Both the position numbers and the translations under genes were made by a program. A model generated the notes under the pieces. It was not told the DNA's origin, searched no databases, and was given only the letters and a program-made list of their open reading frames with translations. From Flavobacteriaceae bacterium (GTDB taxonomy: Bacteria; Bacteroidota; Bacteroidia; Flavobacteriales; Flavobacteriaceae): a DNA stretch of 51,665 nt. Where the stretch lies: contig JANTFO010000003.1 of assembly GCA_024763365.1 (NCBI GenBank), positions 1 to 51,665 of the forward strand. Direction: 5' to 3'. Positions 1 through 51,665 of the stretch are shown piece after piece; position 1 is the first letter of the stretch, and each line of letters begins with the position of its first letter.

Positions 1-45
1 TTGGAACACTCTTTGTCAAATTATATTAAACATTTTGACGATTAA
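1..45 (+). CDS. C-terminal end of an upstream gene (partial)
   Basis: Frame 1 is open from the left edge to a TAA at 43-45 and would encode a short hydrophilic tail ending in HFDD. Too little is present to name the gene. The other two forward frames also stop within about 60 bases, so assigning this frame is a guess, based on the position just upstream of yidC on the same strand. Confidence 0.3.
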   Translation: MEHSLSNYIKHFDD

Positions 46-101
46 TTACAGGTGGCCGTAGTATATAGTAGAATTACTTCTTTTAATTTACATTTTAATG
101 G

Positions 102-109
102 TACATTTG
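102..109 (+). promoter_or_regulatory. Putative -7 box (TAnnTTTG) for yidC
   Basis: TACATTTG matches the Bacteroidota sigma -7 consensus TAnnTTTG and lies 58 bases upstream of the yidC ATG. I see no clear -33 TTTG at 18-20 bases upstream, so this is a partial match. Confidence 0.4.
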
Positions 110-167
110 CAGCCTTAAAAAAGGTGAAACTTTTGTCTTAATGACAAACTGACATAATAATTTATTC

Positions 168-2105
168 ATGGAACAAAAGAAATTTGACCCCAACAGCCTT
201 ATCGGATTGCTACTCATGGCAGGTATCATGATGTGGATGTTCTACAGCCAATCTCAAAAAGCCGAAGCTGAAAGAGCCAAAAAGGCCAAGATCGAACAAC
301 AAACTGACAGCATTCAAAAACTACGTGAAGCACAACAAATAAAAGATACTATTGCGCTTGAAAATGTAAATGAATCAACTTTGGCCGCTTCAAATGTGGA
401 CTCCTTGAAACTAACAGAAGCCAAAACGGCGCTTGGAGCTTTTGCCTACTCAGCCACTTTGTCTTCTGCAACAGATGCCACTACTACCATAGAAAATGAA
501 CTTTTAAAGATCACAGTGGCTAACAAGGGAGGGATGATACAGGAATTATTACTGAAAGACCATCTCACGTACGACAAGGAACCACTTTACCTTGTGAAAG
601 ATCATAATGCCGCGCTATATATTGATTTTTCTACCCGTGATAACAGGGTGTTGAACACGGCAGATATGTATTTTGAACCGGAACTCATTAAAAATGATGG
701 TTTTACCACTTTGTCTATGAAGTTGAAAGTAGATCAAAACCGCTACTTGGAATACATATATACTTTAAAACCGGATGATTATTTGATTGATTTTAGTATT
801 AAGTCTCAAGGGCTTGAGCAGGTTTTGGATGTGTCTAAACCCATTGGCCTGACCTGGGATATGAAAACTTTTCATACCGAAAAGAGTATCAAATACGAGA
901 ATCAATATTCTGCCCTTAAATACCACTACGACGGTGATGAATTTGATAATATCAGTCCCATGGGTGATGGTAAAGAAAAAGAAATTGAAAATATCCATTG
1001 GCTGGCCTATAAACAGCAATTCTTTATTTCCATACTCTCTGCTGACCAGCCTATCAAACAAGCTTTGGTCAGTTCACAAAATTTAGTGAAAGATGAGGAT
1101 AAAGACACTATTTACACGAAGCATTTTAACACTAAAATACCTTTAGAAGCTACTGCAGGTAACCTGAATTACAACTGGAATTATTATTTTGGTCCTGCTG
1201 ACTATAATATTTTAAAGACATATGATGGGCATCATTATGAACGTGCCATCAATATGGGTTGGGGTATTTTCCGCTGGATCAATACATATATCATCATTCC
1301 GGTATTCAATTCTTTGGAATCTGTGATCGGCAGTATTGGTCTGATCATCATCCTGATGACGATTGTGGTGAGGATCATCATGTCGCCACTGGTATACAAG
1401 TCATACCTCTCCAGTGCCAAAATGAAGGTCTTACGCCCTGAAATGGAGGAGATCAACAAGAAATATCCGGATAAGAAAGATGCGATGAAACGCCAGCAAG
1501 AAACTATGGCTTTACAAAGTAAGGCGGGGGTGAGTATGCTCTCGGGTTGTATTCCGGCACTATTGCAAATGCCGGTATTCTTTGCCTTGTTCCGCTTTTT
1601 CCCGTCCTGGTTTGACTTGCGTCAAAAAGGCTTCTTATGGGCAGACGACCTATCGGCTTATGATGAAGTATTGAAATTGCCATTCAAAATACCGGTTTAT
1701 GGAGATCATGTGAGTTTGTTCCCCTTATTGGCATCTATCGCTATATTCTTCTATATGCAGATGAGCCAAAGTCAGCAAGCCAATATGCAACCCCCACAAC
1801 AGGAAGGTATGCCCGATATGCAAAAAATGATGAAAGTGATGTTGTATATTTCCCCGGTGATGATGTTGGTGTTCTTTAATATGTATGGTAGTGGCTTGAG
1901 TTTGTATTACTTTGTGTCCAACTTGTTGACCATCGCGATCATGTATGTGATTAAAACATGGGTGATAGACGAGAAAAAGGTACATGCTTTGGTTCAAAAG
2001 AAAAAAGCAGAAGCGCCAAATCGCAAGAAAAGTGCCTTTAGGCAGCGCTTGGATGATGCCATGAAACAAGCTCAGGAACAGCAGGAATTAAGAAAAAAGA
2101 AATAA
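168..2105 (+). CDS. yidC: Membrane protein insertase YidC
   Basis: YidC/Oxa1-family insertase that places proteins into the inner membrane, alone or with SecYEG. The 645 residues follow the usual Bacteroidota layout. An N-terminal membrane anchor (about residues 10-27) is followed by a large periplasmic beta domain (about 100-360). The conserved YidC core then follows (about 370-610), with several membrane segments and a charged cytoplasmic loop rich in Met, Lys and Gln. The C-terminus is strongly basic (KKKAEAPNRKKS and a final RKKK), as expected for ribosome contact. The ATG start is followed at once by a hydrophilic stretch and the anchor, so no upstream start is needed. The gene stands alone and ends at a strong hairpin terminator. 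Length and composition fit the family and nothing looks broken. Confidence 0.97.
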   Translation: MEQKKFDPNSLIGLLLMAGIMMWMFYSQSQKAEAERAKKAKIEQQTDSIQKLREAQQIKDTIALENVNESTLAASNVDSLKLTEAKTALGAFAYSATLSSATDATTTIENELLKITVANKGGMIQELLLKDHLTYDKEPLYLVKDHNAALYIDFSTRDNRVLNTADMYFEPELIKNDGFTTLSMKLKVDQNRYLEYIYTLKPDDYLIDFSIKSQGLEQVLDVSKPIGLTWDMKTFHTEKSIKYENQYSALKYHYDGDEFDNISPMGDGKEKEIENIHWLAYKQQFFISILSADQPIKQALVSSQNLVKDEDKDTIYTKHFNTKIPLEATAGNLNYNWNYYFGPADYNILKTYDGHHYERAINMGWGIFRWINTYIIIPVFNSLESVIGSIGLIIILMTIVVRIIMSPLVYKSYLSSAKMKVLRPEMEEINKKYPDKKDAMKRQQETMALQSKAGVSMLSGCIPALLQMPVFFALFRFFPSWFDLRQKGFLWADDLSAYDEVLKLPFKIPVYGDHVSLFPLLASIAIFFYMQMSQSQQANMQPPQQEGMPDMQKMMKVMLYISPVMMLVFFNMYGSGLSLYYFVSNLLTIAIMYVIKTWVIDEKKVHALVQKKKAEAPNRKKSAFRQRLDDAMKQAQEQQELRKKK

Positions 2106-2128
2106 TTTTTTATTAATAAATATTCAAT

Positions 2129-2156
2129 CCCTCATTGGCAACAGTGAGGGTTTTAT
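2129..2156 (+). terminator. Intrinsic terminator after yidC
   Basis: A 9-bp stem (CCCTCATTG pairing with CAGTGAGGG, with one T-G wobble) closes a GCAA tetraloop, a stable GNRA-type loop. It is followed directly by TTTTATTT. It sits 24 bases after the yidC stop and ahead of the nhaA promoter. Confidence 0.88.
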
Positions 2157-2203
2157 TTATCAATAAAACAAATTAAAGTATAAACAATATCGTTTTATAA
2201 CGA

Positions 2204-2234
2204 TTTGTTATCCAAGCTTTAAATAGTATTTTTG
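2204..2234 (+). promoter_or_regulatory. Bacteroidota-type promoter for nhaA
   Basis: TTTG at 2204-2207, a 19-base spacer, and TATTTTTG at 2227-2234 match the -33/-7 consensus TTTG-N19-TAnnTTTG of Bacteroidota primary sigma factor. The -7 box ends 29 bases before the nhaA ATG. This is one of the best full promoter matches in the window. Confidence 0.75.
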
Positions 2235-2263
2235 TTAAAATTTCAACAATTAATTGATTTACC

Positions 2264-3562
2264 ATGTTAAAACCTTTACTATCACCTATTCAAAGATTTA
2301 TCAAAGCTGAAAGTGCCGGAGGTTTCTTATTGTTTTTTGCTACGATCTCAGCATTGTTGTTGTCCAATTGGGCTGCTACTAGTGACCTCTACCTAGGGGT
2401 TTTACAATATAAAATAGGTTTTAGTATCGGTGATTTTCATTTGATCAAACCTTTGATATTATGGATTAATGACGGTTTGATGGCTATATTCTTTTTTCTA
2501 ATCGGCTTAGAGATTAAACGTGAGATCACATTGGGGGAATTAAACAGCTTAAAGAAAGCTTCACTGCCCATTTTTGCAGCTGTGGGGGGTATGGTAGTTC
2601 CTTTTTTATTTTATGTGTTTTTGAATGAAAATCCTGCCACAAAAGATGGTTGGGGTATAGTCATGGCAACTGATATTGCATTTACCTTAGCCATTCTACA
2701 ATTGCTGGGAAAAAGGGTGCCTTTGAGCCTTAAGATATTTTTAATGGCATTTGCCATCATAGATGATATAGGTGCAGTGCTGGTCATTGCTTTGTTTTAT
2801 ACGAGTAATGTATCGTGGATGCTGTTGTTGTATGCAGGTATTTTATTAGCCCTGCTATACGTGTTGTCTTATTTCAAATATTTCAACAAGATGCTCTTAT
2901 TGGTTTTTGGTATCGTTATCTGGGTTTTATTTCTCAAATCCGGTATTCACCCAACAGTTGCCGGTATTTTGTTGGCCTTTGCTGTGCCTGTGAGCCAGCG
3001 TTTGTGTATTGACGATTATTCAAGTCAGGTACATGAAGTTTTAGATGTTTTGGGCGACCATAATGACCGTGAAAAACCCATATTGTCACACAAACAGATT
3101 AATGAATTAGACAGGTTGGATGATTTGACAAGAAAATTTCAATCACCGGTTCAGGAACTTGAGCACCGTTTACACCTTTGGGTGGCTTACTTTGTGATGC
3201 CCGTTTTTGCGTTGGCAAATGCTGGGATTAGTTTTTCGACGGATGCTACTATAGATTACAATTTGGTTTGGACTATCGTCCTGTCACTCGTGTTAGGAAA
3301 AGCACTTGGGGTAAGTTTATTTTCATTTATAAGTATTAAAATAAAATTAGCTTTTCTACCTGAAAACATGCAGTTAAAACAACTCATAGGGGTAGCCATA
3401 CTTTCCGGTGTTGGCTTTACCATGTCATTATTTATAGCCGGATTGGCATTTAGCGATATACCGGATTATTTGAATTCAGCAAAAGTAGGAATCATCATTG
3501 CTTCCTTTATAGCAGGCTTGATAGGTTATATGATTATAAGGATTAGTTTGGTGAAAAAGTAA
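2264..3562 (+). CDS. nhaA: Na+/H+ antiporter NhaA
   Basis: Inner-membrane antiporter exchanging sodium for protons, used in pH and salt homeostasis. The protein has 432 residues and about 11-12 hydrophobic segments. The ATDIAFTLA stretch (near 133-141) and AIIDDIGAVL (near 167) carry the paired aspartates that bind the ions in NhaA. LEIKREITLGEL and the GVGFTMSLFIAGL stretch near the C-terminus are also family signatures. A longer hydrophilic loop (about 250-300, rich in His, Asp and Glu) separates the two halves, which is common in Bacteroidota homologues. The gene has its own full promoter and appears monocistronic. A minus-strand gene converges on its 3' end. Confidence 0.97.
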   Translation: MLKPLLSPIQRFIKAESAGGFLLFFATISALLLSNWAATSDLYLGVLQYKIGFSIGDFHLIKPLILWINDGLMAIFFFLIGLEIKREITLGELNSLKKASLPIFAAVGGMVVPFLFYVFLNENPATKDGWGIVMATDIAFTLAILQLLGKRVPLSLKIFLMAFAIIDDIGAVLVIALFYTSNVSWMLLLYAGILLALLYVLSYFKYFNKMLLLVFGIVIWVLFLKSGIHPTVAGILLAFAVPVSQRLCIDDYSSQVHEVLDVLGDHNDREKPILSHKQINELDRLDDLTRKFQSPVQELEHRLHLWVAYFVMPVFALANAGISFSTDATIDYNLVWTIVLSLVLGKALGVSLFSFISIKIKLAFLPENMQLKQLIGVAILSGVGFTMSLFIAGLAFSDIPDYLNSAKVGIIIASFIAGLIGYMIIRISLVKK

Positions 3563-3604
3563 AAAAGTTTTCATCTAAATATGATGGGACTGTATGTTTG
3601 AAGT

Positions 3605-4606
3605 TTAAATTTTTTTCTTTCCTCTTATAAAATAATCCCAAACGATACTGTTGCGTTTGAAATAATCACTTTTCTTGGGAGTAACTTTCTTTCTTTTTTT
3701 TAGCATTTTTCCACAATACTTGTAAAAAGAAAAATGTGCCAAAATAATAGCCCAGGTATGGATGAACTTTCCTTCAAAGAGAAATTTAAGCCCTGCCACG
3801 CCATCGAGTAATAACCTGAAAAAGACTAAAATAGGGTAGTGAGGGGCATTTTTAACGAGATTAAAAAGACTGTTTCGGAAGTTTAAAAATGTTTTTTTCC
3901 AATGAGCATTGTGTAAGGTGGCACCACCTACATGATATACTGTGGAAGTACCGATATATTGAATGTCATAACCGCGATTTCTTGCACGCCAACACAAATC
4001 TACTTCCTCTTGATGGGCAAAATAAAGATCATCAAATCCTTCTAATTCCTTGAAAACATTCGCCCGAACAAAAAAACAGGCACCCGAAGCCCATGTGATC
4101 TTTTTGGTATCGTTATATTGGCCTTCGTCTGTTTCCAAAGTGTTGAAAACCCGACCTCTACAGTAGGGATAACCCAGACGGTCTAAAAGCCCTCCTCCTG
4201 CACCGGCATACTCAAATTTTTGTTTGTTTTTATAATCGAGAATTTTGGGTTGGACTACTATAGTATTTGGATTATTATGAAAATGGTCAATTATAGGTAA
4301 CAGCCAGTCTTGGGTCGCTTCAATATCAGAATTGACCAAAGCAAAGATGTCGGCATCTACCTGTTCCAAAGCCTTGTTATAGCCTTGAGCATAGCCGTAG
4401 TTTCTGTCATTCTTGATGATCTTGACTTCAGAGAAATTGTGTTTGACAAACTCAATACTATCATCGGTGGAAGCATTGTCTGCCAAATAAATAGTAGTAT
4501 AAACCGGATCACTGTACCGAATGATATTTGGAAGGAATTGTCTTAATAAGTCTTTTCCGTTCCAATTTAAGATTACAATGGCTATGCTGAGATTTTGTTT
4601 GCTCAA
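3605..4606 (-). CDS. Glycosyltransferase family 2 (rhamnosyltransferase-like)
   Basis: A 333-residue GT-A fold glycosyltransferase of family 2. The N-terminal nucleotide-sugar domain shows IVILNWNGKDLL, DNASTDDS and NSDIEATQDW, the last supplying the metal-binding aspartates. A second conserved block, GGLLDRLGYPYCRGR followed by ASGACFFVR and the FAHQEEVDLCWR acceptor/base region, is typical of the WbbL/rhamnosyltransferase-like group. The C-terminal 70 residues are basic, with one hydrophobic patch that may contact the membrane. The acceptor cannot be read from sequence; surface polysaccharide or lipid-linked glycan is likely. Its start lies 6 bases downstream of the stop of the ABC ATPase gene, so it is probably the last gene of the rdgB-fecCD-type operon. 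Confidence 0.9.
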   Translation of the reverse strand: MSKQNLSIAIVILNWNGKDLLRQFLPNIIRYSDPVYTTIYLADNASTDDSIEFVKHNFSEVKIIKNDRNYGYAQGYNKALEQVDADIFALVNSDIEATQDWLLPIIDHFHNNPNTIVVQPKILDYKNKQKFEYAGAGGGLLDRLGYPYCRGRVFNTLETDEGQYNDTKKITWASGACFFVRANVFKELEGFDDLYFAHQEEVDLCWRARNRGYDIQYIGTSTVYHVGGATLHNAHWKKTFLNFRNSLFNLVKNAPHYPILVFFRLLLDGVAGLKFLFEGKFIHTWAIILAHFSFYKYCGKMLKKRKKVTPKKSDYFKRNSIVWDYFIRGKKKI

Positions 4607-4612
4607 AGAAGG

Positions 4613-5392
4613 TTATTTTTTCAAAAAATCAAAAGTACTGGTTTTTGGGTTAAAGCGAATGCTTTCGGTGTTAAAAATTTTTTCGATGATCTGAGGTGTT
4701 TCTTTATCCTGCGGTTTGATATCCCTAATATTTCCCTCATCAAAAAGCCAAATCCGATCTGCTAATTGCATGGCAAAACTTATCTCATGTGTACTTAGAA
4801 GAATACTTTTTTGGTTTTGTCGTGCCATTTTTTGTAGTAAGAGAAATGTGTCCATCTTGTACTGTATATCCAGGTGGTTGGTGGGTTCGTCCAAAAAAAT
4901 ATTAGCAGTATCCTGTGCCAAGGCACGTGCGAGCTGTACGCGCTGCTTTTGACCGTCAGAGAGTTTGTAGAATTCTTTGTTTAGAAGCTCCCCGGTTTGT
5001 GTGACGCTAATCGCATGATGAATCATATTTTTATCTACTTCACTGAGGTGGTGCTTCCAATCGGTATAGACTTGCCTTCCTAAAGCAATGAGGTCAAATA
5101 CTCTGATATAAGGGTCTTGTAGGCTTTCAGTAAGTACTAAAGCTATTCTCCGGGCTATTTTTTTGAGTGACAAATGACCCATATCGGTTTCGTTCAAAAA
5201 TATCTGACCCGAAACCGGTTTTTGTATACCTGCTAAAGTACGTAACAAAGTAGATTTTCCGGTGCCATTTTTACCGATGATACAGATAAATTCACCAGTA
5301 TTCACCTTTGAGCTAAAAGCCTCGTGTAATGCTTGCATATTATAGCCAACCTGTAATTTGTCAAGCGTGATATTTGTTTGTGAATTATTCAT
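4613..5392 (-). CDS. ABC transporter ATP-binding protein, FecE/BtuD type
   Basis: Cytoplasmic ATPase of a type II importer for iron siderophores, haem or cobalamin. The 259 residues contain Walker A (GKNGTGKSTL), the signature LSDGQKQRVQLARAL, Walker B with the catalytic Glu (IFLDEPTNHLD) and the switch His (STHE). Its ATG overlaps the end of the permease gene, so the two are translationally coupled. No periplasmic binding protein or TonB receptor is adjacent, so the substrate stays open. The signature motif has LSDGQ where LSGGQ is more common, a tolerated variant in this family. Confidence 0.93.
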   Translation of the reverse strand: MNNSQTNITLDKLQVGYNMQALHEAFSSKVNTGEFICIIGKNGTGKSTLLRTLAGIQKPVSGQIFLNETDMGHLSLKKIARRIALVLTESLQDPYIRVFDLIALGRQVYTDWKHHLSEVDKNMIHHAISVTQTGELLNKEFYKLSDGQKQRVQLARALAQDTANIFLDEPTNHLDIQYKMDTFLLLQKMARQNQKSILLSTHEISFAMQLADRIWLFDEGNIRDIKPQDKETPQIIEKIFNTESIRFNPKTSTFDFLKK

Positions 5393-6429
5393 AGCCTGAC
5401 AATATTTTTCTTTTTAAGAATCAACCAAATAACCAAAGGTGCACCAATAAGGGAGGTAATAGCATTTACAGGGATCACCATTTCGTTAAAAGGTAATTGA
5501 GAAACACTGTCACAGACTAATAGAAAACTGCTACCTATTAATATAATAGCCGGATAAAGTATAAAATGATTGGAAGTTTTCAGTAACAGGCGAGCAATAT
5601 GTGGAACAGTCAATCCAATAAAAGCAATAGGCCCTGTCCAAGCTGTGATGACACCGATAAGTATACCACTGGCTAGCAAAATAATTTGTTTGACCCTTTG
5701 TACAGACACTCCCATGCTTCGAGCATAATTTTCTCCAAGGAGTAATGCATTTAAGTTTTTTAAAAAGGGAATAATACTTAATAAAACTACTAAAACGATA
5801 CTTCCCAAAATTCTCAATTCCTGGTATGTCAGATGTCCCAAACTGCCAAAACTCCAAAACATAAACTGTTGTAATTGAGTAGCTTTGCTAAAATAGGTCA
5901 GGATGCTGATGATAGCGGTAGTCAAGGCACCCAGCATCAATCCGATGATGAGAAGTGTCACACTACTTTTGACCCGAAAACTGATCCCAATGATAAGTAA
6001 TAAAACCAAGACAGCTCCTATAATAGCTGAGATAATAATAGGAAAACTGGCGCCACTTTCTGCAAGCAATGGCCAACCGACTAACTGGCTTCCTAAGATT
6101 AAAAGGGCTACCCCCAAACCGGCGCCACTCGATATACCTAATACGGATGGACCTGCCATTGGGTTTCTAAAAAGTGTTTGTAATAAAAGTCCGGAAACAC
6201 TTAATGCTGCGCCGGTAATGATAGCTGTAATTGATTTAGGTAAGCGATACTCTACGATAATTTGGTAGGAGGTGGTATCAGCATAATCAGGCTTAAAAAG
6301 AACGTTTAAAATATCCTGAAAAGAAATATAAACCGAACCTAAACTTATATTTAGTAACCAAACAACCAATAAGAATAAGAGTAAGCCAACTAAGATTAAC
6401 CTTTCTGAATATTTATTTGCGGTGCTCAT
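5389..6429 (-). CDS. FecCD-family ABC transporter permease
   Basis: Inner-membrane permease of the FecCD/BtuC family, 346 residues with about ten hydrophobic segments. Family signatures include [21 protein letters not shown] near residue 64, [18 protein letters not shown] near 90, and the [15 protein letters not shown] loop near 266 that contacts the ATPase. It overlaps the downstream ATPase gene by 4 bases and the upstream rdgB by 17 bases, so all three are co-transcribed. Iron-siderophore or vitamin B12 uptake is the likely role; the sequence does not separate these. Confidence 0.93.
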
Positions 6430-7003
6430 TTTTGTTTAAAAACTCAATTAGTTTACGTACAGCTTGACCCCGATGACTGATGACTCCTTTTTCAACTTGC
6501 GACATTTCAGCAAAAGTTTTCTCATATCCAACGGGTTGAAAAACAGGATCGTAGCCAAAGCCTTTTTGCCCTTTCGCTTTAGTGGTAATTCTACCTTGAC
6601 AAATTCCCTCAAAAGTATAATTTTTTCCATTTAAAATTAGTGCGATCACTGTTTTAAAGTGTGCTTGACGATTAGTTTTCCCCCGTAGTTTTTGCATCAA
6701 TTTGTTGAGGTTCTTTTGCGCATTGGCAGGTTCTCCGGCATAGCGGGCTGAATAAACCCCCGGAGCGCCATCTAAAGCGTCCACTAGTAAACCCGTATCA
6801 TCAGCAAAACAATTTAGGCCATATTTATCATATACATATTGCGCTTTTTGTAAGGCGTTCCCCTCAATAGTATTTTGCGTTTCGGGAATATCCGTTCTAC
6901 ATCCGATATCTTGGAGGCTTAGAATATTCCAATCGGGTAGAAGGCTTTTGACCTCACGTAATTTATGAATATTATTAGTGGCAAAGACGAGTTTTCGCAT
7001 CAT
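6413..7003 (-). CDS. rdgB: Non-canonical purine NTP pyrophosphatase RdgB/HAM1
   Basis: House-cleaning nucleotidase that hydrolyses ITP, dITP and XTP to monophosphates, keeping deaminated purines out of DNA and RNA. The 196 residues show [13 protein letters not shown] at the N-terminus, the FADDTGL and [10 protein letters not shown] active-site loops, FGYDPVF and the C-terminal [10 protein letters not shown], all diagnostic. Two ATGs are adjacent; the second, at 7000, gives the more usual [10 protein letters not shown] start. The 3' end overlaps the permease gene by 17 bases. That pairing is probably only transcriptional convenience. Confidence 0.96.
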
Positions 7004-7122
7004 AAAAATTGAATAGGTGCAAAGGTAGAGAAAAAGAAAGTTTTTATTTTAATGCTTAGTTTTTCTAAATTTTGTCACTTAAAAAATTCTATCTTTGAAG
7101 TTCTAATGAAAGACTTAAAAGA

Positions 7123-7563
7123 ATGAAAAAAGTTTTGTGGATACTCTTAGCTGTTCTTGTATTAATGCAAGTCATCAGGCCTACTAAAAATTTGGATAGC
7201 AATGTCTCTCCTGAGGCACTTAGCCAAGTTACGGAAGTGCCGGCAGATATCGAAGTTATTTTGGAACGTTCTTGTTATGATTGTCATTCAAACAATACGC
7301 AATATGAGTGGTATCATGAGGTAGCACCTATATCATGGTTGGTGAGTTCACATGTTAAAGAAGGTAAAGAACATCTCAATTTTGATGAATGGGGTGCTTA
7401 TAACGAGAACCAAAAATCACATATTTTAAGTGATTTAGACGAAACCATACGTAAAAGAGAAATGCCTTTGGCATTGTATATAGTTTTCCATCCCGAAGCA
7501 CGAATATCTGAAATAGATAACCAAAAGTTAATAGATTGGTTTGACAGCTTTTCAACAGATTAA
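7123..7563 (+). CDS. Haem-binding domain (haem_bd) protein, exported
   Basis: A 146-residue protein with an N-terminal hydrophobic anchor or signal (about residues 2-20), then the haem_bd signature SCYDCHSNNTQYEWYHEVAP. The CxxCH motif near residue 51-55 would attach one c-type haem after export. The rest is short and acidic, ending just before menD. It is a small periplasmic monohaem protein of unknown partner, found widely in Bacteroidota. The stop codon is 9 bases from the menD TTG start, so the two are probably co-transcribed. A role near menaquinone-linked electron transfer is inference from the neighbour only. Confidence 0.85.
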   Translation: MKKVLWILLAVLVLMQVIRPTKNLDSNVSPEALSQVTEVPADIEVILERSCYDCHSNNTQYEWYHEVAPISWLVSSHVKEGKEHLNFDEWGAYNENQKSHILSDLDETIRKREMPLALYIVFHPEARISEIDNQKLIDWFDSFSTD

Positions 7564-7572
7564 TGAGGTAAA

Positions 7573-9243
7573 TTGAAACATTCCAAGCATTTTCAAGCAC
7601 AGCAAGTTATAGGCACCTTAGATGCTTATAGATACAAGCATGTGGTGGTTTCTCCCGGATCGCGCAATGCCCCTTTGATCATTGAATTAGCCGCCTATCC
7701 TGAGATCAAAAAATATAGTGTTGTAGATGAACGATCAGCTGCTTTTTTTGCTTTGGGTTTAGCAAAACAGTTACAAGAACCGGTTGCAGTAGTATGCACT
7801 TCGGGCTCGGCGCTACTCAATTACTATCCTGCTGTGGCTGAAGCATTTTATAGTCAAATTCCAATTACCGTAATTTCGGCAGACCGCCCAAAAGAATTGA
7901 TAGATATTGGTGACGGTCAAACCATTCGACAAGAACATGTCTACGCCAATCATATTTTGGCAGAGGCTAATCTGACTGAAACGGATTTTGATTTTAATAT
8001 AGAAGTCTTACTAAAAGCCTTGAAAATGCAACAAGAAAAATCCGGACCTATACATATCAATGTGCCTTTATCAGAACCATTATATGAAAAAGTTGAGGTT
8101 TCAACCTCTGTTTTTCAACCATTAAAAGACAATAATGACAGTTTACTAAATGAAAAACCCATTCCTGTTAACGAGTTAGAGAAATTTGCCGAAATTTGGA
8201 ATCGATCTACTCGAAAAATGCTTGTTGTGGGGGCACACCCGCCGGACGAAATGTTGCAAACTCAATTGGGGCATTTAACTAAAGATCCTTCTGTGGTTAT
8301 TTTAACGGAAGCAACATCGAATGTACATCACACGGAATTTATCGCCTGCATTGACAAGATGGTTTTTCCGATACGAGAGGAGGATTTTGAAAACTACCGG
8401 CCTGAAGTTTTATTGACATTAGGTGGTATGGTGGTATCCAAGAAAATAAAATATTTAATGAGAAAATACCCGCCAAAACATCACTGGCATATAGATAGAG
8501 CTTGGCCCTTAGATACTTTTCATGTGATGGAGAAACATTTTGAAGTAAGTCCTCAATTATTCTTTAGTCAGTTTTTCTTTTTAACCAAAACTAAAGAACG
8601 TGGTTTTAAACAAAAATGGTTGCAACTGAGATTACAGCGTCAGAAAAGGCACCGGGCTTTTTTTCAAGAGATTACTTTTTCTGATTTTTCTGTCTTTCAA
8701 TTTCTTAATCAAAAGCTTCCGGATGATTTAGTGATTCATTTCTCAAATTCGACAGCCATTCGCTATGCTCAATTATTTAGTTGGTCTGAAAAACAAAATA
8801 TTTATGCCAATCGTGGTACCAGTGGTATTGATGGAAGTGTATCTACGGCAGTAGGTGCAGCAGTTGGTAGTGACAAGCCTGTAGTATTGGTTACGGGTGA
8901 TTTGAGTTTTTTCTATGACAGCAATGCCCTGTGGAACCAATATATTCCAAAGAACTTTAAGATCGTACTCCTCAATAATGGGGGGGGAGGGATCTTCAGA
9001 TTTATTCCTGGCCCGGAGGATTCTGAGCAATTAGATTATTTTGAATCGCCTCATAAGCTAAATGCAGAACAGATTTGTAAAATGCACAATGTGCGTTATT
9101 TAAATGTTAAAACAGTAGAAGATTTGCGTGAAGTATGGAGGGATTTTATAGAGATTAATAATCAAGTTCAACTATTAGAAATACACACCCCTCAAACAAT
9201 TAATGCCGTTATACTGAAAGATTATTTTCAATATCTGAATTAG
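7573..9243 (+). CDS. menD: 2-succinyl-5-enolpyruvyl-6-hydroxy-3-cyclohexene-1-carboxylate synthase MenD
   Basis: Thiamine-diphosphate enzyme of menaquinone synthesis that joins isochorismate and 2-oxoglutarate. The 556 residues show the N-terminal Pyr domain with VVSPGSRNAPLI (near 26) and the ThDP glutamate region. The C-terminal PP domain has GDLSFFYDSNALWN (near 444), the ThDP/Mg motif. The start is TTG at 7573. An in-frame ATG is not available until deep in the domain, and GAGG at 7565-7568 sits at a suitable spacing as ribosome-binding site, so the alternative start looks real. Menaquinone is the expected quinone acceptor for the cytochrome-b-linked hydrogenase further along. Nothing appears truncated. 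Confidence 0.95.
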   Translation: MKHSKHFQAQQVIGTLDAYRYKHVVVSPGSRNAPLIIELAAYPEIKKYSVVDERSAAFFALGLAKQLQEPVAVVCTSGSALLNYYPAVAEAFYSQIPITVISADRPKELIDIGDGQTIRQEHVYANHILAEANLTETDFDFNIEVLLKALKMQQEKSGPIHINVPLSEPLYEKVEVSTSVFQPLKDNNDSLLNEKPIPVNELEKFAEIWNRSTRKMLVVGAHPPDEMLQTQLGHLTKDPSVVILTEATSNVHHTEFIACIDKMVFPIREEDFENYRPEVLLTLGGMVVSKKIKYLMRKYPPKHHWHIDRAWPLDTFHVMEKHFEVSPQLFFSQFFFLTKTKERGFKQKWLQLRLQRQKRHRAFFQEITFSDFSVFQFLNQKLPDDLVIHFSNSTAIRYAQLFSWSEKQNIYANRGTSGIDGSVSTAVGAAVGSDKPVVLVTGDLSFFYDSNALWNQYIPKNFKIVLLNNGGGGIFRFIPGPEDSEQLDYFESPHKLNAEQICKMHNVRYLNVKTVEDLREVWRDFIEINNQVQLLEIHTPQTINAVILKDYFQYLN

Positions 9244-9283
9244 TTTTTCATAGTTTTTAAACTTTTTCTATAAATATTATACC

Positions 9284-9291
9284 TACTTTTG
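9284..9291 (+). promoter_or_regulatory. Putative -7 box for folE
   Basis: TACTTTTG matches TAnnTTTG and lies 31 bases before the folE ATG in the menD-folE gap. No convincing -33 element is visible. Confidence 0.45.
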
Positions 9292-9322
9292 CTAATCTAT
9301 TAAACTAAAGATGCTAATTTAA

Positions 9323-9985
9323 ATGCCACAAACCAAAGACGAAATAGGAAATGATCATATAAGTAAAAGTGTAGAAACGCCTTTGCGTAAAGATGCTTTT
9401 GAGATGAGTGATGAGGAAAAAATGACTCGTATAGAAAAAAATGTTAGAGATACTTTAATCACTCTAGGCTTAGATCTAACAGATGATAGTCTACAAGGTA
9501 CCCCTCGCAGGGTAGCCAAGATGTTGGTGCAAGAGATTTTTGATGGGCTTCATCCGGATAAGCGACCACGCATGAGCACTTTTGAGAATAAATTTAAATA
9601 TGGTGAAATGTTGGTTGAAAAGAATATTGGGGTATCCTCAACTTGTGAGCACCATTTATTGCCTATTCTTGGAAAAGCCCATGTAGCATACATTTCCAAT
9701 GGAACTGTGATTGGCTTGTCAAAGATCAATAGAATTGTCAACTATTACGCCAAACGCCCTCAGGTACAGGAACGTTTGACACGCCAAATCGTTGCGGATT
9801 TGAAAAAAGTATTGGATACTGAGGATGTAGCTTGTGTCATAGATGCGCAGCATATGTGTGTGATTACCCGGGGTATTAAAGATGTAGGCAGTTCAACCAT
9901 CACTTCAGAATATAGCGGCCGTTTTAAGGACTCTGAAGTCAAAAAGGAGTTTTTGGCTTATATTAATTTGGATGGTGAGGAATAA
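9323..9985 (+). CDS. folE: GTP cyclohydrolase I FolE
   Basis: Converts GTP to 7,8-dihydroneopterin triphosphate, the first step to folate and pterins. The 220 residues carry [17 protein letters not shown] with zinc ligands (Cys and His near 109-112), the [10 protein letters not shown] stretch, QERLTRQI, and the [10 protein letters not shown] and [13 protein letters not shown] blocks that form the active site across subunits. The N-terminal 35 residues are an acidic, poorly conserved extension. It has its own probable promoter. The pterin product may also feed molybdopterin-dependent physiology only indirectly, since molybdopterin uses MoaA rather than FolE. Confidence 0.97.
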
Positions 9986-10066
9986 ATTAATATAAAAAAA
10001 CAATACCCCCACTTTTTAAAGAACTAAAGCAGGAGTATTGCCTAACTAACCAAATATTATTTACAA

Positions 10067-10147
10067 TGAAAAAAAGTACAATTGTTTACTACCATTGTAC
10101 TTATCTTAACGCAAAGCCTATGCCATTATTTGGTAAGTTTAGTTAAG
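10067..10147 (+). pseudogene. Possible decayed signal-peptide gene (26-codon remnant)
   Basis: ATG at 10067 opens a 26-codon frame that makes little sense as a protein. If one base of the seven-A run (starting at 10070) is shifted, the text reads like a normal signal peptide: MKKVQLFTTIVLILTQSLC. It then continues briefly without a mature domain. This looks like the stump of a lost secreted-protein gene with a homopolymer frameshift. The evidence is compositional only. Confidence 0.3.
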
Positions 10148-10178
10148 GGGATGTTAAATACTATTGACAAGGTTTTTT

Positions 10179-10357
10179 GTTTAAATTTTATAAATGACTG
10201 AGTGCCCTGAACCTGCCTGGGGCAGGCAAGTATGTTTCAGTATCTTACTAATGATATTCTTGTTTTTTTACAAGAATTTTGGTGTTTAAAAATATTGAAA
10301 TTTGGAATTTATTTGGGATTTGGAAATTGAGATTTATGGTTTGTCCACGTTAGGGTG
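10179..10357 (+). repeat. Dispersed intergenic repeat, copy 1 (inverted relative to copy 2)
   Basis: About 180 bases that match, on the opposite strand, the segment 22751-22927. The core (10244-10325) is nearly identical between copies. It includes a conserved hairpin, ATTCTTG...CAAGAAT, around a poly-T loop. This copy alone contains a GC-rich palindrome at 10212-10228 (CCTGCCTGGGGCAGG core), flanked by weaker but recognisable homology. Together with the remnant at 10067 it fills the folE-lipA gap of 391 bases, where I see no other gene. Confidence 0.8.
10212..10228. repeat. GC-rich palindrome nested in dispersed repeat copy 1
   Basis: CCTGCC-TGG-GGCAGG is a perfect 6-bp inverted repeat, and the overlapping TGCCTG-GGG-CAGGCA is also perfect. 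The surrounding DNA is AT-rich, and copy 2 of the host repeat lacks this block, so it looks like an insertion. Confidence 0.7.
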
Positions 10358-10376
10358 TATCGAAGTCACCTAAAAA

Positions 10377-11228
10377 TTACTTCAGATGCTTATGTGCCCT
10401 GTAGGATGAGCGAACCAATGCCCCACTTTCTACATGCCTAAAGCCCATCTCCAAGCCAATTTTCTTATATTCCTCAAAAGTATCGGGTGTGATAAAGTCT
10501 TTTACGGGTAAGTGTTTTTTAGAAGGTGATAGATACTGTCCAATGGTAACAACATCCACTTTATGTTTGGCCAGATCTTCTAAACTTTGGATGACTTCTT
10601 CTTTGGTTTCACCTAAGCCCAACATCAAACCTGATTTAGTTCGTGGTAAACCGGATTCTTTTAAATATTGCAGTACTTTCAGGCTTCTTTGATACTTGGC
10701 TTGTATACGAACAGATCTGGTTAATCTTTCAACAGTTTCCAGATTGTGAGAGACTACTTCCGGCTGTACTTTCACAATACGGTCTATATGTTTATGAATA
10801 CCTTGAAAGTCCGGAATGAGTGTTTCCAAGGTTGTATTTGGATTTTCCCTACGGATTGCTTTGACGGTTTCTGCCCAGATGATAGATCCCATGTCTTCCA
10901 AATCGTCCCTGTCTACTGAAGTGATAACAGCATGTTTGATACCCATTAACTTGATGGAATGTGCTACTTTATCAGGTTCTGACCAATCCACTTCATTGGG
11001 TCTGCCGGTTTGTACGCCACAAAATCCACAAGAGCGAGTACAAATATTCCCCAAGATCATGAAAGTAGCGGTGCCTTCTGTCCAGCATTCCCCCATGTTT
11101 GGACAACTACCACTGGTACATATAGTGTGTAGCTTGTAATCTTTTACAATATTTCGCAGCGAAGTATATTTTTTTCCGGTTGGTAGTTTAACTTTCAGCC
11201 AATCAGGTTTTCTAGTTTTTGTTGTCAT
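10377..11228 (-). CDS. lipA: Lipoyl synthase LipA
   Basis: Radical SAM enzyme that inserts two sulfurs into octanoyl groups on lipoyl domains. The 283 residues show the auxiliary cluster motif [12 protein letters not shown] (C-x4-C-x5-C), the radical SAM motif CTRSCGFC, and the C-terminal SSYRA serine that ligates the auxiliary cluster. GLGETKEEV is the usual SAM-domain glycine loop. It is the last gene of a minus-strand run. Directly upstream of its ATG starts a degenerate tandem repeat (11229-11335) separating it from the methyltransferase gene, so it may have a separate promoter that I cannot identify. Confidence 0.97.
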
Positions 11229-11335
11229 TAGTCGTTAGTCTTTAGTCTTTGGTCTTTGGTCGTTGGTTGTTGGTCGGTGGTGGTTAGTCTTTGGCCTTTG
11301 GTTGTTGCTCATTGGTCGCTAGTCTTTGGTCTTTG
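11229..11335. repeat. Degenerate tandem microrepeat (TAGTCTTTGGTC-like units)
   Basis: The lipA-methyltransferase gap is built from imperfect copies of a short G/T-rich unit such as TAGTCTTTGGTC and GTCGTTGGTT. The array runs into the methyltransferase gene: its stop codon and the last codons (QRPKTSDQ) are made of repeat units. Arrays of this type are common between genes in Bacteroidota. Confidence 0.85.
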
Positions 11336-12490
11336 TAATTTGGAGATTTTTTTACTTCCTTTATAAATATCATAACAAACCAACTTGCTGTCCAAATGCG
11401 CATTCTTAAGGGCAATTTTACGGCTGGTGTGTAATCCCACATTTTTAATAGCTTCCATATTTGAGGTTATTAGCCAGGCTTGCGTTTGAGGGTAATGTTG
11501 CTTTAATCTATCTCCAATATTTTTATAAAAGCTGCTTAAATCTATCTTAAGTCTTTCTCCATAAGGTGGATTAAACAGAATGGTCATGGGACCTTCAACT
11601 TGTTTTTCGGTGTGGAAAAAATTAGTTCGTTTAATTTGAATGAATTCACTCAAATTGGCATTTTTCACGTTTTCTTTAGCCTTTTCTACTGCTGAAGGTG
11701 CTTTGTCATAGCCGGTTATACTAAGGCGCGGTCCTTTAATACGTTTTAACATCGCATCATGGATGCGTTCAAATAGCGCATTGTCATAATCAGGCCATTT
11801 TTCAAAACCGAATTCAGGCCTGTTTATATTGGCCGGTATATTACAGGCTACCATAGCTGCTTCTATCAAGAGTGTACCACTGCCACACATCGGGTCTAAG
11901 AAATGTGTGCTACCGTCATAACTACTTAAGAGTACTAGACCTGCTGCCAACACTTCATTGATAGGCGCGATGTTGGTGCGTTCACGGTATCCTCTTTTAT
12001 GTAATGAATCTCCTGAGCTGTCAAGGGAAATGGTACAACTATTTTGATGAATGTATACATGAATGCTTAAGTCGGGATGCTTTATGTCTATTGATGGCCG
12101 TTCTCCGGTTTTTTCTCTAAAATAATCTACGATAGCATCTTTTGATTTTAAGGCTATGTAATAGGAGTTGTCTGTAAAATCTTTGGAATGTACTACAGCA
12201 TGAATGGCTAAAGTATGCTTTGGGGTTAAATATTGTTCCCAAGGTATTATTTTAATATTTTGGTATAATTCTTCCTCATTGCCAACTTTAAATTTTTGAA
12301 TTGGCTTTAAAATACGGATGGCAGTACGCAAACTGAGATTGGCTTTGTACATAAAGCCTTTATCTCCCACAAAGCTGACACTTCTATTGCCAGGTTTGAC
12401 CTTTTGGCCACCTAATTGTAAAATTTCTCTAGCTAAAACCTCTTCTAAACCAAAGAGGGTGGTAGCTGTCATTTGAAAATTATCTTGCAT
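11309..12490 (-). CDS. THUMP-domain class I RNA methyltransferase (RlmL N-half / YpsC-like)
   Basis: SAM-dependent RNA methyltransferase, 393 residues, cytoplasmic. An N-terminal ferredoxin-like/THUMP region (about 1-155) for RNA binding precedes a Rossmann methyltransferase domain. That domain has DPMCGSGTLLIEAA (near 198), the SAM motif, and FNPPYGERL (near 309), the catalytic NPPY for N2-guanine methylation. It corresponds to the RlmL half of E. coli RlmKL, so methylation of 23S rRNA guanine is the likely job. The final residues QRPKTSDQ are encoded by the adjoining microrepeat, so the native C-terminus may have been remodelled. The start lies 25 bases past the stop of the TlpA-like gene. 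Confidence 0.9.
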   Translation of the reverse strand: MQDNFQMTATTLFGLEEVLAREILQLGGQKVKPGNRSVSFVGDKGFMYKANLSLRTAIRILKPIQKFKVGNEEELYQNIKIIPWEQYLTPKHTLAIHAVVHSKDFTDNSYYIALKSKDAIVDYFREKTGERPSIDIKHPDLSIHVYIHQNSCTISLDSSGDSLHKRGYRERTNIAPINEVLAAGLVLLSSYDGSTHFLDPMCGSGTLLIEAAMVACNIPANINRPEFGFEKWPDYDNALFERIHDAMLKRIKGPRLSITGYDKAPSAVEKAKENVKNANLSEFIQIKRTNFFHTEKQVEGPMTILFNPPYGERLKIDLSSFYKNIGDRLKQHYPQTQAWLITSNMEAIKNVGLHTSRKIALKNAHLDSKLVCYDIYKGSKKISKLQRPKTSDQ

Positions 12491-12515
12491 GGGGCAAAGA
12501 TACGTTTTAGATATT

Positions 12516-13694
12516 CTAATCCAATTGCTGTTTTAGTAAACTTCTGAGCTTTGAAGGACCTATGCCTTTGGCAATGATTCCACCTTCCGAATCTACTAAA
12601 AGTGTGTGTGGAATAGTTCGTACACCATAAGATTGTGCAATAGATTTCGAATCATCAAAGACGTGTTGCCAATTCATACCGTCTTGGACTATAGCATTTG
12701 TCCATTTTAATTTATCCTTATCTTCAGAAATGGACAAAATTTCAAAACCTTTATGGTGAAAATCATTGTATATATTTCTTAATTCAGGGGTTTGTGCCCT
12801 ACAAGGTTTACACCAGCTAGCCCAAAAGTCTATTAAAGTAACTTTGTTATTATTAAATATATCTTTAGCTGCAATCTCTATGTTATCTGGTGTAAAAGCA
12901 TAGAAATATGGAGCATAGCTGGTTGGTTTATTGACTTTTTTGGGAGGTGAAATATTGGCTGTATTTTTTAAATGCTCTTTACTTATTTCATTTTTTACTT
13001 CAATTGCTGCTTGATTTTTATTGTCATTAGCAGCTTCTTCAATTAATATTTTTTCAATTTGTGCGGCAACATCTAAAGATCCTTCTTGCGTAAATTCATC
13101 CAAAATTTCTTGATGTTCATCAAAAAAATGAGTCATTTGGATACCGAGTTTTGTTTGCTTGATTACTGCGGGAATAGTGTCAAAAAGAATTTTAGTTTGG
13201 TTTAATCGCCAGGGTGTTTCGCCAAGCATATCATTCAATGCCAATAATCCCAGATAATTGGTGCTATTTTCCAGTACAAATCGTTTTTGGTATAAAAATT
13301 TGTTTTGGCTCTGTTTACTCCCTTGTAAAAAATAGGTCCATTTTTGTTGCTGAGCTGAGGTGCCGGATATGCTAGAGTTTCTAATGTCTTCTATATCCAT
13401 TTCAATTAAAAGGTCGCTGTTATCAATATAAAGCGGAAGATAGACTTTTGTAGAATTAAATCTTAAATAATAGAGTCCTTCTTCTAAAGAATCCTTAGAC
13501 ACTATTCGGAAGTTGCCATTTTCTTCTCTAGCTTTTAATAAAGCATGACTCTTAGGGTCAAAATTTTCAACCAGTTCAATTTGTCCCTTGTAATCCTTTA
13601 AATTTCCTGAGATTACAAAAACAGTTTTTTTTGTTTTAGGCTTACAAGAAAAAAGGAAAACTATTAGTGTTAGAATTATTAAAGCTTTATTCAT
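12516..13694 (-). CDS. TlpA-like thioredoxin-fold lipoprotein (DUF4369-like N-terminus)
   Basis: A 392-residue lipoprotein with a signal ending in the lipobox-like LIVFLFSC (Cys at about residue 17). The N-terminal half looks like the DUF4369 beta domain common in Bacteroidota. A charged linker follows (about 215-255). The C-terminal thioredoxin fold has WASWCKPCRAQTPELR, giving a CxxC redox pair near residue 293, and the cis-proline region TIPHTLLVD. It probably acts as a periplasmic thiol-disulfide reductase for exported or c-type haem proteins. It sits 10 bases after the metallophosphatase gene on the same strand, suggesting one operon. Confidence 0.9.
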   Translation of the reverse strand: MNKALIILTLIVFLFSCKPKTKKTVFVISGNLKDYKGQIELVENFDPKSHALLKAREENGNFRIVSKDSLEEGLYYLRFNSTKVYLPLYIDNSDLLIEMDIEDIRNSSISGTSAQQQKWTYFLQGSKQSQNKFLYQKRFVLENSTNYLGLLALNDMLGETPWRLNQTKILFDTIPAVIKQTKLGIQMTHFFDEHQEILDEFTQEGSLDVAAQIEKILIEEAANDNKNQAAIEVKNEISKEHLKNTANISPPKKVNKPTSYAPYFYAFTPDNIEIAAKDIFNNNKVTLIDFWASWCKPCRAQTPELRNIYNDFHHKGFEILSISEDKDKLKWTNAIVQDGMNWQHVFDDSKSIAQSYGVRTIPHTLLVDSEGGIIAKGIGPSKLRSLLKQQLD

Positions 13695-13704
13695 GGATTA
13701 TATG

Positions 13705-14619
13705 TTATACGATGATATTTGTTCCTTGTCCTACATTGTCAGCCTCATCAAAATAATAATCAATGCGTCCTAAATTAATACCACCCCAACCCACTTGATT
13801 GATCAACATATTTTTTCCGACACTGTTTTTGGTTACAGTTGGTTTTTTTAAGAATGTATGGGTATGACCTCCGATGATCAGGTCTATGTCTTTAGTCAAA
13901 CCTGCTAATTTAAGATCGGAAATTTTATCCGGATTCTTTCGATAATTATAACCCAGATGTGATAAGCAGATTACCAGATCACATTTTTCCTCCTTTTTTA
14001 AGGTGTGACTCATGTCTTGAGCCCTTTCAACTGGGTCTAAATACTTAGTTTCTTTATATAAAGTTTTATTTACCAATCCATCTAGTTCAATACCCAAACC
14101 GAATACACCAATTTTTATTCCGTCTTTAATATAGATTTGATAAGGTTTTACATGACCGTTTAAAACAGTATTTGTAAAATCATAATTAGCTGATATGAAA
14201 TCGAATTGCGCATTTGGCCATTGTTTGAATAAACCATCTATACCCTTGTCAAAATCATGATTGCCGATAGTAGCAGCATCATAGCCCATTTTACTCATTA
14301 GCTTAAACTCCAGTTCCCCATGATAAAAATTAAAATAGGGTGTTCCTTGAAAGATATCTCCTGCATCTAAAAGCAAAGTATTGGGGTTTTCTTTTCTAAT
14401 CTGTTGAATTAGTGTGGCTCTACGAGTTACACCCCCTTTATTGGCATTTCGCTTATCATTAGTGGGAAAGGGGTCTATATGGCTATGCACATCGTTAGTG
14501 TGTAAGATAGTGATATGTTTTGCACTAGTTGATTTTTTAAAAGCTTGTAAACCCAGGCCACCTATACCTATCATGGCTGTTGTAGCTGTTGACTTAAGAA
14601 TAAAATCACGTCTTTTCAT
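13705..14619 (-). CDS. 5'-nucleotidase-like metallophosphatase (catalytic half), exported
   Basis: A 304-residue calcineurin-like phosphoesterase matching only the N-terminal catalytic domain of UshA-type 5'-nucleotidases. The dimetal motifs are present in order: HTNDVHSH (near 40), DAGDIFQGTP (near 93), GNHDFD (near 120) and GGHTHTF (near 231). The N-terminus, KRRDFILKS followed by a glycine-rich hydrophobic stretch, resembles a Tat signal. The C-terminal substrate-binding domain is absent here but occurs as the next gene upstream (14723-15481). The two probably work as a split enzyme in the periplasm or cell envelope on nucleotides or related phosphoesters. Confidence 0.92.
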   Translation of the reverse strand: MKRRDFILKSTATTAMIGIGGLGLQAFKKSTSAKHITILHTNDVHSHIDPFPTNDKRNANKGGVTRRATLIQQIRKENPNTLLLDAGDIFQGTPYFNFYHGELEFKLMSKMGYDAATIGNHDFDKGIDGLFKQWPNAQFDFISANYDFTNTVLNGHVKPYQIYIKDGIKIGVFGLGIELDGLVNKTLYKETKYLDPVERAQDMSHTLKKEEKCDLVICLSHLGYNYRKNPDKISDLKLAGLTKDIDLIIGGHTHTFLKKPTVTKNSVGKNMLINQVGWGGINLGRIDYYFDEADNVGQGTNIIV

Positions 14620-14681
14620 ATTAGTTTATGCTAAATTGATTGTTTTATTAACTGTATTCTATCAAAAAAATTATCCAATCC

Positions 14682-14740
14682 CCATTAACTATTATCCATT
14701 AACCATTCTCCATTAACCATTATTAATTCTCAATTCTCAC
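14682..14740. repeat. 14-bp tandem repeat (CCATTAACCATTAT-like) plus AATTCTC repeats
   Basis: Three consecutive 14-base units start at 14682, 14696 and 14710 (CCATTAAC followed by a variable CATTAT/TATTAT/CATTCT), then two AATTCTC units. The last codons and the stop of the downstream-read nucleotidase gene (RIEN and TAA) lie inside the AATTCTC part. Confidence 0.88.
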
Positions 14741-15481
14741 AATCCTTCCGTCCAAGTTTGCCTGAATTGTATCAATAAGGCTCAGTTCATCTAAAATAGC
14801 ATCACGTATTTTGTAGTTCAGTGCATACAATTCTAAGGGGTCTTGAAAAAAGGTCATGTGGTCACCACCATTTTGCAGATAATCTGATGTGAGTACATAG
14901 TAGGGCCTATTTTCAAGTGTTTTGCCATTGATTTTAACAGTGGAAATCTGGTCACCTTTTATTTCGAGCCTTAGTGAATAAGAAACGGGGTGTGCTTTAT
15001 CATTGCTGGCCAGATATTGCAGTAAGTCTTGCATTTTATCATAACTCAATTTGACGACGACCATTTCATTCTCAAAAGGCATCACTTCAAAAGCGTTTCT
15101 CACTTTGACATCGCCTCTTGGAATAGATGCTCGAATACCCCCAAAGTTGAATAACACAAAATCTAAATTTTGATGACTAATTTCGTTAAATTTTTGATTT
15201 CCAATTTTATAACACAGATCAGCCATAAAATTACCGATATTAGTTTCCGGTAAATCACTAAGCTTGCTTAATTCTTGCGGGTTGTATGCCAGTATCTCGT
15301 TCATTTGAATTTGTAAAGAATCTCGATAAGGACTGATAAATTTGTCAATATTTTTTTCATCGGACAATTTTTCATCAATCGTTATTTGTTTTCCCTCTAT
15401 ACGTTGAATGTCTAATTTTTGTTGGCGCTGGCAACCGCTAAAAATCAATGCCGGTATTAGCAAGTAATAAAAGAACTTCAT
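14723..15481 (-). CDS. 5'-nucleotidase C-terminal domain lipoprotein
   Basis: About 252 residues corresponding to the substrate-binding C-terminal domain of UshA-type nucleotidases. Diagnostic stretches are NFMADLCYKIG, NFGGIRASIPRGDV, FEVMPFENEMVVV and the YYVLTSDYLQNGGD loop. I start it at the ATG at 15481, which gives MKFFYYLLIPALIFSGC, a clean lipoprotein signal; the track's start at 15538 adds 19 residues without purpose. It lies directly upstream of the separate catalytic-domain gene, so a two-chain nucleotidase is likely. The last residues (RIEN) fall in a tandem microrepeat. Confidence 0.9.
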   Translation of the reverse strand: MKFFYYLLIPALIFSGCQRQQKLDIQRIEGKQITIDEKLSDEKNIDKFISPYRDSLQIQMNEILAYNPQELSKLSDLPETNIGNFMADLCYKIGNQKFNEISHQNLDFVLFNFGGIRASIPRGDVKVRNAFEVMPFENEMVVVKLSYDKMQDLLQYLASNDKAHPVSYSLRLEIKGDQISTVKINGKTLENRPYYVLTSDYLQNGGDHMTFFQDPLELYALNYKIRDAILDELSLIDTIQANLDGRIVRIEN

Positions 15482-15582
15482 TAGATGGTTTAAGATATTT
15501 TTAAATATTATTAGTGATATTTTGTATAAATTTGTCAAACTTCAATAACAGAAGTAGAGACTCGGTAAATATATAATTTTTC

Positions 15583-16092
15583 ATGGTAATTCAAAGTTAC
15601 TTTATAGACAAAAAAAGAAAGAAATTCAATAAGAATGACATTCAAAATGGTGATTTGCAGAAAATTAAATATTTAGCAGTTTTTACTGATGATGAATCAA
15701 AATTTAATAAGCAACATCTTAAAAAGTTAAAAAAAAAGCTACAACTGGAAGATGACCAGATCAATATGTTAACTTTCAAAAAAAAGAATTCAGCCGTCAA
15801 TGAGTTTGGGGGAACCTTTATTGAAAAAAAGGATTTTAATTGGTTTGCTAAAATTAAAAAACAGGAAATTAAAAAGTATTTTGACAAAAAATATGACTTA
15901 TTTATAGATTGCAGTTCTTCAGAAGAAGAGATCAAGCAATTTATTGTGCAAAAAATAAATGCCAACCTTAAAGTTAGTCATTCTTTTAAAGAATCAAACC
16001 TTTATAATCTTAGTATTGATGTTGATGAGGAAGATTATGATACCTATATTGACGAACTATTGAAATATTTAAAAATATTAAACCTGATATAG
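15583..16092 (+). CDS. DUF6913-like hypothetical protein
   Basis: A 169-residue Lys-rich protein with no signal or membrane segment. It matches my memory of the DUF6913 family, a short Bacteroidota protein often encoded next to dapA. Visible features are a basic N-terminus, a stretch resembling an alpha/beta Rossmann-like fold (KYLAVFTDDES, KYDLFIDCSSSEEEI), and an acidic C-terminus. The stop codon abuts the dapA ATG with no gap, so the two are co-transcribed and probably coupled. No function is known to me. TAAATTTG at 15527-15534 could serve as the -7 box. Confidence 0.75.
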   Translation: MVIQSYFIDKKRKKFNKNDIQNGDLQKIKYLAVFTDDESKFNKQHLKKLKKKLQLEDDQINMLTFKKKNSAVNEFGGTFIEKKDFNWFAKIKKQEIKKYFDKKYDLFIDCSSSEEEIKQFIVQKINANLKVSHSFKESNLYNLSIDVDEEDYDTYIDELLKYLKILNLI

Positions 16093-16968
16093 ATGAAGGA
16101 TTTTAAAGGAACCGGCGTAGCATTGGTAACCCCTTTTTTTGAAGATAAAAGCATAGATTTTGTTAGCTTGACAAGAATTGTCAATTTTCAAATTGAAAAT
16201 GGGGTAAACTATCTGGTTTGTTTGGGTTCTACTGCCGAAGCGGCTACCCTAACAAATAATGAAAAAAGAGCTGTAAGAAGACATATAGTTGATGTAGTTG
16301 ACAGCAGAGTTCCATTAGTGGTTGGTGTAGGGGGAAATGACACGGCTGCTATTATAAAAGAACTTAAGGAAACTGATTTTAACGGGTTTAAAGCCATTCT
16401 TTCGGTGTCTCCCGCCTATAATAAACCTTCGCAAGAAGGTGTTTATCAACATTTTAAGGCTATTTTAGAAAATAGCCCGCTACCTGTTATTCTTTATAAT
16501 GTTCCTTCTCGAACCGGGAGTAATATATTGCCTGAAACAGTTATGAGGTTGGCAAATGATTTTGACAATATTATCGGAATTAAAGAAGCAGCCGGTAGTA
16601 TGCCTCAAATATTAGAATTGATCCAAGATAAACCTGAAGATTTCCTCATTATTTCCGGTGATGATTTGTTGGCATTACCCTTGACTTTGGCCGGTGGCGC
16701 AGGGGTGATTTCCGTGATGGCACAAGCACTGCCCAAAGATTTTTCAGAGATGATCCAATTAGGCTTAAAAGGAAAACCTTATGAAGCTTTTGCCTTACAT
16801 TACAAAATGATGGATGCGATAGACCTGATATTTAGAGAGGGTAATCCTACCGGAATTAAAGCCATGTTACATTTATTAGGTTATGGGCAAGATTATGTGA
16901 GATTACCTTTGGTAGCAGCATCCGAAAAATTGAAACGAGACTTGAATGAATTTATCAATAACTACTAA
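16093..16968 (+). CDS. dapA: 4-hydroxy-tetrahydrodipicolinate synthase DapA
   Basis: Condenses pyruvate with aspartate semialdehyde in lysine and diaminopimelate synthesis. The 291-residue TIM barrel has GSTAEAATL near residue 45 (equivalent to the usual GTTGE loop), the tyrosine of YNVPSRTG near 135, and the Schiff-base lysine in GIKEAAG near 163. Length is standard. It directly follows the DUF6913 gene and precedes ferritin by 12 bases. The variant GSTAE loop keeps the catalytic threonine. Confidence 0.96.
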
Positions 16969-16980
16969 ATTTTAAAATAC

Positions 16981-17487
16981 ATGTTAAGTACAACATTAGA
17001 AAAAGCATTGAACAAACAGGTGCGTATTGAAGCAGAATCTTCACAAATCTATTTATCCATGGCATCTTGGTGTGAGGTAAAAGGCTACGGTGGCATGGCC
17101 GAATTCTTATACGGCCACGCTGATGAAGAACGTATGCATATGCTCAAATTAGTTAAGTTCATCAATGAACGTGGTGGGCATGCAATCGTATCTGACCTTA
17201 TGGAACCTCCTGTTGATTTTAAAGATCCAAAGACTATGTTTCAACAAGTCTTAGATCATGAAGTTTTTGTGTCAAAATCTATTAACGATTTGGTTAGCAT
17301 TACTTTAGAAGAAAAAGATTATGCAACGCATAATTTTCTACAATGGTATGTATCAGAACAAATAGAAGAGGAGGCCTTGGCAAGAAATATTATTGATAAA
17401 CTCAACTTGATCAGTGATACCAAAAACGGATATTATTTATTTGATAATGATATTAACAGTTTATTTTCGCAAAATCAGATTCAATAA
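16981..17487 (+). CDS. ftnA: Ferritin (non-haem, bacterial FtnA type)
   Basis: Iron-storage protein forming a 24-subunit shell. The 168 residues form a four-helix bundle with ferroxidase ligands visible in RIEAESSQIYLSM (Glu near 17), HADEERMHMLKL (Glu and His near 50-53), and the EEKDYATHNFLQWYVSEQIEEE stretch (Glu, Gln near 94-127). The C-terminus is the usual short hydrophilic tail. It follows dapA by 12 bases and may share its transcript. Iron supply is relevant to the Fe-S-rich hydrogenases in the window, but there is no direct linkage. Confidence 0.95.
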   Translation: MLSTTLEKALNKQVRIEAESSQIYLSMASWCEVKGYGGMAEFLYGHADEERMHMLKLVKFINERGGHAIVSDLMEPPVDFKDPKTMFQQVLDHEVFVSKSINDLVSITLEEKDYATHNFLQWYVSEQIEEEALARNIIDKLNLISDTKNGYYLFDNDINSLFSQNQIQ

Positions 17488-17635
17488 GTGGGTATTGAGA
17501 ATTTGACTGAATATTAATTAACAAACATTTAGTAAGCCTTATAACTTTATCAATACTAGCAGTACTACATTTGCGCTTAATTAAATCAGGGCTGGTATGC
17601 CTTTATTTATTTTTTAATATTATAAACAAAATAAG

Positions 17636-17643
17636 TACTTTTG
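17636..17643 (+). promoter_or_regulatory. Putative -7 box for bamD, giving a leaderless or very short leader
   Basis: TACTTTTG ends only 4 bases before the bamD ATG at 17648, which would place the transcript start at or near the A of the ATG. A second match, TACATTTG at 17566-17573, would give a leader of about 70 bases. Neither has an obvious -33 TTTG. Confidence 0.4.
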
Positions 17644-17647
17644 CAAA

Positions 17648-18463
17648 ATGCTAAAATATAAATTTATTATAGTGACTTTGGTACTGGCAATGACCAGTAT
17701 TTCATGTAGTGACTTTACCAAAGTATTAAACAAAGGAACGTCCGAGGAACAATACAGCTTAGCGACACAACTTTATGAAAATGAAAAGTATTATAAAGCC
17801 ATTCAACTTTTTGAAAAAATAATTCCGGCTTATCGTGGTAAGCCTCAGATGGAGCGAATACAATTTATGTTGTCGAATGCCTATTACCATACTAAATCAT
17901 ATCTATTGGCCGCCTATCATTTTGATAGGTTTACTAAAAATTACCCCAAAAGTACTAAAAAAGAGGAGGCTGCTTACCTATCAGCACACGCATACTACTT
18001 GTCTATTCCACGTTCCAGCCTGGACCAATCAGATACATTAAAGGCAATAGAATCTTTTCAGAAATATATAGACAACTATCCGGAATCTGAAAAAGTAGCG
18101 GAAGCCAATAAATATATAAAGGATATGCAATCCAGATTAGAAAAGAAAGCCTTTGACATTGCTTATCTCTACTATCACACAGAAAATTATAAGGCAGCTG
18201 TAGTAGCATTTGATAATTTTTTATCCCAAAACTTGGGTTCTTCCTATAAAGAAGAAACTTTGTACTTCAAATCAAAAGCGGCCTATGAACTGGCGATGAA
18301 AAGTGTCTATTCCAAAAAAGAAATTCGAATTAAAGAGGCTTTTAAAACAATGGATAGATTGGAATACAATTTTAAAGATTCACCATATTTGGATGAAATT
18401 AATAAACTAAGAAATAAGTTAAAAGATGAATTAGTACTGCTTACCAGTACCTCAAATAATTAG
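17648..18463 (+). CDS. bamD: Outer membrane assembly lipoprotein BamD
   Basis: Periplasm-facing outer membrane lipoprotein of the BAM complex that inserts beta-barrels. The 271 residues begin with a lipoprotein signal ending at ...TSISC (Cys near residue 20). TPR-like helices follow (YSLATQLYENEKYYKAIQLF, YLLAAYHFDRF, YPKSTKKEEAAYLSAHAYY), matching the YfiO/BamD family. It begins the conserved Bacteroidota run bamD, rpoZ-like, coaBC, DUF4835, recN. The next start is 5 bases past its stop. Confidence 0.94.
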   Translation: MLKYKFIIVTLVLAMTSISCSDFTKVLNKGTSEEQYSLATQLYENEKYYKAIQLFEKIIPAYRGKPQMERIQFMLSNAYYHTKSYLLAAYHFDRFTKNYPKSTKKEEAAYLSAHAYYLSIPRSSLDQSDTLKAIESFQKYIDNYPESEKVAEANKYIKDMQSRLEKKAFDIAYLYYHTENYKAAVVAFDNFLSQNLGSSYKEETLYFKSKAAYELAMKSVYSKKEIRIKEAFKTMDRLEYNFKDSPYLDEINKLRNKLKDELVLLTSTSNN

Positions 18464-18468
18464 GAAAA

Positions 18469-18795
18469 ATGGATTATAAGGAATCAAAGGCACCCAAAAC
18501 GACTATTACTTATGATAGAGATATCATCGCAGAACAAACAGGTAATATTTTTGAATCCATCAGTATCATTGCGAAAAGAGCTGAACAGATAGGTGTAGAT
18601 TTAAAAGAAGAATTGGTCAATAAACTCAAAGAATTTGATACTTACAATGAAGGTTTGGAAGAAATCTTTGAAAACAAAGAACAAATAGAGATTTCAAAAT
18701 TCTATGAACGTTTGCCAAAACCTACTGCTTTAGCTATTGAAGAGTGGTTAAAAAAACAGGTTTATTTTAGAGACCCTAACGAAAGTCAGGAATAA
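18469..18795 (+). CDS. rpoZ: RNA polymerase omega-like protein (Bacteroidota RpoZ family)
   Basis: A 108-residue protein in the place normally held by the RpoZ/omega-family gene between bamD and coaBC. It shows the family's TGNIFESISIIAKRAEQIG stretch, comparable to the NxYEAVxVxAxRAxQL core of omega, which helps assemble RNA polymerase. The C-terminus is acidic and ends in SQE. Its stop overlaps the coaBC start by one base (TAATG), so translation is coupled. Identification rests on synteny and the short core. Confidence 0.8.
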   Translation: MDYKESKAPKTTITYDRDIIAEQTGNIFESISIIAKRAEQIGVDLKEELVNKLKEFDTYNEGLEEIFENKEQIEISKFYERLPKPTALAIEEWLKKQVYFRDPNESQE

Positions 18796-20003
18796 TGTCT
18801 ATACTGAGCGGTAAAAATATCCTCTTGGGCGTTACCGCGGGAATAGCTGCTTATAAAACGGCTTTTCTTACACGCTTATTAGTCAAAGCCGGTGCTGAAG
18901 TAAAAGTAGTGATGACCCCTGCTGCTACTGAATTCATAACACCTTTGACGCTTTCAGTGTTAGCAAAGAATCCGGTTTATGTAAATTTTACTAACGAACA
19001 CGAAAGTGAAGAACGTTGGCACAGCCATGTAGATTTAGGGCTGTGGGCAGACTATATGTTGATAGCTCCAGCTACAGCCAATACCCTTGCTAAGATGCGA
19101 AATGGAATGGCAGACAATCTTTTAGTAGCCACCTATTTATCAGCAAAATGTCCGGTTTTTGTAGCACCTACTATGGACTTGGATATGTACTTACATCCTA
19201 GCACACAAAACAATATTGATGTATTAAAATCCTATGATAATATCATTATTCCACCGGAGGTAGGGGAATTAGCAAGTGGACTGGAAGGACCCGGACGTAT
19301 GGCAGAACCTGAAGCCATTATTGCTTATATGGAAAAGCATATTAGCCAAGATTTACCTTTAAATGATAAAAAAGTACTCATTACAGCCGGCCCTACATAC
19401 GAAGCCATTGACCCGGTACGTTATATTGGAAATCATTCCTCAGGTAAGATGGGATTTGAACTAGCCAGACAGGCAGTAAATATGGGTGCGCAGGTTACTT
19501 TGATAACCGGGCCAACGAATCAAGATTGCAGTTTTACCAGTATTAATAGGATTGATGTAGTGAGTGCTGAGGAGATGTACAAAGCTGTTTTTGCCCATTA
19601 TGATAATGCGGATATAGTTATTGCAGCTGCTGCTGTTGCGGATTACAAACCTGTTGAGAAAGCAACTCAAAAGATTAAAAAAAAATCTTTAGAAATGCAG
19701 TTGAAATTAACTAAAACTAGAGATATCCTTAAGGAGATGGGGAAAGAAAAGAGAAATCAGTTTTTGATGGGATTTGCTCTGGAAACACAAGATGAAATAA
19801 AAAATGCCCAAAAGAAAATAGCAGCTAAAAACCTGGATGCTATTGTGCTAAATTCATTAAATGACGAAGGGGCAGGATTTCAATATGATACAAATAAGAT
19901 TAAAATTATTGATAGTGATGATCAGATCACTGCTTTTTCTTTGAGAAGTAAAAAGGAAGTAGCTAAGGATATTTTTGATTTTATTTTGAATAAAATACCT
20001 TAA
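18795..20003 (+). CDS. coaBC: Bifunctional phosphopantothenoylcysteine decarboxylase / phosphopantothenate-cysteine ligase
   Basis: Catalyses two steps of coenzyme A synthesis. The N-terminal flavoprotein decarboxylase (about 1-185) has LLGVTAGIAAYKTA, the active-site histidine in RWHSHVDLG, and APTMDLDMY. The C-terminal ligase (about 190-402) has VLITAGPTYEAIDPVRYI, NHSSGKMGFELA, AAAVADYKP and the KIKKKS lysine region. At the position of the E. coli decarboxylase active-site cysteine (ACGDxGxGRM) this protein has LASGLEGPGRM, with serine instead. I believe this is common in Bacteroidota but could not check. Length is typical. Confidence 0.95.
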   Translation: MSILSGKNILLGVTAGIAAYKTAFLTRLLVKAGAEVKVVMTPAATEFITPLTLSVLAKNPVYVNFTNEHESEERWHSHVDLGLWADYMLIAPATANTLAKMRNGMADNLLVATYLSAKCPVFVAPTMDLDMYLHPSTQNNIDVLKSYDNIIIPPEVGELASGLEGPGRMAEPEAIIAYMEKHISQDLPLNDKKVLITAGPTYEAIDPVRYIGNHSSGKMGFELARQAVNMGAQVTLITGPTNQDCSFTSINRIDVVSAEEMYKAVFAHYDNADIVIAAAAVADYKPVEKATQKIKKKSLEMQLKLTKTRDILKEMGKEKRNQFLMGFALETQDEIKNAQKKIAAKNLDAIVLNSLNDEGAGFQYDTNKIKIIDSDDQITAFSLRSKKEVAKDIFDFILNKIP

Positions 20004-20013
20004 ATTTGAAACT

Positions 20014-20907
20014 ATGTATAAGATTTTAACATTCATCGGTATATTTTTTATTACAGTAACGCTAACAGGACAGGAGTTAAATTGCAAGATTATTGTCAAT
20101 GCCGATAGGTTGACCGGATCCAGCACACAAGTTTTTAAAACTTTGGAAAATTCTTTAAACGAATTCGTCAATCAAAGTACATGGACAGATAAAACCTACC
20201 TTCCTCATGAGCGTATAGAGTGTTCTATGGTTTTTAACATAGCAGAAGAAATTGGAGATGCTACCTATAAAGGAACCCTACAAGTTCAATCTTCCAGACC
20301 AGTATATAACAGCATTTATACAAGCCCTGTTTTCAACCACCAGGATAAATACCTTACTTTTTCCTACCGTGAGTTTGAACCACTTCGCTATGACGAAACA
20401 AGTTACCAGTCTGAATTGATATCAATTGTATCTTATTATGCTTACGTGATTTTAGGTATGGATGCTGATACTTTTGAGTTATTTGGTGGAGATCCCTATT
20501 ACGAAATAGCTCAAAGAATTACCAATATGGTTGAAGATCCAACCAACAAACCCGGTTGGGATACCGACCTTAGCAAAAAAAACCGTTATAGGCTTATCAC
20601 AGAGCTATTGTCTAGAGACAACAGAATTTACAGACAAAGCATGTATAAGTATCATAGAAAGGGCTTAGACCTTATGGAGTCTGATCTTAAAGAAGGAAAA
20701 AACGAGATTTATGCTGCTATTAAAGATATGAAAGGAATTTATAACAGGAATATGACCAGTTATATTTTAAGAGTTTTTACTGACGCTAAAGAAGATGAGA
20801 TCGTAAAGATTTTTACCGGAGGACCAAAGGTAAATACGGTAGATTTAGTTGAAGTCCTTAATAAAATAGCACCTACTAAAAGTAACAAATGGTCTCAAAT
20901 CAAGTAG
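20014..20907 (+). CDS. porD: DUF4835 protein, PorD-like type IX secretion component
   Basis: A 297-residue secreted protein with a signal peptide (about 1-19, ending ...TGQ). It then shows the DUF4835 features LNCKIIVNADRLTGSS, the FNIAEEIGD beta region, and GMDADTFELFGGDPYYEIAQ. This family has been linked to type IX secretion and gliding in Bacteroidota as PorD; the exact role is unclear. It sits in its usual place between coaBC and recN, 10 bases after the coaBC stop. Together with the PorV-like protein at 33330 it suggests that the organism has T9SS. Confidence 0.85.
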   Translation: MYKILTFIGIFFITVTLTGQELNCKIIVNADRLTGSSTQVFKTLENSLNEFVNQSTWTDKTYLPHERIECSMVFNIAEEIGDATYKGTLQVQSSRPVYNSIYTSPVFNHQDKYLTFSYREFEPLRYDETSYQSELISIVSYYAYVILGMDADTFELFGGDPYYEIAQRITNMVEDPTNKPGWDTDLSKKNRYRLITELLSRDNRIYRQSMYKYHRKGLDLMESDLKEGKNEIYAAIKDMKGIYNRNMTSYILRVFTDAKEDEIVKIFTGGPKVNTVDLVEVLNKIAPTKSNKWSQIK

Positions 20908-20920
20908 CCACAACTAAGCC

Positions 20921-22594
20921 TTGCTCACCAATTTAAGCATACAGAACTACGCTTTAATTCAAAACCTAAGTATAGATTTTACCAAGGGTTTTACTACTAT
21001 TTCCGGTGAAACAGGAGCCGGAAAATCTATTTTACTAGGAGGTTTAGGGCTTATTTTAGGACAAAGAGCCGATTTGAAATCTTTGATGAACCCCGATGAA
21101 AAATGTATCCTGGAAGGACAGTTTTATATTGCTGATTACACTCTAAAAAGTTTTTTTAAAACGCATGATCTGGACTATGAGGAAGAGAGTTATTTTAGAC
21201 GTGAATTGCTCCCATCGGGGAAATCACGTGCTTTTATCAATGATACTCCGGTTTCTTTACAAGTGCTTAACGAATTACAATCTCATCTGATTGATATACA
21301 TTCCCAGCACCAAACCCATAGATTAAATGACTCCGATTTTCAGTTTAGTGTATTAGATGCCCTGGCTAAGAACCAGAAATTACTGCGGGAATACAGCCAA
21401 TTGAGGATGGTATATGTAATGGCAGAGCAAGATTTAGAGCAATTAAAGAATAAGATTCAACAGGAACAAGTACAACACGATTTTAATAGTTTTTTATTAG
21501 AAGAACTCCAAAAGGCTAATTTTAAATTAGGTGAGCAAGAGAATCTGGAAGAAGAAATGGAGAGATTGCAACATTACGAATTGATCCAACAGTCGCTGGG
21601 AGAACTTAGTTTTAATTTGGGAGAAAAAGAAGCAGCCATCAATGATGAATTGCACCGCTTACAAAATATCCTTTTAGAGATCAAGGAGTATAGTTCTGCT
21701 TATGCAAGCCTCCACGAGCGTTTGATGAGTACTTATGTTGAGTTAAAAGATATTTATTCGGAAGTAGCCGATTTGATAGATTCAGAAGGATTAGATCAAA
21801 AACGTTTAGATTTTGTAAATACCAGATTGGATGTGCTTTATAGCTTACAAAAGAAGCATCAAGTTGAGAATATAGCTGGGCTTCTTGAGAAACAAGCAAT
21901 TTTAAAGAAAAGTGTTTACACCGCTGAAGATGCAGAAAACATACTTCAAGATAAAGAAAATGAACTAAAAGAAATCAAACAAAAATTAGTTAGCAATGCC
22001 GCCACTATACATAAAGAACGTACAAAATACATATCCTCTTTAGAAAAAGAAGTCACCCAAGTCTTACATTCATTGGGTATGCCGGCGGCTCTTTTTAAAG
22101 TGGTTTTGGAAGAAACGGATGTTTTTTATACGAATGGTAGAGATCGAATTCAATATTATTTTTCGGCCAATAAAGGTAGTGCGCTACAAAGTATCCAGAA
22201 AGTGGCATCAGGTGGAGAGCTGTCTCGTATTATGCTGGCTGTCAAATCAGTATTGGCGTCTTATAAAAAGCTTCCTACCTTAATTTTCGATGAGATTGAC
22301 GCGGGTATTTCCGGTGAAGTGGCTCTAAAAATGGGAGATTTACTCTATCAAATGTCCCAAAATATGCAAGTTATAGTCATAACACACTTACCACAGATCG
22401 CAGCCAAGGGCAACCGCCAGTTAAAAGTATTTAAATCTGAAAGAAAAGCCAAAACCGGAGTTAACACCTATACGGATATTAAAGCCTTGAATGAGGAAGA
22501 AAGAATCGTCGAAATTGCAGAATTACTCGGTGGAAAAAACCTTAGCCAAACAGCTATTGACCATGCAAAGCAATTGTTGGGAGTGGAAAGCTAG
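20921..22594 (+). CDS. recN: DNA repair protein RecN
   Basis: SMC-like ATPase of recombinational repair of double-strand breaks. The 557 residues have Walker A GETGAGKSILL (near 30), a long coiled-coil middle (about 150-370), the signature ASGGELSRIMLA (near 428) and Walker B LIFDEIDAGISGE (near 455). The start is TTG at 20921, giving MLTNLSIQNYALI, the canonical RecN N-terminus. No ATG is available in this frame before conserved sequence. It lies 13 bases past the DUF4835 stop. Confidence 0.96.
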   Translation: MLTNLSIQNYALIQNLSIDFTKGFTTISGETGAGKSILLGGLGLILGQRADLKSLMNPDEKCILEGQFYIADYTLKSFFKTHDLDYEEESYFRRELLPSGKSRAFINDTPVSLQVLNELQSHLIDIHSQHQTHRLNDSDFQFSVLDALAKNQKLLREYSQLRMVYVMAEQDLEQLKNKIQQEQVQHDFNSFLLEELQKANFKLGEQENLEEEMERLQHYELIQQSLGELSFNLGEKEAAINDELHRLQNILLEIKEYSSAYASLHERLMSTYVELKDIYSEVADLIDSEGLDQKRLDFVNTRLDVLYSLQKKHQVENIAGLLEKQAILKKSVYTAEDAENILQDKENELKEIKQKLVSNAATIHKERTKYISSLEKEVTQVLHSLGMPAALFKVVLEETDVFYTNGRDRIQYYFSANKGSALQSIQKVASGGELSRIMLAVKSVLASYKKLPTLIFDEIDAGISGEVALKMGDLLYQMSQNMQVIVITHLPQIAAKGNRQLKVFKSERKAKTGVNTYTDIKALNEEERIVEIAELLGGKNLSQTAIDHAKQLLGVES

Positions 22595-22750
22595 AAATGA
22601 ATAGTTAATAGTTATTGGTTTATAGAACTGCGAACTTTTAAATGTGACTTCCAAATGCAAATGTCTTACTTTTTTGAAATTGATATTGGACAATTGATAA
22701 TGGATAGTTAGTATATATGTTAAGAAGGATTATCTATAAAAAATGACTAA
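22595..22750. other. recN-fabI intergenic, first part: no gene seen
   Basis: AT-rich spacer with TAGTTAATAGTTATTGG-like and GATAATGGATAGTTAG-like words, which resemble a decayed microrepeat. No open frame, hairpin terminator or RNA gene was recognised. The remaining part of this 429-base gap is the dispersed repeat copy 2 and the fabI promoter region. Confidence 0.6.
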
Positions 22751-22927
22751 AACCTAATCTGGACAAGCCACAAATCTCAATTTCTATCCCGAAACATCGG
22801 GACCAAATCTCAAATAAATTCCAAATTTCAATATTTTTAAACACCAAAATTCTTGCAAAAAAAACAAGAATATCATTAGTAAGAGCCTAACACATAGACA
22901 AATTAGTCATCTGTAAAATCGGTAAAC
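22751..22927 (-). repeat. Dispersed intergenic repeat, copy 2 (inverted relative to copy 1)
   Basis: Reverse complement of the 10179-10357 repeat. The block 22802-22885 is nearly identical, differing by a few substitutions and a one-base change in the homopolymer loop. The ATTCTTG/CAAGAAT hairpin is conserved. This copy has a private insertion containing CCCGA-AACA-TCGGG at 22788-22801, absent from copy 1, and lacks the GC-rich palindrome of copy 1. Confidence 0.8.
22788..22801. repeat. Small palindrome nested in dispersed repeat copy 2
   Basis: CCCGA-AACA-TCGGG is a perfect 5-bp inverted repeat inside a roughly 25-base block that interrupts homology with copy 1. It resembles the short CCGA/TCGG palindromes scattered through many Bacteroidota intergenic regions. 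Confidence 0.7.
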
Positions 22928-22969
22928 TCTTTGTGAAGTTATAAAAACACTTCGAATAAAAAAATAATG

Positions 22970-22977
22970 TATTTTTG
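22970..22977 (+). promoter_or_regulatory. Putative -7 box for fabI
   Basis: TATTTTTG matches TAnnTTTG, 46 bases before the fabI ATG and just past dispersed repeat copy 2. No -33 TTTG is seen at the right spacing. Confidence 0.4.
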
Positions 22978-23023
22978 CCCTCAACCAATATAAAATAAAA
23001 CCTAATCTTTAAAAACCTAACCT

Positions 23024-23863
23024 ATGTACAACTTACTAAAAGGAAAAAGAGGAATCATTTTTGGCGCATTGGATGATATGTCTATTGCCTGGAAAGTAGC
23101 CGAAAAAGCTTATGATGAAGGCGCCATATTCACTTTGAGTAATACGCCTACAGCCATTCGTTTTGGCCAGATAGACGAGTTGGGTAAAAAAACAAAAGCT
23201 GAAGTAATAGCAGCAGATGCTACAAGTGTAAAAGATCTGGAAAATGTATTTAAGCGCTCCATGGAAGTACTAGGCGGTAAGATCGACTTTGTATTACATT
23301 CTATCGGGATGTCCTTAAATGTACGTAAAAAACGTGTCTATAGTGATCTTGATTATAATTTTCTGGATAAAACATTGGATATTTCTGCTATTTCATTCCA
23401 CAAAATGTTGCAGGTAGCCTACAAATTAGATGCCATAAGTGAATGGGGTTCAGTAGTGGCACTTTCTTATGTGGCTGCTCAACGCACATTATACGGTTAT
23501 AACGATATGGCCGATGCCAAAGCCCTGTTGGAATCTATAGCCCGTAGCTTTGGTTATATTTATGGTAGAGAGAAAAAAATACGCGTCAATACCATATCAC
23601 AATCACCTACTATGACCACAGCCGGCTCCGGTATCAAAGACCTTACAGGTTTGATGGACTTCACCGAGCGCATGTCACCATTGGGTAATGCTGATGCAGA
23701 GGAATGTGCAAACTATTGTATGGTGATGTTCTCCGACTTGACGAAAAAAGTGACCATGCAAAACCTTTTCCATGATGGCGGTTTCTCTAATATGGGTATG
23801 AGTATGAAAGCCATGAGCCAATATAACAAAAGTCTGGAAAGTGACGCATCCCTTGGGGATTAA
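23024..23863 (+). CDS. fabI: Enoyl-[acyl-carrier-protein] reductase FabI
   Basis: NADH-dependent reductase completing each round of fatty-acid elongation. The 279-residue SDR protein has the FabI-type nucleotide motif GIIFGALDDMSIAWKVAE, the HSIGMS region near 90, and the catalytic pair in YNDMADAK (Tyr-x6-Lys). The C-terminal VTMQNLFHDGGFSNMGMS is the usual substrate-loop end. The gene is monocistronic, with a likely promoter between it and the dispersed repeat. Confidence 0.96.
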   Translation: MYNLLKGKRGIIFGALDDMSIAWKVAEKAYDEGAIFTLSNTPTAIRFGQIDELGKKTKAEVIAADATSVKDLENVFKRSMEVLGGKIDFVLHSIGMSLNVRKKRVYSDLDYNFLDKTLDISAISFHKMLQVAYKLDAISEWGSVVALSYVAAQRTLYGYNDMADAKALLESIARSFGYIYGREKKIRVNTISQSPTMTTAGSGIKDLTGLMDFTERMSPLGNADAEECANYCMVMFSDLTKKVTMQNLFHDGGFSNMGMSMKAMSQYNKSLESDASLGD

Positions 23864-23940
23864 TTAGCATTACAAAGACTTAATAGCTAAACCACCTTAT
23901 TATATAGAGTCATAATTTTAATGAGTTATTTATACATCCC

Positions 23941-23954
23941 CTTTGGGATTGTTG
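23941..23954. terminator. Weak hairpin after fabI
   Basis: A small perfect stem near 23937-23950 (ATCCC-CTTT-GGGAT) is followed about ten bases later by an A-run, which would be a U-run for minus-strand transcripts. It lies in the convergent gap between fabI and xdhC and may end either. The stem is short, so the call is tentative. Confidence 0.3.
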
Positions 23955-24081
23955 CTTAAAAAAATATCAAATCTCCTGAATGCCCTGCATATTGTTAAGC
24001 TAGGTAGATGGCATTAGGTTCTCCAGATATCGCTACAATCTTAAACAAAGCATCAAATTACTATTCAAAGGATAACCACAA

Positions 24082-25032
24082 CTACCCATTTTTGATCATG
24101 ATTATTTTTGCTGCGATGCTTACCGCAATTTCTGCAGGTGTTTTACTATGGATATCAATACCTATTGGGGCATCTGCTTTTTGAAGTAGGTTTTTATCAC
24201 AGCCATTTTCAAGCATTTTTTTAAACATGGCTTTAATTTTAGCTTTGCTGCCTAAAAGCCCAATATATTTATAATCTTTATCTAATAATTTACTGAATAT
24301 CAAACTATCTGTTTCAAAAGCATGGGTAAGGATTACGATATAAGTATTGTCATTTGAGGGTATATGTTGGTCTATTTCCTTATAGTCAATAATTCTTTTA
24401 GTAGCGGAAAAACTATTGGCTTCAAAGGTGTTGAGGTTTGCTCTTTCGTCAAACATAGTCACTTCAAAGTCTAGGGTGTCTAGAAGTTTGGCAGTGGCTA
24501 GACCCACATGCCCACCACCTATCAGATATACATAAGATTTACGGTTTACTTTTTCTCGGTATACCCAGCGAAGGCTGTCGGTTTGCTTGAAGCTAATGTC
24601 TTTGTCCGGTGATGAAATTTTTTCTAAGTCAAACTTATCCTCGGATATGGAGAGTATAGCATTGTTGTCTTTGATTATCCTTTTTAGGGTAGGGATATGT
24701 TTTGAAAGCATAGGGTAAAACAGGACAAGTTGTTCCCCTGCACAGATCATTCCGGAGCTATCACTGTCATTTTCTCTATGTACCTGCTTCCTAAAGAAGG
24801 CTTTAAAAGGCTTTTCTTTGAGTAAATTTTTGGCTTCTTCTACCAGATTAAACTCAGTACGCCCGCCTCCAATAGATCCGTATAAAGTTCCATCTTCGGC
24901 AACAATCATTTTAAATCCTTGCTTACCGGGTGAACTTCCATGGTGAGTTACTACCAGTAGTAAGATCACTTTTTGTCCTCGCTCAAGATGTGTTACTATA
25001 TTTTTCCAGATTTCCATAAAAATGGGACTCAA
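24082..25032 (-). CDS. xdhC: XdhC-family molybdenum cofactor chaperone
   Basis: XdhC proteins bind molybdopterin cofactor and help load its sulfurated form into xanthine dehydrogenase. The 316 residues have the N-terminal XdhC domain, with LLVVTHHGSSPGKQGFKM, GSIGGGRTEFNLVE and SGMICAGEQLVLFYP containing the conserved Cys. The C-terminal Rossmann half has YLIGGGHVGLATAKLL and the LLGSKAKIKAMF and GIDIHSKTPAEIAVSI motifs. The track start may be five residues long; MEIWKNIV from 25017 is equally plausible. It is the last gene of the xdhABC operon, 4 bases after xdhB. Confidence 0.93.
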   Translation of the reverse strand: MSPIFMEIWKNIVTHLERGQKVILLLVVTHHGSSPGKQGFKMIVAEDGTLYGSIGGGRTEFNLVEEAKNLLKEKPFKAFFRKQVHRENDSDSSGMICAGEQLVLFYPMLSKHIPTLKRIIKDNNAILSISEDKFDLEKISSPDKDISFKQTDSLRWVYREKVNRKSYVYLIGGGHVGLATAKLLDTLDFEVTMFDERANLNTFEANSFSATKRIIDYKEIDQHIPSNDNTYIVILTHAFETDSLIFSKLLDKDYKYIGLLGSKAKIKAMFKKMLENGCDKNLLQKADAPIGIDIHSKTPAEIAVSIAAKIIMIKNG

Positions 25033-25036
25033 ATAT

Positions 25037-27307
25037 TTAAGAGTAGTTTTCGTATAAGCCCATTAAGACTTTTTCCGGTGTCATAGGTGCATCAAATGCT
25101 AAGCTGTAGTTAGGATTGAAAGCAGTAATGGCATTTTGTATGGCAAAATAAGTACCTATACCATACATAAGTGGTGGTTCCCCAACGGCCTTTGACTTTA
25201 AAATTGCCATATCAACTCCTTTTGTTTCAAGGGCTTCTACTTTAATTTCTTTAGGTACGGAAAAAATATCCGGGACTTTGTAACCTGATAATGAATTTGA
25301 CAATAGCCTACCTTGTTCATCATAAGATATTTCCTCCATGGTCATCCAGCCTATACCTTGTACTAAGCCTCCTTCTACCTGTCCCATATCGATACCTTTG
25401 TTCATGGATTTACCAAAATCATGGACGATCTCTACGGAATCAATTTCATAAGTTCCCCGAATACAATCTACAGTCACAGTAGTCAATGCTGTACCATACA
25501 CATGATAAGCAAACGGATGTCCTTTTTCTATAGCTTTGTCAAAATGAATTTTTGGTGTAGCATAATGCGCATGCTCTGAAAGGCTGATCCGTTTTATAAA
25601 TGCCGATTTGATCAAGTCTTCCCATGCCAAAGAAGTTCGTTTTCCGTTAACTAAAACAAAATTGTTCTGAAAATTAATGTCATCTGACCCATTTATGGGT
25701 AGTTTTTCTGCAACTACTTTTATCAATCTTTCTTTAATTTGGTTACATGCTTTAAGCAATGCTTTTCCGTTAAGATCTGCGGTTGCACTGGCAGCTGAGG
25801 GCGACATATTCGCTATTCTCGTTGTATTAGTGGTTTCAATTTTAACTTTACTTTCGTTTAAACCAAAGAATTGAGCAGCTATTTGAAGCATTTTAGTATT
25901 GACACTTTGTCCCATTTCAACAGCTCCGGTACTAACTCCAATACTACCATCATGATAAACGTGTATCAAGGCTCTAGCATGATTCATAGGGGTATTGGTA
26001 AAGGATATACCAAATGTGATCGGCATTAGTGAAATACCTTTTTTGTAGTTTTGGTTTTTACTATTAAATAAGGTTAATTCCTTTTCTTTCTTTGCTAAAT
26101 CATAGGTTTCTTTTACTTGATGCCAGGTGTTGGAAATTTCAACCTGTTTGGCTATCTGACCATAAGGAAATTCATCATTTTCTTGTAGTAAGTTGGCTTC
26201 TTGTATTTTTCTAACGGGGATATTTAACTCTTTAGCGGCCTTTGCTATGGCAGCTTCTATTACAAACATACCCTGAGGGCCTCCAAATCCTCTAAAAGCG
26301 GTATTTGGTGGCAGGTTTGTTTTGCAAGAGTACACGGTAAATTTAGCACTCTTGACATAGTAACTATTGGTCGCATGAAACAAAGTGCGTTCAGCAATAG
26401 CCGGTGATAAATCAGCAGCAGCTCCCGAATTTTGATAAAAATCTACTTCATAGGCTTTAATCTTTAGGTTTTTATCCAAACCAATTTTAAAGCTGGATTC
26501 ATAAGGATGACGTTTACCGGTCATACGCATATCGTCATGGCGTTCTAAAACCATTTTAACAGGCTTGTTTAAAATCTGCGCTGCTAATGCTGTCATCACG
26601 GCCCAAGGTGTAGCCTGATCTTCTTTCCCACCAAAAGCCCCACCCAGACGGTTTACCTCGACTTCTATTTTATGCATTGGAATATTAAGAACTCTAGCCG
26701 CGGTAGCTTGAACTGAAGTAGGCCCTTGTGTAGATGAAAATATTTTTAGATTTCCGTTTTCTAGGGGTATTGTATAAGAAGCTTGTGTCTCCAAATATAG
26801 ATGTTCCTGTCCGTTTGTAAAGGTTTCTCCTGTAAAAATATACACACTTTCTTCAAAACCTTTTGAGGTGTCATTTAATGTAAATGTCCTGGGAGCATTG
26901 ATAAACGAAGCCTTTTCAAAGGCTTCTTTTGTAGAAGTTACTGCAGGCATTTCCTCCAGGTCAATTTTGATCAGTTGCCTGGCTTTTTTGGCAATGGCCA
27001 AGGTTTCAGCTATGATAAGCGCAATAGGTTGCCCCATAAAGTGTACTTCATTTTCTGCGAATAAAGTTTCATCAGGAATGATGCCTCCTATTTGATTTTT
27101 ACCGGGAATGTCTTTGTAATCAAGTATTTTGATGACTCCTTTAACACTTTTAGCTTCGGTATAATCTATCTTTTTGATGATGCCGTGAGCAATAGGTGCA
27201 TCAAAAACCAGGGCATGTAGAGTGCCTTCTCGGAGGTTTATATCGTCTACAAAAATAGACTCACCTCGTACATGGCCAATCGAATCTTTATTTTTCATAC
27301 TACTCAT
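25037..27307 (-). CDS. xdhB: Xanthine dehydrogenase molybdopterin-binding subunit XdhB
   Basis: Large molybdenum-containing subunit that hydroxylates hypoxanthine and xanthine. The 756 residues include the aldehyde-oxidase/xanthine-dehydrogenase a/b hammerhead (about 1-115), the MoCo motifs GGAFGGKED (near 226) and AFRGFGGPQG (near 339), TGAVEMGQSVNTKM (near 461), and the catalytic glutamate in GEPPLMYGIG (near 711). The start overlaps the end of xdhA by 4 bases, giving tight coupling. Length matches the split bacterial XdhB type. Purine catabolism is the expected role; no uricase or purine permease is in the window. Confidence 0.95.
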   Translation of the reverse strand: MSSMKNKDSIGHVRGESIFVDDINLREGTLHALVFDAPIAHGIIKKIDYTEAKSVKGVIKILDYKDIPGKNQIGGIIPDETLFAENEVHFMGQPIALIIAETLAIAKKARQLIKIDLEEMPAVTSTKEAFEKASFINAPRTFTLNDTSKGFEESVYIFTGETFTNGQEHLYLETQASYTIPLENGNLKIFSSTQGPTSVQATAARVLNIPMHKIEVEVNRLGGAFGGKEDQATPWAVMTALAAQILNKPVKMVLERHDDMRMTGKRHPYESSFKIGLDKNLKIKAYEVDFYQNSGAAADLSPAIAERTLFHATNSYYVKSAKFTVYSCKTNLPPNTAFRGFGGPQGMFVIEAAIAKAAKELNIPVRKIQEANLLQENDEFPYGQIAKQVEISNTWHQVKETYDLAKKEKELTLFNSKNQNYKKGISLMPITFGISFTNTPMNHARALIHVYHDGSIGVSTGAVEMGQSVNTKMLQIAAQFFGLNESKVKIETTNTTRIANMSPSAASATADLNGKALLKACNQIKERLIKVVAEKLPINGSDDINFQNNFVLVNGKRTSLAWEDLIKSAFIKRISLSEHAHYATPKIHFDKAIEKGHPFAYHVYGTALTTVTVDCIRGTYEIDSVEIVHDFGKSMNKGIDMGQVEGGLVQGIGWMTMEEISYDEQGRLLSNSLSGYKVPDIFSVPKEIKVEALETKGVDMAILKSKAVGEPPLMYGIGTYFAIQNAITAFNPNYSLAFDAPMTPEKVLMGLYENYS

Positions 27308-28707
27308 GCTACTAGATCTTTGAGTTTGAATAAATTCGGAAATAGTTTTAGGAAGTGGGCATAGAACAATTGTCTGGCTAGCAATCTTTTATAAGTCTCC
27401 GTGCCTCTTACATCACTAATGGGTGAAATTTCCTTTTGCATGATATCCTGTGCTGCTATGATGGTGGATACAGTTAACTTTTTTCCTTTGAGATAGGTAT
27501 TGGTTTGGTTTAAATACTTTGGAATAGCAGCCACACCACCCACCGCAATATGCGTTTCTTTAATTATATTATCGTTGAGCTTGATATTTAGGGCAGTATT
27601 TACGGAGGCAATGTCTAAATGCGTGCGCTTACTTACTTTTTCAAAATTGAAGTAGGTGTTTTGATCGGGTATTTCGAATGAAATGTGCTGTATAAACTCA
27701 TGATCTTGCAGATCCATTTTTTTGTAATCCAAAAAGAAGTCTTTGAGTAGGATCTCTCTGATAGCTCCAATCGAACTTTGTATGTATAAGCTGCTATTTA
27801 ATGCTAAAAAGAAAATGCTCATATCCCCGATAGGCGAGGCATTGACAAAATTACCACCTATACTGGCCATATTCCTGATAGGCTCTGATGATACTAATTT
27901 TAAATGGCTCTTTACATAAGGAAAATACCGGGCAAATTCACAATTCTCCATCAAATTAGTCACATTGACGCCAGCTCCTATTTTACATTTTGTGTTAGAA
28001 AAAAGGATTTTATCAGGGACAAAATCAGAGGCTTTTTGGATCTCTTGATCGAGAAGGGCATCAGCATGTTTTACATATAGATCAGTTCCACCGGACACCA
28101 ATACACCTTCAGTAAATGATTGTTCATTCTTTATTTCCCTAAGTCTGGCAGGTATATCTGTAAAATAGTCAGGTATAAATTTGTTTTTAACTAACCAATT
28201 CAGCGAGTCATGATGATTTTTTTTCTGAAGTTTTTCAGTAACTTCTTTGGCTGCTTTTTCAATGGATTTATATCCTGTACAACGACAGATATTGCCACTG
28301 AGGGCATTGAGACTGTCAGTGTAAGTGACAGGTTTTTCCCTTAAACTTAACCCCGTTAATGAAATTACAAAACCAGGAGTACAATATCCACACTGCGTTG
28401 CGAAATTATTATGCATGCTTTGTTGTGCAATGTTGAGTTTGTTTGTAAGATTTATACCTTCAACCGTTACGATATGCTTACCATGTGCGTTAGCCAAAGG
28501 GGTTAAACAGGAAGTAAGGCTAACATAGTGAAGCTTATTGTCCTTATGTAAGCTTCCTGATAAAACAGTGCAAGCACCACAATCACCTTCTTTGCATCCC
28601 GCTTTTGTACCTTTTAAACCTTGTTCCTCTCTGATAAAATGTAACAAACTCATGCCTGATTTGGCTTCTGTTTGCACTTTTTTATCATTTAGAATAAATT
28701 CAATCAT
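27304..28707 (-). CDS. xdhA: Xanthine dehydrogenase small subunit XdhA (2Fe-2S and FAD)
   Basis: Electron-transfer subunit, 467 residues. The N-terminal ferredoxin domain has CKEGDCGACTVL (near 38-49). The second 2Fe-2S helical domain has CGYCTPGF and ICRCTGY (near 106-145). The C-terminal FAD domain (about 195-460) has the GGTDLYVKH loop and the NMASIGGNFVNASPIGD FAD motif. It starts the operon; a perfect 9-bp inverted repeat lies 7-32 bases upstream of its ATG, in the divergent spacer with the DUF4395 gene. Domain order and length are canonical. Confidence 0.95.
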   Translation of the reverse strand: MIEFILNDKKVQTEAKSGMSLLHFIREEQGLKGTKAGCKEGDCGACTVLSGSLHKDNKLHYVSLTSCLTPLANAHGKHIVTVEGINLTNKLNIAQQSMHNNFATQCGYCTPGFVISLTGLSLREKPVTYTDSLNALSGNICRCTGYKSIEKAAKEVTEKLQKKNHHDSLNWLVKNKFIPDYFTDIPARLREIKNEQSFTEGVLVSGGTDLYVKHADALLDQEIQKASDFVPDKILFSNTKCKIGAGVNVTNLMENCEFARYFPYVKSHLKLVSSEPIRNMASIGGNFVNASPIGDMSIFFLALNSSLYIQSSIGAIREILLKDFFLDYKKMDLQDHEFIQHISFEIPDQNTYFNFEKVSKRTHLDIASVNTALNIKLNDNIIKETHIAVGGVAAIPKYLNQTNTYLKGKKLTVSTIIAAQDIMQKEISPISDVRGTETYKRLLARQLFYAHFLKLFPNLFKLKDLVA

Positions 28708-28713
28708 TTTGTT

Positions 28714-28739
28714 ATTTACAGTTTTTTGTGACTGTAAAT
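28714..28739 (-). promoter_or_regulatory. Perfect inverted repeat upstream of xdhA (operator or leader hairpin)
   Basis: ATTTACAGT and ACTGTAAAT are exact 9-base inverted copies with an 8-base spacer, lying 7 bases before the xdhA ATG. In AT-rich DNA an exact match of this length that contains GC is unlikely by chance. It could be a repressor operator for the purine-catabolism operon, or an RNA hairpin controlling xdhA translation. Confidence 0.65.
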
Positions 28740-28877
28740 TTAAGGAATTATAAAGACCTGTTAGTTTTAATTAAGATTTTTCTTATCGGAAACTGGGGTT
28801 GTTTTTCAAGTTTATCAAACATCAAGATTTGGTGAAATCACTAGGAACTTTAGAGAGTCATTGAATAAATCCATTAA

Positions 28878-28907
28878 TTGCTTTTTCCCAAACAAAGTAT
28901 ATATTTG
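28878..28907 (+). promoter_or_regulatory. Bacteroidota-type promoter for the DUF4395 gene
   Basis: TTG at 28878-28880, a 19-base spacer, and TATATTTG at 28900-28907 match the -33/-7 consensus. The box ends 26 bases before the ATG at 28934. Confidence 0.65.
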
Positions 28908-28933
28908 TTCCTTACTAACTAAAAATACTTATT

Positions 28934-29581
28934 ATGAATAAAAATTTGCCTTTCGGGGAAAACGTGTCAGGTTATGATATCCCTGTATTGAACGAACGCG
29001 AAATAAGAGCAGCTGCGGGGATCTTATTTCTCATTATGTTTATCGGAATACTGCAAGCAGGCAATGGCGATTTTACCTTGATTAAATATGGCGTGATCGG
29101 TTTTCTATTGGACTTTCTTATCAGGGTTTTTGTAAGTCCAAGGTACGCACCTACATTGATTATGGGCCGTTGGATTGTACGTAACCAAACACCGGAATAT
29201 GTAGGAGCAAGGCAAAAGAAATTTGCCTGGCAAATAGGTATCGTACTGGCTTTAACTATGCTGGTTTTAATGGTTTTAGTCAATTCTTTTAGCCCTATTA
29301 CCGGTCTTATTTGTTTTGTGTGTTTGATTTTTTTATTTTTCGAATCAGCCTTTGGTATTTGTTTAGGTTGTAAGATGTACCCTTGGTTTTTTGGTAAAGA
29401 AAATCTACAATACTGTCCGGGCGAAGTTTGTGATATTAAAGCTCGTCACAAAATTCAAAAACTGGGACGTATTCATGCTATTGTTTTTTTGGGATTTATC
29501 GTGTTTTTTGTAGTGGTATTTTTCCTGTTTCATGACTTTTTAAGTGTACAACCATTCGATTTGTTTGGGATAACAGACTAA
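28934..29581 (+). CDS. DUF4395 family integral membrane protein
   Basis: A 215-residue inner-membrane protein with about four hydrophobic segments (near 25-45, 48-65, 98-135 and 178-202). It carries the Cys-bearing signature GICLGCKMYPWFFG followed by QYCPGEVC, recalling the DUF4395 family. The paired CxxC and CxxxxC could bind metal or form disulfides, but no function is established. It has its own promoter and stands between the divergent xdh operon and the acyl-CoA dehydrogenase, with no visible link to either. Confidence 0.8.
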   Translation: MNKNLPFGENVSGYDIPVLNEREIRAAAGILFLIMFIGILQAGNGDFTLIKYGVIGFLLDFLIRVFVSPRYAPTLIMGRWIVRNQTPEYVGARQKKFAWQIGIVLALTMLVLMVLVNSFSPITGLICFVCLIFLFFESAFGICLGCKMYPWFFGKENLQYCPGEVCDIKARHKIQKLGRIHAIVFLGFIVFFVVVFFLFHDFLSVQPFDLFGITD

Positions 29582-29674
29582 ACAAATAATCCTACATTCA
29601 AAACATACACAAACATTTCCAAAAACAAATTTTCAAAACCTGACATTTGTCAAAATCAATCTTTTGTTTTTCCC

Positions 29675-29682
29675 TATTTTTG
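29675..29682 (+). promoter_or_regulatory. Putative -7 box for the acyl-CoA dehydrogenase gene
   Basis: TATTTTTG matches TAnnTTTG, 37 bases before the ATG at 29720. TTTG words occur upstream but at the wrong spacing for a -33 element. Confidence 0.45.
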
Positions 29683-29719
29683 AGGCTTAAAACTAAATAT
29701 TAACCGATATTAAAATTTT

Positions 29720-31516
29720 ATGGCAGCAAAAGAACTCGTAAAAGGGGGTGAATTTTTACTAAAAGATCCCGATATAGATAATTCCTTTATTCCCGAAGAA
29801 TTTGACGAAGAACAAAAGATGATTGTACAGACCTGTGAGGATTTCCTGGAAACAGAAGTCTATCCCAATCTCGATAGGATAGATGCTCAGGAAGTTGGTC
29901 TCATGCCCAGCCTGCTTGACAAAGCTGGTGAACTAGGCCTTTTGGGTATTTCTGTGCCGGAAAAATATGAGGGTTTTAACCAGGACTTTTTAACTAATAT
30001 GCGCGCTAATGAGTCTATTGGTGCAGCCAACTCTTTCTCCGTTGCTTTTATGTGTCATACCGGTATCGGGACATTACCAATTTTATACTATGGTAATGAC
30101 GAACAAAAACAAAAATATGTACCGAAATTGGCAACGGGTGAATTGAAAGCTTCCTATTGTTTGACAGAACCCGGTTCTGGTTCAGATGCCAATTCGGGTA
30201 CAACCAGTGCCACTTTATCTGAAGATGGGAAATATTATATCCTTAACGGTCAAAAAATGTGGATTACCAACGGTGGTTTTTCAAATGTTCATACCGTATT
30301 TGCAAAGGTAGATAAAGACCGTGTCTTTAGTGCATTTATCGTGGAAGCAGATTGGGAAGGCGTGGAAATTAATACCGAAGAAAAGAAAATGGGTATTAAA
30401 GGCTCCTCGACCGTTCAAATATTTTACAACAATGTAAAAGTACCCGTGGAAAACATGTTGGGTAGGAGAGGGGAAGGCTTCCGTATAGCGCTGAACATCT
30501 TGCATATAGGCCGTATCAAACTAGGTGCTACAGTATTAGGTGGTGCCAAAAGAAATATTACGCATTCTGTTAATTATGCAAACGAAAGGATACAATTTGG
30601 CCAACCTATTTCAAATTTTGGTCTGATCCGTTACAAACTGGCAGAACAGCTTATCCAGACTTTTGTCGCTGAATCGGCTGTTTATAAAGCTAGTAAAGAA
30701 ATCAATGATATGATCAATGCCATGATGGAAGAAGGCGTACCCCATGGTAAAGCCAATATTGAGGGTTCTGCAGAATTTGCCATAGAATGTGCCTTGCTCA
30801 AAGTCTTGGGTTCTGAGTCATTGGACTATGTGGTGGATGAAGCGGTTCAGATATATGGTGGACTTGGTTTCTCTGCAGATGCGCCGGTAGACCGTGCGTA
30901 TCGAGATTCCCGTATCAACCGTATCTTTGAAGGAACTAATGAGATCAATAGGCTTTTAGTGGTAGATACCACCTTAAAACGTGCCATGAAAGGTATCATT
31001 GATTTATTTGACAAAGAAGAAGAAGTTTTAAAACATATTGGTGAAATACATAAAAATGTTCAATCAGAAGATTATTATGGTGAAAAACTAGCTTATTTAC
31101 AAAACTTCAAAGACCTCTTGATGTTGGTGCTCAAAAAAGCTGCTGATACTTTTGGTCGTCAATTTGTACAAGAACAGCAGATATGGCAAAACCTATCTAA
31201 TATGATCATAGCCTTATATGCAGCAGAAGCAACTTACGTAAGAGTAAATAAATTAGAAAAACTGCAAAAAGAAGGGCGTACTGACTTGAAAGATATGCGT
31301 TTGTACAAGCATATTTTGGATGTGTATATGTATGATGCCGCTGCCGAAATCCGTAAAGAAGCTACTGACGCAGTCAATTCATTCGCAGAAGTTGACGAAC
31401 AAAAATTACTTTTGGATGCTGTGGAAGCCTATACTAAAGTAAATTCTGTTAATGTCAAAGTAGCACGTCAGGAATTAGCCCAGGAGTTGATAGAGGATAA
31501 CAGATACAAATTCTAA
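29720..31516 (+). CDS. Acyl-CoA dehydrogenase family protein
   Basis: FAD enzyme that introduces the first double bond in fatty acyl-CoA beta-oxidation. The 598 residues contain the standard ACAD core (about 25-420): CLTEPGSGSDANS (near 142) and MWITNGG (near 180) for FAD binding, GRRGEGF, RIQFGQPISNFGLIRYKLA, and QIYGGLGFSADAPVDRAYRDSRINRIFEGTNEI near 385. The catalytic base is probably the Glu in FEGTNEI. A roughly 180-residue C-terminal helical extension makes it longer than classical ACADs, like the VLCAD-type enzymes common in Bacteroidota. It ends at a clear hairpin terminator. Confidence 0.95.
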   Translation: MAAKELVKGGEFLLKDPDIDNSFIPEEFDEEQKMIVQTCEDFLETEVYPNLDRIDAQEVGLMPSLLDKAGELGLLGISVPEKYEGFNQDFLTNMRANESIGAANSFSVAFMCHTGIGTLPILYYGNDEQKQKYVPKLATGELKASYCLTEPGSGSDANSGTTSATLSEDGKYYILNGQKMWITNGGFSNVHTVFAKVDKDRVFSAFIVEADWEGVEINTEEKKMGIKGSSTVQIFYNNVKVPVENMLGRRGEGFRIALNILHIGRIKLGATVLGGAKRNITHSVNYANERIQFGQPISNFGLIRYKLAEQLIQTFVAESAVYKASKEINDMINAMMEEGVPHGKANIEGSAEFAIECALLKVLGSESLDYVVDEAVQIYGGLGFSADAPVDRAYRDSRINRIFEGTNEINRLLVVDTTLKRAMKGIIDLFDKEEEVLKHIGEIHKNVQSEDYYGEKLAYLQNFKDLLMLVLKKAADTFGRQFVQEQQIWQNLSNMIIALYAAEATYVRVNKLEKLQKEGRTDLKDMRLYKHILDVYMYDAAAEIRKEATDAVNSFAEVDEQKLLLDAVEAYTKVNSVNVKVARQELAQELIEDNRYKF

Positions 31517-31536
31517 CAAATTTTTTAACAGTTTTT

Positions 31537-31577
31537 AAACGCTGCTCAAATATATTTACTTGGGTAGCGTTTTCTTT
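31537..31577 (+). terminator. Intrinsic terminator after acyl-CoA dehydrogenase
   Basis: AACGCTGCTCAA pairs with TTGGGTAGCGTT over 12 bp with two wobbles, around a 10-base AT loop. TTTTCTTTATTT follows. It lies 20 bases after the stop codon. Confidence 0.85.
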
Positions 31578-31609
31578 ATTTATACCTTTACCTTTTTAAA
31601 ACAATTTAG

Positions 31610-32740
31610 ATGAAACCGGTAACTCAAATTGTAGAAGTTACAACACATAATCAACTCAAAGCCTTTGTGAAATTCCCTTTTAGGTTGTATAAAAACAATC
31701 CTTACTGGGTGCCTCCTTTGATACAAGATGAAATGGATTTTTTTAACTCGGAGAAGAATCCATCCTACAAAGAAGCTGAAGTTCAGTTATTTATGGCTGT
31801 TAGGGGTAAAAAGGTAGTTGGAAGGATAGCCCTTATTATCAATAAAAAAGAAGTGGAACAACTACAATTAAAGAAATTACGTTTTGGCTGGTTTGATTTT
31901 ATTGATGACCAGGAAGTATCTAAAATGTTATTGGACAAAGCTTTTGAAATTGGCAAAGAAAAAGGCATGGATCATCTGGAAGGTCCTATGGGTTTTACCA
32001 ATATGGACAAAGTAGGGGTATTGACTGAGGGTTACGAGGAACTGAGTACGATGATCACCTGGTATAACTTTCCTTATTATGTTCAGCATTTTGAAAAAAT
32101 GCACTTTGAAAAAGCTAAAGAGTGGTTGGAGTTCTATTTTTACACTAAGGATATTGCGTACGACCAATACGAAAATATGTCAGAACGAATCCAAAAAAGG
32201 TATCAACTAAAATTGGTTTCGTTTAAATCCTCCCGGGAAATCATGCCTTATGCAAATAAAATATTTGATTTATTAGACGTAACTTATAGTAAATTAGCTT
32301 CTTATGTGCCACTTACCTCAGAGCAAGTAGAATATTTTAAAAACAAATATATTCCGCTCATTGACCCCGATTTTATAAAGATTGTAGAGAATGAGGATGG
32401 TGAAACCATTGCTTTCGCTATAACGATGCCTTCCTATGCCAAAGCATTGCTAAAAGCCAAAGGTAAAATGTGGCCATTTGGTTTTATACATTTTTTAAAA
32501 GCACGAAAAAATACCAAAGAAGTTTTGTTTTACCTTATAGGTATTCATCCCGATTATCAGAAAAAAGGAGTGATTTTTATGCTTTTCGATGCTTATGCCA
32601 AAGCCTACAATAAGAGAGGGATAGAAAAAGCCATCAGGACCCCCGAATTGGCAGATAACAAAGATATCCAAAGACTGTGGAAAGCATTTAACCCGGTCAA
32701 CCATAAAAAAAGATGCACCTACCGTAAATCGATCACCTAA
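31610..32740 (+). CDS. GNAT-like N-acetyltransferase family protein
   Basis: A 376-residue cytoplasmic protein resembling the Bacteroidota proteins annotated as GNAT-like or hypothetical. The N-terminal region YKNNPYWVPPLIQDEMDFF and GRIALIINK are typical. The C-terminal half has YLIGIHPDYQKKGV, the acetyl-CoA-binding-loop-like motif, followed by RTPELADNKDIQRLWKAF. Substrate is unknown. It lies downstream of the acyl-CoA dehydrogenase terminator and 38 bases ahead of the lipoprotein start. It could be read as a two-lobed GNAT with a degenerate first lobe. Confidence 0.75.
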   Translation: MKPVTQIVEVTTHNQLKAFVKFPFRLYKNNPYWVPPLIQDEMDFFNSEKNPSYKEAEVQLFMAVRGKKVVGRIALIINKKEVEQLQLKKLRFGWFDFIDDQEVSKMLLDKAFEIGKEKGMDHLEGPMGFTNMDKVGVLTEGYEELSTMITWYNFPYYVQHFEKMHFEKAKEWLEFYFYTKDIAYDQYENMSERIQKRYQLKLVSFKSSREIMPYANKIFDLLDVTYSKLASYVPLTSEQVEYFKNKYIPLIDPDFIKIVENEDGETIAFAITMPSYAKALLKAKGKMWPFGFIHFLKARKNTKEVLFYLIGIHPDYQKKGVIFMLFDAYAKAYNKRGIEKAIRTPELADNKDIQRLWKAFNPVNHKKRCTYRKSIT

Positions 32741-32778
32741 ACTTGTTCAAACCAAAGAATAGCTTATTTTTGAACCGT

Positions 32779-33288
32779 ATGAAAAAACTAACGATTTTTA
32801 TAGTATTTCTTTTTTCCTTTTTCATGGCTTGTGACGATGGTGATTTTGATGAGCCAGTATTTGACTTTGAATCTACGCTAAAGTCTTGTAATGCTTATGT
32901 TTTATACCGTACCAATTCAGAAAATACGGAAGCTTTGATATTATCTATTGACGATTCAGTATTTCCTGATACAGAAGGTGTTAAAGAAGTCAATTTGACT
33001 AGGGATATGGTACGTTACCGTATTTTTGATGAGGCAGTTGGTACGGATTATTTTTGTGCTGATGTGCCTCCTTTAAGCCCTCAGGTAATCAAAGAATGGG
33101 CTTCCATCTCCGGTAGTGGATATGTAGAGATTACAACAAGCTTTGAGTATAATGAACAGCATGAATTATCAGCCTATATTTATGATATGACCTTTAAAAA
33201 TTTGCTTTTGGAAAGTGGGGACAAGCAATTGGTTTTTGATACTTATGAGTTTGGAAGCTTTAAAGTAAGTGTATCTAAATTACAATAA
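32779..33288 (+). CDS. Hypothetical lipoprotein
   Basis: About 169 residues. I start it at ATG 32779, giving MKKLTIFIVFLFSFFMAC, a classic lipoprotein signal with the Cys followed by DDGDFD. The track's TTG start at 32743 adds a meaningless hydrophilic lead. The mature part is acidic and beta-rich (YVLYRTNSENTEALILSI, SGSGYVEITTSFEYN) and probably faces the outer membrane or periplasm. I recognise no family. It is followed 41 bases later by the PorV-like gene on the same strand, so the two may be functionally linked. Confidence 0.75.
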   Translation: MKKLTIFIVFLFSFFMACDDGDFDEPVFDFESTLKSCNAYVLYRTNSENTEALILSIDDSVFPDTEGVKEVNLTRDMVRYRIFDEAVGTDYFCADVPPLSPQVIKEWASISGSGYVEITTSFEYNEQHELSAYIYDMTFKNLLLESGDKQLVFDTYEFGSFKVSVSKLQ

Positions 33289-33329
33289 GTTGCCTTAGTT
33301 ATAGTTATTATTATAGTAAAGAAAAATTT

Positions 33330-34403
33330 ATGAGAATTCAGATAAGTCTTTGTATTTTTTTAATAAGCACAACACTAGTTTTTGGGCAATCCATCCGCAA
33401 GTACTCTAACGAGTTTTTGAGTATCGGGGTTGACGCACAAGCCATGGCTATGGGTAATGCTGTAGTAGGGCAGGTACAGGGAGTAAGTGCCGGATATTGG
33501 AACCCAGCCGGATTAGTGTCAGTTGAGGATAATCAGTTGGGCTTGATGCATGCAGCCTATTTTGCTAATATTGCTCAGTACGATTATGCAGCTTATGCCA
33601 TGCCGGTCAGGAAAAATACGGCTATGGCATTTACCTTGCTTCGTTTTGGTGTAGATGATATTTTAGATACTACCGAACTTATTGATAGTGAGGGAAATAT
33701 AGATTACAATAAGATAAACCTCTTTAATGCAGCCGACTATGCTTTTCAGTTTTCTTTTGCCAAAAAGCAGATCTTTAAAGACATGGATATGGGTTTTTCT
33801 GCTAAACTTATTCATCGAAGAATTGGGAAGTTTGCTACTTCTTATGGCTTTGGTTTGGATGCCGGACTGCAATGGCATAGAAAGAATTGGCACTATGGGG
33901 TAATGGTACGTGATATTACGACTACTTTTAATGTATGGCAAATTAATAATGAGAAATTTGCATCAATCCAGAATGCTATTCCGGGAGAAAATCAAGAATT
34001 GCCGGAAACTACAGAGATCACAATTCCCAAAGCCCAGTTGGGCGTAGCCAAAGATTGGCAAATTACCCATTATATAGGATTGCAAACGGCACTACAAGCC
34101 AATATGCGTTTTGTGCAAACCAATGATATCATCAGTTCCTCTTTTGTGAGTATTGAACCGGCCTTTGGTTTTGAAGCCGATTTTGAAAAAACCATTTTTT
34201 TGCGAGGAGGAATCAATAACTTACAGGAAACTGTCAATTATGACCAAGGCCAATCGATCAGTTTTCAACCGAATGTGGGGGTAGGATTTCGCTATAACGG
34301 TATTCAGGTGGATTATGCTTTGACAAATATTGCCAGTGTGGGTAATGCTTTATACAGCAATATATTCTCCTTAAAAATTGATTTTGAAGCTTTTAGGGAT
34401 TAA
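33330..34403 (+). CDS. PorV/PorQ family outer membrane beta-barrel protein
   Basis: A 357-residue FadL-like barrel. After a signal peptide (about 1-20, ending VFGQ) comes the family's GVDAQAMAMGNAVVGQV and SAGYWNPAGLV, typical of PorV and PorQ. Alternating beta strands follow (AYAMPVRKNTAMAFTLLRFG, DMGFSAKLIHRRIG, YGFGLDAGLQW), ending at SNIFSLKIDFEAFRD. PorV and PorQ act as shuttle or attachment components of the type IX secretion system. Which subfamily this belongs to cannot be decided without a tree. Convergent gene order leaves a 554-base gap downstream. Confidence 0.85.
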   Translation: MRIQISLCIFLISTTLVFGQSIRKYSNEFLSIGVDAQAMAMGNAVVGQVQGVSAGYWNPAGLVSVEDNQLGLMHAAYFANIAQYDYAAYAMPVRKNTAMAFTLLRFGVDDILDTTELIDSEGNIDYNKINLFNAADYAFQFSFAKKQIFKDMDMGFSAKLIHRRIGKFATSYGFGLDAGLQWHRKNWHYGVMVRDITTTFNVWQINNEKFASIQNAIPGENQELPETTEITIPKAQLGVAKDWQITHYIGLQTALQANMRFVQTNDIISSSFVSIEPAFGFEADFEKTIFLRGGINNLQETVNYDQGQSISFQPNVGVGFRYNGIQVDYALTNIASVGNALYSNIFSLKIDFEAFRD

Positions 34404-34957
34404 ATATTTTTAATACTGAGAGTTGTTAATTTTTCAAATGATTTGATCTTTGTATTAAGCATCTAAAATACACCAAATTTTCAACAACAAGCGTTAGAAT
34501 CACAACATTAACTGGTGTTTAAATTATTATTAGTTTGTTTTTCAGATTGCAAAACATCAATATTTATTCTTTTAAAGGTGTTTTACCTTTTATCATTTTT
34601 AATTCCTTTATACGCTTTGAAAACTTGATTGTATATGAAGAAAAATTTTAACCAAATTACCTGTTAAACAACAAGATCGTTGGTCAAAATATACCTAAAA
34701 TCAAACCCTTGTTGGATATGTCTATGCTTTAGTAAATTGTGCTTATCACTCTATATTTTTACTGTAATCAAAATGTTCTATCCTTTATGCATATATTCAT
34801 CGAAAAAGTACGATTAGAATTGTAAAACTATACTTAGGCATAATGAAACAGAATATATTTTGTACTATTGGTAATTAAGATAGGGAAAAATGTAATTGAA
34901 TTTTTGGTAAGTTGGGCTTTCTGTATGCCGCACAATATTAAAATACTTTCCTTCCCA
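34404..34957. other. 554-base convergent gap, no gene supported
   Basis: The spacer between the PorV-like gene and the S41 peptidase gene is AT-rich and has no credible coding frame (the track's 34834-35079 minus ORF is a shadow of the peptidase end). A short hairpin at 34574-34590 (AAAGGT-GTTTT-ACCTTT) may be a weak terminator. ACACCA and TGGTGT, about 37 bases apart near 34470-34515, form a short inverted pair around a CAACAAGCGTTAG word; I attach no function to it. Confidence 0.55.
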
Positions 34958-36418
34958 TTACTTATAGACAACCTCTTGCAATAAGTTCTTTTCCACATAC
35001 ATTTCTTGTTCAAATTTTGCAGCATGAGGCAGGCTTTTATTTTTATGGGTGATACCATCGATTTGTTTGGTCGTGCCATAAAGTATATATTCTACAGCAG
35101 CTGCTGTAAAAGGCTCTGTAATTTCGCCCAAAGTACCCATACTACCGGGATATTCATTAAATGGAGCATCCGGGGCAAAGCCTGTAGTGGAGTAGTTCCC
35201 ATCGCGGTTGGCTTCTATCAATATGATGGGTTGTATCGCCCAATTGTGGGCTGTATTAACATTATTTCTTGAAAAATTTGCTGAATCGTAAAGGGTAGCA
35301 GAAGCTACATATTTTCCAACGGTAGTTTCACCAATTGTATATACATTAATATATGGTTTTAACGCATTGATTACCAACTCACTGGCAGAGGCCGTGTCGT
35401 CTGTCGTAAGTACATAGAGGCTGTTTAGATTTAAGTGGTTAATAGCTGTACCATTGTTCATTTCACTTACAAAAGAATTGACCAGGCTTTCTGGGTCGTT
35501 TTCTTCAATGTAACTTTGATTTTTATCATTCCATATCTCCTTGGTCACAACATTGCCTGTAAACTGCCCTGTGATCATGCTGCATAGATAAACGGCTGTT
35601 CGCACGGAACCGCCGCCATTGTAACGTAGATCCAATATCAAATTATCAATTCCTTCACTTTGGAAAACGCCAAAAGCATCATTGAGGTCTTCATCATAAT
35701 CCGAAGTGAAGGAATTGTACATCAGATAACCGATTTTTTGTCCGTCAACTTCAAATACGGATTGCTCATGAACCGGGTTTTCTGCATAATCGGCATTGAC
35801 TAGATTAACCGTTTCTCCGGTAGGTGTAATGACAGCATTATCATTACTATCTTGACTAAAAGTTCCTAAATCAACTGAAAAACTATCTGATCGGAATATT
35901 AGATCTACATAGTTATCTACATTTAAGAGCGTCCCATTTACAGTGTCAAAAACATCACCTCTTTCAATTCCTTTTACATCTGCATCACTACCCGGTAATA
36001 CATATTTGACTAAGGCAAAAATTTGATTACTTACGTTATTCGAATCTTTATAATACAGTATTATTCTGGCACCGGATGTTTTTCTAAGTCCACTAAAATA
36101 AGCTTCAAGAGCCACGTAATCATCTGTAATCCAAGACCATTTGTCAATATTGTCCGGATCAAAAACTAAACTATTGAAAAATTCATTAGGATCAGGATAA
36201 TCATCAAGGTAGCTATACAATTCACGCTGAGTAGTAAAACGCTCGTCATCTAACACAGGAATTTCTTGCTGCCATAGATAATAGGCGTTCATACCTTTCC
36301 AGATAAAATCATCAATTTCTGTAGATAGGTTTACATTATCTCTTTCTGTTCTAGTACAACTAATTCCGAAAAGAATGAAAACTAAACTAATAATAGAAAG
36401 CCATTTGATTTGTGTCAT
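34958..36418 (-). CDS. S41 family (C-terminal processing type) peptidase lipoprotein
   Basis: About 486 residues. I start it at ATG 36418, giving MTQIKWLSIISLVFILFGISC, a lipoprotein signal. The track start at 36508 overlaps trmO and adds 30 unlikely residues. A helical N-terminal S41 cap (DFIWKGMNAYYLWQQ) is followed by a PDZ-like part (about 110-190), then the protease core. The core has LRYNGGGSVRTAVYL and TDDTASASELVINALKPY, with the catalytic serine in SASE and the lysine in GETTVGKYV. It lies 14 bases after trmO at the end of the hox/hyp transcript. Any hydrogenase connection is only positional. Confidence 0.9.
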   Translation of the reverse strand: MTQIKWLSIISLVFILFGISCTRTERDNVNLSTEIDDFIWKGMNAYYLWQQEIPVLDDERFTTQRELYSYLDDYPDPNEFFNSLVFDPDNIDKWSWITDDYVALEAYFSGLRKTSGARIILYYKDSNNVSNQIFALVKYVLPGSDADVKGIERGDVFDTVNGTLLNVDNYVDLIFRSDSFSVDLGTFSQDSNDNAVITPTGETVNLVNADYAENPVHEQSVFEVDGQKIGYLMYNSFTSDYDEDLNDAFGVFQSEGIDNLILDLRYNGGGSVRTAVYLCSMITGQFTGNVVTKEIWNDKNQSYIEENDPESLVNSFVSEMNNGTAINHLNLNSLYVLTTDDTASASELVINALKPYINVYTIGETTVGKYVASATLYDSANFSRNNVNTAHNWAIQPIILIEANRDGNYSTTGFAPDAPFNEYPGSMGTLGEITEPFTAAAVEYILYGTTKQIDGITHKNKSLPHAAKFEQEMYVEKNLLQEVVYK

Positions 36419-36431
36419 AATTATTTTGTTT

Positions 36432-36923
36432 TTAATGGGCAATTCCTTTAATGTGTAATTTGAGATGTTCCAAATCACCGGATTCTTGGATCCAGCCAAA
36501 GTTAGCATCTTTTATGGCATCTAATTCATCAATATAGGGTTTGATATCTAATACTGGTGTTCTGTTAAAAGCATCAACGCCGGAAATGTATAATTTGTTG
36601 CCTTCAATTTTTTTAAGCTCCACAATACTTAAACCAATGGGATTAGGTCTATTGGGACTACGACTGGCAAAAACACCTACTTCTTTGTTTTGCGCCCATG
36701 GAGGTCTAACTTTCATTTTAGTGTCTCTAATCACTTTGTGAAGGTAGAATAAGACATATATATACTTAAAAGTCGATAGTTCTTTAAGTCCTCCCATATA
36801 TTTTTCATCTAATATGATGTAAAATTCTCCGGTAGTTTTTTTTTGAGATTGAAAAGGTGCTTGCTCCCGGTAAGGGGTATAAATATGACCTATGCTTTGC
36901 AAGCTGAAGTATTCCGGGCGCAT
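36432..36923 (-). CDS. trmO: TrmO/TsaA-like tRNA t6A37 N6-methyltransferase
   Basis: Member of the TsaA/TrmO beta-barrel SAM-methyltransferase family that methylates t6A37 of tRNA-Thr. The 163 residues show GHIYTPYREQAPFQ (N-terminal), FKYIYVLFYLHKV, and the SAM-binding stretch GVFASRSPNRPNPIGLS, followed by VDAFNRTPVLDIKPYI. It sits 2 bases downstream of hypC in the hyp block. That is unusual for a tRNA enzyme, though the family is often seen near hyp genes in annotations. Function is by family; a substrate shift is possible. Confidence 0.88.
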   Translation of the reverse strand: MRPEYFSLQSIGHIYTPYREQAPFQSQKKTTGEFYIILDEKYMGGLKELSTFKYIYVLFYLHKVIRDTKMKVRPPWAQNKEVGVFASRSPNRPNPIGLSIVELKKIEGNKLYISGVDAFNRTPVLDIKPYIDELDAIKDANFGWIQESGDLEHLKLHIKGIAH

Positions 36924-36925
36924 GA

Positions 36926-37180
36926 TTAGGTATCTAAATCCAAATCGTCCAATTCATCCATTTGCATCAAAATATCCATCGTCTTTTTGGCTTCTTCTTC
37001 ATCTACAATGCTGATGGCACTACCAACATGAACCAATACATAATCTCCAATCTTTGCTTCAGAAAGCATGGCCAGATTCACTTCTTTAATAATACCGTTA
37101 AAGTCTACTTTAGCAAAACGGAATACCTCGTCAATTTGATTGTCAATGGAAATAATTTTTCCCGGGATGGCTAAACACAT
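36926..37180 (-). CDS. hypC: Hydrogenase assembly chaperone HypC
   Basis: 84 residues beginning MCLAIPGKI, the invariant HypC/HybG N-terminus whose Cys2 binds the Fe(CN)2CO precursor together with HypD. The acidic C-terminus (MDELDDLDLDT) is longer and more charged than usual. It delivers the iron centre to the hydrogenase large subunits; one HypC may serve both enzymes here, since no second copy is visible. It lies between hypB and trmO, separated from hypB by a microrepeat. Confidence 0.95.
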   Translation of the reverse strand: MCLAIPGKIISIDNQIDEVFRFAKVDFNGIIKEVNLAMLSEAKIGDYVLVHVGSAISIVDEEEAKKTMDILMQMDELDDLDLDT

Positions 37181-37188
37181 ATATGATA

Positions 37189-37271
37189 GTTAAAAGTTAA
37201 AAGTTGAAAGTTGAAAGTTGAAAGTTGAAAGTTCTGCCTACTGACGACTGGCTACTGACGATTGCTTACTG
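37189..37271. repeat. Tandem microrepeat (AAAGTTG units, then CTGACGACTGGCTA-like units)
   Basis: About five copies of the 7-mer AAAGTTG between hypC and hypB, running into CTACTGACGA-type repeats that continue into hypB. The hypB stop codon and its last residues (VSNRQ) lie within the second repeat type. Confidence 0.88.
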
Positions 37272-38052
37272 TTTTAAGCCACTTATACCAATCATTCATG
37301 CCCTCACCTTTGGTAGCAGATACTTCAAAAAACTCCAACTTAGGATTTACCCTGCGAGCATATTCTTTACATTTTTCGATATCAAAATCTACATAGGGGA
37401 GTAGGTCTGTCTTATTGATAATACATACTTGCGAACCGGCAAACATATCCGGATATTTGATAGGTTTATCCTCACCCTCAGTAACACTGATAATCACAAT
37501 TCGCTTATTTTCTCCCAAATCAAAAAGTGAAGGGCAAACAAGATTACCCACATTTTCTATCATCAGGATACTATTGTCATTAGGTGCTAATTTTTTAACG
37601 GCCGAGTATACCATATCACTTTCCAAATGACAGCCTTGTCCAGTATTTACCTGAACGACAGGCACTTTAAGTGCATCTATCCTATTGGCATCATTAAGCG
37701 TTTGCTGGTCTCCTTCAATCACGTAGAAATCCATTTCACTTTTGAGGTCAGCTAAAGTTTTCTCCAGAAAGGAAGTTTTACCCGATCCGGGAGAACTCAC
37801 CAAATTGAGTGTAAAAATATTTTTAGCTTCAAAATAACCACGATTACGGGCAGCTTCTACATCATTGAATTGTAAGATATCCTGCTCTAAATGTATATGA
37901 TCATGTGAATGCTCATGGCTATGGTCGTGATGATGATCATGATCGTGCATATGATCGTGGTGATCGTGTCCGTGAAGGTGTGTATGTTCTTTTTCACCCG
38001 GGCTTTGTATGGTGACTTCATTGTCATTACCACATCCGCAAGTTCCGCACAT
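37252..38052 (-). CDS. hypB: Hydrogenase nickel incorporation GTPase HypB
   Basis: SIMIBI-class GTPase that hands nickel to the hydrogenase large subunit with HypA. The 266 residues start with MCGTCGCG, the N-terminal nickel site. A very His-rich stretch follows (about 20-55), a store for nickel ions. The G domain has SSPGSGKTSF (Walker A, near 86), the metal site QGCHLESDMV, and NKTDL for guanine. The C-terminal five residues come from a microrepeat, so this end is probably not conserved. It is encoded between the maturation protease and hypC. Confidence 0.96.
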   Translation of the reverse strand: MCGTCGCGNDNEVTIQSPGEKEHTHLHGHDHHDHMHDHDHHHDHSHEHSHDHIHLEQDILQFNDVEAARNRGYFEAKNIFTLNLVSSPGSGKTSFLEKTLADLKSEMDFYVIEGDQQTLNDANRIDALKVPVVQVNTGQGCHLESDMVYSAVKKLAPNDNSILMIENVGNLVCPSLFDLGENKRIVIISVTEGEDKPIKYPDMFAGSQVCIINKTDLLPYVDFDIEKCKEYARRVNPKLEFFEVSATKGEGMNDWYKWLKTVSNRQ

Positions 38053-38077
38053 ATCTACTGTCTTTAAAATGAATCAT

Positions 38078-38085
38078 CAAATATA
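38078..38085 (-). promoter_or_regulatory. Possible internal -7 box for hypB
   Basis: Read on the minus strand, TATATTTG matches TAnnTTTG, 25 bases before the hypB ATG in the 129-base gap behind the maturation-protease gene. No -33 element is evident, so an internal hyp promoter is only possible. Confidence 0.3.
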
Positions 38086-38181
38086 TAAAAAATGTAAAAG
38101 TATGAGGTAATCTAAACCCTTTTTTAAATGATAATCTTGTTACAAAAAGATATAAGGAAAACCAAACTAAGTTTAGACTAA

Positions 38182-38616
38182 TTATTCAAAAATATTCTTG
38201 ATGTTTTTTAAAAGATGAGCCAAATTTTCTTTTGCTTTTTCCGTCATGCCAATAGCTAATTCAAAAGAATAACCGGATATACTCACGTTGTAACATTTTG
38301 GATAAGCATGATATATGGTTTGGCAAAGGCTTACAATACTTTCGGCACTCAATTCATGAGAGGTATAACTACCTTGGTCTATAGCCTTGGTTTTTTCAAA
38401 ATGGTAACCTTGTTCAAAATTCCTGATATCGGCGTCTATAAAATATACTTCTTGGTAATTGGCAATAAGCTCGGCATCTTCTACTTGTAGCTGATAGCGA
38501 TATTCTATATCATAATCATATTCGATGGATGGAGGCAATTGATCTAAAAAAGCCCAACCCAGACCGTCGTCTTGCCTGCCTTCATTGCCAATGCCGATAA
38601 GTAATTTTTTTTTCAT
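38182..38616 (-). CDS. Hydrogenase maturation protease (HoxW/HycI-like)
   Basis: A 144-residue peptidase of family M52 that removes the C-terminal extension of a hydrogenase large subunit after nickel insertion. The motif GIGNEGRQDDGLG near residue 7 is the family signature; DADIRN (near 79) gives the second metal aspartate and SHEL (near 107) the histidine. It directly follows hoxH on the same strand, so it is probably the HoxH-specific protease, distinct from the one at 47851. Confidence 0.9.
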   Translation of the reverse strand: MKKKLLIGIGNEGRQDDGLGWAFLDQLPPSIEYDYDIEYRYQLQVEDAELIANYQEVYFIDADIRNFEQGYHFEKTKAIDQGSYTSHELSAESIVSLCQTIYHAYPKCYNVSISGYSFELAIGMTEKAKENLAHLLKNIKNIFE

Positions 38617-38712
38617 TTCAAATCATGAATTTAAACTGCCTGAAAAGTAACTATTTCTTAAAATTTATAACTTTCCAAGCAGTTTTTAAATCCAAACTAA
38701 AACACAATTTTA

Positions 38713-40167
38713 CTATTCTTTATACTTTCTGTCTATGACTATACCTTGATTATCAACAATAGAAACTTCTAAGGGCATTTGTCCCATAGCGTGCGTAGCA
38801 CAACTCAAGCAAGGGTCATAAGCACGTATAGCTATTTCAACCTGATTGAGCATACCTTCTGTGATCTTTGCTTTGCCACTGATTTCATTTTGGGCTACCC
38901 ATTTTACTGCTTGATTCATCGGTTCATTATTATGGGTAGTTGAAACGATCAAATTACAGCGGGTGATACGATCTTTATCATCTACTTCATAATGATGAAT
39001 TAAAGTGCCACGAGGAGCTTCTATTACACCGACACCTTCTTTTCTACGTTCTCCTTTTCTGATAAGGTCCTTACTTAATATGTCATCATCATTGAGTAGA
39101 TGTTTCATCTCTTCGGCAGCATACAATATCTCTATCAATCTTGCCCAATGTGAATACATGGTCATATTATTTGTTTTACCACCAGTCATTTCCATAAATT
39201 CTTTACGCTCTTTTTCGGCCAAAGGTGTCGCAATTCCGTCACAAACATTGATACGGGCTAACGGACCTACACGGTTCCAACCTTTTTCTTTCCCGATGTG
39301 TTTTAGGTATGGGAATTTGAGGTAAGTCCATTTCTCTGTAGATTCATAGAAATAGTCATTGTAATCTTCACTTTCAATATCATTAAGTGTGATATTTCCC
39401 TGAGCATCAGTGGCTCTTAAATAACCATCATATAATTCCAGGAAGCCGGTTTCTTTGTTTACTAACCCCAAATGTCCCGATGGATAAGAGGCAAAGGTAT
39501 CTAAAAATACCCGATGTTGTTGGTGGTATTTTTTGATGAAATCTATGATCTCAACAGACCATTCGATCATAGTATCTACATTGGGCATATTTTTGCCATC
39601 CAAAAAGAATTGTCTTTCTTTATCTTCTACAGTTTTGTGAACACCTCCCGGAATTGTGGCAATGCCATGGATTTTCTTGCCTGCAACCATTTTGATGATC
39701 TCTTGACCGAACTTTCGCATCAAGATTCCTTTTTTAGCCAATTCAGGATAGGCTGTAGCTACACCCACTACATTTCTTTTTTCAGGTGCTGCATCCGCAC
39801 CAAATAAAAGATCGGGGGAAGCCAGGTAAAAGAAATGTAAAGCATGAGATTGAAATACTTGCCCAAAGTGGAGTAATTTTCTCAATTTTTGAGCAGGGAT
39901 TGACAAATCTTTTGGGTCTATCCCTACAATCTGGTCAATAGCTTTAGCTGCAGCCAAATGATGGCTTACCGGACAAATGCCACATAATCGTTGCACCATA
40001 ACAGGTGCTTCCCAGTAAGGGTGTCCTTGAATAAATCGTTCAAATCCTCTAAACTCCACTATGTGAAATTTAGCGTCGGTTACTTTATTGTTGTCGTCCA
40101 CTTGTATGGTTACTTTTCCATGTCCTTCTACTCGGGTAACCGGATCTATGACTATTTTTTGACTCAT
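38713..40167 (-). CDS. hoxH: [NiFe]-hydrogenase large subunit HoxH (group 3, NAD-linked)
   Basis: Catalytic large subunit of a cytoplasmic bidirectional hydrogenase. The 484 residues carry the two nickel-binding motifs LCGICPVSHH (Cys 62 and 65) and DPCLSCATH (Cys 453 and 456). After His459 there is a 25-residue tail, the expected protease-removed extension. The N-terminus KIVIDPVTRVEGHGK is shared with group 3 hydrogenases, and there is no Tat signal on the small subunit. It follows hoxUY by 46 bases, and the dedicated protease gene follows it. Confidence 0.95.
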   Translation of the reverse strand: MSQKIVIDPVTRVEGHGKVTIQVDDNNKVTDAKFHIVEFRGFERFIQGHPYWEAPVMVQRLCGICPVSHHLAAAKAIDQIVGIDPKDLSIPAQKLRKLLHFGQVFQSHALHFFYLASPDLLFGADAAPEKRNVVGVATAYPELAKKGILMRKFGQEIIKMVAGKKIHGIATIPGGVHKTVEDKERQFFLDGKNMPNVDTMIEWSVEIIDFIKKYHQQHRVFLDTFASYPSGHLGLVNKETGFLELYDGYLRATDAQGNITLNDIESEDYNDYFYESTEKWTYLKFPYLKHIGKEKGWNRVGPLARINVCDGIATPLAEKERKEFMEMTGGKTNNMTMYSHWARLIEILYAAEEMKHLLNDDDILSKDLIRKGERRKEGVGVIEAPRGTLIHHYEVDDKDRITRCNLIVSTTHNNEPMNQAVKWVAQNEISGKAKITEGMLNQVEIAIRAYDPCLSCATHAMGQMPLEVSIVDNQGIVIDRKYKE

Positions 40168-40213
40168 TTTTTGTTTTATTAGTTAATGGCTTTAAGGTAA
40201 GTGTCTATACCTC

Positions 40214-41482
40214 TTAATCATATTTAAATTCATTATATGAAATAGGAATTTCTTCACCTAATAAAATGCTTTTTACGACTTTCCAGATATGTTGTGCATT
40301 AGGGGGACATCCTGGGATATAGTAATCTATATCAACCACTTCATTACAGGGATATACTTTGTCTAATAGTTTTGGTATATCTTCGGAATGAGGAATGATA
40401 TCTGCACCCAATTCACTAGTGTGTCCATTTAGATAAGATTCTTCCAAACATTCTTGCAAGGGGACAAAATTCCTCATTGCAGGAATACCACCCATAATGG
40501 CGCACTCTCCAAAACTAACCAGAATATCACAGTTTTCACGAAATTTTCTGAGTACATGTACGTTTTCTGAATTGGCACAACCACCTTCAATGAGGCCTAT
40601 ATGACAGCGTTTTGAAAAATTCTTGATATCTGTTAATGGGGACTTGTTGAATTCTACAATCTCTACCATGTCTAATAAATCTGTGTCAATATCGAGTAAT
40701 GACATGTGACAACCAAAACAGCCTGCCAAAGAAGTAGTACCTACGACAAATTTTTCTCCGTCTTTGAGTTTGATCTGTTCGTGTTTCAGTTTGGTTTGAA
40801 CTTGTTGGTTAAGAAAATCGTATTTGCGTTCACCAAAAGGTTTTTCGTTGGCAATTCCTTTCACTAAGATTGCACCTACCGGACAAATCTCCATGGCGTG
40901 TAAAGCTTCCTCATCTGAAAGTTTACTTTCTTCTTTATAATCAATCTGTATGCGGGTTTGTACGCCACGTTTTACAAAAGAAAAGACACTTTTGCCGTCT
41001 TTGGTTTTTATCTCCTCTACACATCGTTTACACAAAATACATCTGTTAGATTCCATGATCATACGATGTGGTGTAAAATCTACCGCTTTGTGTGTAAATG
41101 CGTGTGGATACCGGGTTACCGTCAATCCCATATTATATGCGTGATTCTGTAGCTCACAATCCCCACTTTTTTCACAACTTGGACAGAAATGATTGCCTTC
41201 TGCATAAAGCATTTCTACAATGGCAGCACGATTGTCCAATAGTTCGGGTGTATTGATCTCAACTTCCATGCCTTCTTGGACTGTCGCTGTACAGCCGGTG
41301 GTATGTCTGCCATTTATCTTTACAGTACAAATGCGACAAGTACCCAATGTCGGATGAATTTCTTTAAAATAGCAAAGTGTGGGAATGACAATTCCAAAAT
41401 CTTTAGCTACATCAACCAAATTTCTTCCGGTTTCAGACTGGTATTTATTACCATCTATGATTATATCTACTTTTTTATTCAT
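40214..41482 (-). CDS. Fused HoxU-HoxY: diaphorase Fe-S subunit plus hydrogenase small subunit
   Basis: One 422-residue chain joining two proteins normally separate. Residues 1 to about 210 are HoxU/NuoG-like. They hold a 2Fe-2S site (Cys 37, 49, 52, 64), a His-Cys3 site (His98, Cys 100, 103, 109) and a 4Fe-4S site (CILCKRC at 148-154, with Cys200 before PVGA). Residues about 245-422 are HoxY-like, with CFGC (255, 258), Cys327 and GCPP (392) for the proximal cluster. I start it at ATG 41482, which overlaps the hoxEF end by 8 bases; the track start at 41536 would overlap it by 62. The fusion places successive clusters of the electron path in one polypeptide. Confidence 0.92.
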   Translation of the reverse strand: MNKKVDIIIDGNKYQSETGRNLVDVAKDFGIVIPTLCYFKEIHPTLGTCRICTVKINGRHTTGCTATVQEGMEVEINTPELLDNRAAIVEMLYAEGNHFCPSCEKSGDCELQNHAYNMGLTVTRYPHAFTHKAVDFTPHRMIMESNRCILCKRCVEEIKTKDGKSVFSFVKRGVQTRIQIDYKEESKLSDEEALHAMEICPVGAILVKGIANEKPFGERKYDFLNQQVQTKLKHEQIKLKDGEKFVVGTTSLAGCFGCHMSLLDIDTDLLDMVEIVEFNKSPLTDIKNFSKRCHIGLIEGGCANSENVHVLRKFRENCDILVSFGECAIMGGIPAMRNFVPLQECLEESYLNGHTSELGADIIPHSEDIPKLLDKVYPCNEVVDIDYYIPGCPPNAQHIWKVVKSILLGEEIPISYNEFKYD

Positions 41483-43223
41483 AATCAGTAGTGATTTCTT
41501 TAATAATATGTTCATATTCCGAGACAGATTTTTCAAGATTAAACTTATTGCCTAAATCAGAATCATCTGTCATATATTTTCTAAAAGCTTCAGGAAACTT
41601 TTTGATAGCGTCGTTTAATGAGTTTGAGGACATTTGTCCCAAACCACAACGGCTGGTCGTTTGAATGATCTTACTCCACTCTTTAACGTCGTTCATATCT
41701 TTATGTGTGGCTTTCCCAGAAATCATCTTATCGATTTTTTTATTGAGCAAGAAATTACCGGTTCTACAAGGCACACAAATACCACAGGATTCTGAAACGA
41801 AGAAGTCAGAAAAATGCTTGAGGATTTGAAAAATGTCTCTACTTTCATCAAATACCATTACAGAGCCCCCGCAGATTAGGTCCTCTCCAGAAATATTTCT
41901 ATCAAAATCTTCTTCGGCTAGTGCATTACCGGACGGCCCGCTCCATTGAATCATCTTAGGCTCTTTTGCTCCAATTAGTTTTAAGAATTCTCTAAAATTC
42001 ATGCCCCATTCAATTTCGTAAATACCAGGATTTTTACAGTCGCCTGATACACTGAGTACTTTGGTGCCGGGTGTTTTTTCTGTGCCAATCTTTAACCAAT
42101 TGTCAACACCCATTTCTACAATACGGGTTACTGCACATAGTGTTTCTACATTATTAACTACAGTAGGTTTTCCTTTAAATCCACTCTGAACAGGATATAC
42201 TACTTTGGTACTGGGCTCACCACGGAATCCTTCTGCCGAATGTATGAGTGCTGTTTCTTCACCACATACATAGGCACCTGCACCTAATTCAATATAGATG
42301 TCAAAATTTAAAGGCTCCTTTGCAGGAATATTATTTCCTAAGAAGTTATAAGTCTTGTATGACTCAATCAAATCCTCTAGCGCTTCTTTTAAATAGCGAT
42401 ATTCACCTCTCAGGTAGATAATACCTTGTGATGCGCCAATGGCATAAGCAGCCAGAATCATCCCTTCAATAAGTAACTCCGGATGAGTTTGTAAAAGTAC
42501 ACGGTCTTTAAAAGTGCCGGGTTCTCCCTCATCGGCATTACAGATCAGGTATTTTATATCTGCTTTGTTTTGTCGGGCAAATTGCCATTTTAAACCAGTG
42601 GGGAAGAAGGCGCCCCCCATACCAGAAAGCTTGGATTTTTTGATTATTTCCAAAATTTCTTCCGGTTTATGTTCTCTGATGTAATTTAGTACAGAAAATT
42701 TATTGTACGATTTAAAGAAAACTGTTTTTTCCGGTGGTGGGGTGTAATGTATTTTACTATTGGGTTTATCACATATTTCGCTGGGTTTAGCTCCATTCCT
42801 CAATTGGTGAATAATGTCTCTTGCTTTCTCAGGGGTAAGGTTTGTAAAGGGTTTAAAATTAATCAAACAAGCAGGTTCTTGATCACTTAGGCCAATACAT
42901 GCTGTTTCGTATAATCCAAACAATCCGTCAAATGACAAATGCCCTAAGGGCACACCGATTTCCTTTTCAAAGGCTTCTCGGATTTTGTCCATACCTGCAT
43001 GTTCTGAAGTAATGGAATTGTTTAGGTAAATAGTGTATTTCCCACAGTCCTGACGATGAAAAAAATGATAAAAAGTAAGCACTCCCTCTACTTCCATTCT
43101 GGAAAGTTCAAACTCTTTGGCAATTTTGGTAATATCGTCGTGTGCAATGTGTCTTTTTTTTCTTTGTATTTCCCATAATACAGAGAGTAATTTGCTACGA
43201 TCTATTTTTTTCTTTGTTGCCAT
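41475..43223 (-). CDS. hoxF: Fused HoxE-HoxF: NuoE-like plus NAD/FMN diaphorase subunit
   Basis: A 582-residue protein. Residues about 10-145 form a NuoE/HoxE thioredoxin-like domain. Residues about 170-560 form the NuoF/HoxF part, with NADEGEPGTFKDR (229-241) for NAD(H), AYVCGEETALIHS, and a C-terminal 4Fe-4S site (Cys 480, 483, 486 and 526). In the NuoE-like domain only one of the four usual 2Fe-2S cysteines is present (Cys109); the others read Asn, Ser and Ser. The FMN loop is SGMGGAFFPTG rather than the usual GRGGAGFPTG. It passes electrons between NAD(P)H and the HoxUY-HoxH hydrogenase. Its promoter resembles that of the divergent hya operon. Confidence 0.93.
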   Translation of the reverse strand: MATKKKIDRSKLLSVLWEIQRKKRHIAHDDITKIAKEFELSRMEVEGVLTFYHFFHRQDCGKYTIYLNNSITSEHAGMDKIREAFEKEIGVPLGHLSFDGLFGLYETACIGLSDQEPACLINFKPFTNLTPEKARDIIHQLRNGAKPSEICDKPNSKIHYTPPPEKTVFFKSYNKFSVLNYIREHKPEEILEIIKKSKLSGMGGAFFPTGLKWQFARQNKADIKYLICNADEGEPGTFKDRVLLQTHPELLIEGMILAAYAIGASQGIIYLRGEYRYLKEALEDLIESYKTYNFLGNNIPAKEPLNFDIYIELGAGAYVCGEETALIHSAEGFRGEPSTKVVYPVQSGFKGKPTVVNNVETLCAVTRIVEMGVDNWLKIGTEKTPGTKVLSVSGDCKNPGIYEIEWGMNFREFLKLIGAKEPKMIQWSGPSGNALAEEDFDRNISGEDLICGGSVMVFDESRDIFQILKHFSDFFVSESCGICVPCRTGNFLLNKKIDKMISGKATHKDMNDVKEWSKIIQTTSRCGLGQMSSNSLNDAIKKFPEAFRKYMTDDSDLGNKFNLEKSVSEYEHIIKEITTDYE

Positions 43224-43252
43224 GTAAACACAAGTTTCGCGTTATTATGTAA

Positions 43253-43297
43253 CAAAGGTAACAATGTGTTAAGGGGTAATTACATGATATTTATCAT
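43253..43297 (-). promoter_or_regulatory. hox promoter with FNR/CRP-type site
   Basis: Read leftward, ATGATATTTATCAT (43284-43297, core TGAT-N4-ATCA) is followed 24 bases later by TACCTTTG (43253-43260), a perfect TAnnTTTG -7 box. A 29-base leader to the hoxEF ATG comes next. The palindrome would centre near -41 from the expected start, the class II position for FNR/CRP activators. No -33 TTTG is needed or present. Confidence 0.7.
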
Positions 43298-43312
43298 ATT
43301 ATTAAAAATTAT

Positions 43313-43369
43313 AAGAATATGATAAAATTGACATTGATATTGACTTGTTTATTAAGAATATGATAAAAT
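43313..43369. repeat. Direct repeat AAGAATATGATAAAAT, two copies
   Basis: Exact 16-base copies at 43313-43328 and 43354-43369, 41 bases apart start to start, just upstream of the hox activator-like site and downstream of hypA. They could be regulator sites for hox. AT-richness raises the chance background, but a 16-base exact match is still notable. Confidence 0.6.
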
Positions 43370-43401
43370 ATTGCCAAAAAACTAAATAAGATAATTTATA
43401 C

Positions 43402-43743
43402 TTAATAAGTATCTAAACTTTTAACACGGAGTTCTTTTCCTTTTGTGATATTTTTCAAAAAACTTCCGCATTTGGGACATGAATCATGGATGTGATTAAT
43501 CATAAAATGATGCTCACAATCTCCACAAATTGCTTCAGCTTGAATTTTATGAATACGTTTTTCTGCATTTTTTAAAACTGTATTGTCAGTAGCCACTTCC
43601 CATGCAAAGTCTAAAGCTTCAAATTCAATTCCGGATAATGTGCCAATTTCAAGATCAATGGCTTTAAATTGATCAACACCAGCTTTTTTGGCTTCAGCTT
43701 CAGCAATTTTTATGATACCCATGACAATTGACATTTCGTGCAT
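43402..43743 (-). CDS. hypA: Hydrogenase nickel metallochaperone HypA
   Basis: 113 residues starting MHEMSIVMGII, where His2 and Glu3 bind nickel. The zinc site is CGDC (near 76-79) paired with CPKC (near 92-95). HypA works with HypB to insert nickel into both hydrogenases here. It heads the leftward cluster but is separated from hoxEF by a 178-base promoter region. It therefore has its own promoter (43771-43799) and may read through into hox. Confidence 0.95.
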   Translation of the reverse strand: MHEMSIVMGIIKIAEAEAKKAGVDQFKAIDLEIGTLSGIEFEALDFAWEVATDNTVLKNAEKRIHKIQAEAICGDCEHHFMINHIHDSCPKCGSFLKNITKGKELRVKSLDTY

Positions 43744-43770
43744 AATACGCTATTTATAAAATAAGATTTA

Positions 43771-43799
43771 CAAAAATAAAGATTCTTTTTAATTGGCAA
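43771..43799 (-). promoter_or_regulatory. Probable promoter for hypA
   Basis: On the minus strand, TTG (43799-43797), an 18-base spacer and TATTTTTG (43778-43771) match the -33/-7 consensus, 27 bases before the hypA ATG. Unlike hox and hya, it has no TGAT-N4-ATCA site at the activator position. Confidence 0.55.
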
Positions 43800-43907
43800 G
43801 TAATTAAGAATAGTTATAAATAAGTATATAAATAGTAAATAATCAATACATTAAGTGAATTATCTCTAATAAATATTAATAATTTTTGACAATCTTTCTT
43901 AGTTATA

Positions 43908-43950
43908 TGATTTATATCACATTTTTTCTAATAGTAAAACTCTATTTTTG
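43908..43950 (+). promoter_or_regulatory. hya promoter with FNR/CRP-type site
   Basis: TGATTTATATCA (43908-43919) is followed 23 bases later by TATTTTTG (43943-43950), a perfect TAnnTTTG box, and then a 56-base leader to the small-subunit ATG. The site centre sits about 41 bases before the predicted start, as in class II activation. This mirrors the hox promoter on the other strand. Confidence 0.7.
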
Positions 43951-43968
43951 GTTTTAATTAATATTAAT

Positions 43969-43983
43969 CACTGATTATCAGTG
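43969..43983 (+). promoter_or_regulatory. Perfect inverted repeat in the hya leader
   Basis: CACTGA-TTA-TCAGTG is an exact 6-bp inverted repeat within the predicted 5' untranslated region, about 20 bases past the -7 box. It could be a second regulator site or a small hairpin in the leader. Confidence 0.45.
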
Positions 43984-44006
43984 TGTTAAAACTAAACTAA
44001 TTACAC

Positions 44007-45137
44007 ATGGGAAAATTACAAAAAAACACCAAAAAGACCTACTATGAAGATATTTCTGCAAAGGGATATTCTCGTAGAGATTTCGTGAAGTTTGCCACCT
44101 ATATGACGGCTTTCATGGGATTAGAACACAGTATGGTAGGTCAAGTAGTGAAAGCCATGGAGACCAAAAAACGTCTACCTGTTATTTGGGAACATTTTCA
44201 AGAATGTACAGGGTGCTCCGAGTCTTTCATTCGTTCTGACCACCCGCTAGTCGCTGATGTGGTATTAGACCACATTTCTTTGGATTACACGGATACTTTG
44301 ATGGCTGCAGCAGGCCACAATGCAGAGGAAGCGAAGCATAAATCCATGAAAGAGAATTACGGTAATTATATTTTAGTAGTGGAAGGAGCTATTCCTACTA
44401 AAGATGATGGCGTATACTGTACAATAGCCGGAAGAACTGCAGTGGATATTTTGAAAGAAAGTGCTGCAGGTGCCGCTGCGATCTTAACTTTTGGTAGTTG
44501 CGCAGCATGGGGTGGCGTGCAAGCTGCACATCCCAATCCAACAGGGTCTGTTCCTGTCAGTGATATCATCAAAAACAAACCTATTATTAACATCCCCGGC
44601 TGTCCTCCGATTTCTGAAGTCATGACCGGAGTTGTTTTACATTATTTGACTTTCGGAACACTGCCTGAAGTTGATGATATGGGAAGGCCAAAACAATTTT
44701 ACGGAAAACGTATCCATGATTCTTGTTACAGACGTCCCCATTTTGATGCCGGACAATTTGCAGAATCTTACGATAGTGAAGAGGCCAAAAAAGGATATTG
44801 CTTATACAAATTAGGTTGTAGAGGACCTGTATCATACAATGCCTGTAGTACTACCGGATGGAATAATGGCGTTAGTTTCCCAATTCAATCAGGATATCCT
44901 TGTATAGGATGTAGTGAACCTGATTTTTGGGATAATGGGCCATTTGTTAAGAGGCTTACTAATATACCTGAATTAGGTATTGAAGCTACAGCAGACGATA
45001 TTGGTAAAGTGGTGCTTGGTGCCACAGTAGCAGGAGCTGCCGTTCATGCAGTTGCTACCAATATAGCTAAACGTAGAGAATTGAAAGATACCTCGAAGCA
45101 TGGAAAATCAAATTTAGAACACCTTAAAGAAGAATAA
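44007..45137 (+). CDS. hyaA: [NiFe]-hydrogenase small subunit, group 1 (Tat-exported)
   Basis: Electron-transfer subunit of a membrane-bound uptake hydrogenase. The 376 residues begin with a twin-arginine signal (SRRDFVKFA, near 22-30). The proximal cluster cysteines are in ECTGCSESF (67, 70), GSCAAWGG and GCPP. The distal His/Cys set is in HDSC, GYCLYKLGC, and the medial set in YNAC and YPCIGC. A C-terminal hydrophobic helix (VVLGATVAGAAVHAVAT) anchors it. Oxygen-tolerant enzymes carry two extra cysteines at the CTGC and WGG positions; here both are glycine, so a standard proximal cluster is expected. The large subunit starts 2 bases after the stop. Confidence 0.96.
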   Translation: MGKLQKNTKKTYYEDISAKGYSRRDFVKFATYMTAFMGLEHSMVGQVVKAMETKKRLPVIWEHFQECTGCSESFIRSDHPLVADVVLDHISLDYTDTLMAAAGHNAEEAKHKSMKENYGNYILVVEGAIPTKDDGVYCTIAGRTAVDILKESAAGAAAILTFGSCAAWGGVQAAHPNPTGSVPVSDIIKNKPIINIPGCPPISEVMTGVVLHYLTFGTLPEVDDMGRPKQFYGKRIHDSCYRRPHFDAGQFAESYDSEEAKKGYCLYKLGCRGPVSYNACSTTGWNNGVSFPIQSGYPCIGCSEPDFWDNGPFVKRLTNIPELGIEATADDIGKVVLGATVAGAAVHAVATNIAKRRELKDTSKHGKSNLEHLKEE

Positions 45138-45139
45138 TT

Positions 45140-46879
45140 ATGGCAAATAGAATAGTAGTAGATCCAATTACAAGGATAGAAGGACATTTACGTATAGAAG
45201 CCGAAATCAAAGACGGTAAAATTGTAGATGCCTATAGTTCCTCAACCATGGTTCGAGGATTAGAAAAGATCGTACAAGGAAGAGACCCGCGTGATGTTTG
45301 GGCATTTGTGCAACGTGCATGTGGTGTTTGTACAACAGTACATGCCATTGCTTCTATACGTTCAGTTGAAAGTGCCTTAGGTATTAATATTCCTAAAAAT
45401 GCAGAATTGGTTAGAAATATTGTGACAATTACACAGTCTATCCAAGACCACGTGATTCATTTCTATCACTTACATGCTTTAGATTGGGTAGATGTGACTC
45501 AAGTGTTAAATGCTGATCCAAAAGCTACTTCAGAACTAGCACAAAGTATTTCTAAATGGCCTAAGTCTTCAGTTGGATATTTTACGGATGTAAAAAACCG
45601 AATTAAAAAATTTGTTGAAAGTGGGCAATTAGGAATTTTTGCTAATGGTTATTGGGGACATCCGGCCATGAAACTACCTGCAGAGGTGAATTTATTGGCT
45701 GTAGCTCACTATTTGGAAGCTCTAGAATGGCAAAAAGAAGTTATCAAAATCCATACTATATTAGGTGGTAAAAACCCGCATCCGCATTTCTTGGTAGGTG
45801 GTTCTGCTGCCGCGATGAATTTAGAGGATGCCGGTAGCTTGAATATGGAGCGTTTGGCTTATGTGGGCCAATTGTTGAAAGATGCACACCGCTTTGTTAA
45901 TGAAGTGTATGTGCCTGATCTGTTGGCTATTGCATCTTTCTATAAAGATTGGGGTGCTATCGGAGAGTCTAAATTTAAAAACTATTTGGCTTATGGTGAC
46001 CTTCCGACAGATAGTATTAACAATCCGGAATCTTTCAAATGGCCACGTGGTATTATCTTAGATGGTGATTTGAGTAAAGTTCATCCTGTTGACCTCGATA
46101 ATGCCAGTGAAATTAAAGAGTTTATCAATAAATCATGGTACGATTATCAAGCCGGTAATGGGGAAGGTCTACATCCTTATGATGGGGAAACTAACATTAA
46201 TTATACCGGTCCAAAACCACCTTACGATTATCTGGATGTTGAGAAAAAATACAGTTTTATAAAAACACCTAGATGGCAAGGTAAACCTATGGAAGTAGGG
46301 CCATTGGCTCGTCTACTTATAGGATTTGCTTCAGGTAAAGAAGAATATAAAGAGATCGTCAATTTTGCATTGACTACCTTGGATATTCCGGTAAGTGCTT
46401 TATTCTCAACATTGGGTAGAACTGCCGCACGCGGCTTAGAAACTAAAATGGTGGCCGATTGGGGCTTAGAATTCTACAACGAGTTGTTAGCTAACTTCAA
46501 AAATGGTAATACCAAGATGGCTAATATGGACAAATGGGACCCTAAAACTTGGCCAAAAGAAGCTGCTAAAGGTGTAGGATTTATGGAAGCGCCCAGAGGT
46601 GGCTTAGCACATTGGATTGTGATTGATGAGGAAAAAACCAAAAATTATCAAATGGTAGTTCCATCAACTTGGAATGCATCACCGCGTGATCCAAACAATC
46701 AATTGTCAGCCTATGAGTCTGCATTAATAGGTACTCCTATTGCAGATCCAAATAATCCGGTTGAAATATTGAGAACTATTCACTCCTTTGATCCATGCCT
46801 GGCTTGTGCCGTGCATTTGTATGATGAGGAAGGTAAGAATATAAGTCAGATACAAGTGAATTCTGCTTGTGCTATATAG
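45140..46879 (+). CDS. hyaB: [NiFe]-hydrogenase large subunit, group 1
   Basis: Catalytic subunit, 579 residues, exported as a complex with the Tat-bearing small subunit. The nickel motifs are RACGVCTTVH (Cys 61 and 64) and DPCLACAVH (Cys 553 and 556). His559 is followed by a 20-residue tail to be clipped by the maturation protease. RIVVDPITRIEGHLRIE at the N-terminus and GFMEAPRGGLAHW near 506 are typical of group 1. It is flanked by the small subunit and cytochrome b genes, giving the usual HyaABC order. Confidence 0.97.
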   Translation: MANRIVVDPITRIEGHLRIEAEIKDGKIVDAYSSSTMVRGLEKIVQGRDPRDVWAFVQRACGVCTTVHAIASIRSVESALGINIPKNAELVRNIVTITQSIQDHVIHFYHLHALDWVDVTQVLNADPKATSELAQSISKWPKSSVGYFTDVKNRIKKFVESGQLGIFANGYWGHPAMKLPAEVNLLAVAHYLEALEWQKEVIKIHTILGGKNPHPHFLVGGSAAAMNLEDAGSLNMERLAYVGQLLKDAHRFVNEVYVPDLLAIASFYKDWGAIGESKFKNYLAYGDLPTDSINNPESFKWPRGIILDGDLSKVHPVDLDNASEIKEFINKSWYDYQAGNGEGLHPYDGETNINYTGPKPPYDYLDVEKKYSFIKTPRWQGKPMEVGPLARLLIGFASGKEEYKEIVNFALTTLDIPVSALFSTLGRTAARGLETKMVADWGLEFYNELLANFKNGNTKMANMDKWDPKTWPKEAAKGVGFMEAPRGGLAHWIVIDEEKTKNYQMVVPSTWNASPRDPNNQLSAYESALIGTPIADPNNPVEILRTIHSFDPCLACAVHLYDEEGKNISQIQVNSACAI

Positions 46880-46943
46880 CTGGTTTTTCATAATCATTAA
46901 ATGATGATCATGGAATTTTTTAATACTTTAATATGATACAAAT

Positions 46944-47669
46944 ATGATTAAAACATATAATTATAAAAGAGTTTATGTTTGGCAGTTACCGGTAAGGTTA
47001 TTCCACTGGGCTACTGTTATATCTATGATAACCCTAATCATTACAGGTTTTATCATAGCGAATCCACCAGCTATAAATCAAAATGTTGAAGCTACAAATT
47101 CCTATTGGTTCGGCATGGTAAGATTGATTCATTTTTCTGCAGCTTTTATCGCGATTGCTGTTGCTTTATTAAGGCTATACTGGATGTTTGCGGGTAATAA
47201 ATTTGCCGATTGGAAGAATTTTATTCCTTATAGCAAAAAAGGTTGGAAAAATATCTTCTATGTCTTAAAAGTGGATGTTTTGTTAAGGCCAGATAAAGAG
47301 CATAAATTATCAAACATAAGCATAGGACACAATCACTTGGCTGCGACCAGTTATTTTGTGATGGCATTTATATTTGTGCTTCAAGCTATGAGCGGCCTGG
47401 CTTTAATGTCTGAAACTTCTGATTTTTGGTTTACCAAAATGTTTGCTTGGGTATTGCCATTCTTTGGTGGAGATATTACCGTACGTTACATACATCACAT
47501 CCTTACTTGGGTATTTATGGCATTTATTGTCATTCACGTGTATTTAGTACTGTATCATGATTATATCGAAGCAAGGGGTGAGACATCAGCCATGTTAAGC
47601 GGCTATAAATTTGTTCGTTCAGAACGTATAATAGATGATGAAGATTATGAACCTGCTGCGAGCAAATAA
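46944..47669 (+). CDS. hyaC: Ni/Fe-hydrogenase b-type cytochrome subunit
   Basis: Dihaem membrane cytochrome that takes electrons from the hydrogenase small subunit to the quinone pool. The 241 residues have four hydrophobic helices (about 17-38, 60-83, 133-157 and 183-208). Candidate haem histidines lie in RLFHWATVI, RLIHFSAAF and HHILTWVFMAFIVIHVYLVLYHDY. The N-terminal YKRVYVWQLPVRLFHW is a family signature. With menD present, menaquinone is the likely acceptor. A strong terminator follows 28 bases after the stop, so the structural operon ends here. Confidence 0.95.
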   Translation: MIKTYNYKRVYVWQLPVRLFHWATVISMITLIITGFIIANPPAINQNVEATNSYWFGMVRLIHFSAAFIAIAVALLRLYWMFAGNKFADWKNFIPYSKKGWKNIFYVLKVDVLLRPDKEHKLSNISIGHNHLAATSYFVMAFIFVLQAMSGLALMSETSDFWFTKMFAWVLPFFGGDITVRYIHHILTWVFMAFIVIHVYLVLYHDYIEARGETSAMLSGYKFVRSERIIDDEDYEPAASK

Positions 47670-47697
47670 TAAGAGAATAATTTCTTAATTGTTTGAA

Positions 47698-47769
47698 TGT
47701 AGTTTGTTGGGCTTTATCTTTTTAGGTTTAGTTTTAATATAAGATCTCCGACAAACTACATTTTTTTTT
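47698..47769 (+). terminator. Strong terminator after the hyaABC structural genes
   Basis: TGTAGTTTGTTGG (47698-47710) pairs with CCGACAAACTACA (47748-47760) over 13 bp with one wobble. It encloses a 37-base AT-rich loop, and nine T follow directly. The long loop is unusual, but the stem and U-run make an efficient intrinsic terminator. Partial read-through would set the level of the protease and hypF genes. Confidence 0.85.
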
Positions 47770-47792
47770 ACCTTTTACATTACTAAATTTTT

Positions 47793-47800
47793 TAATTTTG
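47793..47800 (+). promoter_or_regulatory. Possible -7 box for the protease-hypF segment
   Basis: TAATTTTG matches TAnnTTTG, 50 bases before the ATG at 47851 and just behind the terminator. No -33 TTTG at the right spacing is evident. Confidence 0.35.
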
Positions 47801-47850
47801 AGAGCTGTTCATAAGAGCAAGTGTCTTAATTATGTTTAAATTTTAATAAA

Positions 47851-48387
47851 ATGATCTCGGATGAAGTAATCAAATTACAAAAACTTTTTTATCAAACGCA
47901 TGATTATGCTGCAGATGAATATCAGAAACGTATTTTGGTATTAGGAATTGGGAATTATCTGATGGGTGATGAAGGTATTGGAGTACATAGCATTCAAGCA
48001 TTAAGCAAAGAAAAGTTGCCGAAACATGTTGATATCATTGATGGTGGAACGGGCAGCTTTGACTTGATGCCTATTATTGCTAAATACCCCTTAGTTATAT
48101 TTATTGATGCAACTATGGATGGCAAACCTTTAGGCAGCATTGATGTATTATATCCCAAATTTGCTAAAGATTTTCCAAAAGTGCTAAGTGCACATGATGT
48201 AGGTTTAAAAGATATGTTGGATGCATTGGAAATCAAAGGAGAATTACCTAGAATTATTCTTGTAACTGTTACCATTAATGATATGAGGCCTATGACCATT
48301 ACTTTAAGTGATCATGTCCAAGCAGCGGTGCCAAAAGTTGTTGATCAAGTTAAAGAAATAATAAAGGCCATCCAATTAAATAATTAA
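47851..48387 (+). CDS. hyaD: Hydrogenase maturation protease HyaD/HupD-like
   Basis: A 178-residue M52 endopeptidase that clips the C-terminal tail of the group 1 large subunit. ILVLGIGNYLMGDEGIG carries the first nickel-sensing Glu, IDATMDGKPLG the Asp, and SAHDVGLKDML the His. An extra 25-residue N-terminal extension precedes the fold. It follows the terminator of the structural genes and is probably specific for HyaB, while the other protease serves HoxH. Confidence 0.93.
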   Translation: MISDEVIKLQKLFYQTHDYAADEYQKRILVLGIGNYLMGDEGIGVHSIQALSKEKLPKHVDIIDGGTGSFDLMPIIAKYPLVIFIDATMDGKPLGSIDVLYPKFAKDFPKVLSAHDVGLKDMLDALEIKGELPRIILVTVTINDMRPMTITLSDHVQAAVPKVVDQVKEIIKAIQLNN

Positions 48388-48389
48388 AA

Positions 48390-49421
48390 ATGAGATGTAT
48401 AAATTTTTGGTTAATTCTAGTTTTCTTAATTTCAGCTGTAGGTTGTAAAAAATCAAAAACAAAACCAGAAAATTCTGTAGACAAAAAGTTTGCTATCGTC
48501 CTGCATGGAGGTGCAGGTTATATTACCTCTGATAACTTAAATGATTCTTTACAAGCAGTTTATAAGGATGTTTTAATGACAGCCATTAACAAAGGTTATA
48601 CTGTATTGGAAAACAATGGAAGTAGTATAGAGGCCATCCGTCAAACTATCAACATTCTTGAGGATTCTCCCTTATTCAATGCCGGTAGAGGCTCCGTATT
48701 CACTCATAATGAAACCAACGAAATGGATGCATCAGTTATGATCGGGAATACAAAAGATGCCGGAGCTGTTGCAGGTGTTATGCGAGTTAAGAATCCAATT
48801 GACCTGGCCATCCAAATCATGCAAAACTCCCCTCATGTGATGCTTTCCGGAAAAGGAGCAGAGGAATTTGCAAGTCAACAAGGCGTAAAGATGGTAGACC
48901 CTTCCTATTTTTATACGGAAAAAAGATTTCAATCACTTCAAGATGTGAAAGAAAAAGAATCTAAAAAAACAGCTTATATAAATCCTACTATATTGGATGA
49001 GAAATTTGGCACGGTAGGTTGTGTTGCATTGGACAAACAAGGAAACATTGTCGCCGGGACTTCTACAGGTGGTATGACCAACAAACGTTGGAATCGCATA
49101 GGTGATTCTCCCATAATTGGTGCAGGAACCTACGCCAACAATGCTACCTGTGGTGTGTCATGTACCGGTTGGGGTGAATATTTTATTAGAGGGGTAGTGG
49201 CTTATGATATTTCCGCTTTGATGGAGTATAGAGGGCTTTCACTTCATGAAGCCGCTCAAGAAGTGATCCATAATAAGTTGCCTGCGATGGGTGGAGATGG
49301 TGGTATTATTGCTATTGATAAGGCTGGTAATATTGTATGGGAGTTTAATACACCCGGAATGTTTAGAGCTTCACAAAAAGAAGGGGAGGAAATAAGGGTC
49401 GAAATGTTTTCCAAAAATTAA
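48390..49421 (+). CDS. iaaA: Isoaspartyl peptidase / L-asparaginase family lipoprotein
   Basis: A 343-residue Ntn-hydrolase of the plant-type asparaginase family. It is made as a precursor that cuts itself before a threonine, seen here in FGTVGCVALD near residue 208. IVLHGGAGYI near 35 and NAGRGSVFT near 95 mark the N-terminal half; GTSTGGMTNKRWNRIGDSPIIGAG marks the substrate pocket. An N-terminal lipoprotein signal (...SAVGC) places it in the envelope. It starts 2 bases after hyaD, so the two are co-transcribed. Its presence in a hydrogenase maturation segment is unexplained. Confidence 0.92.
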   Translation: MRCINFWLILVFLISAVGCKKSKTKPENSVDKKFAIVLHGGAGYITSDNLNDSLQAVYKDVLMTAINKGYTVLENNGSSIEAIRQTINILEDSPLFNAGRGSVFTHNETNEMDASVMIGNTKDAGAVAGVMRVKNPIDLAIQIMQNSPHVMLSGKGAEEFASQQGVKMVDPSYFYTEKRFQSLQDVKEKESKKTAYINPTILDEKFGTVGCVALDKQGNIVAGTSTGGMTNKRWNRIGDSPIIGAGTYANNATCGVSCTGWGEYFIRGVVAYDISALMEYRGLSLHEAAQEVIHNKLPAMGGDGGIIAIDKAGNIVWEFNTPGMFRASQKEGEEIRVEMFSKN

Positions 49422-49449
49422 TAAAGTAAGCCTTAAAATATTTACTTTT

Positions 49450-49485
49450 GAATTCTTAATTCTTAATTTTTAAATTCTGAATTCA
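49450..49485. repeat. AT-rich microrepeat (GAATTCTTAATTCTTAATTT) before hypF
   Basis: Imperfect repeats of a TTAATTC-type unit fill the short gap between the asparaginase stop and hypF. They overlap the expected hypF translation start, and no ATG, GTG or TTG is in frame there. Confidence 0.75.
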
Positions 49486-51665
49486 TTCCACATACATATT
49501 CAAGGCATCGTTCAGGGCGTAGGTTTTCGCCCTTTTGTTTATAAAATGGCATTGCAAAATGATTTAAAAGGCTGGGTCAACAATACCTCTGATGGGGTAC
49601 ATATTCATTTGACTGATACTGAGCAAAATGCAAAGCATTTTCTGGATGCACTCTTAAAAAATTTACCACCCCTCGCTGTAGTGACACATTATCATATTGA
49701 AGAAATTGAATCTGATGAAAAATTTGAGCGTTTTGACATTGTAGAAAGTACAGAGCAATCCAAAACCAACCTGCTGTTAACACCCGATGTCGCTATATGC
49801 GAAGATTGTCGAAAAGAGTTGCATGATATTAAAAACAGGCGTTATCAATACCCTTTCATTACTTGTACAAACTGTGGCCCACGTTACTCGATCATTAAGA
49901 AGTTACCTTATGACAGGCCATTTACCACGATGAAAAAGTTTGAAATGTGTCCTACTTGCCAGATAGAATATAATAATCCGTTAGAACGAAGACATTATTC
50001 TCAAACCAATTCTTGTCCGGATTGTGCCATTGAAATGCAACTTTTTAAGGTGTCATCTCAAGAACAAGCATTGAGCGAAGTCACAGTAACCTCAAAAAAA
50101 ATCATTAATAATTTTACCGACTTATCATTAATTACAGATTATTGGCATAAAGGAAAGATTATTGCTATCAAAGGAATAGGAGGATATTTATTGACTTGTG
50201 ACGCTACTAATCCTCAAGCAATTGAAAAGCTTAGAAAACAAAAGCACCGGCCCACAAAACCTTTTGCTTTGATGTATCCTTCTTTGGAGATTCTTAAAAA
50301 TGATGCCTACGTGAGTGAGTTGGAGCAAAAAGAACTCTTAAGTATATCAGCACCCATCGTCCTATTACAACCTAAAGGTAAATTGAATTCAAAACTGGCT
50401 TTGGATAAGATCAATAAAGGTTTATCAAAAATAGGGGTTATGCTGCCTTATACACCTTTGATGGATTTGCTATTAACAGATTTTGAAAACCCCATTATTG
50501 CTACATCCGGAAATATTTCTAATTCTACAATAATTCATCAGGATGAAACGGCCATCAAAGAACTCAGCCCTATTGCGGATTTGATATTGATGAACAACCG
50601 GGATATATTAATGCCTCAAGATGATGGGGTAGTTCAATTTTCCCCTGTTTATAAACAAAGGATCACCTTACGTCGTTCTCGCGGAAAAGCTCCGGTATAT
50701 ATCAATTCGGCCATAAAAGTGCCTCAAACCCCATACTTTGCACCGGGCTCTATGTTGAAAAGTGTTTTTGGCTTTACCCATGAGCAGAATTTTTATATCT
50801 CTCAGTATTTAGGTAATACGGAAAGTTATGATGCGCAAAAGAATTATGAAAATACTTTTAAACACCTAAACGGCATTTTCGCAACCAAATTTGATAAAAT
50901 CATAGTCGATAAACACCCGGATTATTTTGCGACACGTTTTGGTAAAAATTTAGCTGAAAAACATCATGCAGAAGTTGTAGAAATACAACATCATAAAGCT
51001 CATTTTTGGTCGGTTTTGGGTGAACATAATTTGATGGAAACCGACGAGTCAGTTTTGGGTGTAATTTGGGATGGTACAGGCTTGGGTGATGATGGTAACA
51101 TTTGGGGAGCTGAGTTTTTCAAATATGAAAACAGGAAAATGGATCGCGTAGCACATCTGGAGGAATTCCCTTTTATGTTGGGCGATAAAATGGTTTTGGA
51201 ACCACGTATTTCGGCATTTGTGCTTTTTCATGATAAACCTGATGCAGAAAATTGGTTAAAACCTAAATTTTCAAAAACAGAATGGAATGTTTATCACAAA
51301 CTTGTTAAGAATACAAAGCTGAAAAGCACCAGCATGGGCCGTTTGTTTGATGCAGTATCGTCACTTTTATTTGGTTTTGACAAACATACTTTTGAAGCTG
51401 AAGCCAGTATGCAATTGGAGAACCAAGCGCTTAAATTCCAATCCCAACTGTCACCTCGAGCTGAGTCGAGAGGTCTTTTGGGCTCACACTCATATTTAAA
51501 GAAAGAAAATCCTTCAAGTTTTCTAAAGTTTCTTTTAAATAATATTCTTAAAGATCTAAATGACGAAAAACCCAAAGACGAAATAGCCTATAAATTCCAT
51601 GTTACTTTGGTTGATTATATCGGTAGGATAGCACAAAAGTTTGATATCAGATCTTTAGCATTTAG
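49477..51665 (+). CDS. hypF: Carbamoyltransferase HypF (3' end beyond window; non-ATG start)
   Basis: Makes the cyanide ligands of [NiFe] hydrogenases from carbamoyl phosphate, passing thiocarbamate to HypE. The frame is open from 49474 to the right edge, about 730 codons of the usual 750-770. Domains in order: acylphosphatase (GIVQGVGFRPFVYK), two zinc fingers (CEDC/CTNC, CPTC/CPDC), a YrdC-like domain (about 195-385) and the Kae1-like domain (HHKAHF, WDGTGLGDDG). The track missed it because it has no stop in the window. The first in-frame ATG (49546) would remove the acylphosphatase loop. ATT at 49474 or CTG at 49477 is the only option ahead of it. A palindromic repeat (51449-51480) is inserted in frame. 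Confidence 0.93.
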   Translation, partial: MNSFHIHIQGIVQGVGFRPFVYKMALQNDLKGWVNNTSDGVHIHLTDTEQNAKHFLDALLKNLPPLAVVTHYHIEEIESDEKFERFDIVESTEQSKTNLLLTPDVAICEDCRKELHDIKNRRYQYPFITCTNCGPRYSIIKKLPYDRPFTTMKKFEMCPTCQIEYNNPLERRHYSQTNSCPDCAIEMQLFKVSSQEQALSEVTVTSKKIINNFTDLSLITDYWHKGKIIAIKGIGGYLLTCDATNPQAIEKLRKQKHRPTKPFALMYPSLEILKNDAYVSELEQKELLSISAPIVLLQPKGKLNSKLALDKINKGLSKIGVMLPYTPLMDLLLTDFENPIIATSGNISNSTIIHQDETAIKELSPIADLILMNNRDILMPQDDGVVQFSPVYKQRITLRRSRGKAPVYINSAIKVPQTPYFAPGSMLKSVFGFTHEQNFYISQYLGNTESYDAQKNYENTFKHLNGIFATKFDKIIVDKHPDYFATRFGKNLAEKHHAEVVEIQHHKAHFWSVLGEHNLMETDESVLGVIWDGTGLGDDGNIWGAEFFKYENRKMDRVAHLEEFPFMLGDKMVLEPRISAFVLFHDKPDAENWLKPKFSKTEWNVYHKLVKNTKLKSTSMGRLFDAVSSLLFGFDKHTFEAEASMQLENQALKFQSQLSPRAESRGLLGSHSYLKKENPSSFLKFLLNNILKDLNDEKPKDEIAYKFHVTLVDYIGRIAQKFDIRSLAF
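51449..51480 (+). repeat. Palindromic interspersed repeat inserted in frame in hypF
   Basis: CACCTCGAGCTGAGTCGAG followed by AGGTCTTTT closely resembles the short palindrome family spread through Bacteroidota intergenic DNA (GTCACCTCGAGCGCAGTCGAGAGGTCT type). Here it lies within hypF and is read as QLSPRAESRGLLG, without breaking the frame. It falls in the linker between sub-domains of the Kae1-like part, before LKKENPSS. Confidence 0.75.

Follow-up and report, generated by a model that had tools for sequence, protein, structure and literature searches.

The stretch of DNA analyzed here (the window, 51,665 nt, reaching the end of contig C3) comes from a draft Flavobacteriaceae genome of 2.0 Mb in 149 contigs, and its last two kilobases are occupied by hypF, the only full-length copy of this gene in the genome. 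Within hypF lies a short repeat unit that is read as coding sequence. The features are:

49477–51665, forward strand: hypF, encoding the carbamoyltransferase HypF (TIGR00143, E = 3.2e-196, above the cut-off); the 3' end is cut by the contig end
51448–51519, forward strand: linker of HypF between helices 641–656 and 681–694 (AlphaFold model m17defc34c17a and alignment), occupied by the unit in this genome and by an unrelated repeat in the Polaribacter MAG L029
51450–51476, forward strand: 27-nt repeat unit GTCACCTCGAGCTGAGTCGAGAGGTCT in hypF, with borders from the 159-copy alignment and the copies in the same genome
51449–51452, forward strand: TGTC tag at the 5' end of the unit; T precedes GTC in 139 of 159 copies
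51455–51459, forward strand: left arm of the palindrome core, CTCGA (from the fold)
51466–51470, forward strand: right arm of the palindrome core, TCGAG (from the fold); the loop, GCTGAG, occupies 51460–51465

The hypF frame is open from just after a TAA at 49471–49473, through the unit, to the contig end. No ATG is present near the conserved N-terminus, where the TAA is followed by ATT CTG AAT TCA (49471–49482). In two congeners, L005 and L006, a TTG occupies the position of this CTG, and the start of hypF is therefore probably the CTG at 49477.

The unit is an imperfect palindrome of nine codons, in frame within the open hypF, and encodes the end of L657, S658–G665 (SPRAESRG) and most of L666 (numbering from 49480). 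Its core, CACCTCGAGCTGAGTCGAGAGGT at 51452–51474, is the sole match in the window even when up to three mismatches are allowed, and at this tolerance no match is expected by chance (100 shuffled windows). Alignment of independent copies widens the core to GTCACC...GGTCT, that is, to 27 nt, and the hypF copy equals the family consensus TGTCACCTCGAGCGCAGTCGAGAGGTCT at 26 of 28 letters. The presence of a palindrome translated in frame inside hypF, claimed in an earlier sequence-only reading, is thus confirmed, but the palindrome is a weak one: it folds into a 5-bp core stem with a 6-nt loop at −3 kcal/mol as DNA, with a z-score of about 0. A strong hairpin was considered for the unit and found unsupported on folding.

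We compared the window HypF with five relatives, four from the same genus (L005–L008) and one from another family (L030); the nearest complete HypF shares about 62% identity. The segment bounded by the conserved LE and SYLK motifs is 23 residues long in the window protein vs 16 in all five relatives, a net gain of seven residues (+21 nt) located exactly at the unit. In the AlphaFold model (mean pLDDT 84.7), the unit lies at the end of helix 641–656 and in the connection to helix 681–694, with a pLDDT of 58 at residues 661–670 vs at least 90 from residue 681 on, and the alignment shows that the length of this loop varies among homologues. These results bear out the proposed variable-linker location and the expectation that close homologues would be shorter exactly here. 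The in-frame translation also holds, but the expected 10–13 residues do not: about nine come from the unit, and the net gain is seven. Two of the terms used earlier need narrowing. HypF is essential for hydrogenase maturation only, and "exapted" is too strong for nine residues with no evident function, for which "tolerated in-frame insertion" fits better.

Repeats cause misassembly and the unit lies only about 190 nt from the end of contig C3 (51665), which raises the question of an assembly or binning artefact of the draft genome. However, the sequence to either side of the unit aligns with HypF without a change of frame, and in-frame copies also occur in single-contig genomes such as G199 and G159, the latter with the unit in PyrD and HisA; we therefore consider an artefact very improbable.

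Pattern searches, on which all copy counts in this genome (G000) rest, identified further copies outside hypF. One, at C131:2029–2054, has a membrane-protein gene on one side and on the other a gene that by eye resembles lysyl-tRNA synthetase, another lies at C63:4681–4703, upstream of a gene resembling purC, and a weaker one at C38:14935. Agreement among the four copies (C3, C131, C63 and C38) is confined to the unit, and their flanks are unrelated. The same genome holds a sister palindrome, TGTCATTTCGAGCGGAGTCGAGAAATCT, in about eleven copies inside a longer MITE-like element with 18-nt terminal inverted repeats, AGAAGCCGTCTCATAAGC and GCTTATGAGACGGCTTCT (L050, L052–L055, L057, L058, L061 and L063–L065). 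This terminal-inverted-repeat element is a possible vehicle for the palindrome it carries.

The unit is spread through the family. With one mismatch allowed, the pattern GTCACCTCGAGCNNAGTCGAGAGGTC matched 60 of 299 Flavobacteriaceae genomes at up to 13 copies each, and its reversed control matched none of them; the family label of this sample was inferred from the kin of hypF matches. Among 118 genomes sampled across the phylum the exact form was found in Flavobacteriaceae members only, so that the earlier description of a "common Bacteroidota" palindrome was too broad for this form, while the prediction of many further copies in genome and family, mostly intergenic and some in frame in genes, proved correct. 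Retrieval at up to two mismatches gave 159 copies in all, whose consensus holds from TGTC to GGTCT and gives way at either border to random flanks. One genome, G085, has arrays of many closely spaced copies in the GTCCCCTCGAG form (L217, L218 and L219); elsewhere the copies are single.

As a short, mostly intergenic palindrome that carries a fixed tetranucleotide on one side, the unit recalls a classical REP mobilized by a host RAYT (Y1 transposase), and a Y1_Tnp gene is indeed present in this genome (C93:2527-2871). We regard this origin as improbable, since (i) the best Y1_Tnp locus of this genome (L075) has no copy of the motif beside it, (ii) among the relatives' Y1_Tnp loci scanned there is only a divergent look-alike, upstream in L069, (iii) the tag is TGTC rather than GTAG, and (iv) Y1_Tnp is absent from 7 of the 11 copy-rich genomes. 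As most copy-rich genomes do without one, a dedicated RAYT is probably unnecessary for persistence of the unit. No transposase linked to the unit was found. We infer, with considerable uncertainty, that it is a non-autonomous element that depends on an enzyme supplied in trans; the copies may also have spread by recombination with one another.

Next, we analyzed copies lying within coding sequence, requiring an open frame of 200 codons or more overall that extends no fewer than 40 codons to either side of the unit. Twenty-seven of the 159 copies are in frame within such long ORFs, and represent 22 distinct sites because five pairs are orthologous. Of positions drawn at random from the same loci, 60% satisfy this open-frame criterion vs 17% of units (27/159), which indicates that the copies avoid genes without being excluded from them. 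In-frame copies use five of the six frames, in both orientations: VTSSAVERS (10 copies), SPRAQSRG (7), DLSTALEV (7), PLDSARGD (2) and HLERSREV (1). The sixth frame, which contains a stop in 103 of the 159 copies, has no in-frame copy.

These observations bear on whether the linker residues in HypF could have a local origin, through point mutations and minor slippage within a variable loop, with the likeness to the repeat being coincidence or protein-level convergence. Although the HypF loop differs in length among homologues and the net gains depart from an exact 27 nt, a match of 26 of 28 letters to the repeat has no counterpart in shuffled sequences or in reversed controls, and protein-level convergence cannot produce the same DNA read in five frames in different proteins. 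A local origin is accordingly most unlikely. Based on these observations, we propose that 51450–51476 is very probably a genic copy of a short, TGTC-tagged, imperfect palindromic repeat of the Flavobacteriaceae that came to lie in the linker between the two helices of HypF and has been retained as coding sequence. That it arrived by insertion is suggested by comparison with relatives at about 60% sequence identity.

Besides HypF, the unit is in frame in about 20 protein families. Hosts identified above curated-model cut-offs are ValS, MetG, PurL, HemW, RNase R, MvaD, HisA and PyrD; RecJ and a 3-hydroxyacyl-CoA dehydrogenase (HADH) are also confirmed by curated models, and Mfd and MetH match theirs as cut fragments. 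Assigned by eye only are MenE, a dihydrolipoyl acyltransferase-like protein, glycosyltransferases and restriction enzymes. Some hosts carry more than one repeat. The mfd gene of L106 has two unit copies 296 codons apart and in different frames, the first of which (residue 367) gives a net gain of 0 relative to relatives. Several repeats stand in frame at one site in MetG of L102 (about residues 457–510), and a compound in-frame run occupies one site in PurL of L209 (residues 467–530), each forming a long interdomain spacer. In HisA of L160 and L205 the unit sits beside a second, decayed copy in the same loop (VISSKVEKSQ, MSVRAQSR).

Relatives without the unit are shorter at the site. The residues gained are nine in PyrD, eight in both HADH and a mannosyltransferase-like protein, about 11 in HemW, 13 in RNase R, five to nine in MetH and six in ValS (+18 nt), with the smallest gains in RecJ (four) and MvaD (two, +6 nt). 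In most genes the net gain thus differs from 27 nt, ranging from 0 to +13 residues and being larger where repeats are piled up. Such non-constant gains imply that target bases were lost on entry, that loops were trimmed later, or that sequence was replaced rather than inserted. A search for exact insertion borders, in ValS of congeners, in MvaD and in 14 further genes, yielded none, since the loops are too diverged and the gains vary, and no exact empty site was found among the relatives compared. No target duplication was seen at unit sites in the genes compared. Decayed copies are present at orthologous sites in HADH (NVTLSAVEESQ), RNase R (NITTSEVERSQ) and MetG (NVTSSVVETSW), and a RecJ orthologue has an identical copy at the same site (MSPRAESRGQ), which suggests that the insertions are inherited and age by substitution with the frame kept.

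The third of these options, replacement, is what would be expected if copies spread by recombination or template switching between one another (ectopic gene conversion, or replication slippage at hairpins). The spread of gains from 0 to +13 residues, where +9 throughout would be expected of simple insertion, the compound palindrome runs at single sites in MetG and PurL, and the lack of a dedicated transposase are all consistent with such a process. On the other hand, the flanks of the copies have no homology outside the unit, leaving nothing from which homologous conversion could start, and PyrD shows a clean gain of nine. Taken together, we consider this route unlikely, though worth keeping in view.

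In the insertion model that we favor, entry of a full-length unit would keep the host frame, because 27 nt make up nine codons free of stops in five of the six frames. Insertions into folded cores or in the stop-containing frame would be lost by selection, while those in loops would persist, be inherited and decay by point mutation. Most likely, the nine residues are neutral filler.

The HypF linker has also been occupied by a second repeat. In the Polaribacter MAG (L029) it contains about 23 extra residues, including SSPPWEGIEGR, coded by CCCCTCCTTGGGAGGGGATTGAGGGAAG; this repeat belongs to a different family, CCCCTCCTTNGGAGGGG, with 15 matches in its genome (G331) vs none for the reversed control. 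Five of the 15 copies lie in long frames, not each proven to be a gene, and one of these is in the hypF linker; the loci concerned are L029 and, in G331, L284 and L286–L289. Because two unrelated repeats occupy it, the HypF linker appears to be a permissive site. More broadly, we put forward the tentative idea, to which we give somewhat less than even odds, that two or more unrelated families of very short palindromes in Flavobacteriaceae and their kin repeatedly enter housekeeping proteins in frame, do so with no transposase of their own, and independently hit the same permissive loops, in hypF twice. If this is true, such repeats would be a general source of new enzyme loops in free-living bacteria, and selection may act on the frame-keeping length of 27 nt itself.

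Occurrence of the nine-codon unit at more than twenty sites, in tRNA synthetases, in enzymes of purine, pyrimidine and histidine biosynthesis and in repair enzymes, and at various stages of decay, offers a natural series for studying how an inserted loop comes to be tolerated and absorbed by its host protein, and for identifying the mover of such elements where a RAYT is absent. It shows that working proteins can acquire loops from small DNA repeats. For annotators and structural biologists, VTSSAVERS, SPRAQSRG and DLSTALEVT in flavobacterial proteins should be read as repeat-derived and not as functional motifs.

Translation of palindromic repeats within conserved proteins was first seen as a peculiarity of Rickettsia, and later in other REP-bearing species. 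Our literature search returned no match for the letters of the repeat and, for in-frame repeats in Bacteroidetes, only papers on REPs, RPEs and MITEs; the list of intragenic REPs compiled by Di Nocera et al. may hold an earlier sighting in a Bacteroidetes genome. Palindromes inside genes being already known from RPEs and from GTAG and CGTC REPs, whose intragenic copies (PMC3733652) are a further functional parallel, the new part is limited to a variant with broad in-frame use in Flavobacteriaceae.

The closest functional parallel is with the Rickettsia palindromic elements (RPEs; Ogata et al. 2000, 2002). Like the unit, these are interspersed palindromes that occur in intergenic regions as well as in frame in genes for conserved enzymes (PMC2229807, PMC3733652). 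They measure 105–146 bp, have long stems and belong to Rickettsia, where production and activity were demonstrated for one or more host proteins (PMC2229807), whereas the unit is 27 nt long, has a 5-bp core and belongs to Flavobacteriaceae. The parallel with RPEs drawn in the sequence-only reading is therefore sound in the sense of "works like", and does not extend to formal membership of the family.

With respect to ends and distribution, the unit resembles the CGTC-tagged REPs (Di Nocera et al. 2013), a group that includes RPE-4 and RPE-6 and has Bacteroidetes among its five phyla (PMC3733652). Their tag is often TGTC, or CCTC, and no RAYT flanked by CGTC repeats was reported (PMC3733652). 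Shared features are a fixed CGTC/TGTC end, a short palindrome, a mostly intergenic location and the lack of a flanking RAYT, and some CGTC REPs are likewise intragenic, including copies in repair genes and tRNA synthetases (PMC3733652). As described there, families CGTC-1 to CGTC-4 have a stem of 8–9 bp with A-T in the first and second pairs, a loop of 4–5 nt and an unpaired tail that is mostly CCA (PMC3733652). The unit, in contrast, has a core stem of 5 bp, a loop of 6 nt, C-G as its second outer pair (A-T in the sister form TGTCATTTCGAG...AAATC) and a consensus tail of CTT after GGT, and it occurs mostly as single copies where, in the same account, CGTC REPs are head-head dimers. We keep it out of CGTC-1 to CGTC-4 because stem, loop and CCA tail fail to agree.

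Two wider comparisons place the unit among small repeats. A general definition describes REPs as 14–40 nt long, with a common motif, several copies per genome, seldom overlapping coding regions and able to form a stem-loop (PMC12306157), and the unit fits it in size, motif, copy number and rarity of coding overlap, the strong stem excepted. GTAG REPs with a RAYT are dispersed palindromes of the same size class, but the unit is tagged TGTC and most copy-rich genomes have no RAYT. Finally, MITEs with in-frame fusions (ERIC/RU-1, RU-2 and RU-3) are, like the unit, non-autonomous repeats fused in frame to ORFs (PMC2229807), although they span about 100–200 bp and carry terminal inverted repeats, as opposed to 27 nt and none in the unit (PMC2229807).
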